Shown here in pieces: positions 1 to 53,149 of a DNA stretch of 53,149 bases (positions are counted from its first letter, which is position 1; each line of letters begins with the position of its first letter). Made by a program: the position numbers and the translations under genes. Under the pieces are notes generated by a model that made no database searches, was not told where the DNA came from, and was given only the letters and a program-made list of their open reading frames with translations. Source of the stretch: Spirogloea muscicola (taxonomy: Eukaryota > Streptophyta > Zygnematophyceae > Spirogloeales > Spirogloeaceae); NCBI GenBank assembly GCA_009602725.1, contig WELB01000026.1, positions 236,713 through 289,861 on the forward strand, read 5' to 3'.

Positions 1-3000
1 GGCCGCGCCGCGCGCCTCCTCCGGCGGCGGCGGCGGCGGTGGCGGCCCGGGAGACTCGGCGGGCCAGGCGCAGGATCATGGCTTCCCTCTGCTGGATATC
101 GTGAGCGAGCTCAGCCCTTGCCGAGCCCCGTGCAGCTGCTCCTGCTGCCGCGGTCGCCTGCCCGCCCCGCGGCATCCGCCAACGGGCGTCATCCGAGGGC
201 CTTGCAGGCCATCTTGCCATTGACACCCTGTCATTGCCAGCATGTTGGTTGACAAGAGCACTGTTCGACTCGTGGGAAACTCACGTACTACACTTAGCAC
301 ACTGCGCACTCTAAATTCTGAGACTCGTTCGGCAACATATCACAGGCGCACACTGCGTGCTGAATATCTCGATCGTAGTCTGGCCACCCAGCTGCTGCTT
401 TAGCTAAGCTTTACTTTTAGCTAAGCTTCAGTCTGGCCACCCAGCTGCCAGCTTCAGCTAAGCTTCAGCTCGGTTGGGCTTGGCCAGGCGGGGGCCTTCT
501 AACTCCGCTGCGACTCATGGCCCTGTGTGCAGCACTGGGACTGGGCGGCCGCCGAGCCTGTCGCAGGCCAGGACGCCTTCGACAACGTGGTCAAGGAGCA
601 GCTTGCTGGCTCTGGAGGATCCGCCGGCAGCCCTGCCAGAGACGCGGCTGTCCTGGACCCCGGCGGCCTCGCGAGATACGCGGCCATGCTTGGCCTGCAG
701 TCCCCCGTGTCGGAGCGCGAGGAAGCCGCGCTCGCGCTCTGGCGGCACGCCAAGGGCGGCCGGGCTTGCATCGACCAGATTGCCGCCATGCCGGGATGCC
801 TGAACCTCCTCGTGCTCCTCCTGGGGTCCGGCAGCAGCCCCCCGGCTGCGGAGGCCGCCGCCGGGCTGCTGCAGCGCGTCGCTGCGGTCGAGGATTACCG
901 GCTCGAGCTGCAGAGCGCTGGCGCCCTGGAGGAGGTCGCTGGCCTCCTCTTGCGAGGTGCGCCACCAGCGGTACAGGCCGTTGGCCCGCACTCGCCACCG
1001 TCCTAGTCATCTCTCTACAGCAAGTCCTTGATCTATAGGCAAGTGATCAGAGGTTACCGGATTGAGGTTACTGTTGTAGTGTCAGGGTCTACAGTAGCCA
1101 GTGGCGTTGAGCCCAAGAGCTCCTGGCATGTGCTTCCCCGCTTTCTCAGGTCGAAGAACAAGCATCCGGCCTCCTGGTCTCCCTGTCCACCGCCGTCTCT
1201 GAGGCTCCCCGCGTTGTGGAGCTTGGCTTGCTGCCCAAGCTCGTCGCCATGCTCGACCCGGCTCACCGCGCCATCCAGGAGGCAGCTGCCAAAGCCCTGG
1301 CCAATGTGACTCGCTGGCCAGGCGCGTGGGAGCAGGTAGCAGAGATTGGCGGTATACCCAAGCTGGTGCGTGGGCCAGAGCCTCAGCCTGTTACTGTTGA
1401 ATGCAAGTTAGTTGCTGGCACTCACTTGTAATGTGGTGACTGCTAATTTTGTATCCCATAGCCTGCACATCATTGCCCAAGTCAAAGAAGGGCTTCTTGG
1501 TATGGGCATGTCAAGACCTCATTCATTTCAGGCCTTCAAGCTCCAAGTAGCTGGTGCTTTGAACACATTGGAAGGAGAGACAATCATCTAAGCTTCATTG
1601 TGATTGTCAAAGCAGGCACAGCTCGTTCTGGAGGAGTCCACGCAAGGGCTGGCGAGACAGAGTGCCCGCAGCGCGCTGACGGAGCTCTGCAAGGTGCCCT
1701 TTCTCAGGGCCTTGATAATTGAGGAGGGGTTAGTGGTTGTGCCCCTCATTGGCGCTGACGCCTACCGATCCTTCAAGCCGCTGCTGCATGAGGCGCCGCA
1801 GCTGCCTCAGAGCGTCAAGCTGGAGAGACAGACCTTGCCAGCTGGTGAGGATGGGGACTTTGGGGCCGGCAGCCTCCTCCTGGGCCTGTCTGTCTTTGAT
1901 GAGGCGAGCCAGGTGGATGAGCAGGCGCAGCAAGAGCTTGAAGGCAAGGTGCGGCAGCAGTTCCTGGCGCGGCTTGGGATCCTGGAAAAGGCCCAGGCCA
2001 AGCAGCAAACTGCTAGCGACCAAAGCCTCAACGTGGTGATCGGCGACAGACAGCCTCAAGACGAGATGGCTGGCCCAGCAAATGGCGGCATGTCTAGTGG
2101 GGACAGGTCGTCGGACAATGTTGAGAGAGTTACGGTGATGCCACGGTTGGACGGCCTGCCTCGCCTTGTCCTCATCCTTGGCCTTGACGATGCCACTGTG
2201 GCTGGAAGGGCTGCAAGAGCAGTTGCAGAATTCGCTATGACAGAGGACAATCGGCAAGCGATGCGGAATGCTGGCGCCATACCGCACCTCGTTCGCCTCC
2301 TTGGCTCTGGAGACGAGGAAGCAACAGCAGCTGCAGCTGTTGCTCTCAGCCAGCTAGCACTCAGGTCCTTAGCCTCAAGCTTGATCACCAAACCTATAGG
2401 TTGTCAAGTATCAACGGGTCATGAATGTCTACTTGCTCATTGAATGTATCTACAGTTGCCGCTTGTGGAGCTGGAGCAGCACGTTGTACCACACGCGTAC
2501 AAGTATAGAAGCCCTCTAGAAGGTGGCTGTATACCCACATCGTCATGGAAAGAAAGTCATTGCACAAGCACAGGTTAGCACTTGGTTTCTGATGCTTCTT
2601 ACTGTGTTGGATCTTGTGATCGTCCAGCGCACCTGTCAGAGGTTCCATTTGCAGTCATGGAGCCATTCCTGCCCTGGTGGCACTGCTCATCGCGAAGAGC
2701 GCTCCAATTGGTGTCAAAGAGCAGGTTGACAGTCGTTTCCATATTGCTGATACACGGTTGACAAATGCATGCATAGAGAATTGCTTATGCTGGTGCCAAT
2801 AGATACATATGGAACATACCTGTGAGTGGTGATGAGCACATGCCAACAGACGGGTTGCATTAGTTGTTGCATCAGTTTCTAATGACATCCCGATCTTGGC
2901 ATATGAGAAGTATATAGTTCACAGAGCAGGCCCTGATGACCAGATGCCTTTTCCTTGGAATAGGTTATGGGCACCCTCTTGAGGTTGTCTGATACTGACC

Positions 3001-4549
3001 ATTATTCTGGCACAGCGGTACTGGGCACAGCACCTCAACACTCCATGCTTTGCCATCTGCTCAGGCATGTAGCTCAGCTAGGCAAAGTCTGCATGGTAGC
3101 ACGTGTCCATGGCTCCGAGACGCGGTTACCTGTAATGCGGTACAAGCTGTCTAACCAAGTCTGTGACTGGGACCTCTGTTCAGGGACAGGATGTAGGGCT
3201 TCTTGAGATGCTTAGAGCAGGTGAAGGTAGTCAGGAGGCACCAGATGAGTCTGGCAATGCGCCACAAGGCAAGCCATCTGCAATGCTTGATCCCAGGTAA
3301 ATGTGGCTGCTTTGAGCAGAGCTATACACTCAAGCCTGGCTAGGCCTTAATCTGGCCTCTAAACCACCACCAGTAGTATGCTTGCTGACTGCAAGCTTCT
3401 ATTTGACTGGATGCAGTAACTGGTTGTATCTTTCACTTAATTTGTCAGGCCTACTTCTTTCGTTCTAAGTTTACTGGCTGTCACTGTCATGGGCAGGCAG
3501 GAACTCCTGGAAGCTGGTGGACTTCCTCCTCTTTTGGAGTTGCTGCATGTTGGGAGCATGAGTCAGAAGCAGCTCGCAGCCAAGGTTCTTGTCAGTATCG
3601 CCAGTGAAAGGTCGAATTCGGATGCAATGGTGTCTGCGGGCATCATTGACGCCCTCGAGGTGGCGCTGCACCTGCAGCATGCACCAGGTGAGCAATGAGA
3701 CGTAACCCTGAAGGAAGGCTCATTAGTGAAAGTTGCATGTGCTATGAGCTGGGTCCTGGTCTACATTCAAGTACAGAGTAAAATTGCATGTGCTATCAGC
3801 TGTGTCGTGGTCTACATTCAAGTACAGAGTGAGCTTGCTGACACAGGGTTGATACTGACTGCTGGCTAGGTACAACAACTGCGGGTGAGGGCCTTGACGA
3901 AAGCCGGGAAGGTCTTCCCCTCGAGGAAAGCGAAGGAGTACCTTTGATGGAGGAGCTGTGGCAGATGCAGACCGCCTGCGGCAGGGTGGTGGAGCTGTTG
4001 GCCACCTATGTAACGGGGGATACAGCCTTTGCTCTCAGAAGCGCCGGCTTGTCTGCAGTGCTCAGGGATCTCCTTCGAGCAGAGGTGCCACTGTCGGTCA
4101 AGGAGCAGGCAGCGGCAGCGCTGCTCAAACTCGAGGACCGTCCCCCCAGCTTGGGCTTCTTCAAGGCCCCCGATGCCGGGGTGAAGAAGGAGGTGGCCAT
4201 GCTCAGCCTGCTGCCAAGCTTGGTGGAGCAGCTGAGCACAGCTCCCGCGCTGAAGTTGCGAGAGGAGGCCGTCCTCACGCTGCGGGATCTCGTGCAGAGC
4301 GGCGGTGACGATTTCGTTGCAGCCTTGGCGTCGGCTGGAGGGATTTTTCCAGTTGTGCAGCTTCTTGGCTCTAGTGAGGACAGCGTGCGCGAGGCTGCAC
4401 TGACAGTTCTCTGCAAGCTGGCCATTGTGGAGGAAAATCAGCCAGCCATCCTTGCGGCAGGCGCACCGGACGCTCTGGAACGCGTTGTGAAGCGAGGCAG
4501 GGCGGATTGGGAGCTCGCTCTCCACGTTCTCAGGCTACTACCCGTTTGA
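1..4549 (+). CDS. Armadillo (ARM) repeat protein, 5' end outside the window
   Basis: Multi-exon gene whose start lies left of the window. Supported exons are 1-100, 533-956, about 1157-1365, 1616-2364, 2655-2724, 3184-3296, 3497-3687 and 3870-4549 (stop TGA). An unresolved exon probably lies between 2725 and 3183. Most junctions keep phase; the 956/1157 junction is uncertain. Every exon encodes leucine/alanine-rich helical repeats typical of ARM solenoids, for example HGAIPALVALLIAK and EAGGLPPLLELL. Between repeats, about 1740-2010 encodes a stretch (VPLIGADAYRSFKPLL, then FGAGSLLLGLSVFDEA) that I associate with plant ARM proteins of unknown function. ARM proteins are protein-binding scaffolds, so no enzyme activity is expected. 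The first exon is glycine-rich. I cannot assign a specific role or location. Confidence 0.82.
378..483. repeat. Tandem duplication (about 53 bp) in ARM intron 1
   Basis: The 17-base block GTCTGGCCACCCAGCTG occurs at 378-394 and again at 431-447, each followed by a diverged copy of a TTAGCTAAGCTT-rich segment. Period is about 53 bp. It lies inside the intron between exon 1 (ends 100) and exon 2 (starts 533). Confidence 0.8.
3733..3830. repeat. Tandem duplication (51-bp period) in the last ARM intron
   Basis: Two copies of a 47-base unit, 3733-3779 and 3784-3830, differ at a few positions and share the 3' part CTACATTCAAGTACAGAGT. The repeat lies within the intron 3688-3869 and does not itself contain the splice acceptor that is used. 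Confidence 0.85.
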
Positions 4550-5900
4550 TATTACCTGCCGTCGGGCGTTTAGTCTCCAATGGCTGCATTGGTGAAGGTA
4601 GTCAGTCGCAAACCCAGGCATGAGCTGGTATACATACATGAGGAACTTCATGTAAGTATACCTTACTCAACTGGTGCAGAAGGCACGAACTGGCGTGGCG
4701 GTTGTGATTGCAACATTGTCAAGCTTGGCCAGAAACCATTTTTGCACCCTTCTGTGAGCTCAGAAGTGCGTTGTAGTAAAGCTTGTGCTGTGCCACAACC
4801 TGGTCAATCCTAGTCTACTATGGCAACCAGAGCTGGCTTTTCACATCATATACTTGCTGCTTAGGCTGCGGCATGCGGGGGGTAGTTGGAGATGATTGTG
4901 AATGTAGCTGGACGATGCAGGCGCAACCAAAGCATGATGGGTGATAGTTAGTCTGGAGTTTTGAGGGAGCAGCAGTGAGCCGCAGAGCGATGGTGTCTTG
5001 TAGTGATACACTTCTTTGCCATATATGCCAGGACGAGTCAGTCAGGCAGAAGTTGAGAATGCAAAAGACAACGGGGGGCTTGCCACCGGGTGGATATTCC
5101 AGTGGTGGGCCGAAGCACAGGAGTGAGCACTCCTCCATTTCCAAGAGCAGGCGCAGTGGCTGGCTGTCCAGCTCAACATAGCTTTGCTTGAGGCCACAGA
5201 TAATGGGGTAGATTACCTACTCCGTGCAGTAAGAAACAATTGACATCCTAAAAGCCCTGAGCATTGCATGAGCTGTAATCACTTGCATTGGCCTTCTGTC
5301 CTCGAACTCCATCATGCTGACACCTCTCCGCCCCAGCATTGCTTGGAATGCTTGAGAGGGGCTGGCTGCCTGTATTCAGCGTCCTCCACCGTGCTGGAGA
5401 AGTGCCACTCTTCGAAATTTGCAGCTTAGAAATCTCACCACATTGGTCCGTCGCATTATGGACAGGGTCAGGCAGGCTCGGGTCTGCTCATGGCAGCCAC
5501 TCCCATGAACTGCCAGTCCACAGCCATCTTCCATGTTAACACTACCCATTAAGAGGCAGGCCGCTGCAACCTTCCAAACGTGACCCTAGTCTGCTCCAGG
5601 CTCTCGGGCTGGCCACTTTTCCAGCCACCCGCCTGCTCTAGTAGAGCGCCTTGCCTTCGGCTGTCATTGACGCCAGCGCAGGTGTCTGGTCGCTGCTGCT
5701 CAGCCTGCTGAGCAAAGTGGGCTGGCGGCGCCGCCCTGCCCATTACCTCACACCTGCACTGTGCCTTCTCCTCCGAGCTCGGCCGGCCGCTCGCAGCCGC
5801 TGCCCCTCCTTGGGGAGGCTTCGCCGTCACGGCGTCCATGGCGGGCCACACCAAGCACCACAACGAATAGCTCTCGTAGGGGCGCGGGCTGCGAAGCGCT
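4550..5900. other. Intergenic region after the ARM gene
   Basis: No exon with a recognisable product on either strand. Short open frames occur but show no conserved motif and no phase-consistent splicing. The stretch must hold the ARM 3' UTR and probably the promoter and 5' UTR of the weak gene that follows. A short frame starting ATGGCGGGCCACACC near 5838 ends after ten codons and could be an upstream ORF. Confidence 0.5.
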
Positions 5901-5917
5901 ACTGACAGAAGACGAAG

Positions 5918-7119
5918 ATGGACAAGGTAGGGAGTACGGGTGGAGGTGGTGGGCTCTGCATCTACGGTTTTGGTTTCGGGATTGGTGTGCGGTTTTTAAT
6001 TATTAGAAAAGCTCCGCTGCTGGTTGTCAAACAGTTTCTCGTACTTCAGATCTCCGAGAAGTTCAGGTTGCAGGAGAAAGGGCTCGCCTATGGAGGATAG
6101 GGGCTGGAAAAGCCAGCCCAAGAAAGAAGGAACAAAGTTCGAGAAGGGGGCCAGGGGAAGCGCTAAGAAAGCAAGCACAACAAGAACCAAAGCAGCTACG
6201 TATTACTCGGTAACCCCTGCTAAGCAGCCTCAGGTCAGAGAAGCTAGGCTCCTGGAAGTGGGTCCCTTGGCCAGAGCCAGAGGCAGCAGCGAGGGCTCTG
6301 CGGGCACGCAGGTGCAGCGCGCGGGGCATAGACCTCTGCAGCGAGACGGCCAAGCGCATCCGGTACACCTGCGCTAGCGACCCGGCTGCGGGAAAGTCCA
6401 CTGGCTCCCCCATGGAAGCGGCGGACGATGGCGTGGCGGGCGAGCTGGTTGAGCAGCTCGAGCCACCGAGCGCCCGACGTTCGGGTTGCCAAGTCATCGC
6501 CGGCCCTCCGGATCGGTCCAAGAGCCCCGCTTTCCGCAAGGAAGACACGTGCGCCGGCAGCCGCGCCCGCAGCGCACCCAGGCCGCAACAGAAGCCTGTC
6601 GGGACCTGCCGACCTGGCGCTGCACGTGGGCCTCCGGCCGCGCAGACCGGCGGCTTGGGCCTCCCGCCAGCTGGCTCCGTGGCCCGTCGGGCGCACGTGC
6701 GAGCGGATGCCCCCGCCTTCCGCGCTCTTCGGCGCCGATCCCGCGGGGCTCCCGCCAAAAGCGGACCCGCCATCCCGCCAAAGGGGGGCCCCCCGCCCCG
6801 CGCCACCTCCCTCCTCTCCCGCCAAAAGCGGCCCCCGCCCCGCGCCACCTCCCTCCACTCCGCCGAAGCCCGCCGCCCCCCTCCCAGCCTGGCCGCGAGG
6901 GCCCCACCCCCAAAGGCCTCGAGCTTGCCAGCGTGGGCCGCCCTCACCTCCCCCCCCTCCTCCCCGCCTGCAGCCCCCGGCTGCGCAGCAGCTCCGTCCT
7001 CCTCCTCCCCGCCTCCCTTTCCCAGCTCCTCCCCCTCTCGAGAGCCCCCTTGCTGCCTGGCCACTCCCGGCAGGCAGCTCCCGCAGCTCCGCCCGCAGCC
7101 TTCGCCGCCGCTGCCGCCG

Positions 7120-7154
<35 letters not shown>

Positions 7155-8918
7155 GAAGTCTCGCAAGACCGCCGCCTCACACCGCCTGCCGGCTCCGGAC
7201 GATGCGCCGCCGCCGCTGCCGCCGCTGCCGCTGCGGCCACCGGGCTTGCCGGGCCTGGAGATGCGCATGACGGGCCCGCCGCTCGGCGGGGAGCTGACGA
7301 CGTCCGCTGCGCCGGCCTCCCACCGAGACCCGGCCGCCGCAGCGGCCGCGCTCGCAGGGCCGCCGCCGCCGGCGAGGCATGCCCGTGCAGCTGAGCCGTC
7401 GACCCGGCTCTCGATTCTGTCAGCCAGTGTTGTGGCGAACGACGGCGCGCGGCTTTCAACGACGTCTTCGGAGAGCCCAATCTCCATCGCCACTGCCCAC
7501 GATCCCGGCAGCGATGGGCGCCGCAGCTTGGTCCCGTCCCTCCTGGGGGGCCTGCACGTCGTCTCGGCGGTGCCGTCCATCGTGGTGACCAGCCGCAGCA
7601 GCGGCATGGCGGCGGCGCAGTCCAAGCGCGTGTGCATCGACTACCGGCTCGTTGTTGTCGCGAGGGCCAAGGACTGAGCTGTCGGCCTGTGACGCACAAG
7701 CAAGGCCTGCATTCACCTCCTCGGGCACAGAGTCTGGCGAGGCATCATCCCGAGGACGAGCAGTGCAAGGCTTTACGCAGGCTGCTGCTGCTGCTGCTGC
7801 TGCAGAATCTCGAGGAGGTTTGGAATACCCTCGATTGAGGTCTCACCAGCTTCTTCATGAGGTTGCAGCAGCCACTGACTTTAGACTTTTTTCGTTTAGT
7901 CACAGTCTCCATACCCAGGTTGCAACAGGATGCATTTACATGTTGACTGGTATATAACTCCAACACTTGCAACTAGAAAAGATGTTAACACATGTATGGG
8001 TGCATGTAGACTTGCTGGCAGTATTGGTACATGAGATAGGCGACAAATGTCCATCGTATACTAGGCGCGTGTATTCGTGAGCCTGCTAACCTCACTCCCC
8101 GACTGTTCTCCAATAGTATGTCAATAGCAACTCAAGGTCTTGATCTGTTCTTACTGCTGGGGTACCCTGAGTGAGTCAGCACCAAGCAAGACTTCCCAGC
8201 AGTCTGCTCTGTACCGATTTAGTGGTGGCAGTGACGAGATAGGAGTGGGTAGAGAAGCACAAGAGTTGGTTCTTCTATGTATTGGCGGGTTACCTACTCT
8301 CAAAGCGGCTCCACTTGCCTCAGAGCGGCTCTACTTGCAAGCAACCCAATCGGCTGTGAACACATCAGATCTAGAATCACTCTTGCAGGGGGTGGCAATT
8401 ACTGAATCAAAGCATGTTGGGGTCCTCAATCACTCTTAGCTACTTCCTCATATTCTCCTGAACAGGCTGCAGATTGGGGCAGCCTTGTTTTCGTGTGTAG
8501 TAATCGTGAACGAGCTCTAATACCCAAGAAGCTTCCAATCATTCCCAAAACCTGCGAGCAGAGAAGAACTCTCGGTGTGGATGTGCTTGCCGATGGTTTT
8601 CCAAGGCTGCTCGGATCTCCTTCGCCTGCCAAGCAGATGACTGAAAGTGTGATCAGGTCCTTCAAAAGGGCACCTCGAGATGATAGAAGGCATCTGCCAA
8701 AGGTTGCCAGAATTGGCTATGACCACAATACTGACTGCAGGTTGTTCAACAGTGCAATTACACAGCCACTACTTACGAAGATGCAACCATTCCTCAGACA
8801 CCCAACTTGCCCCACAAGCAAGTACCATGTCTCTCTGGAGGTCTACAAGACACTGTCTAACATGGAGGTCTACAAGACACTGTCTAACACAGTATGCATG
8901 GCCACTTTGACTGCTTGA
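5918..8918 (+). CDS. Unidentified proline/serine/arginine-rich protein (weak gene model)
   Basis: A possible model joins MDK (about 5918-5926) to ISEKF (about 6052-6067) and then, through a CTCTGCAG acceptor near 6330, to a long open frame ending at 7677. That frame starts SETAKRIRYTCASDP and becomes strongly proline-rich, with an uninterrupted run of about 11 prolines near 7118-7152. Further downstream, about 8170-8391 and 8467-8700 look coding and join in phase 0 (DLESLLQG to AADWGSLVF); the frame then stays open to 8918. I recognise no domain. GC-rich DNA here is open on both strands, so an antisense frame at 6063-7637 competes. A cytoskeletal or cell-wall type proline-rich protein is conceivable, but function is unknown and the exon set is tentative. 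Confidence 0.3.
6766..7152. repeat. GC-rich low-complexity block with CCGCCAAAAGCGG-type repeats and (CCG)n
   Basis: Related units built on CCCGCCAAAAGCGG followed by CCCCGCGCCACCTCCCTCC recur between 6766 and 6875, then C-rich sequence leads to an uninterrupted CCG/CGC run near 7118-7152. It encodes proline-rich sequence on the plus strand and glycine/alanine-rich sequence on the minus strand, which is why both strands appear open. Confidence 0.7.
8836..8889. repeat. Perfect 27-bp tandem duplication
   Basis: The 27-base unit at 8836-8862 is repeated exactly at 8863-8889. In the plus-strand open frame this duplicates MEVYKTLSN-type residues. A perfect direct duplication suggests recent slippage or a repair event. 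Confidence 0.9.
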
Positions 8919-11900
8919 GGACAAGCTCCAGTAGCCTTACAAACACCCAGACACTGCAACACGGGCAGCATGTGCATGCTGTGGGCAACTCTAGATTGCG
9001 AAGATGCAGAAAACGTACATCAAGGCGACCGTCGTGGTCTGTGTCGAGCATCCTGAACACAAGGTCCAGCTCCCTCTGCAATACCCAGTAATTCTATGTT
9101 TGATGCATGCCTGAGAAGCCAGCTTAAGTACAGCCACACAAGAATAGACATGGCATGTGCTTGTTTGCTCTAGAAGAACGTGGCCACCTCACCTTGCGGA
9201 CGTTCTTGGCAGATGGGTGAGCCTTGCACAGGAGAAGGAAGTCGTCCTTTTTCACTATTCCATCTGCAGATTCCAAGGTAGTAATGATCCACGCATAGTT
9301 CATTTTAAGCGTTAATGTTATGCAGCCCTACTAGATATGTACATTGCCAGTCAGCGGTGCATATAAAGCGGAGTGCACACAAAGGACCAGCTCCTGTTGG
9401 CCAAGTCTTGATCAAGCAACAACTGAAACATGGCCTAGCTTTGCAGGATCACAATAAGGACTGTCAAACCATGGCCCACCTCGGCTAGCTACGGCCTGGA
9501 CTATATCGTCAATGTCGTCCATATGCTGAAGAAGGTCCCGAAGCGCTGCTTGGTCCTGCAAGTGTGGCTAGGACTCATGACGTCAGACAAGCTGGACTTG
9601 TCACCAGGCACCGTGATGTAGCAAGATCATACAAATACGCATGGTACCCGGCTTTCGACCAAACAGATGTATGGTCAATCAGTACGCAGAGACAAGACAA
9701 GAGAAGAGGCCTACTTGGGCACGTCTCCTGTCAGCCGTGCTCGGTCGAATCTGGAAGAAGTAGATGAAGATTGCAAGTATTGCGACTGAGGACAGCGCAG
9801 TGCTCCCTACCACATAAGCAAAAAAGTGCGGGTGGTCCTCCACCCCACTGAGATTGCGCCACATGACAGCGTTTAGTGAGGTTGCTTGGAGATAAGCCCT
9901 GACTGAGGCTGCCTGCCACTTGAAGCATAGATTTTCAGCCCACCTTGCCATGGCAGATGACTTGCCAACGAGAAGCAGCTTCGCAGTGAGACTCACTTGG
10001 GAATGTTCATGCCAAAGAAGGCAGCTGGTACAGTTGCCCTGCGCCCACATCAAACAAGGGCGATGCCGACTATTGGGTCTGATCCATTGCTTGCCACAGG
10101 TTTTAAATTTGTGAATTAACATGCTTGTCCATCTGTCATCGGCCTGAGACAAGTAAACTTTATGAAGGGTCATAAACTTCGAATGCAAGGAAGACTGTGA
10201 CTGTCAGCTTGCCGCATATTTGTATATCGCGGTCCATATCACGAGGAACTTTTGGGCATTGCAAGATTACAATTGTTGACAGGAGTTCAAGAGACTGTGA
10301 GGTGGTCTCACGAGGTCAGGCAGAGAGTAGCAATGGACGTGAAAAGGTTGATCCGAATGATGCGGTTGCGCGTCGTGTCCAGCCCTAGCTCCCACACCTG
10401 CCCGGACACCCAGGTCAGCAGCTTGTAAGCAGGCCGATACGCATCAACCTCCACAGTAACGCCTTCGTGCTAGACAAAATCAAGTACTAGTCAAAACAAA
10501 TGCACGTGCGTTCATCTGCAACGTGCTCAGGATCTGGGCTTTCACAAGCCAACAGACCTCTTGTGCCGCTTCCATGTTGGTACGAAGCTCCGAGAGTGCA
10601 CCCCCTACATCTTGCAGCTGGCACAAGCGATGCGAGCATGCCACAAGCTAGGTGGGTTTAAAGTTGGTGGAGAGGTTGGGAAGACTGAGCTGCCAGATGC
10701 AAGTCAGCAGCAGCAGGCCCCACGCCTGAATTAAAAGCTCAGTCTTGGTGGGCTTCCGAACAATTCCTCAGAAGCCAATTCTGCAAGTCCCAAAGATCCT
10801 CTGCCATGATCATGCTGAAAATTTCTATCCTTGCCTGGTACCTCGTTAGTGTAAGAGATGAGCATGTCCACTGTGGCTGCCTTAGCCTTGTGTTGCCGTT
10901 CCTCTACTGCCTGGGAGCCATTTCTGCGTCCTGCATCAAGACCATGGACAGCAGTGTGCCACGAGCTGGTGACAAGGAGCTCTGATGAGCTCGTCCATTG
11001 GTGGCAGCCTCATTGGTCAAATAGCATGCCATTAATGATTTGCATGCTATATCGTAGATACGTTGTGATTGTGTTGCAGCCTTGACTTACATTGTAGTCT
11101 AAGACGAGATGATCTGACTTGAGACCAAACAACCGACCCATTGTCACTCACAAATGCCAAAGCCACCAGACTAGCCCAGTGACTGCCAACATTCTATGAG
11201 GCACTCACTGTGCCCGCCAGAATTCGCGCCGAGATCATAATATGCCGAGTCGCCGACTGCCTCGGGCCAAGACTGCGGGGAGGACCCGTCGCACAGGAGC
11301 CCAAGCATGTCGTCATTGCCGAGCACCTGTGCAGAGCACAGCACCTCGAAATCGTCAGACAAGGTGAACACAATAACTCCATGCTGTACTTCCGTCTTGT
11401 ACACCAGCAAGTGTAGATCACCCAGAGCACATAATACCAACTATTGTTGAGAGAACGGACGTGCATAGCAGAAAGGCCGAGTGCCAAGACAGGGAGCTCG
11501 ACGAAATCACCTCCTCAATAGCACTGTGACTTTCTCGCACGTCATTTTCAAGGCTCGTAAGAGCTCCCTTTAGTGGCAGCAGGCGGTGCAAGCTTCGCCA
11601 TGACAAATCCCACCCTGATTGTCAGCCGTGCTGAAAATATATATGAATCGCCCAGCAGCTCGCCTCACAAAAGAGTAAGTTCCATTGCACAATCGATCTC
11701 AAGAATATCCACATGATGGATATTCAGAGCAGCCCATTATTGAGCATCACGCAAGCCCGTACCCCGCCAAGCTCACGTCCTCCGTAAGGTCCTCCAGCAT
11801 CCGTTCCACGACCATCCGCAGCCTTCTCTGAGCAGGAGGGAATAGAAGTGAAAATGGCAGCAGAATCTTTACAAAATAAGTCCTCAAACACAAAAATGAG

Positions 11901-13555
11901 TGACTCTGCAAGAACCTGGGTCACTCTGCCATTCGTCTTCGGTGCTTCTGAAGAAAGTAAAGCAAATGGTGATGCTGTTGGAAGTTTGTGTTGTGCCGCC
12001 CTGCCTCTCAAACTTGTGGTCGAAGAAGGAGGTGGTCTCGTGCAGGATGCCTTCGAGCATGCGGAGCCGGAAGGGCATGGTGCCCCACATGGGCGATGCC
12101 GGCCGTCGCTCCAGCTCTGACATGGTCATCGCAAATGCATCCGTCGACCTGGCAAAGACGATCAGCGCCTCAGCTGCTGATATCATGTGCGACGTCTGAG
12201 TAGCATACAAAGACACTTCGAATCAGAGCAAAGCAAGTCAAAGACCATGGCCTTTTCTTGGACTTTGCTGAGAGGCCGAGGTCACCCACCGGATGAATCC
12301 ACGGTGCATGTGCCTGTCGCCACCTCCATGGCCACCCTCCTCCTGGTCGCAGCCCTCGTCTCTGCTGCCATTGTCCTCCTTGTCGACCGACAGCGCTGTG
12401 GCGCCGGCGCTAAGCGGCCGATGCCGCTTTGCAGACGCCCTGCAGCACACCTCAGCAAGAACTTGCATCACAAATCCAGGAACTGATTTGCTGATTCGAA
12501 AAACGTGCGAGATAGCAAGTAGTGTGCAATGCTAGTGTCCTTCAAAGTTGGGTGCGACGCGTCGTGACTCAGCAGCTAAGACATGTCACGCATGCAGCAT
12601 CGGCATCCTGTACACTGCCGAGAGGGCTTGGGGCAGCCCGGAGTTCTGCAAGTGAGGAGGAAGGACAGTCCGGGGGACCGAGGAGGAGGAGGGCTCACCT
12701 CGGGCGGCGCGCATCGAAGAAGAGGGCGTAGTCCTCAGCCACCACGGCGCGGACATTCTCCATCCTCACAAGAAGCTGCGCGCGGAGCTCCGGCTCAGAT
12801 TCGTGGACCTCGGCCTCAGGGATGTCCGGCGAGGCAAAGGAGGATGCTTGGCGCTGTGGCCAGAGGGGGGCTCACTTTGTTACTGCGGATGGCCAAGACA
12901 GCCCGCTTAGGCGCGAACGAGGAGCTGTCGACCGCGTCCAGGTCCCGGGGCCGCATGCCCTGCAGCAAGCGTTAACGGCCAATAACGGCTGAAGCCTTCA
13001 ACCTCAGCGACACACAGCGCCGCATTGATTGGCCCATCTGCTGCGCAGCGAGAGCGAGAGCGAGAAGGAGAGGAGAGCGAGAGAGCCCCACCAGCTCGTC
13101 GAGGTCGAGAGCCATGCGTCGGTGCTCGCCGCCAGCGTCGAGGCGCACGACCTGTATGCAGCGTCGAGCAGCGGCGGCGGGCTCACTCAGCAGCTCCAAG
13201 ATTCAGAATGCCGACGTTGGCAGCTGGGTACGAAAGCCAAATCCTTTCCTGATTCTACACGTCATCCCGAAGCCTACTGCTTCAGGCGGACCTGGTATGG
13301 CTTGCCATCCGGCGCACTCGGCGCCAGCTGAGGCTCTGCGGCAGCGGCTGTCCCCAGTGGCGCTCTCTGCATGAGCTGCCGCCACACAGTGCCACGGAAT
13401 GGCCGCCCGGTGGCCGACTCCGCCTGTGTTGGTGCTGGTGGTGGTGGTGATGGAGGCGGCACGGCAGAGCTGCTGCGGCTGGCAGCCGCTGCTGGGCCTC
13501 TCAGCAGCCGCCGGGCCAGCCGCGCTGCGGAGCTCCGCTGCAGTGGTGCCGCCAT
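8884..13555 (-). CDS. MRS2: MRS2/CorA-type magnesium channel with C-terminal EF-hand-like tail
   Basis: Minus-strand gene starting at ATG 13555. Exon 1 (13555-13292) encodes an Arg/Ala/Ser-rich, acid-poor leader that resembles an organelle-targeting peptide. Next come 13151-13092, 12959-12876 (MRPRDLDAVD), 12775-12699 (LLVRMENVRAVVAEDYALFF), 12439-12286 (acidic insert), 12195-12014 (MPFRLRMLEGIL), 11825-11777, about 11590-11507, about 11330, about 10905-10843, about 10600-10545 and 10462-10300 (LDTTRNRIIRINLFTSI, end of the long helix and TM1). A small exon near 10030-10000 carries AFFGMNIP, the GMN signature. The exon at about 9923-9728 carries TM2. The family forms pentameric Mg2+ channels in mitochondria or plastids. 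After TM2 the frame continues in phase through 9556-9495, about 9278-9192 and about 9080-9022, which encode EF-hand-like sequence. The last residues and stop are uncertain; some mid-gene junctions are approximate. Confidence 0.85.
9022..9558 (-). other. EF-hand-like region of the MRS2 gene
   Basis: Three small exons downstream of the second transmembrane segment. The first encodes LRDLLQHMDDIDDIVQAV. The second encodes SRDGIVKKDDFLLLC, a degenerate EF loop lacking the first Asp. The third encodes ELDLVFRMLDTDHDGRLD, a canonical start of an EF loop with Asp at loop positions 1, 3, 5 and 9 and Gly at 6. Splice phases link all three to the channel frame (phase 0 after RRRAQ, then phase 1, then phase 0). 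The last loop residues and C-terminus are not resolved, because the simple continuation breaks frame. Confidence 0.65.
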
Positions 13556-14127
<572 letters not shown>

Positions 14128-17100
14128 ATGGCCGCTGCCGAGCGCCCCGGCGACGCCGCCGCCGCCGGCAGTTCCTGCAACGTCGCTCCCGATCACCGCC
14201 GAGTGATAGCCCACTTCGTGCGTCCAGCGCCGCTGCAAGCCCTCGCCACGACCGCTCGCCCGCGCTGCTGGGCGGCCTGCCCCTGTGACCGCCTGATGGT
14301 GCAGCCATGGCTGCGGCGCTGCGACGGCAGGACCTGGACTGCTTCTACGCACAGGTGGAGGAGCAGCGGCGGCCCGAGCTTGCCAGCCGGCCCCTTGGCG
14401 TGACACAGGTGGGCTTGGCTCTGGCTCTGGCCTTGTTGGCTCGCAGAGGAGCCTGTCTGCCGTGCCAGTCTCAGAGGCTGGCAGCCATGGTTGCCCACAT
14501 GTGTCGCAGGAGCATTGAACCCTGATAGCTCGAGAAGTCGGTGTCATGATTTTACACTACACGTAAGAGCTTACATGCACACCCGAGAGCGAAGTGATTG
14601 CCGTTGAATCAAACACTGACATAATAAAGTTCCGTATCTTCATCCTGCCACCACTCGATGTGGCGCTGCAGAAGTATCTGGTGGTGACGAGCAACTACGC
14701 AGCGCGGCGGCTGGGCGTGCCCAAGATGGTCCCCATCAGTGACGCCAAGAGGAAGTACGTATGCGGGGGCTGCCTTTCGCCACAAAGTCGGAGCCTCCTC
14801 CCGTCGGTCATTTACTGCTTGACGCTGGCAGAGGCTGGAGCTAGACAATGGCTGCGCTCGGACCCCTGCACTGGCAATGGCTGTTTGGCAGCTCCTGTGC
14901 TTTTGCTTTGGCAATGCCAAAAAATGTCTGCAGCAAGCCCTTTTCCTACCTCTGCTTCATATGCAGAGTGGAATCTGGGGCTGGCGCGCAGGTGCCCGGA
15001 CCTGGTGCTGATCAACGGCGAGGACTTGACGCCGTACCGCGCGGCTAGCCGGCGCATCATGGACGTTCTCCGCCGGTGGGGTACAGTGGAGAGGTGTGAG
15101 ATGCCGCCCACCTGAACGCCCGTCTCGCAATCCGGCTCCCCCAAAAAAGAGAAACGCTTGCATCGAGTGCCAAATGACTGCGCAGCCCAATATACGATCG
15201 CCACTTCAGAAGCTTGAAAGCGGGATCCTTGCTGAGCCTGTGCAGGCTTGGCCTGGATGAGGCCGTAGTGGACCTCACGGCGGAAGTAGCTGCAAGGGTG
15301 CGCGCCTGCAGCGTGCCGGCAGAGTACTGCGGCCATGTCGTCTCTACGGGCCCGGCGGTTGCCGCCGACCTGGCGCCTGGCTGCGGCAGCAGCGCCAGGT
15401 ACTGTCCAGAGCCCGGCAGCAGAGAGGAGGTGGTAGAGCTGCCGGACGGCACTCCGGAAGCTCCTACGCAGGACTGGACAGCGCGCCGAGTGGTGTACAA
15501 CGCATTCGAGAGCAGCGGCCAGGAGGTCCCAGCCGGCAGCAGAGGCAGGAGCCCGCAGCAGGGCCCGAGTGTGCCCAGGGCCCAGAAGCAGAGTGCGGAG
15601 GTCGACGCCACCGTGCGGTTGCCAGGTGAGGTCGAGCTGATGTTGGGCAGCCAGGTGGCGCTGGAGGTGCGGTGCGCCGTGGAGACCGAGACTGGGTACC
15701 GCTGCTCCTGTGGCATTGCCCACAATGTGCGGTGCTGGAAACCCCACCTCCATTCACACAACCCTAAACCCTAAACCTGATACTCTAAACCCGTATACCT
15801 TGCACCCTAAACCCCTAAACCTAAACTCTAAACCCCATCCTAAAGTCCTGGCGCAGCCATTTCTGTTGTAGCCCTTCCATGCATTGGATGACTGATCCAG
15901 CTCGGAGCTGCCATTGCAGAAGATGCTGGCAAAGATGGCGTGCGGGCTGCACAAGCCGAACGCGCAGACATCACTGCCAGCAACCGCGGTCGCCTCCTTC
16001 ATTGCGCCGCTCCCGGCCCGCAAGGTCAGCCACAACAGCCTGTCCTCTCACAATGACACATCTAGCAATCGGCTCGCTTGGACACCTCATTTGCCCATTC
16101 TTCAATGAAAACATGCTTACTAGTGGCATGGTATAGTGACGCTGGTCACTCTTGTGGAAGAATCAATAATGTCTTCACCCATCTCGTGATCAGTTAATAG
16201 ATGCAGCCATGTGCTCCAGCAGGAAAGGTAGGTGTCATACCGACACAGCCTACGGCCATGCTCATAAGTTGTTGAGATTTGATTCGCCTTGCACTGAAAT
16301 CGAAGCCATTATGCAGGTGCCAGGTGTGGGTCATCACTTCTCCAGAGCATTGCAAGAAATTGGCGTGCAGACCATCTCGGACCTGCAGCAGCTGTCGCTC
16401 GACCACCTCATCTCGATGTAAGTGCTGCCTCTTTCATGGCCTCCTCTCGACCCTTATGTCGTAGACTTTCATTCATGTCTTTCTCCAAGGTCTTCTTTGT
16501 AGCCTCCACTTTGCCCTTGTGTCTTACAATGATGTCTTCCTCCAAGTCTTGCAATCTGGGGTTAAATCAATGTTTCCTCACAAGTTTGCAATGGCATTGA
16601 TGTAGAGGATGCCTCTCCCTCCTCTGGGACATTAACCCCTGCTTTTTAATATGCACTCTGCCTCTGCCATTGTTTTCAACTGTGATAGCTCAATATATTG
16701 CGTGGCATTGGCTAGGTGCACTGATCACCTTTGCATTCTCATTCACAAGTGACAAGTGTCGTGACACTCAAGTCGGGCGCTCTTGTTGATCAGCTTTGGG
16801 CCGCAGGTGGGTGCCTTCATGCATGGAGCAAGCAGAGGGCTGGATGGCACGCCCGTGCGGGACAGGGGCCCGCCCAAGTCCATCTCCGTTGAGGACTCAT
16901 TCCGCGGTTGCACGTCCCTTGCAATCGCACAGGTGTGGTCCCAGCTTCATCCGATAGTGGACTGAGCAGCTTACATGAGGAAACCACCAGCTCACTAGGT
17001 GGAAACTCTCACTTCTCATGCTTACAATTCTTGTATTGAAATGGGTGCAGACTATCCTGGCCATGCTCGCCCCTGACTTCATTGCACGCCTGGACGAGGA

Positions 17101-18592
17101 CAGGGAGGAGACGGGGAGGACGCCAAAAGCGCTGACCGTCAAGTGGAGGGCGAAGGGTGCAGGCTGGTATGCCCCACCATCCCCCAAATGCTAGCATTGT
17201 GCCACAAGGTCCTAGCTAACGTCTTTCAAATTTCTCACAATTACTGGTGGCCAGCTTAGGCTCATGCTATTCTTTTGGCTAATGGATATACTGTCAGACA
17301 GCAAGGAACGGGGCTTGTACTAAGTGTAGGTGAATTCACTATCCAGGCTCCCAATTGCAAATTCCTTCCAAGCATTTCATTCAACAATGAGACAGCTCCT
17401 TTGCATGCAGCTTTAGAAATGTGAATACTTCATCCACGTCATCCTCACTTTGATCGTCTGCAACAGGCGATTTTCGTCAATATCATGCCCAATGCCGGCG
17501 GATGTCACGTCAAGGGCAATGCCAAGTGAGGGCCGGGCAGAAGCTGCTACAAGTTGCGCAGTGCGCCTACTGGCGAGGGCGTTCGACAGCGGCGCTGAAC
17601 TCAACCTCTTGGTTCTCAACCTTGGCGCAACAAATTTCGTTCCTGCTGACGGGAGTGAAGCAAGCCGGGATAACTGCAGCATTCAGGGCTACTTTGACAA
17701 AGATGCGGTGGTGCAGGGTACGGCAGTGATTCCTGCCAGCCTGCAGAGTCAGCTGGCAGAGCTGCAGCGGACATCGCCGAGCTGCGGCCGGCACCGCGGC
17801 AAGCGTGAGGCACGGGCAGAGCGGGAGGAGCGTTTTGGAACCATCATTCCAGGGAAAGGTTCACCTGTTGGTGCCAAAGGCAGCACAGAAGGTCGAGCTT
17901 CGCCGGCCAGGATAGCGTGGCATGACGAGACTCTCGCAGCCGAAAGCCAAGGTGTGAGCCGCTGCTCGAGACTCTTACAAGCAGACTTTGACCTTCTCGA
18001 AGTCTGCTGGACCAGTGTCGCTAGCTTGCTCTGCAGACGAAGGCGTGCAAGAGAATGGCTGTAACCTGCTCAGCTCACTGCTGTTATGATTGCATACCTT
18101 TCTTGCTGCTGAAATCTGCAAGCTTTTGCAGACGACGAGGCCGACAGCATCTGGCAGGACTTGCGGGAGGCGAGCTACATGCGCCAGCTCCGCAGGCTGC
18201 AGCCAGCCGGCGGCCTTTCCGCTGGCACTGCAGATAGGCACTCAAAGCCGGACAACAGCTCTGGCATCGGGAACCACGTAGAAAGCAGCTCGCCGGCCCC
18301 CGACGACAAAATGGACGAAGCTTGGGTGTGCACCGACTGCGGCGAGCAGGTTGGGGCTGGCCTGCAGGTAGCACAGGAGCACCAGGACTTCCATCTGGCT
18401 GCAAGGCTGCAGGCAAACGAGCAGGGCGGCCTCGACCGGAAGCCATGGCCACTCAAGTCTTCTCTAGACGGGTTGTTTGAAACGGTAGCTACTCGCCGGG
18501 CCTCAACCGCAGCACCAGCTGGAGACCTTGTGAAGCGGCCAAGGACAGCAACGCTAGATCAGTTCTTCTCCTCAAGACACTCGCTCTCCTGA
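14128..18592 (+). CDS. POLI: Y-family translesion DNA polymerase, iota type, with UBZ finger and PIP-like C-terminus
   Basis: Twelve exons: 14128-14217, 14331-14408, 14672-14754, 14992-15093, 15246-15726, 15920-16024, 16317-16417, 16794-16932, 17051-17166, 17467-17525, 17562-17951 and 18132-18592. All phases close, giving 734 residues. Exon 1 ends RVIAHF and joins DLDCFYAQVE (residues 31-40), the first catalytic motif. RLGLDEAVVDLT supplies the second carboxylate pair, D122/E123. KYLVVTSNY and LVLINGEDLTPYR resemble polymerase iota more than eta or kappa. Then come a palm/thumb region, a helix-hairpin-like segment (VPGVGHHFSRAL), a little-finger domain and SIQGYF, a PIP-like motif. The C-terminus has a C2H2 ubiquitin-binding finger (C648, C651, H665, H669) and TLDQFF (722-727), PIP-like as in polymerase eta. 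The protein would bypass DNA lesions at PCNA-ubiquitinated forks in the nucleus. An ATG at 14307 is rejected as start because it omits the first beta strand. Confidence 0.92.
15764..15845. repeat. Degenerate telomere-like CCCTAAA tract in a POLI intron
   Basis: Several imperfect CCCTAAA units (ACCCTAAACCCTAAACC, then spaced variants) between 15764 and 15845, within the intron 15727-15919. Confidence 0.9.
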
Positions 18593-19229
18593 GCACATCT
18601 GGTGCAATCCTAGCTGCCACGCTACGGAGTTGCTGAGCAACAATACATCATGGTACTTGAAATCACTATGTTATGTCAAGCGCTTACTTTTGATGGCTAG
18701 GTTGTCATAAGGTGCACGACTAATGGTCTGTATCTGGTATAGTAGAATGTTGTGCTGCATGCGGGGAAATAAGAATGCTACAGGGCTTGTTATGCCATGC
18801 ATACAAGTATAACGCATTTCTAACCGTCTAACAGTAGCACTCTTGACCTTCAAGCAAGCTTGGAGTTTGCGCTGTTTCGTTTCCACAAAGTGGACAGAGG
18901 CAGCTGCACAGCCAGTATCACCTGTATCCACGTACGGCGTCAACATGCAAGCCGCTTTTCGCATCTAGGGCTGGCCTAGGACATTCTCAGAAACACAAAA
19001 CGAGATTTCCTTTGTCACGGAATCAGCATCAAATGTGTGCGCGCCATAGCAACGCTCAGCGGGGCACCTTAAATGTTTAATGAGTGGCTCGCGCCTAAGG
19101 CAATTAGGCAAATGCGAAGTACATCTGCCTCCAAGCAAGCAAGCCTACACCAAGCGGACTCTGCTTGGATCGGAGGAACGGGGACTCTGCCGGGTCAGCG
19201 AAAAGAAATTTATGCTAAAACAGAAGGTC
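18593..19229. other. Convergent intergenic region between POLI and GapB
   Basis: Lies between the POLI stop and the GapB stop, so it contains both 3' UTRs. No ORF with recognisable content. No TGTAA sequence of the chlorophyte polyadenylation type was noticed just after the POLI stop. Confidence 0.6.
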
Positions 19230-23083
<3,854 letters not shown>

Positions 23084-23498
23084 GACTACGGCTGGCTGAG
23101 GCTGGCGCGGGGGATGCTAGGGGGCCAGTCTGGATCGGGGAGATAAGGAGGCCTTCGGATCTGGAATTTGGGCAGATTCTTTCGGGCGGGCGCTACCGAC
23201 GGTCGACCGGGGGAGCCTCCGTCTGAGCTTAGTGGGGGAGTGGGTGGTCGGAACGACGGGAGGCGCGGGCGACCGGGGGAGCTTGCTGCCCAGGGGGCCC
23301 CGAACGGTGCTCCCAACGGTGGCCTCGGCCTTTTGATGGGGTAGTAGGACGTTCTGACGGCACTCCCCGTCAAAGCCGGCGGGGTGCCTGGGCTAGGGCC
23401 AGAGGTAAATCAAACCTGTGCGCCAATGCCGCGGGCGCCGTATTGGTCCGCCGGCCAGCCGCCGCCGGACGCGGACGGCCAACCGATGCGCAAAGTCA

Positions 23499-23570
23499 CT
23501 CCGTCTCTGCTGTGTACCGGAATCCAACTTCGCGGCCTCGACGGCATTCCGGTTCACAGCAGAGACGGAG
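23499..23570. repeat. 25-bp inverted repeat (foldback) with 22-base loop
   Basis: Left arm 23499-23523 and right arm 23546-23570 are reverse complements except for one T-T mismatch (23515/23554). The outer 16 bases (CTCCGTCTCTGCTGTG and its complement) and the inner 8 (ACCGGAAT and its complement) pair exactly. It lies in the GapB/TRM8 promoter region. Confidence 0.95.
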
Positions 23571-23639
23571 AAACCGAGTCCTGCGGTTCGCAGTGAGTAG
23601 GGTTGAGTGTTCAAAACCCTGAACCTGTCTCCCGCCGCC

Positions 23640-23679
23640 ACTCCGCCGCCGCCGCCGCCGCCGCTGCCGCCATCGCCAC

Positions 23680-23710
<31 letters not shown>

Positions 23711-23716
23711 GCCGCC
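23640..23716. repeat. (GCC)n run directly upstream of the TRM8 start codon
   Basis: Mostly uninterrupted GCC triplets with a few CAT/CAC variants, ending in GCCGCC immediately before ATG 23717. Probably 5' UTR; it provides a GCC-rich initiation context. Confidence 0.85.
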
Positions 23717-26700
23717 ATGAAATGTGAGCTCCTCTCGCGCCTGCAAGGCTCGTTGGCCGGTAGCTCATGGCCGTCCAGCGCGTGCCGACGCTGTCGTGCA
23801 GTTCCATTGGCGCAGCCGCTGTTGCGGCTGCCGCCGCCACCACAGCCGCCGCGGCGGGCCGTCTTTGGCTCACGGCGTCTCAGCGCCGTATCGCACGCAC
23901 TCCCGTGCGCGCCGGACTCTCTGACGCGGGGCCCGGGCTGCAGACGAGGCTCGCAAGCGTGCGGCAGCGGCAGCGGCGGGCGGCGCCGGGCTGCCGCAGA
24001 AGAAGTTCTACCGCGCGCGCGCTCACAGCAACCCCCTCAGCGACTCCCACTTCCCCGTGTGAGGCCCCCTTCCCTAGATCTGCCGCCGTTGCCCCCATAG
24101 CAGAGAGCGCAGCAGCTCTCACTGCAGTGGATGCGCTCTGTCGCCAACACCCTGGCGCCTGCTGCTGAAGCCGGGGCGCTACTCCCGTGCCTCCCCCCTG
24201 AAACCTGCAGTCGCTTGACCAGCACCAATCTTGACAGCCTTTCCGTAGCCTTCCCTAGCCTTTGCAAACCATGTGAGCCTTTCCAGGCCTTTCCAAATTT
24301 TTCCTAGCCTCTCCAAGCCATGTCATTGCCTTCACTGGCCATGCCTGTCTGTCTGCGCCTTGCATAGCAAATCAAAGAGCCTTTAATAATATTTTAGGAG
24401 CTGTGCTGGGAATGAAGACGGGCACGACACAACAGGCGAGGGCTGCGCCAGGCATCAGGGGCGCTCTGCGAGGGCCGCCAAGTTGCCAATGTCGGCCCAA
24501 GTCGCTTGCTGCGCAGAGTCGTCAGCGCCTGCAAGGTCTAGCCAGCGCCCAGTTTGCTCCGTCTGGGGGCCAGCTTGGACGTCAACGACTGGTAGAACGT
24601 TTGACAAGGCGTTGGGCAAAGGGCAGGCATTCATCTCAGGGCAATGCAGCTTTCTGAAGAGGGCAACTGAATTTAAACCCTAATCTGAACCCTCAAATCC
24701 TGAACCCTAAACCCTGACTCCTAAACCCTGATTGCTAGGGCTTTAGAGAGGGCTAGCTCGTGACCAAGGGTCTATAGTCAAGTCAAGATTCAAGACATCC
24801 TTGCAGCACGCCAGCCTTTGGATGGTGAGCCAGCTTGGTGCTCGTCTCCGCTCTCATGCGCGTCTTCTGGCTGCATGTGTCAGCTCAGGCCTCTGTGCCC
24901 AGCCGACTTTGACTGGTCCAAGCACTACCCAGCCTCCTTCGATGAGGCACACGACGCCACTGGGCTACCAAGCGCGGCGGCAGCAGATGCAAAGCGCCCG
25001 GATGGCGAACGAGGAGGAACATCAGCTGCAGCTGCTCAGAACGGCAGATGGGGAGGTGGAGATGCCTCGCCAGACGAGTCAGCAGAGGTAGCACTGCCAA
25101 GGCAAGACGAGGAGGCCGCAGCAGAGGCCTCCTGCTCAGGAAGCGTGGCAGGTAAGGCATGGCGTCTTGCTGTGCACATTGCTTATAGGAGAGTGCGGCT
25201 GCTTTCAGGGCAGGGCTCCATGCCCCGGGCTCTGAGATTCAAGACCAACAAAGGATCGGCTCGCATGCTCCGGCCTACTTAAGCTCCACATGGAGGAGGA
25301 AGTAAGGTCTTCTATTTACTAGTGAGAATTCCACTGGCAAGAGAGCATGCAGACTGACTATTTATTGTATGGCCGCCTGGTGCGGAGCAGCACATGGCGC
25401 GGTACCCCGTGTGCAGTTTGCGGACATTGGGTGTGGATTTGGAGGGCTGCTCGGTGCGCCTTTGCTGCATCTTGCTACTCTAGACAGTGCACACTCGGTG
25501 TTCTCTTGCTCCCAAGACTGTTCTGTTCAGCTCCCAAGCCAGAATTGCAAACACCAAGGGACTCACTCCTGCATTCTGCACTTGGCCACTGATAGACAAG
25601 TTTCACTTTTGTTGTGTCGTGCAACTGCTGAGATTTTTGCTTCATAGTCCTCCCCAAATTTCTTTTGTTCCCAGTTACGCTGGCTCCACTGTACCCCAAC
25701 ATACTAATGGTGGGCCTCGAGCTGCGAGACAAGGTGGGCATGTGTGGCTACATGGTGGTTGATTACTAATCTGCCATTGTCTGAGGGAAGTCATTAGCAA
25801 TCGCTGAGTGTTCTCACAGTGAGGCATTGAATTTGGGATGCATTGTAGCAGGACTATTGAAACAATCGTTCCCTGCTGTGAAAGACTTACAGGTCAGCGA
25901 GTACGTGCGGGAACGGATAGACGCACTTCGTCTTAAGCACCCAGGAAAGGTACCAATGTAAATTACAAGCTGTGCACAAGCTGCAGACTATCTTGTGCAG
26001 ATAAGACTAGTGAAAGCATGACTTACAGTTGTTGCTACAAGGAGTCTAGACACCTAGGGATGCAGCCATCCACTAGGATGCCCGCATCCGTGAAGCAGTT
26101 GTATTATTGCAGAGACAGAAGTTCACAGGTTGTGGGTTTGTCCCAATGCCTGGCAGTATACCAACATCACTGCTATCAGAACCAACGCCATGAAGTACCT
26201 GCCCAACTACTTTGAGAAGGGCCAAGTGAGTAGGAATTGCCTTAAGGATGCCAAGCTATGGCCTGTGAGCCTTCCTCGTCTCCGCTGAGGTTGTCTATAT
26301 GCAAGCACATCTATCGGGTGTCTACTTCTATGTGGTACTGTACCTGCTCTGAAGACATACTGTCTCCCTTGCGGTTGTGTCCTTGCTGCAGCTCACGAAG
26401 ATGTTCTTCCTCTTTCCAGACCCGCACTTCAAGGAGAAAAATCACCGGCGCAGAATAATCAGGTGAAAGCCAATTCAGATCTCTACTTGCAGCAACCTAG
26501 ATGCTTCTGTTAAGACGTGACTGGTTCATGTCGTAAATCGACAAGCACAGCTCCTGGAAGATGGAATTGGAAGAGCCTCTCTCATCATTTGTAACTCACA
26601 CTGTGTTTTGACGTCACAGCCAAGCGCTTCTGGCTGAGTATGCCTATGTGCTGGCACCGGGTGGTAAGACCTGCAAGTCAATGAGACCCCTTGTCACATG

Positions 26701-27265
26701 CATTGGCATTGTTTGTACTTGCATCACACAAATTCTTTGATGTGTTTGTTGCTCTCCGCAGACATTCTACTCATGCTGACATTGTGGCAACATTGCCACA
26801 ATTTGCAGGTGTCATCTACACAATAACAGATGTCGAAGAGCTGGGAGAGTGGATGGCATCCAATATCAGCACACATCCTTTGTTTGAAAGAATGTCTGCT
26901 TCTGAATTGGTGTGTTGCTCATTGTGAATTCAGCCTGGATATGGATTGACACGTATGTGCTTGCAAAACGAACCCAACATACAAGGTTGCTTTCTGCAGG
27001 CCGATGCTTGCAAAACGTACCCAACATACTCTGGTTGCTTTCTGCAGGCCGATGACATCATTCCTCCCCTCCTCATATACTCAACTGAAGAAGGGCAGAA
27101 GGTATTCATTAACTGCCTCAATTCGTGATGCATTATTTACAGTCATGTAGCTTGTGATAAGAACTGCAAAATGTCGTTAATAAATATCAGTACACTCTTG
27201 TTGATCATCAAAAGGTGGAGAGAAATGGCGGGAGAACATATTCTGCGCACTTTCGACGAAGGTAG
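23717..27265 (+). CDS. TRM8: tRNA (guanine-N7-)-methyltransferase, TRM8/METTL1 family
   Basis: Exons after the start exon: 23944-24058, 24889-25151, 25391-25453, 25675-25733, 25893-25949, 26157-26225, 26392-26462, 26620-26663, 26809-26909, 27048-27101 and 27215-27265 (stop TAG). With a first exon of seven bases (23717-23723) the total is 317 residues; a longer first exon ending near 23758 is also in phase. The family signature is complete: LPQKKFYRARAHSNPLSD at the N-terminus, SAM-binding FADIGCGFGGLL, NILMVGLELRDKVSEYV, TNAMKYLPNYF, the catalytic/tRNA motif MFFLFPDPHFKEKNHRRRII, VIYTITDVEELGEWM and the end VERNGGRTY. It makes m7G46 in the variable loop of tRNAs, normally with a WD40 partner (TRM82/WDR4) not encoded here. 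A low-complexity insert (about residues 60-125) separates the N-terminal motif from the SAM motif. Confidence 0.93.
24676..24745. repeat. Degenerate telomere-like CCCTAAA tract in TRM8 intron 2
   Basis: Imperfect units (AAACCCTAATC, GAACCCTAAACCCTGA, CTAAACCCTGA) between 24676 and 24745, inside the intron 24059-24888. Confidence 0.88.
26959..27053. repeat. Tandem duplication of a complete 3' splice site in TRM8
   Basis: Two about 47-bp copies, 26959-27005 and 27006-27053, each end TTGCTTTCTGCAGGCCGAT. The downstream acceptor (exon from 27048) gives the conserved protein. The upstream acceptor (exon from 27000) would add exactly 16 in-frame codons with no stop. Confidence 0.92.
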
Positions 27266-28155
27266 GATGGAGTTGTTCTACTTTTTGCTTTCTTCAATCA
27301 CACGTTTGATTGATTTTTATTTGATCTTATTTGATCTTGTTCATTTGTCTTACCTACCATCTGTTGCAATGCTTTTACCACAAAGCAATTTTCTATAGAT
27401 TGGGTAGAGTAAATGGAAAATTTTCTAGTAAGTAATGGATAATGTTTCACGATAATCATTTTTACATGAAATGAATGAAAACTGTTGCTTCTTCTTTCAA
27501 TTTCTGAGATAAGATTGATAACATCATTATCTATTCAAATGGTAATAGGATGTAGCCGTTTTTAACGGGCTAGCTACATCAATGGTATGTTTTTACAATG
27601 TTGTGTATCCGTATCTAACATTGTGATGATGTTTTACGTAAATTTAATGAGTGAAGTGAAATTTGAAATTATGGAAGTGAATGAAAGTGTTGTTGTTGTA
27701 AATGCTAGATGCTAGATGTAAATGTATGCTACTCAAAAGGTTGAATGAGGATTTACAGTTGCTACACTCAAATTCAGTACACAACTCATATAGTGTCTTT
27801 TCCCCTTGCAATATCACTTCACTTTTTGTCAATATTTGGAGGAATTTGGCAAAAGCCTATATGTACATGCATACACACTTTCTTGGTATCTTGGTAGTAG
27901 TTTGTCATGTGCAGATTGATTGAAAAATTGAATGAAAGAATGTTTCTTAAGAATCAGATGTTGTTGGCATAATTTGGATGGAGCTACTCAGATTTCCCAA
28001 TGGGAGTGAATGGCTGTCACTATCACGTATCCCGTCCGTCATTTTCCCCTTCAGTGCCCTGTAGAAGATTGATCATGTTCGTTCCAGAATGGAAACATAC
28101 TCTAGCAAACACCCAGAAAGTGGTTCGCTGTCCAGCGAACTGTCTTGCCAATTAC
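27266..28155. other. AT-rich gene-free island
   Basis: From about 27280 to about 27960 the sequence is strikingly A+T-rich compared with the rest of the window, with T-runs and repeated TTTGATCTTATTTGATCTTG at 27321-27340. It contains the nested hairpin at 27549-27580. Small open frames show no domain. It lies between the convergent ends of TRM8 and CYSTM. Confidence 0.75.
27549..27580. repeat. Nested hairpin in the AT-rich island
   Basis: GATGTAG (27549-27555) pairs with CTACATC (27574-27580), and inside it CCGTT (27556-27560) pairs with AACGG (27564-27568) around a TTT loop, leaving a five-base GCTAG bulge. Confidence 0.8.
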
Positions 28156-28864
28156 TCAGCAAATGATAGTTGGGTCGCAGCAGCAATCATCCACAAGGCA
28201 GCAGCAACAGAGGGCTGCCAAGCTGCACAACACATAACATGTTACAAAAGGTCAGCCATGGCAACAAGGGATGTGCTAAAAGTCACAACTGTCTTATACC
28301 TCAGCAAGACATGAAACTGTAAATCGACACTACTTATACCAGTGCAAACAAATAGTGACTGTGACTTGACGCAAGGCAAATGAACTGCCCTCAAGGCAAA
28401 AGCAACTGCTGTATCAGTGCCACATAGAGCATTTGCTCGATGAGAATTTAAAATGTTGCGACTGACCAGCCTGACAGGAAGCCGCCATTCCTCTTGGGCC
28501 GTGCACCGTATGCAGGTTGCGCACCATATGGTCCCTGCGGGTAATATTGGGGGCCCTGCTGCGGATAGCCTGCAGGCCCGACAGGAGGTTCAAAGAGCAT
28601 GTCAGGGCTCCTGGCAATAATCACAACGTATGTCTCTGTCATCAGGCCACATGAAGAGCTTGACAGAGGCAAGGTCTCCATGATGGATATGCCAGACGGG
28701 CTTGTAGCGGCACATGTTAGAGCGCAATAACGCTGCAGCGTCAAAGCTCAAGCGCCATGGCATGTGCAGGGCCAGGTGGGTCTTGGCTTGTAACCTGCGG
28801 GCGGGTACTTGGGGGGGTAGCCCTGGCCGTAGCCCTGCGCCGGGTACCCATACGAAGCGTTCAT
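28156..28864 (-). CDS. CYSTM (cysteine-rich transmembrane module) small protein
   Basis: Three minus-strand exons, 28864-28795, 28569-28467 and 28222-28156; phases close to 79 residues. The N-terminal half is a Tyr/Pro/Gln/Gly-rich tail (MNASYGYPAQGYGQGYPP and GYPQQGPQYYPQGPYGAQ). The C-terminus is GGFLSGCLAALCCCC followed by LVDDCCCDPTIIC. This is the CYSTM architecture, a palmitoylated or membrane-inserted cysteine patch, best known from small plant and fungal stress-response proteins. Role inferred from family: membrane-associated stress tolerance. It is divergently paired with the alpha/beta-hydrolase gene over a promoter with two G-boxes. Confidence 0.9.
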
Positions 28865-29530
28865 GGCTGCTGGAGTGCGCGCTCGCAGCAAAGGTGCAGC
28901 TTCACGCGAGCCTCTGTCAAGCCTCTGTCACTCCTCCTGAGCAGCAACGCTCGGCGGCTGCTAACAAGGGCACTCCCGGCGAAGCGTCAAGCCTCAAGGA
29001 GGGTCGCTGAGGCGGCGGCTTGCTGTAGCGCAAGAGCTACGGCAGCACAAGGGCCTGCTTGGCACTACAGCAGGAGGCAAGGCAAGGGTATGGCGTTTCT
29101 GAAGGCGGAGGCCAAATGCTGCTCATATACCACTAGAGGTAGCTAAGCATCCACATGCGGAGTTTGGACAAGCTTGGTTGACCACCGGCACGCGCATTTT
29201 CTCGCCGATATGATTCAGGGCCCCTCCGGTAAAGGCATTGGTTTGGCGCGGGGGGCCCCGAAAAGCGCGTCGAGGGGGGTGTGTGCTTCTCTGAAGGCGT
29301 CCCCCCAACCCCCCCCCCCCGCACCGCCACGTGGCACTGCCACGCGTCGGGCGTATACGGGGAACGTTCCACCGCGGGCTGCGGACAAACGCCACGTGGT
29401 GAAGCAGGTGGCAGCGCCACAGGCACCGGGGGGCTCGCACCGGGAGCCGCGTGATTGATTACGTTGGTCAATGTGGACCCTTATTCTCCGACGCGCCCGC
29501 CGCTCCGGCACCGTCAGTTTGCCAACCCTT
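28865..29530. promoter_or_regulatory. Divergent promoter region between CYSTM and the hydrolase gene
   Basis: Gene-free GC-rich stretch that should carry both promoters. It contains two perfect CACGTG cores and a C/G homopolymer zone around 29300-29320. No TATA box recognised. Confidence 0.5.
29326..29400. promoter_or_regulatory. Pair of G-box elements (CACGTG)
   Basis: GCCACGTGGC at 29326-29335 and GCCACGTGGT at 29391-29400. The 10-base G-box is the classic bZIP/bHLH site in plant light- and ABA-responsive promoters. Two copies 65 bases apart in a shared promoter are more than a chance hit, but binding is inferred. Confidence 0.55.
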
Positions 29531-29531
29531 G

Positions 29532-32500
29532 ATGATTTCCGTGTGGAAATGCCCGTCAGTGCGCCGGAGTCAAAAATCTGTGAAGTATCTGCGCAGCTGC
29601 GCTGGTCTGCCGCCTGCAGCAGCGGCGGCGGCTGCGGCGGCGGCTGCGGCGGCGGCGGCGGNCGGCTCGGCGGCGCGGCGGCGGCGCGACCGCGGGCATA
29701 GGGGCGACGAGGCCGCGGAGCGGATGCGCAGGATGTCGGACGAGGTCGCGATACCCGATGCGCAGGCGGACAACGAGGAGCTCGTGCGCGACATGATGGA
29801 GACGAAGCTCGTGCTGCAGGGCCTCCGGCACGGCGGCGAGGCCAGGTACGGCGAGGCGCGCGGGAGGCCGGACGGCAAGCCCGGTCCCGACGAGGCGCCA
29901 GCGCTGTCCCTGCCGTCAGGTTCGTAGCTCTCTAGCGAAGCCGGCCCGGGACGCTTGGTCGCTTGTTGCTGATGGATAGGCTCTTCATTTGATGGGTTAT
30001 CCGCTCACAAGGGGTGCAGATCAGGCTACTGTAGCTTGACTGGCGGTGACTAAGCTCCAGTTGTTCCATCAGTGTGACGGATATGAAAGCCGACTGCCTC
30101 TGCAGGTCCTCTGTAGCTGGTAACTTAAGTTCCAGCTTAGCTGTTCCAGTCAATGTGATGGATAGGAAAGCGGAGTGCCTCTGCAGGTCCTCTGTAGCTG
30201 GCGAAGTAGTTCTGATGCCCATCAAATGCTGCCCGCCAAATGCTGCAGTGCTCCTCCTGCTGCTGTTCAGCCCACTGTGGCTGCCGCTGCTGCCCGTGCT
30301 CGCCACCTCGCTTTTCATCACATGGCTCGTGCTGGCCGTCAGCTGCCTTGCCATCGCTGTTATGTCCCAGGCAAGCTCGCTAATATGCACCCCGGCACAG
30401 GCCTCTCGCCACTCCAATACACCTACTACACAGTCATTTGTGGAGACTTGGCATGTACCTGGCATCAGCTTTGGTGTGGATGTTGGCTTGTAAGCAGGAC
30501 ATGGTCTATGGGTATCACATTGTCGGCTGCTAAGCCTTGGGTTTTTACAACATCGCACTACGTTGCACTGAAGAACGAGCTCCTCTGCAGGTCTTTGAGC
30601 CTCCGCCCATAACGGCACCCCGCATCAAGCTGCCGGATGGCCGCTCAGTGGCCTATCGTGAGCAAGGGCTACCGGCAGACAGGGCCCGCCATACCATCCT
30701 TGTGCTGCATGGAGGGCCAGACTGCCGCCTCACTGGCATTCCCGGTATCAAGTATGTCATGCAAGCAGGCCCTCCTTCCGACGACCTTGCCTCCTGTGCT
30801 CGTTCTGAGGGACAACTAGGTGCCTAGATCATAAACCCTAAACCACTTCCCCTAAATCCCAATCCCAAATCCACACTGGTATTAATTTGTTCATTGATTA
30901 TCACATCTCTGAGGCTGGCTTGATAATTGCGGTTGAGAAAGACAAAGAGAGTGGCAACGAGTGGGCTTTGTGTTGCTCACTTCATGTCATCCTTTGTCGG
31001 CCTCCTGTGATTTCGCTATCGTTGCTTCCTACAGAACAGGTCTGCTGGAGGAGTTTGGCGTTCGACTTGTGAGCTATGACAGGCCAGGGTACGGCCAGAG
31101 CGATTACTTTCCAGGTTGTCATGTTGCTGCCTGTTGTTTTGGCGGCATACATTAGCTCGCCCTGTGTGAAGCAGCAGTGCAGCCTGTAGTCGTTCTCATG
31201 TGGGCATATGATAGTACAGAGAAGCGTGTCAAGCTGTATAATATTCAAGTGCTTATTGCTGATGTTCTCTTGATGAGATTCTCCTTGCCAGGGTGGAGTC
31301 TTACGTCCAGTGTGATTGACCTTCTGGAACTTGCCGACGAGCTCAAGCTGGGTGACAAATTTTGGCTCTTGGGATACTCAGGCGGAGGCCCGTATGCTTG
31401 GGCCGCTGCCAAGTACATACCTGAGAGGCTGGCGGGCATAGCCCTCTGGGCGCCCGACGGCAACCCTTGGTGGCCATCTATTGCTGCAAACGCTAAGGTG
31501 AAGCAGCTGCTTCTATACTTGTTCCCTTCAAGCGGGCCGCGTTTTCTGGCCTCAGATAGTGGCTCAGTTCATGTCATGACTACTGGGCTCCAGCTTCGAC
31601 ATCGTTCTCACTGCACCAATGTTAGCGCAAGTGCCATGGTCATCTGTCAGATGCAAGCAGGCAGGTGTAAGGGACATGGTGTCCAACAGTTTACATTCTA
31701 TTACAGGGTTAAGCTTTTAGGCCAAGGTTGTAAGACTGTTATTGTCTGTCCCCTCGCTGCAATTGCAGGTTTGGAAGCAGATGCCTGTTGCCGCCAGGGT
31801 TAGATACCTCGTCTCACGCCATCTTCCAACCGTGCTTCCGCCATGGCTCGTCCCCTACCTCATCCCGACGTGGTTTGTCAGATGCTTCATTGTGCCCTTT
31901 ATGAGGCCGCTTCTTCTGTACATGTTGCTGCTTTATGAGGGACACCGAGACCAGCGGAAGCTCCGGCAGAGGAGGATGCTCCAAGCCTTGGCCTGTATGA
32001 CTCAGTGGTCTTGCAACACGGCGTGACCATTTTTTGCGAGATTGTCTTTTCCATTTCAGGAGGTTGTGAACCTGATCAGAGAATGACTATTTCCTGCAGT
32101 GTCTTCTTGAGTGATTTTCAAGACACTGTACATGGGCCCAGCAATCAGTCAGACTATGACGAAGTTTCTGCATGATGACAGATACTGTGCGGGAGTCCTT
32201 GAGGCAGGGCAAGGTTCAAGCTGTGTATGAGGATCTCATCTTGTCAACCCAAGACTGGCCGTTTGACATAGCAGAGCTGAGATCGTTCACAGGCCCTGTC
32301 CACGTGTGGCAGGTACAGTGATACAAGAGGCACTGCCTGGACCCATAGCTTTTTCATGTTGAAAGCAAAGGCAGAGGTTGTGTAGCAAGCTGTACGCTGC
32401 GGCTGTGGCACTGAAAGGCTGAGGCTTCGCTCCGACACTGTTTGCCCAGGGCACGGACGATCGAGATGTGCCATTCAGCCTGAACGAGGCTGCAACTAAA

Positions 32501-32692
32501 ATTCTGCCAACCGCAGTGCTACATGCGCTCCCACGGGAAGGGCATTTCTCTTGGTTTTGCTTTAACGACAGTGGCCATCGCGAAGTATTACAGACGCTCC
32601 TGGGGCACCCACAAGGGCCCGCAGTGGCAGAGGCAAGCCAGGCTGCGCAGGATTTACTGGATAACACGCTGATTGACGAGATGGAAGACTAG
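29532..32692 (+). CDS. Alpha/beta-hydrolase-fold protein with N-terminal membrane segment
   Basis: Exons supported in phase: first exon ending 29919 (start uncertain: an ATG near 29532 or ATGs at 29724/29733), then 30198-30370, 30591-30751, 31035-31114, 31292-31497, 31769-31994, 32182-32312 and 32450-32692 (stop TAG). Exon 2 encodes a strongly hydrophobic double segment (VLLLLLFSPLWLPLLPVL, then LFITWLVLAVSCLAIAVM), probably a membrane anchor. PPITAPRIKLPDGRSVAYRE, HGGPDCR, SYDRPGYGQSD and GYSGGGPYAW (nucleophile Ser) are typical of a plant hydrolase family. The likely acid is in GTDDRDVPF and the His in REGHFSW. Substrate unknown. The intron after exon 2 is of the GC-AG class. A further small exon near 32045-32160 cannot be excluded. 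Confidence 0.85.
30051..30201. repeat. Tandem duplication (about 75 bp) copying a 3' splice site in the hydrolase gene
   Basis: Copy 1 (30051-30120) and copy 2 (30126-30201) share TGCCTCTGCAGGTCCTCTGTAGCTGG at their ends and diverge upstream. Only the second copy is followed by the coding exon. Confidence 0.88.
30371..30590 (+). other. GC-AG intron in the hydrolase gene
   Basis: The coding frame ends ATGTCCCAG and continues at GTCTTTGAGCC after a CTCTGCAG acceptor, phase 0 on both sides. The donor reads CAG|GCAAGC, the consensus of the minor GC-AG class. No GT donor fits the frame nearby. Confidence 0.8.
30826..30875. repeat. Short telomere-like tract in a hydrolase intron
   Basis: AAACCCTAAACC followed by CCCCTAAATCCC and degenerate variants, within the intron 30752-31034. 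Confidence 0.75.
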
Positions 32693-33807
32693 AGAAGTTG
32701 GCAGCCCTTTTGTTTCGTCTTACTTCCTACAACCTTTAGTTGAAGGTGGACTTTGATAGGATCTGCTGCAGATCTAGCGTGCAGGATGCTAAGTCCATGA
32801 TAGGATTTTAAGCAGCACTTGCCAGGTGTAGACGCTGCTTGTGCCAATGAAGGTTCTGATAAGTGCTCTGCAAGCTTGTGGTAGATCTGCTGTAGGGTGT
32901 AGAGCTGCATTGTCAGGTGCATGATAGCATGGGTGATAGTGTTTGCTTTTGAGATGTAGATTATTCATTGCAAGTCATTGCCATGCACGATGTGCCAGGG
33001 AGTAGGGGAAGAGGGCTCCAGCTTTCTTCAGTAACTAAACATGCCTCCTCACTGTGCGAATGGAGAAGTCATTTGCAATCCGCCGCTTACCTTCTTCAAA
33101 TGCAGTTACTTGCACTTTACGCAATACCTGCCAGCTTGTTTGCCCTGTGTTCGCCTGCTACTGCTCACTGTAGAAAGGCTTCTGATGATGCAGTTTGCTT
33201 GAGTGTTTCATCTGGAGAAGCCACCTCTCTCTATAGAAAAGGCTGCGAGCTTTACCATCCACCTCACATCTCCTTCCATTTGGATGCCTCGTCATTACAT
33301 CACATTGCAAGCTTGATTTATCAGGCCTTCTGAGGTGGTAGTGACGGACTTTTGACCTTCACCTCAGAGCTTCGGTAATTAGGGTAATGCTGGTGCTAGT
33401 AGCATAGGCCAGCGGTAAAGCCAGGCTTACATCAGAAATCTGTTACCCTCACCTCGAGCGTTATACTCAGCATCGAGCTGCAGACTGGGCATGTAGGGCC
33501 CTCTAGGGTTAGCTGAGCAGCAGGTGATGAACATCTGTCCATGTGCTTGCCTTTGTACTTGGCCTAGGGGCCCTCTATCACTTGGAACAAACTCTAGTAC
33601 CCGCGTATTAGCATTAGACAGTCAGACGAGCCGAGAGGACGAACAGAGACCTCGCATGTACATCCCAGAGGCTGCTACAAAGAGCAGCATGTTGTTCACG
33701 TAATGTTCACCTCTGGTCTCACTCGTTGCAGCCAAGCGCTGCGTCAGTGCAGAGCGCCGGCTCTCCGTGGTCGAAGCTCGCCACTGCAGCTCGGCTCCGG
33801 CGCCGCC
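32693..33807. other. Intergenic region between hydrolase and aminopeptidase genes
   Basis: Same-strand spacing of about 1.1 kb. It should contain the hydrolase 3' UTR and the aminopeptidase promoter. An open frame at 32968-33333 has no recognisable content. Nothing else seen. Confidence 0.5.
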
Positions 33808-36800
33808 ATGGCGCCCCTGGACCCGCACTCGTACGCTGACGGCGACCAGCCGCTGACGGAGTCCGTGGAGCTGCGGCTGCGCATCGACTTCGAGGCGCGG
33901 GCCATCGCGGGCACGGCCACGCTGCAGCTGGCGGCGCCGGCGCGCGGCGCGCTGGACCTCGACACGCGTGGCCTGGAGATCGAGGCGGTCGCCGCCAGCC
34001 CGTCCGGCACGCCGCTGGAGTACGAGCTCGGCCAGCCGGATGGTGAGAGCGCTCACATTAGGGTTACGGTTATGATCAGGTTAAGGTTAGGGTTTGAGGA
34101 TGTAGCCGCCGTCGCAGCCTTGCTGCGCTCTGCCGCGGCCGCTGCCCCTGCCTTAATGACTGGTTAATGTGGCTGCTGATAGTAAAAGAGCGGCTGTTAA
34201 AGACAGCCAGGTGGACACAGAGGGTGTTCATGACTACATTAGCGGAGCCACAGGCTAGGGTTTAGAGTTGAAGGACAGAGGTTTAGGGACAAAACAGAGG
34301 TTGACAGAGGCCAAATGGGGTTAATGTTGCCTCTGCACTGATGCTTCTTCCAAAGGTGGAGTGAGTACCGAGTGATGGACTGAGTGGCCCGATACAAAGG
34401 CAAGCACATTGACATTGACAGGTGTACATCGCCTGCTGCTAAGCTGACCCGCTCAGTGACCACGAGTCAGCAAGCAGAGGTTTGCTTCAACACCGGCAGC
34501 TGGCCAAGCGAGCCAAGCACTGGCGGTCTTTCCGTCGAGGCAACCGAAAGGACAGTGTCTAACAGTGGTGACAGTGGTAATGTTAATAACAGGTAACAGG
34601 GTTTTTAATAATGGTAATGTCAGTGGTAGTTATTCAGTAACTTGTGTGCGCAGTTATCAAGGGCCGGCGGCTGCGTATCAAGCTGGAGGGCGACGCAGTG
34701 GCGGTGCAGTATCGCACTACGGCCGCCTCGACGGCGCTGCAGTGGCTGGCTCCGCCGCAGACGGCCGGCGGCGTGCTGCCGTACGTGTTCACGCAGTGCC
34801 AGGCCATCCACGCCCGCTCTGTCTTCCCCTGCCAGGACACTCCTCGGGTAACATATCTCTAACACTCACTCCTTAACCTAAACCTTAATATGCAACTCCC
34901 AGCTAAGTCAGTGCACCTTTGTTGGCCACTTCCTCGGCTGCTGTGATGTGGGTTTACTTGCAGGACATGGGTCTTGCTCTGTGCATGCTGCATTCCCCCA
35001 ATAATCACAATCATGTGCTGGAAAGGCATGGGAAGGCATTATACTGGCTGCAGATGGTGGTTGCAGGCTCGAATCAAGTACAAGGCGGATGTGGAGGTGA
35101 TGGCCGCGGCGCGCGTGGTCATGAGCGCGGCACATGTGGGCCGTACTACCTCCGTGGACGGCGACACAATCATCGAGTCTTTCAGAATGGAGCAGCCCAT
35201 TCCTCCCTATCTGTTTGCACTTGCGGCAGGTGGCCTCGATCTCCATCACCCTTGCACCAAGAGTATTAGTAACATATCCATGACAGCATACTGCACACTG
35301 CTCGTTAAGAACGGCAGTGTGCTTGCTGCATGACATATCACCTTCTGCTGAGGTCAACACACAGATCTACACATGCCATTTCGATGTAGCCTCAAACACT
35401 CTGATGTGACATACCAAGTAAAACTGATCTCTGTTGCTCTCAGGAGGTATTGGTTCTAGACAGCAACAAGCACAGGTGACATGCACTAGCTGCATCAGAC
35501 AGGTCATGCAGCTATGGGTGGTCTGATGGACTGTCTTTGGGCCGGCAAGCAGGCGACATAAAGCATCAGGACCTGTCGCATCGCTGCCGTGTGTACGCGG
35601 AGCCGGCAGTTCTGCAAGCAGCGGCGTACGAGTTTGCCGACGTGGAGAGGATGGTAGAGACAGCGGAGGAGCTGTTTGGCCCTTACGACTGGGAGCGCTT
35701 TGACGTGCTGGTGATGCCGCCGTCCTTCCCTTTCGGCGGCATGGAGAATCCACGCATGGTGTTCCTGACGCCCACACTCCTTGCTGGTGACCGCTCGCTC
35801 GTGGGCGTTGTGGCGCACGAGCTCGCGCACAGCTGGACGGGCAATCTGGTCACCAATGCAACCATGGACGATTTCTGGCTGAATGAGGTGAGGAATGCCT
35901 ATGATACTGTGATATCAAAAACTAGCAACCATGATGGACAGGCCTTGGAAGGCTGGCATGTACTGACATTGTAACTGCTGGTCCTCGACTATTCTGCCAT
36001 AATTGTCCACAGCTGACAATGTCAAAAGCTCCATCTTTCTGTCACTTTGCCGGCCTCATTAAGGCTTGTGGGTCAAGTGGCCAGGGATTCACCACATATG
36101 CAGAACGGCGGATACAAGAGGCTCTGGAAGGGCCAGACCGCCTCGCCATGCACTCTACGATCGGGTGGAATGGACTTGTGGAGGAGGTGCGGCGCTTCAA
36201 AGACCAGCCGCAGTTCACCAGGCTGAAGATGAACCTAGAAGGCATCGACCCAGATGAGGTCTACAGCGAGGTCCCATATGAGAAGGGCTTTCTTTTCTTG
36301 AAAAGAATTGAGAATGAGGTATGCTGCAAAGTGCCACACAGCACGCCACTGACACAAAGGCGTCAAATTGCAGGAAGCAGTGGTATAGTTGCCGGATCAG
36401 AGCTCAAGTCTAAGGGCATACAAGCAAGACCCCTCACTTACCGCCAGTCTCCGCATTTGGAAAATAGATCAAGTACTTGACATGCATCAGCAAGTATGAG
36501 CTGACTTGCAACGTGTAAGTGCAGGTCGGGAGGCCACGCTTCGACGCCTTCCTGCGGAAGTATATAAGTGCCTTCCGCTTCCAGTCGATCACCACGGAGA
36601 CGTTCCTTGCCTTCCTGTCAGCAGAGCTGCCAGGCATTGGCGACGCCGTCGACTTACACGAGTGGGTGCAGGGGACAGGCATTCCAAGTGACGCTCCGCG
36701 GCCGGCCTCGGCAGCTCTGGAGCACATCAAAGCCCTAGCGGAGGGTGGCCAGGAGCTCACCGCCGAGGACACGGCGGCGTGGCAGGCACTCGACTGGCAA

Positions 36801-37304
36801 GTCTACCTCGAAGCGCTACCGCGGGTGCTCGACCATGAGCGTGTGGCGCGCCTCAACGAGCGCTTCCACCTCTCAGAGTCGACCAACTCGGAGATTCGGT
36901 CCGCTTTTCTCACAATTGTCGCCCATTCAGGTACTCCTTGACTCCACGACTCCATGCACGCCTGCGTCTTTTAAGATTGTCATAACCATTCTTCAGCGTC
37001 CTGCACAATTTTTGAAGACAGTCTAGTCACAGACGTGAGACAGGGACGCCCTTCTTTCTCGTCTATGACTGATTGCTCACTTCATAATGCTTGTGCAGAG
37101 TATAAATTGTGCTACGAGGCAATCGAGCGTTCGCTGGCGAGCAACGGGCGGATGAAGTACCTCAAGCCGCTGTACACTGGTCTCCTGCAGGGCGCTGCTG
37201 GGTCCAAGGCCTTCTCGCGGCGTGTGTTCGAGGACAACAAGCTTCGATATCACCCGATTGCCAAGGACGTCATTGAGGGCGTCCTCTCCAAGCATGGCGC
37301 CTGA
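33808..37304 (+). CDS. LTA4H: Leukotriene A4 hydrolase-like bifunctional zinc aminopeptidase (M1 family)
   Basis: Seven exons: 33808-34042, 34654-34847, 35067-35229, 35553-35887, 36085-36318, 36525-36930 and 37099-37304; phases close to 590 residues, close to the usual about 610. The start [19 protein letters not shown] matches the family's N-terminus. [19 protein letters not shown] and [15 protein letters not shown] are conserved. The exopeptidase motif GGMEN is at residues 259-263. The zinc site is HELAH (His286, Glu287, His290) followed by Glu309, exact HEXXH-x18-E spacing, with [11 protein letters not shown] crossing an intron. The C-terminal helical domain ends GVLSKHGA. Expected to be a soluble cytosolic aminopeptidase/epoxide hydrolase; in plants and algae the aminopeptidase role is the more likely. 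The (GCC)2 ATG context supports the start. Confidence 0.96.
34058..34300. repeat. Telomere-like TTAGGG fragments in LTA4H intron 1
   Basis: ATTAGGGTTACGGTT and GGTTAAGGTTAGGGTTTGAGG at 34058-34100, and a further GCTAGGGTTTAGAG near 34255. All lie in the intron 34043-34653, in TTTAGGG orientation relative to the gene. Confidence 0.75.
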
Positions 37305-38157
37305 AACTAGGCCCTCCTCCAACGGGTTCTCTTTCTGACCTCCAACAACCGGTTCTAGGAGGTCCTTTGCTGATCACTTCCTGGAGGGCGTGCCAAGGGC
37401 TGCTACACATTCTCTAAGTGTCTGTCCTAGGTCACTGTACTTGATGCTTACTGCCGATTTCATTATATGCTTCTGCTGAAGCTCCAGGTCAAGTCAAATT
37501 TATGCTGCAGTCCTTACCAAGCAGCAGGGACTGTGATTTGCATGGCCCTTTATGAGGCTTGCCCAAGGCTCATGCAGGGACCGAGCAGAATTACACTCAG
37601 GTTCCACTGAAGACCTTCAGCAGCACGTCAACTGCGTAAGCCGAATTGGCTGCCACATTTCTCATTTCAGATTTTGTCCACAAGTCAGACCTACAACTGT
37701 TACCACAGCTCATGACCCCATTGCAGTTTTCACAGCCGACCCGAGTCTTGCAGAACTTGCCGCGCAAGCCAAGTCCTCCTTGCTCTGGCAGAGCACCTTA
37801 CCTACGGCCCGTCTGTTTCCTGCCGAAGTGCTGACTTGCACAATAGCTACTCCTTAATTGCTCTATTGCACGTCAGCTCTTGTGTGTGCAAGATGGGGGG
37901 AATATCTCCTCTATCCTTTGCACCTTGCCGCTGATTTCCGAGCTGGCTTCTCTCAGCCCTCGCCCCCGTTGGATGAGCTCACTATTTACCTCGACCTTCC
38001 GTCGATCATGGCGCCCTGACCTATCTAGAGCCATTAGCGAGACAGAATCTGGTGCTGCGCAAAAGCTAACAAGGTGCAGAGCCAGACGGCCCTATCCGGT
38101 TAGGGCTGGATTAGGTCGGCCTCGGCGCAGGCCGCCCCGCCAGCCCCGTGCCTGGCC
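37305..38157. other. Intergenic region between aminopeptidase and reductase genes
   Basis: No supported exon. Contains the LTA4H 3' UTR and the promoter of the reductase. Sequence turns GC-rich towards 38100. Confidence 0.5.
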
Positions 38158-41100
38158 ATGGCGTCGGCGGAAACGGCGGCGTCGGCGGCAGCGGCGGCGG
38201 CGGCGGCTCCGCACTGGCGCNGCGGCGGCGACGGCGGGCTTGCGCGAGTGGCCGGCCTTCTACCCGTGGGAGAAGGCGAGCGCGCACACCGCATCTTAGG
38301 GTTTTGGGTTAAGGGTCTAGGGTTCGAGCCCACTGCGGAGCCCGCTCGGCCTGGAGGACCTGCCGACGCTTATGCTGGCCTTGCCGGCGGGGCGCCGGGC
38401 GATCTGCGGAGTGACAAGGAGGAGGACACTGTCGTGAAGCCTAAGTGAAATCTATTAGCTAAAGTCACAAATTCATGGGACTAGGATGGGGGCCATCAGC
38501 GCTGCCACCCGAACCCTAAAACCCTAAACCCCGAACCTTCTGAAAACCAAACCCCTAGGACCCATACCCCCCGAACCCTAAACCCTAAACCATAAACCCT
38601 GGACCCTAATGCCTAACACGGCCTCGCACGGCTCTGCAGGTGAAGCTGGGCGGCGTGGCGGTGTCGCCCATGGGTCTGGGGACGTGGTCGTGGGGCAACC
38701 AGCTGCTGTGGGGCTACAGCACCGCCATGGACGGCGAGCTGCAGGCCGCCTTCGACGCCGCCGTCGCCGCCGGCGTCAACCTCTTCGACACCGCCGACTC
38801 GTACGGCACCGGCCGGCTCAACGGCCGCGCTGAGCTGCTGCTCGGCCGCTTCATCCGCGAGTACCCCGGTGGGCGTTCCTGCTTGCTCTGCACTTGGACA
38901 CGCCCTTAATTGGAGGTTCTAAGCTGTTAATGATTGCAAGTCTACTTTTGGGTCTCACTGGAACGACAAAAGCCACAGGCATTGCCGGTAATTATGCAAC
39001 TGTCGTCTGCGCACTCTCCTTATCTGCCGTCAAGCAGGCCTTCAGCCGACCTGCTCACCGGACTTTGGCCTCTTGGGCATTCAGATGCATCATGATGCAC
39101 CAATACCAGCTCCTAGAATGCTGAGTTGTACTTTCCAGGTTAGGAGTTCATGGAGTAATATTAATGGCAGCAGAAGCCAGACAGCAGTTGCAGCTACAGC
39201 AAGTGGTTGAGTCCCCCTTGCTCTTGCTCTTGACGCGCTCACAATTGGCCTCCTCTTAGGGCGTTAACCCGATTGACGAGCCCCCTGATCTTGCCCCTGG
39301 CAGCTGGTCCACAGGCTCAGAGCGAGTGCGGCAGCGAGTGAGGGTGGCTACCAAGTTCGCCGCCTACCCCTGGCGGTTGACGACTGCGCAAATGGTGGCA
39401 GCTTGCAGGTTAGCAAGCTTGTCTGTTTGTCAACGTCTTGTATCTCGTGGATTTTGTCGCTCTCATTTCATGCCCTCAGCTACAAATATACTTTGCAGAT
39501 AAGCGGCAACAACATGTCACAGCTACTTGATCGCGATGTTTGGCCTTACTGCTGAGTCCTATACGACTGCTAGGGGCTCGCTGAGACGGCTTGGCGCGGA
39601 CAAGCTCGCGGTGGGCCAGCTCCACTGGTCGGCAGCCAAGTATGCACCGCTCCAGGAGCGCGTCCTTTGGGACGGCCTTGTCGCCATGTACGAGCAGGTG
39701 CTGCCGCCACTCAGTCGAAACATGTCATATATCAAAGTCATATGACAGTCATTACCGGAGAGTCTTGTAGCACAAAAGAGCGCCTCTTATGCGAAGACAT
39801 TCAGAAGTAATTACTTCTCCATGGCTGTGAGGAGGGGTCCACTCGCATTCCTGAGATGGTGATGTCAGGGCATAGAATTTGGACTCGATAACGTCTAGCT
39901 GAGTTGCTCAGACATTGTTCATATCGAGCAGCATGTACGTCGTTCCCGAGGTTGCAAAGCAACTGCTCTGGTGCGACTGCGCAGGGCCTGGTTGAGGAAG
40001 TCGGCGTCAGCAACTACGGGCCGAAGCAGATGCTGAGAATACACGATTATTTGCGCGCCAGGGGAGTGCCGCTTGCGTCTGCACAGGTCTGCTTGCTGTG
40101 GCCTCCCTATCTTACCGAACTCATGAGGTAGTGACATGTCTCCTAGTATTTATAGATAGCTTTGCTAGAGAGACTTAGGGAAGAGTGGAGCTGCTATTTG
40201 CAGCCATCTGGTGCTAGGAGCAGGCTTTTGGCAGGTGCGTTGTCATGGCGGACCTGAGCTTTGCCAATTGTTCTGACTAGTGATACCCAATGCATGGCCT
40301 CGCCAATTGTGCAGGTCCAGTTCTCGCTCATCAGCCGTGGTCCAGAGCAGATGGATGTGAAGGCTATCTGTGACGACCTTGGCATCCGGCTCATCTCGTA
40401 CAGCCCCCTTGGGCTGGGCATGCTGACTGGGAAGTACGGAGGAGATCAGCTACCCAAGGGCCCTAGGTACGAGCATAATGAGAGAGTCAACATGCTCCTA
40501 AGCCTAAAGGCCATACCCCTTATACTTGAGTGTAATGCAAGCCTCCCTGACTCATGATTTAGCACACCTCACATTGCCACGGGGCAGTATATGCCAGTTG
40601 CCCTGCTTAATGCACGTATAGAACGCCACGTATAGAACGCCTTCACCCCATCATCGGCTCCTGTAACATCTACTTATTCTGCTCACAATGTCTTGAGGTC
40701 AAAAACTCAACAAGTAGTCAGCAGTATTGAGCTCACCCTGTACTGGGGCATTAGTACAAAAGCTTGGTGAGCCAGCAGGCATGCTCACCAGCTTTTTCTC
40801 ATCAGAGGGCACTTACATCTGTCCCCTGTGCCTCTGTGACTGCAGGAGCTTGCTCTTTAGGCAGATTCTTCCAGGACTTAAGCCACTTTTGCAGACAATG
40901 CAGGAGATTGCGGCGGCGCGAGGGAAGTCTGTCCCCCAGGTATATCAGTCCCCTCGATGTCGCTAGGACAGTGGCTTCATTGTGCACTATAAAATAATTG
41001 GTGTGTACACTTCATAAATCTTTGTGGGACTGTTGGGCCTCTGAAGTTGTACTGAGAAGCATCTACCTTGCAGTACAGTATGTGATGTCTGCTGTGTCCG

Positions 41101-41354
41101 GCCCTTGGCTTAGTCGGCTCACATTGTTGTGTCAAAACTTTGATCGCTGATCAAGCATATTACTGCAGGTTGCCCTCAACTGGTGTATGCGGAAGGGCAC
41201 TATACCGATTCCTGGTGCTAAGAGCTTGGAGCAGGTCAAGGACAACCTAGGGGCGCTAGGCTTTCGGCTGAACAGCGGCGAGGTGGCCGCGCTCGACGAC
41301 GCTGCTGACCAAATTCCTCGCGGCATGATCCAGAACATCTTCCAGACAAAGTGA
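38158..41354 (+). CDS. Plastid-type aldo-keto reductase (At1g06690-like)
   Basis: Exons 38640-38868, 39315-39408, 39574-39697, 39985-40086, 40315-40466, 40846-40939 and 41169-41354 join in phase and give 326 residues. A first exon starting at ATG 38158 (MASAETAASAAAAAAAAPHW) is likely an organelle leader, but its end is unresolved and it contains an N at 38221. The AKR tetrad is visible: Asp and Tyr in NLFDTADSYGTG, Lys in ATKFAAYPWR, His in GQLHWSA. VGVSNYGPKQM, RLISYSPLGLGMLTGKYGG and IPIPGAKSLEQVKDNLGAL complete the barrel, ending MIQNIFQTK. The match to plant plastid AKRs of the At1g06690 type is close along the whole length. Predicted NADPH-dependent carbonyl reductase, substrate unknown. 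Confidence 0.93.
38293..38605. repeat. Inverted pair of telomere-like tracts in reductase intron 1
   Basis: TTAGGGTTTTGGGTTAAGGG and CTAGGGTTCG lie at about 38297-38330. The opposite orientation, GAACCCTAAAACCCTAAACC and several CCCTAAACC variants, fills 38508-38605 and ends only about 35 bases before the exon 2 acceptor at 38639. The two tracts could pair. Confidence 0.88.
40613..40640. repeat. Perfect 14-bp tandem duplication
   Basis: CACGTATAGAACGC at 40613-40626 is repeated exactly at 40627-40640, inside the reductase intron 40467-40845. Confidence 0.9.
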
Positions 41355-41791
41355 ATCGGCATAGACAGGGTGGGGCTGTGTAACACTAGAGAGGGCATGC
41401 TCTTGCACTGTGGTCCTGCATGCAGCTGTGCTTCAGGGCGGCACGGAGCACGCACTTGACTGGGTGCTGGGCCCTATGCGGAGGGCTTGTCTTTGGGTGA
41501 ATGAGTGTATGATGGCCGCAACGATGCATTTGGTTCACAGGCAAGCACGACTTGCAATTGCTGGGAGCACTTGACTACTATGCAAAGTGATGCTCCATCT
41601 CCAGTGGTCAATCCAGTGGATCTTGGACGATCAAGATAATCCTCAAGAGTAGGCTATGTTGATAGCAACAGGCTGCCTTGTACTTATGAGGCCCTTGAGC
41701 TTGAACCAGCAGGGTGTCATAATAAAAGTGGTGATAAGAGTTCCAGATGTTGCCCTGTAAGGAGCATGCTTGACAGGTGATTGAGGTTGTC
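41355..41791. other. Convergent 3' region between reductase and mannanase
   Basis: Contains both 3' UTRs. An AATAAA lies at about 41721 on the plus strand, far from the reductase stop, so its use is doubtful. No gene seen. Confidence 0.5.
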
Positions 41792-44480
41792 CTATGCCTT
41801 CGGTTGGCTTAAGAATTCTTGCGTGCACTTTGCATAGTGGGAAAGGATCTCAAGTGTGCTGTTGTCTTTGTCATACACTGAGTACCACCCTGGCGGCTCA
41901 TGAGGAGGGTCGCCAAGCCGCCTGGGCCCAGGATCGGAAGGGCGGCCCTCTCCAGACCAGGCCCAAAACATTTGACCTGCCATTAAGTCGTTCTTGACAA
42001 GCCGCATGACTGCAGCACCAAAGCAGCATGTCAGTTAAAATAGATGGACTGTATCAGCTGCGCCCAATGTCATGCACATGCAGTATGCACCTTGCCGCTG
42101 GGTGCCAATACATCTAAAGAATATCTATCAAGTCTATAGTGAAGCCAGAACACCAATAAGTTCAGCAACAAGAAGCAGGTTTTCTTGCCAAGTGCTGTTG
42201 TTCTGACACCTATGTAGCAATTGAAAAATAGGTTGCAAGGTGCTCATAAAGCTGGTCCTTTGAGTAGGTAGAGATGCAAACTTCCTTCTCATCTTGTGAC
42301 TCACCAGTGGCAGAGATGACGTTGAAGTAGGCATTGCGGTGAGATACTGGAGCTGCAGGGTTGTACCGACTGAATGTGATATTAGTCGTAGGTTGACACT
42401 TCCGACATGTGTCTCTCGCCAAGCCGTACTCCTCTGCATTGTCGTTAGTGAGTCAATGCGTCAGAGACTGAACATGGCAAATAGATTGACATCTATAGGC
42501 ACACCTGTTATGGTCAACTGTCCATCTGTAAGTTGTTTTTGAGTAGATTTGGACTGTAATTCATCCTTGGGGAATTGCAAGCTGTTGAGCTGTTGCCAAC
42601 AATACAAAACCTAGTTTGCTTCGATATAAGAGCAAAAGCAGACCTAGAATGACAGGCTTCTGAAAGGTCGTCCTCGAGTATTGTGCCCGCTGTTTCAGGT
42701 ACTTGCTTGCATATTTCACTGCAGCTTCCAGATTTGCGATGGAGTCATTACTTGGCTTATAGAGTCCCCAGTTTTCAACCCAGAGGTGGATGGTTGCATA
42801 GTCAATGAACGGGCTACTGTGGACCCTGATGAAGAGGCTGCCCTCGTCATCCTCCTTTCCTTCCATACCGGCGGTAACAAGGTGACAGGGATCTAAGCTC
42901 TTAATGAATTGACCTACAAGAATGTGCCAGTGTGTACTGTGATCAGCAGATTGGCACTTGTGATTCAATAGAGAGAGCCATCTCCAGCATGTACCTGGAT
43001 GAAAGCGTGCCTCTTAAGCGCAGAATCCAGCAGGGAAAGCACGTGTTTGTTTGGTGGTATTCACCGCGGCATTTCACTTCAAGTCATAGCTTGCTAGTCT
43101 TACCTGTTGCGTCAACCCATTGTTGGGGAGGCTGCTGGGGCTCGTTGGCTAGCTCCCATGAGAAGATTGTGGGATCCTGTGTATACGGATGTCCTGTGAT
43201 ATGATTGACTCGATTTATGATTGCACGCATGTGTTGCTGAAACAGGGTTTGGCATTGTTTGCTGATGCTGCTGTCATTGTAAAAACGAGCACTATACTCG
43301 ATGAACATTGTCCAATTTCCAGTGAAGGTGGGGTAAGAGGGAGGGTAAGGGACAGGTCCAGATGCTGGGTCCACCCAGTTCACATACTGCGCAAATCCCC
43401 CTGTGTCATGCCAGAAGTCATTGAGGACCATAGTTGCCTTCATGTCCCTCTGGCGCAGTTGCACAAGCATGTAGTCAAGCCCCTTGAAGACGGCCTCATT
43501 TACAAAACCTGGCCTGTAGACTTTAGCACTTGTTAGCAAGGATCACATGCAAACGCTTCATAAGAGAAGAAGCTTGTGATCACTCTCCTTGCCTTGTAGT
43601 GACTGAGGATTGTCATTGTCCTTGATATAGAGGATAGAACTCCAAACTATACTACTGATCAATAAGAGCAAGCGCTGGCCAAGACGATGCAGCTTCAGGC
43701 TCAGCTGAGCGGTTCAGCCTCCTTGCCTCCAACTTTTTGTTCTCTTAGCAGCTCACGAAGCACTTGCCTGGGAAAGAGCGTAGGGGTCCACCGGTACGGG
43801 GATTTATCAGGTCCCTCAGTTGCAGCCATGAGCCGGACATTATTGAAGCCGAGGCGTGCAAGCAGGTCAAGATCGTTGGCAAGCCGGGTGCGATTGCCAC
43901 CATCACCTTCTTCCATCGCCAGCCACACTCCTTCCCAGTAATTTGTGCCTGCGGGGATTAGTCACCTTAGGCCCCACTGCATACTGGTGATACATTGCCA
44001 CCTTAGGTTCCACTGCATACCGAGATTGTAAGAGGAAGTTTCTGGCAGCCCCCTGAGGGCCACAAATCCCATTGTGCAGGATTGAAGTCATGATTCATGC
44101 ATGATATCCGGACACAATTGTAGTTCACAGACTCGACCAGAAATGGCAAACACGTGTTGCCGCACAAAGTGACGTGACTGCAGCAAGGATCAGTTGGAGC
44201 TTCGCCCAGGGATGACAGGGCCCGGTCATCACTGACCAACTGCGTAATAAGTTCTTCCCTCCAAGCTGAACATCGTACGTCTGCCAGAGTGGATGCGCAC
44301 AAAGCCGCATTGCTGCAGGCTGCACTTCTGCCGAGGAGCAAGGCGGCTGATGGCCGAGGCCGGCGCAACAGGCCGCCGCACCAGGCCCCCAGCACCAGGC
44401 TGATCATCTGCGGTTGCCGCTAGGAGCAAAGACAACAGCAGGGCAGGAAGCACAGCGGGGAGCAAGCCCGGCGCTGCCAT
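41792..44480 (-). CDS. Secreted GH5 endo-beta-1,4-mannanase
   Basis: Six minus-strand exons: 44480-44237, 43948-43768, 43513-43104, 42913-42644, 42433-42305 and 42009-41792; phases close to 483 residues. An N-terminal signal peptide (MAAPGLLPAVLPALLLSLLL) indicates secretion. The (beta/alpha)8 domain starts FSLEGRTYYAVGTNYWEG. NRTRLANDLDLLARLGFNNV and MVLNDFWHDTGGFAQYVNW are typical of mannanases. The acid/base Glu266 is in SWELANEPQ and the nucleophile is Glu370 in VILEEYGLARD. FWAWSGEGRP is the conserved C-terminal substrate-site tryptophan motif. Several N-x-S/T sites (NRT, NWT, NDS, NIT) fit a glycoprotein. It would cut mannan or glucomannan outside the cell. The sequence style (GTNYWEGVWLAMEEGDGGNR) resembles non-plant mannanases more than land-plant MAN proteins. 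Confidence 0.94.
43514..43767 (-). other. GC-AG intron in the mannanase gene
   Basis: The exon ends CTCTTTCCCAG and the intron begins GCAAGT, the consensus GC donor. The acceptor is GTCTACAG before GCCAGGTTTTG. Phase 2 on both sides rebuilds an Arg codon and a family-like linker (TLFPRPGFVNEAVF). Confidence 0.85.
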
Positions 44481-44653
44481 CGGTGCTCGCAGAAGCGGCA
44501 GCGGGATTGCCGTCGTCGCCTCGCCGCCGCCGCCGCCGCCACCGCCGTCGCGTGGCTCGGCGGCGGCGGGGGGGCTGCAGCGTTCGCGTGATCGGACCCG
44601 CGGGAGTGCCGAGATGAGGGCTGCCCGGAAGGAGCTTTTCCGGGCCTGCCCGG

Positions 44654-44679
44654 GCCGCGCTCAGGAGCCTGAGCGCGGC
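44654..44679. repeat. Perfect 12-bp inverted repeat with 2-base spacer
   Basis: GCCGCGCTCAGG at 44654-44665 and its exact complement at 44668-44679, separated by AG. It lies about 175 bases upstream of the mannanase start codon. Confidence 0.93.
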
Positions 44680-46791
44680 ATAGGCTGACCCTCCTCAGGG
44701 CACAGCGAAGGATCTGTCGGCCAATGGTGGCCAATGACAGCTGCCCGGAGTGGCATTTTGCGGCCTGCCCGGCGTCCCTGGCGGAGCCAGCTGGCTAGTA
44801 CTTGTTCTCTACTACGACGTAGATCTCCATCACCTTCTTTTCTACCGCCAAGTAGTAGTAGCCACGTACTTAAGTTTAGTGACTTGTGCTTCTGAAGGGG
44901 CAGTTGCTTCATTGACCTTGTCCAACTCTTTGGGCTGGCCTTTCACAGCCATCGCCTCATCTGAAAGAGCTTTTGTTGCCAGCGATTTGCAGGCTGCTCG
45001 TCACCTGAAAAGGCCAACTCTACCTCGCTGGCGCATCTGTCCTGCGCCACCTCTTGTGCACACTTTGGCTGGCCATGTGCTGGCTTGCTCCCACTAGTCT
45101 AGGAGCAGTGCCCACTGGCTGCCTAGTTTCTAATGGTGCAAGGAGAAGTCACTCTGAGAACGGAGCAGTGGATGGCACAGCCTGAGAGGAAGTGACCTAG
45201 CAAGGACCTAAGAACGGGCTAATCTGCTCATCCCGTTATGCTGAGGAGCCGCTCCTCACTTGGATGAAGGCGTCCTTACCCATCATCCATCCCCGACCCC
45301 TTTATCTATGTCTCATCTTCTACAGCGATCATCTCTATGAGAGATCCTTATCCTCCCCTTTGCCTAGTTGTCCACTTCTTCGGTCAAACTTGACTCTGGA
45401 GGTAATTCTGTATCTTCATTGCTCTTTGGAGTGCTGACCCCTGCAACGTGCTCGTCCAGCTATGTTAATTTGCTCTCCTTGGTCGGCCTACAAAATCACC
45501 ACCTCCCTAGAGTTCCCTTTAAGATTGCCTTTCTTGCATTGGAGCGAGCCTCTCTGCTTGCTGATGATCTTCATGTCACAGAGATCATCAGCACTTCCTT
45601 GTCACACCATGAGATCTTATGACGATTGGCCAGTCGAGAGTGTAGATGTCCTTAGCGGTACAGATGCAGTCGGTCAGCTTGGAGAATGCAGTCTCATGTG
45701 CAGATCTTGCTCCTAACACTGCATACACAAGTGCGCTACGCTGAAGCATTCACTCGCTAGACTTTGCAATTCTCAGCGACTTATGCTATTTTGTGCTGCT
45801 AGATTTGGTGTCCAAGGCCTTTGCTCCTCCTTGAGAGCACCAGCTCCCGTGCCGGTGCTCCAGTTCTCATGCTTAGCTTGTCTGACTTGTATGTGCTCAC
45901 TCGTGGGTACCTGAATTAAGCCTCCCTGCTCCTGGCGCCCTGCTTCCTTCGCCCCTCTTCATCCAGAGCTTCATTTTGTCTAGCCTCATCATTATTTGCT
46001 CTTTATTTGCCATCAGCACGAATGGTGTAGTGGCTTTGCTTGGCTTTGCTTGAAATTTCTTTTCATGCGCACTGCGCGCCCTCGCCCTCTTATTCAGGAT
46101 ACTCCTCGTGCGCTAGAGCATATGGTTCCACACCCAGCTCATTTGGCTATTGAAGCAATGGTGCTCCTTGGCTGCTGGCAGCCACTCGCAGTCACATCAG
46201 ATACTAGTCTGAGCACAGCTCTCCCTTAAGCTCCTTAAGCAAGGTAACTATAGCCACAAAGCGCTTTCGAAATTTGGCCCAGACTCTGGGTCGCGGCCTA
46301 AGTTGGGGCGACGCTGCTCGCAGAAGTGAGCACTCTCAAAGGGGGCGGGGGCTGTGGACGCCAGCCTAGAAAGCATGAACAAGGCCGAAAGGAGCCAAAA
46401 CTACACGGCTACTGCTTGCTGGTCTGCCGAGCCGGCAGGGGGCAGCGACGGCAGCCATTTCCGTCTATCCTCTTCTAGCTGCGCGCGGCAGTACGATGGC
46501 CTCTCAGATGTTTGTCAGGTTTTGTTTCAGGGAAAAAGATCAGACCATGAACAAAACGCAGGCCCTGCCCGGCGGGCAGATCGAGTGGCCGCGGGTCAGC
46601 CCGTCCATACGTCTGACCGGTAGCGGGTTCAAATCCCCAACGGTCAAGGAGCTCGGGGAAAGCTGAGGGAGGGAGGCGCTCCGGACGAGAGCAAGGTAAG
46701 GGGATTGAGGTCTTACAGGGGAGAGGGGCGGTGAAGCTGGAGACCACACCCCGCTCACCGTGGACGCGCTTGCTCAGCGGCAGCCGCCATT

Positions 46792-46830
<39 letters not shown>
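46792..46830. repeat. (GCC)13 directly before the HMG-box start codon
   Basis: Uninterrupted GCC/CCG triplets run into ATG 46831. Position and composition mirror the TRM8 start. Confidence 0.9.
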
Positions 46831-46831
<1 letters not shown>

Positions 46832-49800
46832 TGCCACGCTCCGATCGCGCCGCCAGGCACGAGCCGTCGGAGAACGCCGTCTCTGCTGCGCCGTCGCGCA
46901 CAAAGAGACACGCTGCAGCTGCAGCTTCCGCCGCCGCCACAGCCGCCGCCGCTGCCGGGCCGGAGCCTGCGGTGCTGGCGGAGCGCAACTTGGCCCTGGA
47001 GAATGAACTGGCTTCCATGACCATGGCGCTGGAGAAGGTCTCCCTGGAGAAGCGACATGCTGAGACGCTGCTGCAGGAGAGAGAGGCTTCGCTGTTGCAG
47101 AAGGCGGAGGAGGCAAAGAAGCTCGCTGGCAAGGTGAAGGACCTCCAAAAGACCAAGGTCTTCGCTCCGAAGCTGGTAAGCAGGTGCTAAGGCTGCTCAT
47201 AAATCATAAGCAGACTCATGGAAGGTTCACAGTTGGCAGCTGCCAAAAGGGGCATACCTTTGTTGGAGGGGACGATAGATAGTCTGCCAGGAGCAGAGTC
47301 GAACAACGACACCGAAGATGATATCAGAGCACTGGCGCATGCATTGGTACAGTACTGCTACCCAGCCAGCACAATCGCTCGTCTTCGAGCAACTGTGGTC
47401 CAAGACCAGCCAAAGGCAGGAGTTGCATATTCGATTGTGCAGGATATCATACCACAAACCACAGCAGAGCCAGATGGCAAGAAGGAAAGAAGGGACCCCA
47501 ACAAGCCCAAGCCACCCGCTTCGACATTCCTTCTGTGGTGCAATGACCATCGCGGCGAGGTGATCTCGGCTGCATTTGCTTTGTCACCTAGTCCTCCAAT
47601 CTCATATTCCTGGCAGCTGACTCTGCCAATGTCTCGGAGTAACATAATTCTCCAAGGTTATTATGGAGCTCAAGTTTTGCACAAGCTCCCAGACGCAGCT
47701 GATGGTCTGCTTGACATTCTTCACTGTTTCAGCTGCCTTGCTTCAGATAAGCTAATTCATAGTTGAAGCCATCCAAGTTGTGTGTGCAAATGACTTTTGC
47801 ACACGAATTCTTTCTCAACTTTTACTCTGCATCTGGCAGATCTCCAAGAAACACCCGAACGCAACTTTCGGTGAGCTATCGGCTGTTCTTGGAGAGGCAT
47901 GGAAAGCAGTGAGTGAGAAGGAGAAATTGCCGTACGTAGCCGCAGCCGAGGTTGAGTCCACCAAATACAAGACAGCCAAAGAGGAATACGAAAAGGTGAG
48001 CTGCTTAGCACTCTGAGGTTGATGGTCCTACATGTAAATGCTGATTAAGTCCGCAGACGAACGTGCAATAATCGGATCCTCTTCATCCAATATAGTGACA
48101 ACACTATTTTAATAATCGGAGGAGAAAATATTATGTTGGGCTGCGGTGAATTTGAATTATTTACTTCATATTGTTCTCAATGCTTGTTGGTATCCAGAAT
48201 ATTGCCTCAAAAAAGCGTGAGACTGATGCCCTCATAAAGCTCAAGGAGGAGAAGCGGGCTGAAGCTGCCATGGATCTCCTAAGGCAATTCGAGCTGCACC
48301 AACTTGTAAGTACAAGCGTCAGTGACTGCAAACTGCTCAGAAACGCAGAACTTTGTTGATGTTAGCCCACTTTAAGGTGTCAGGGACGCCAAGACCATTT
48401 GCACCCAACTCAATGCCTCATGCTAGTGACCTCTAATACTCCTTGTGCTGCTTGTCACAGGAAGCCCAGGAAATAGATGGCAAGCCTAAGAAGTGAGTCA
48501 AAGCTGTCCATCCCTAGCTGCCCTATACTGGGTGACTGCCTTGTCCGCAGTTACTTGGTGTACTTGATGGACACAGAGGACTGTGGTTGCAGGAAGGAGA
48601 AAGATGACACCAAACCTAAGGCGCCAGTGACTGCCTTCTTTGAGTACTGCAAGCAGCGACGTACTCTTTTGGCCAGCGAAGGCATCAGCTTAACAGTGCC
48701 CGAGGTCTGTACCTGAGTGATACTATTCTATGCTCCTAGAACGGTGAACTCCTATGGGGCCTCCACCTTGCATCTTCACCTCAGAATACTTTTCATGCCT
48801 GTGTTGCTTATCACGGATCTCAATCCCCTAATTTGAATCTGAATTAACAGGCGGGAAAGAAGCTTGGTGAAGAATGGAACCTGCTGTCAGAGAAGCAGAA
48901 GGCTCCATACGAAGAGGTACCTTGACTACATCATTTGTGGATTATGTCAAGTCATAATGGGGGTCAGCGTATGCAGTTGTTCTCAGCCCTCTCCAAAACA
49001 AGCAATTTACTGTACATAGGTAGCTGCTGCCGATCGTGCGCGATACACAGAGGAGATGGTGGTCTACAAGCTTCAAAAGCAGCAGGTGCGGCCCTTTCAC
49101 TATACCTTCATTGCCAGGCGAGACAAGCACAACTCAAGTATAGACAACCTTCTCAGTAGCATCCCTGTTTGACATTTGCGAGAAGCTGTATATTGCATGG
49201 AGGTGGATCTCAATGCCCTGTGTATGCCTGTCAGGAGCTGGAGGCTATCAAGGCCCTGGTCAATGCTGCACTAGCAAAGGATCAAGAGGAAGCACGCCAG
49301 ATGATTTGCCGTGAAGACGAGGAGCTTGCAAAGGTCGCTGCAAAGGCCACAACGGTAAGAGCTTCATGTGAATTCAGACATCAACAAAGTACTCTCAGAC
49401 AGGAACTCAGTGAAGTTTGGGAAGTAGCGATGCAACTTGACACGAGTAGGGAGGCAACAGGTAAAGAGGTCCAGCCAGAGTTGGCTTAGCTATGTGATGA
49501 GTGAATTAATGATTATCTCATTAATTTTCTCATTGTGCAGCTTGCCAAGCTTTCGGTACCCAAGCAGCCCAAGGTGGCATCCCGGGTACCTGACATGCCA
49601 AAGCGCCCGCCCACCGGCTACATCCTTTTCAGGTCCAAGACATAGAGAAGCAATCCTGTAGGCTAGCCGTTAGGTGCTCACTTACTCCTGCGTATTCTTC
49701 CATAAGAGCTCCTACTGTTGACATGCTGATCTAATGTATCGGTTTGACCATACACAATTCGTTGTGCTTGACAAAGTAGGATGATTTGACATTCTGTATG

Positions 49801-50185
49801 CCCGCGCGCCCACATATTGGTGCACCAGCAGCTTGACCTGTGCATGTTGCTCCTGCATGATAGTAACTCGGTGCGTCAAGGGCTTGCTGCTGGTGGCGGG
49901 GCAAAGCTATCCCTTCAAGAGGCAACTGGCATCATCTCAAATAAGTGGCAGGTACATACACCCCGGCAACATGCAATTGAAAAGAGTCTGTCTGATCTAT
50001 AGATCGGGCTGAACATTGACAGCCTGTGGGGTTAACCACATCAACAGGCTCTTGGCGAGGATGAGAAGGGCCATTGGGCACAGGTGGCTGCTCCTGCCTG
50101 GAATGACTACAAGGCTGCCATGAAGGCCTACCGCCTCAGTCACCCTGACATGTCGGACACGGAGTCGGTTCCGGGATGCTCATGA
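46831..50185 (+). CDS. Triple HMG-box chromatin protein with coiled coil
   Basis: Twelve exons: 46831-47175, 47233-47559, 47840-47995, 48198-48305, 48461-48492, 48593-48704, 48851-48916, 49020-49085, 49235-49354, 49541-49632, 49864-49951 and 50048-50185; phases close to 549 residues. The basic, alanine-rich N-terminus is followed by a Leu/Glu-rich coiled coil (about 50-110). HMG box 1 (about 200-276) starts DPNKPKPPASTFLLWCNDHR. Box 2 (about 330-405) has PKAPVTAFFEYCKQRR and LGEEWNLLSEKQKAPYEE. Box 3 (about 455-530) has MPKRPPTGYILFSNSVRQG and WNDYKAAMKAYRLSHPD. This layout matches the plant 3xHMG-box proteins, which bind and bend DNA and associate with condensed mitotic chromosomes. Exon 2 (47233-47559) includes a non-conserved segment that could partly be intron. 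A GCC run before the ATG supports the start. Confidence 0.9.
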
Positions 50186-51114
50186 TGTGGAGGATGGGAC
50201 AAGCGCGTGGGAGTACCTCATTCAACTAGGAGGTTCTGCGCAGCAGGATGAACTAGTCAAATTATTGCACAATGCATCTCAAGCGTAGAGGCGCTCATAA
50301 TTGCAGTTGCCGCCTTGTTCTGCTGACTAGCAGGCGTAGAAGCCATGTGGAGGTACAGAAAGCACACTTGCCTACTTCAGAGCTGGATGGGCAAAGACTA
50401 CTTTGTCCTCTGAGCTGCTTCTTACTTCTCAATTGTAGATAATTAATTTATGGTGATGAGGATGGGTGCTGTGAGGACGATGGCCAGCCTGAGTTCAGAC
50501 GGCTGTTCCTTAGTAGCCTACAGCGCACATTCCCATCAGCTCTCTCATTAAGCCAGTTTAAAGGGTTGCTTACTCTTCTCGCCTGACCCTCCCGCGCATC
50601 AGTCCATATATTGCCTCAATGTGCTTCACTGCAGCAATTTAGGCGATGCTCAGGCAGTCCCTACTTACTAGCAAAGTCCTTGCCTGCAGTGGCCACTGCA
50701 GTTGTTAGTTGCGTCATTGGCAGGGTGGGGGGGGGTGGTGGCCACCACAAAGGAGCCGAAAGTGCTTGCCTTCTGGATGGCGGCCGCTAGAGTGGGCGGG
50801 AAGCTTGTGGCTTAATGTGCTTCGGAAATATGTGACGTGCAGGTCGAAATATTGGAGAACGAGGCGCATCAAATTCACTGGGTCCATCCTCCACGGGAAC
50901 TTCTCAACCTAGAAAATTCTTGAATAGGTGACCGAGGCTGTCCGCACACGGTCCTCGCCCAGCGCGCCGGGAGCTCCCGATTAAGCGCCGCAGTCTCAAA
51001 TGCAGAGCTTTCTCCGTGCCCAACCAGCATCGTGCCGTTGTGGTTGACTGATGCATCATGACTCAGCGACTGGCATGCACGCATGAGCTGCATCGGAGGG
51101 GCGTACTACACTCT
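50186..51114. other. Convergent intergenic region between HMG-box gene and fucosyltransferase
   Basis: Contains both 3' UTRs. A short G-run lies near 50727. No recognisable gene. Confidence 0.55.
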
Positions 51115-53149
51115 TCACACAAAAATGACCTCCAGCCGAGGACATGGCGTTACTTCAAGGTATTGTCGCAACTGCGAGCTCGTCCGAAAAGACGCATTGC
51201 CAAAGAGGGCCGCCTTCTGGGTTGCGTATGCCGGGTAGATACGGAACACTTGAAGAGGTCCCTGACTCTTGAGAGCGTCTGGTCGCACATTGTGCCAGAT
51301 GGGCTGGTATGTGTATGCGCCAAATGTGCGGACGACTTTGGCGCAAAATGACCTGAGCGTGAGGCCCTCCAGGTAGAGAAAGAAGTCTTTGAAGGAGAAT
51401 TGCATGCGTTCGCGCACACGGACGTGGTACAGGATCCCCTTGGCCCACGACTCCCGGCACCGGCAGGGTCGCTTGGGCGCAAGTTGCAGCTCCTCTCGCT
51501 CCTGCAGTAACACTCTTCTGTCCAGGTCATGCTCGAGATTGACAAGTCTACAGCAGATCATGCTGGAGTTTGACCAGATCATGTCTTGCTCCTTGCTTCA
51601 AGAACCTGCCGAGGACTAACTCTGCGACAAGGTAAAATTGCCAATCTGATATAAGCAGAGGTGTGACCTGGATGCGCGTGGCGAGAAGGATGCAGAGGCG
51701 GCAGGTAGAGTGCACGGCAGCGATGTCAGCGATGACCTTGAAAGAGTCCGACGGCCCCACGCGCTTCCACTCCAGCATCTTCCAGTATGCATCCTGCCTC
51801 ACCGGTGAGGCAAAGCATGCACCCGAGCTCAGTACATATGAGGTGGGGCTCAATGTGCACCCTGCAAGCAACTCTGCCCATAACATGCCCGTGCCCGCAG
51901 ACCTCCTTTTCCATAGACTGGTATTATTTTTGGGATGCCCAACTATTGACATCTTGCCATCCTGAGCTTGTGCGCATAAAGTCGGCCTGCTTATATTGCC
52001 GACAGTATGGCTGGGTGGGATGACAACAATGTGTGCCCTGCAAAGCGCTCCAAGACATATGCGCGGCGCTCATGTCGAACCGTGAGATCAACTCTGCAAA
52101 TTTGCAGACCAACGCCTTAATGGCTGGGAGGTCTCACCTCATCCTTGGAGAGGCGCGTGATGGCCTCAACCACAGCGCGCGTGTCGTTCAGAGAGCGGTA
52201 GACGATGACCGAGTTGTTGCTGGGCGCAAAGTCCAGGATGTCGGGGGCACCCAGCACGACCGGCACCGCGCCCGCCTCCAGCGAGTGGTAAAACTTCTCC
52301 GTCACATACCCCTGCGCAGTGACGGCGGCGGGGGGCCCGGTGGGCCGAGCACGGGGTGGCGGGGCTCAGCTGCCGCAGCAGCTGCCTGCGAGACACTGGC
52401 CAGGACCGATGAGCTGCTGCTTGTTGGTGCGCTCCACAGGCTCGACTAGTGGAGACCAGGGAGGAGGCCATATACTTAAGGATTCCGGTCTTGCTGAGTG
52501 CTTGAGCGCAGGCACGAGGTCTAGACTGAATGTGAGCAGAGGATCGGACTCGGTTAGCTCAGCATTGCTCTGAGAGCCAGCTTGAAAGTCGTGGTCCAAC
52601 GTTCACGTTTCAGTGTCCACAGTCTAGGGATCAACATCTACAAACTCAGGGTTAACGATGAAGGACTCTAGGGCCGGAGGATTTGGGATTTAGGGTTTAG
52701 GGCTATAGGGTTCGGGGCTAGGAAGGCCTCGGCTGCGAACCTCCTCGCAGGAGTTCTCGAAGGCGAGCGAGAACTTGTAGCGTGACAGGACGCCCCGCTT
52801 GTCAGAGCCATCGGCGTCGCCCACGTTGTGCCGGCAGCGCCCGTAGGAGTCGAAGGCCAGGCCGGCGGCGGCCAGCGCGTCCAGCGCCTGGAGGCGCCAG
52901 TTGGCGGCGTCGCAGTTGCTCACGAAGGCGGCGGCGGGGGCCAGCGCCGCGTCCTTGGGCCGGCGCGGTGGCGCCAGGAGGTCGAACTCCGCCCACGACG
53001 CGTACGGCAGCGGGACGTCCGTCGCCAGGCCCGGCGCCATGAGCAGGTCGTAGCCCGCGGCGGCGGCGGCGGCGAGCGTGGCGGCGGGGTAGTACCCCGC
53101 CGGCTCGGCCGTCCTCAGTACCACCGCCTGGCCCGGCGCCTCCCGCGCC
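51115..53149 (-). CDS. FUT11: Core alpha-1,3-fucosyltransferase (GT10, plant FucTA/FUT11 type), 5' end outside window
   Basis: Minus-strand exons 53149-52741 (open to the window edge), 52311-52138, 51793-51668 and 51501-51115 (stop TGA) join in phase 0. [34 protein letters not shown] and [11 protein letters not shown] are followed by the GDP-fucose-binding alpha-1,3-FucT motif [11 protein letters not shown] plus [20 protein letters not shown], with Gly where Asp is usual before [25 protein letters not shown] and the C-terminal domain ([15 protein letters not shown], ending CPRLEVIFV) are shared with plant FucTA. The enzyme adds alpha-1,3-fucose to the Asn-linked GlcNAc of N-glycans in the Golgi. 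The N-terminal membrane anchor lies outside the window. Confidence 0.94.
52678..52722. repeat. Telomere-like TTTAGGG tract in a fucosyltransferase intron
   Basis: GATTTAGGGTTTAGGG followed by CTATAGGGTTCGGGG at 52688-52717, directly inside the 5' end of the minus-strand intron 52740-52312. Confidence 0.85.

Follow-up and report, generated by a model that had tools for sequence, protein, structure and literature searches.

Gene organization and channel domain

The window, a stretch of 53,149 nucleotides of the Spirogloea muscicola genome, contains one gene for an MRS2/CorA-type Mg2+ channel on the minus strand, from position 13555 to 8539. The gene was modelled with 18 exons, which keep the reading phase throughout and terminate in a stop codon (Table 1). 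Two further copies of the locus are found in the same 153-Mb genome, with a DNA identity of about 84–86%, and all conservation figures given below rest on these three copies within one genome.

Table 1. Exons of the MRS2-type gene in the window and the parts of the protein that they encode.
Feature	Position	Strand	Content
Exon 1	13292..13555	-	Start codon and R/A/S-rich N-terminal extension; intact in 3/3 copies
Exons 2-3	13151-13092, 12959-12876	-	Soluble MRS2 domain begins here (MRPRDL)
Exon 4	12699..12853 as first modelled	-	Revised start probably 12814
Exon 5	12286..12439	-	Acidic/glycine-rich insert, fast-evolving
Exons 6-9	12195-12005, 11825-11763, 11592-11511, 11326-11209	-	MRS2 soluble domain (MPFRLRMLE ...)
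Exons 10-12	10930-10842, 10617-10558, 10397-10312	-	Long helix and TM1
Exon 13	9997..10038	-	GMN selectivity-filter motif (AAFFGMNIP)
Exon 14	9715..9847	-	TM2 and basic linker (FFQIRPSTADRRRAQ)
Exon 15	9480..9555	-	EF-hand 1 entering helix
Exon 16	9193..9263	-	Degenerate EF loop 1 (VASRDGIVKKDD, starting in exon 15) and exit helix
Exon 17	9019..9075	-	EF-hand 2 entering helix and loop residues 1-9 (DTDHDGRLD)
Exon 18	8539..8625	-	Rest of loop 2 (AKE), exit helix IRAALENH, C-terminus, TGA stop

The extension encoded by exon 1, in which the first acidic residue does not occur before position 46, is likely an organelle targeting sequence, as judged from its residues. Upstream in the gene, the splice junctions at introns 3, 6 and 7 are less certain. 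The first model contained a 22-nt intron 3. Neither of the other two copies has AG at its acceptor (12854), and copy C48 has a 1-nt gap at this place; this intron was rejected, and because of the same acceptor the start of exon 4 is probably the revised one. Intron 6 is of the GC-AG type in all three genomic copies. We do not claim a counterpart of the human inner Mg2+ site (D216/D220), since its mapping rests on the uncertain splice of intron 7, and HEGVTVEVDAYRPAYKLL was ruled out as coding because the MRS2 alignment places it in an intron.

The spliced protein matched the Pfam MRS2-like model (PF22099) with 59 bits (5e-16; cut-off 27), and among its PDB matches MRS2 chains rank best, with 8q8p at E=3.5e-14 and 8tul at E=6e-9. 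The GMN motif (AFFGMNIP) follows TM1, is itself followed by the hydrophobic TM2, and aligns with these chains, which bears out the channel core recognized in the earlier note. The generic CorA model of Pfam remained below its cut-off (19.9 vs 27 bits), the CorA family search in the own genome was negative (0/1), and an Rfam scan of the window gave no match. The gene starts at 13555; position 8884, the other limit of the interval in the earlier note, is merely the stop of an unspliced read-through, and the last exon lies outside that interval.

The C-terminal EF-hand tail and its conservation

Exon 14 has no stop ahead of its donor (CAA/GTAGGC), and the reading continues in phase beyond TM2, introns 14–17 having phases 0, 1, 0 and 0. 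This continuation had been predicted with three exons, but four are present. The predicted pair of EF-hand loops, one degenerate and one canonical, was recovered as VASRDGIVKKDD (loop 1) and DTDHDGRLDAKE (loop 2). The frame of the last exon, which had been left open, is now closed by exon 18, which completes loop 2 and adds the exit helix and the TGA stop. Exon 18 is reached from the donor GTACGT at 9018. Among the 457 AG sites within 6 kb, its acceptor alone opens a phase-0 reading compatible with the exit helix of an EF-hand; random sequence with equal dinucleotide composition yields pyrimidine-AG matches at a mean of 0.04 per 600 nt and 0.10 per 1500 nt.

The domain search that had been recommended for the spliced protein placed a second domain, EF-hand_7 (PF13499), above the Pfam cut-off beside the MRS2-like one, with 37.1 bits (4e-9; cut-off 30). 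The scan covered two of the three copies, the window copy and C11; in both, the MRS2-like and EF-hand_7 domains exceed their cut-offs, and EF-hand_7 scored 36.8 bits in C11. Without exon 18, exons 15–17 fell below the cut-off (E=2.2e-5; 25.2 vs 30 bits), and exons 15–16 alone gave no domain match. Matches to XopAW and lanmodulin lay far below the cut-off and were set aside as plain EF-hand likeness. Loop 2 fits the canonical 12-residue pattern D-x-D-x-D-G-x-L-D-x-x-E and is identical in the three copies. Loop 1 has no acid at position 1, which leaves the tail short of two ion-binding loops.

Such a tail departs from ordinary MRS2 proteins, which the earlier note described as ending shortly after TM2. 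This contrast holds for all nine other MRS2 loci examined in the same genome, in each of which the open frame runs into a stop shortly past TM2. The distance from the start of the GMN motif to the protein end is 146 residues in the window copy vs 43–48 in seven of these loci, and the remaining two end about 8 residues past TM2. A C-terminus near TM2, which is a descriptive trait of the plant type and not a definition of the superfamily, is thus absent from the window copy. Giant open frames at some MRS2 matches were discarded, as runs of N were present in both loci inspected.

In the three copies all 18 exons remain in frame, the EF exons have their GT-AG splice dinucleotides at the same places, and the stop is kept. 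Among these copies the exons present one gap run (6 nt) vs 78 in the introns. Exons 15–18 are free of indels, but so are introns 15 and 16; locally, therefore, substitutions and not indels carry the test for selection. In exons 15–18, 5 of about 226 nonsynonymous sites are variable vs 12 of 62 synonymous sites, and the synonymous rate equals that of the introns (542 variable sites of 2628). Exon 18 alone contains few changes, with dN close to dS in one pair (0.047 and 0.058). A one-gene architecture, in which an MRS2 channel would carry a C-terminal EF-hand pair, is supported by the reading phase, by the conserved splice sites and by purifying selection across three diverged copies.

Proposed function and alternative explanations

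We consider it probable that the locus is one genuine gene encoding an MRS2/CorA-type Mg2+ channel subunit, whose EF-hand tail senses Ca2+ and alters Mg2+ influx. While structure, domains and conservation are observed, we infer the pentamer, the topology, the organelle, the binding of Ca2+ and the effect on gating. By homology the channel would assemble as a pentamer and have both its termini on the inner side (matrix or stroma), so that five EF-hand pairs, each on the short basic linker after TM2, would surround the inner pore mouth. A rise of Ca2+ on this side would load the canonical loop 2; the loaded loop would shift the way in which the tail touches the funnel domain or the inner pore mouth, and this shift would raise or lower Mg2+ influx.

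Human MRS2 is described as pentameric, its funnel domain lying in the matrix (PMC10404273), and a review reports it as a Ca2+-regulated channel (PMC13311838). For its soluble domain, Ca2+ binding is seen only at about 1 mM (PMC9909464), so that a canonical EF loop could add a tighter site. The authors of that paper doubt the relevance of Ca2+ for the human protein. Cross-regulation of Mg2+ flux by Ca2+, as proposed in the earlier note, is a plausible hypothesis. Counted against this explanation are the degeneracy of loop 1 and the donor after TM2, which is identical in the three copies and whose consensus is not strong. Read-through of intron 14 stops 11 codons on, with the ending VGLFSCLVSAY or a near-identical one, and because this intron-retention product is open in all three copies a tail-less isoform is possible.

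EF loops can also bind Mg2+, at millimolar levels, and D at position 12, as in loop 1, tends to favour this ion. The tail could then be a Mg2+ sensor, with loop 2 loaded by Mg2+ when Ca2+ is low and free Mg2+ is near 1 mM, and would exert an extra negative feedback on influx. We regard this as unlikely, though with some chance of being right, since loop 2 presents the full Ca2+ ligand set, the same in the three copies, and E at position 12 usually means a strong preference for Ca2+. A parallel for such feedback is offered by human MRS2, which is governed by Mg2+ acting on its inner domain (PMC9909464).

A slimmer chance is given to the EF-hand pair as a structural or docking module, which would stabilize the pentamer or bind a partner with little ion-dependent gating. 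The absence of the first ligand of loop 1 from all three copies, and a constraint that spans the whole tail beyond the ligands alone, would fit such a module; the ligands of loop 2, however, are all kept in the three copies.

That the locus comprises two adjacent genes, an MRS2 gene that closes shortly past TM2 and a separate small one for an EF-hand protein (about 85 residues), is highly improbable. The read-through beyond TM2, with its stop after 11 codons in all three copies, does resemble the other MRS2 genes of this genome, and an in-frame ATG occurs 11 codons inside exon 15. The gap between the two parts, however, is just 159 nt in the window copy, and in-frame stops precede exon 15 in the three copies. 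In these copies the donor/acceptor pair is also retained and the conservation of exon 15 begins at its first codon, whereas the spacer presents gap runs of 50, 8 and 5 nt. An AATAAA-like poly-A signal was detected neither in the spacer nor in the 839 nt past the stop, which favours neither side. An argument from TGTAA was dropped: RuBisCO and gene trios suggest a streptophyte alga such as Spirogloea muscicola, in which this chlorophyte signal should not apply, and the AATAAA-type scan likewise came up empty on either side of the EF exons. That the EF exons are an artefact of the gene model, being chance matches or a decayed fragment, is hardly credible given EF-hand_7 scores above cut-off in both copies scanned, the strong deficit of nonsynonymous change and exons 15–18 without indels.

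Returning to the single gene with a Ca2+-sensing tail, we advance a broader proposal more tentatively: a streptophyte-algal lineage may have evolved direct gating of a Mg2+ channel by Ca2+, by means of five built-in EF-hand pairs at the inner pore mouth, which would couple Ca2+ signals to organellar Mg2+ within one chain. MRS2/CorA channels set organellar Mg2+, and how the signals of Ca2+ and Mg2+ converge is not yet settled. If an MRS2 occurs naturally with an EF-hand pair fused to it, Ca2+ control would seem to have been wired by evolution directly into a Mg2+ channel, and such a protein is a ready construct for gating tests with and without the sensor. In a land-plant relative, the fusion would also be relevant to the ways in which stress-related Ca2+ signals could steer Mg2+ in chloroplasts or mitochondria.

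Comparison with known transport systems

With the MRS2/MGT proteins of mitochondria and plastids (CorA superfamily) the window copy shares the GMN filter, the two TM helices and the MRS2-like soluble domain, and differs by its EF-hand pair and longer C-terminus. Scans of viral contigs and genome contigs, made with two to six short peptides on non-algal collections, found no relatives. MICU carries its EF-hands on separate subunits and not on a channel tail, and LETM1 is a different transporter, outside the CorA family. The likeness to LETM1, a mitochondrial protein, is that of an inner-membrane cation transporter with its own EF-hand, and to the MICU-gated calcium uniporter that of a divalent-cation channel under a Ca2+ gatekeeper, both as presented in PMC13311838. 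The calcium-binding mitochondrial carriers (SCaMC) resemble the window copy in joining EF-hands and a transporter within a single chain. Their EF domain lies at the N-terminus, on the side of the intermembrane space, and their fold is that of carriers, not of CorA. The SCaMC entries 4n5x and 4zcu are among the PDB matches.

Structure of the gene and its channel core

The gene on the minus strand, hand-built from a three-frame reading, encodes a protein of 623 residues in the first model, which becomes 610 residues with the alternative start of exon 4. The first acceptor chosen for intron 3 fails in both other genomic copies. The first 27 residues hold six arginines, and because the N-terminus is arginine-rich and has its first acidic residue not before position 46, its composition suggests an organelle targeting sequence.

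Coordinates of the features in the window
Feature	Position	Strand	Description
Gene with EF-hand tail	13555-8539	minus	18 exons, ATG at 13555, TGA at 8539
Exon 4, alternative start	12814	minus	
Exon 5	12439-12286	minus	acidic, glycine-rich insert
Exon 18	8625-8539	minus	AKE (loop positions 10-12) and exit helix IRAALENH
Tandem duplication	~8837-8890		27 bp (GGAGGTCTACAAGACACTGTCTAACA), within the last intron
Microsatellite	13708-13950		long (GA)n, one N at its start
Neighbouring gene	14310-15115	plus	Y-family DNA polymerase exons, head-to-head

The GMN motif and both transmembrane helices are present, and the spliced protein matches the Pfam MRS2-like family at 59 bits (cut-off 27), which bears out the MRS2-type Mg2+ channel proposed in the earlier note; the Pfam CorA match reaches 19.9 bits, under its cut-off of 27. 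The closest solved structures by sequence are MRS2 entries 8q8p and 8q8q (E ~4e-14), which we take to be the Chaetomium protein, and the human MRS2 structures 8tul and 8ip3 were also matched (E ~6e-9). Chaetomium structures are mentioned in excerpts of PMC13311838.

The EF-hand tail and its conservation in three copies

After TM2, the basic linker RPSTADRRRAQ is followed by a splice donor, and the frame runs on into exons 15-17, as had been claimed; the count of three EF-hand exons did not stand, since a fourth, exon 18, follows beyond a 393-nt intron and closes the last exon that had been left unfinished. Among 457 AG sites in the 6 kb that follow the donor GTACGT, only one gives a fitting phase-0 reading, with an acid at position 12 and hydrophobic residues at 13, 16 and 17. 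In random sequence with the same dinucleotide make-up (500 trials per length), hits following a pyrimidine-AG occurred by chance at a mean of 0.04 per 600 nt and 0.10 per 1500 nt. The domain search that had been proposed for the spliced protein placed EF-hand_7, like MRS2-like, over the Pfam cut-off: the full protein scores 37.1 bits against 30, and exons 15-17 without exon 18 score 25.2 bits (E=2.2e-5), under the cut-off. Exons 15-16 searched alone against Pfam gave no match, in agreement with a degenerate loop 1.

The genome (153 Mb, 471 contigs) was searched with the C-terminal 225 residues, and this search revealed the window locus and two more, on contigs C11 and C48, whose core, EF-hand exons and last exon are all present; the weaker matches are other MRS2 genes. 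DNA identity among the copies is about 84-86% over the locus, and in the three-way alignment all of them are open from ATG to stop codon, with no internal stop. Sixteen of the 17 introns were checked in the three copies, intron 3 being left out for its failing acceptor; every copy has GT-AG ends at 15 of them and GC-AG ends at intron 6. Gap runs, counted per alignment row, number one in exons (6 nt, in exon 1) versus 78 in introns; the lengths of 69 of the intron runs are not divisible by three, and none of the 78 falls in introns 15 or 16. Loop 2 is identical across the copies in the alignment of the C-terminal 225 residues.

In 16 of the 17 introns, with splice ends trimmed, 542 of 2628 sites are variable. 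Synonymous sites of exons 15-18 vary at the same rate (12/62), versus 5 of 226 nonsynonymous sites (Fisher p=8.7e-16 against introns and 1e-5 against synonymous sites, values which serve as a guide only, since sites inside one gene are not fully independent). Pairwise dN/dS for these exons is about 0.16, 0.11 and 0.07. Exon 18 alone offers small numbers, and since its changes are few and one copy pair has dN near dS (0.047 vs 0.058), its main support is that frame, splice site and stop are all intact. In exon 5, which lies inside an otherwise constrained channel domain, constraint is not visible (18/118 nonsynonymous vs 5/35 synonymous), and in exon 1 the difference between the two classes is not significant (p=0.26), with nonsynonymous changes under the intron rate. 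The EF-tailed MRS2 gene is thus real, complete, unusual and kept in three diverged copies.

Comparison with other MRS2 loci and the literature

Searched with a family model, the genome yielded 11 MRS2-like exon matches; none falls in the three EF-tailed loci, and the exons of these loci escaped that model. Counted from the start of GMN, the open frame in seven of the nine other MRS2 loci is closed by a stop after 43-48 residues, with the tails KYKRLIE, KKLMLT and ARRRHIL. At the loci on C4 and C7, which have GMNLRS, the exon that carries TM2 comes later; its junction with the GMN exon was not placed, and its frame stops about 8 residues past TM2 (YLRRRRIL and YLRQRRIL). The expectation that MRS2 proteins usually end soon after TM2 thus agrees with nine of nine other loci of this genome as open-frame readings, for which transcripts did not exclude a splice before the stop. 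Around these loci, several of which contain N, tblastn with the EF tail gave chance-level matches only (E 3.4 or worse). A loop pattern scan found one loop-like stretch, DASANGSLD, on the minus strand of the C7 locus near 8210, downstream of the GMN exon; it has no position-12 acid and no counterpart in the C4 locus, and is probably a chance occurrence. At two loci, on C181 and C51, the MRS2 is of a second type: its loop is similar (GMNLLSTLEGHPHAF), its ending is ARRRHIL, and among paralogues that lack EF-hands it may be the closest.

No report of an MRS2/CorA-EF-hand fusion was found in PubMed Central, and eukaryote domain databases may list such a fusion without comment. Excerpts of PMC9909464, PMC10371168, PMC5516748, PMC13311838, PMC10284544 and PMC7865908 describe none; those of PMC13022745 (2025, on Mg2+ transport across eukaryotes) and of the 2022 review PMC9276622 do not mention it, and in the latter the term EF-hand occurs 0 times. 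In its domain make-up the EF-tailed MRS2 is a new variant within a known family of channels.

According to excerpts of PMC10404273, human MRS2 is a pentamer; its funnel domain lies in the matrix, and the intermembrane space holds its GMN loop. A tail that follows TM2 would accordingly be expected on the inner side. In the human protein, Mg2+ binding to the inner domain at ~0.14 mM acts as negative feedback; Ca2+ is bound there only at ~1 mM, and the authors reporting this doubt a crucial Ca2+ role (PMC9909464, in part). Human MRS2 is called a Ca2+-regulated cation channel in another work, summarised in part of PMC13311838. Canonical EF loops usually bind Ca2+ far more tightly. The gene under study adds such a loop, and its tail would most simply be read as a Ca2+ sensor dedicated to the channel, through which Ca2+ could either open or close it. 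Ca2+ control of the EF-tailed channel is likely but unproven, and the main rivals are that the tail senses Mg2+ or that it serves as a docking module.

Genome context

Match trios were found for the gene under study, several EF-hand genes and some light-harvesting genes (C11, C26, C48 and other contigs), the last having 68 exon matches in the genome. Other MRS2 types occur in two or three places, and nuclear RuBisCO small-subunit genes in four (8 matches). The best PDB match of the small subunit is 9pvb (176.1 bits), followed by a chain named 'small subunit 1A' (165.7 bits), which, with like chains, is presumably from a land plant, and lower by 1gk8 (144.8 bits), presumably from Chlamydomonas; the query joined two exon reads with the middle part missing, and the 1gk8 match is split in two stretches, which lowers its score. 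Three diverged copies of several genes are fitting for a triplicated genome. A whole-genome triplication is reported for the zygnematophyte Spirogloea muscicola in an excerpt of PMC7994812; with the trios and the small-subunit ranking, this points to that species as the probable source.

The neighbouring polymerase was recognized from three joined exon reads (Pfam IMS, E=2.9e-24). The microsatellite belongs to the shared upstream region, and matches accumulate there in C48 and C11 too.
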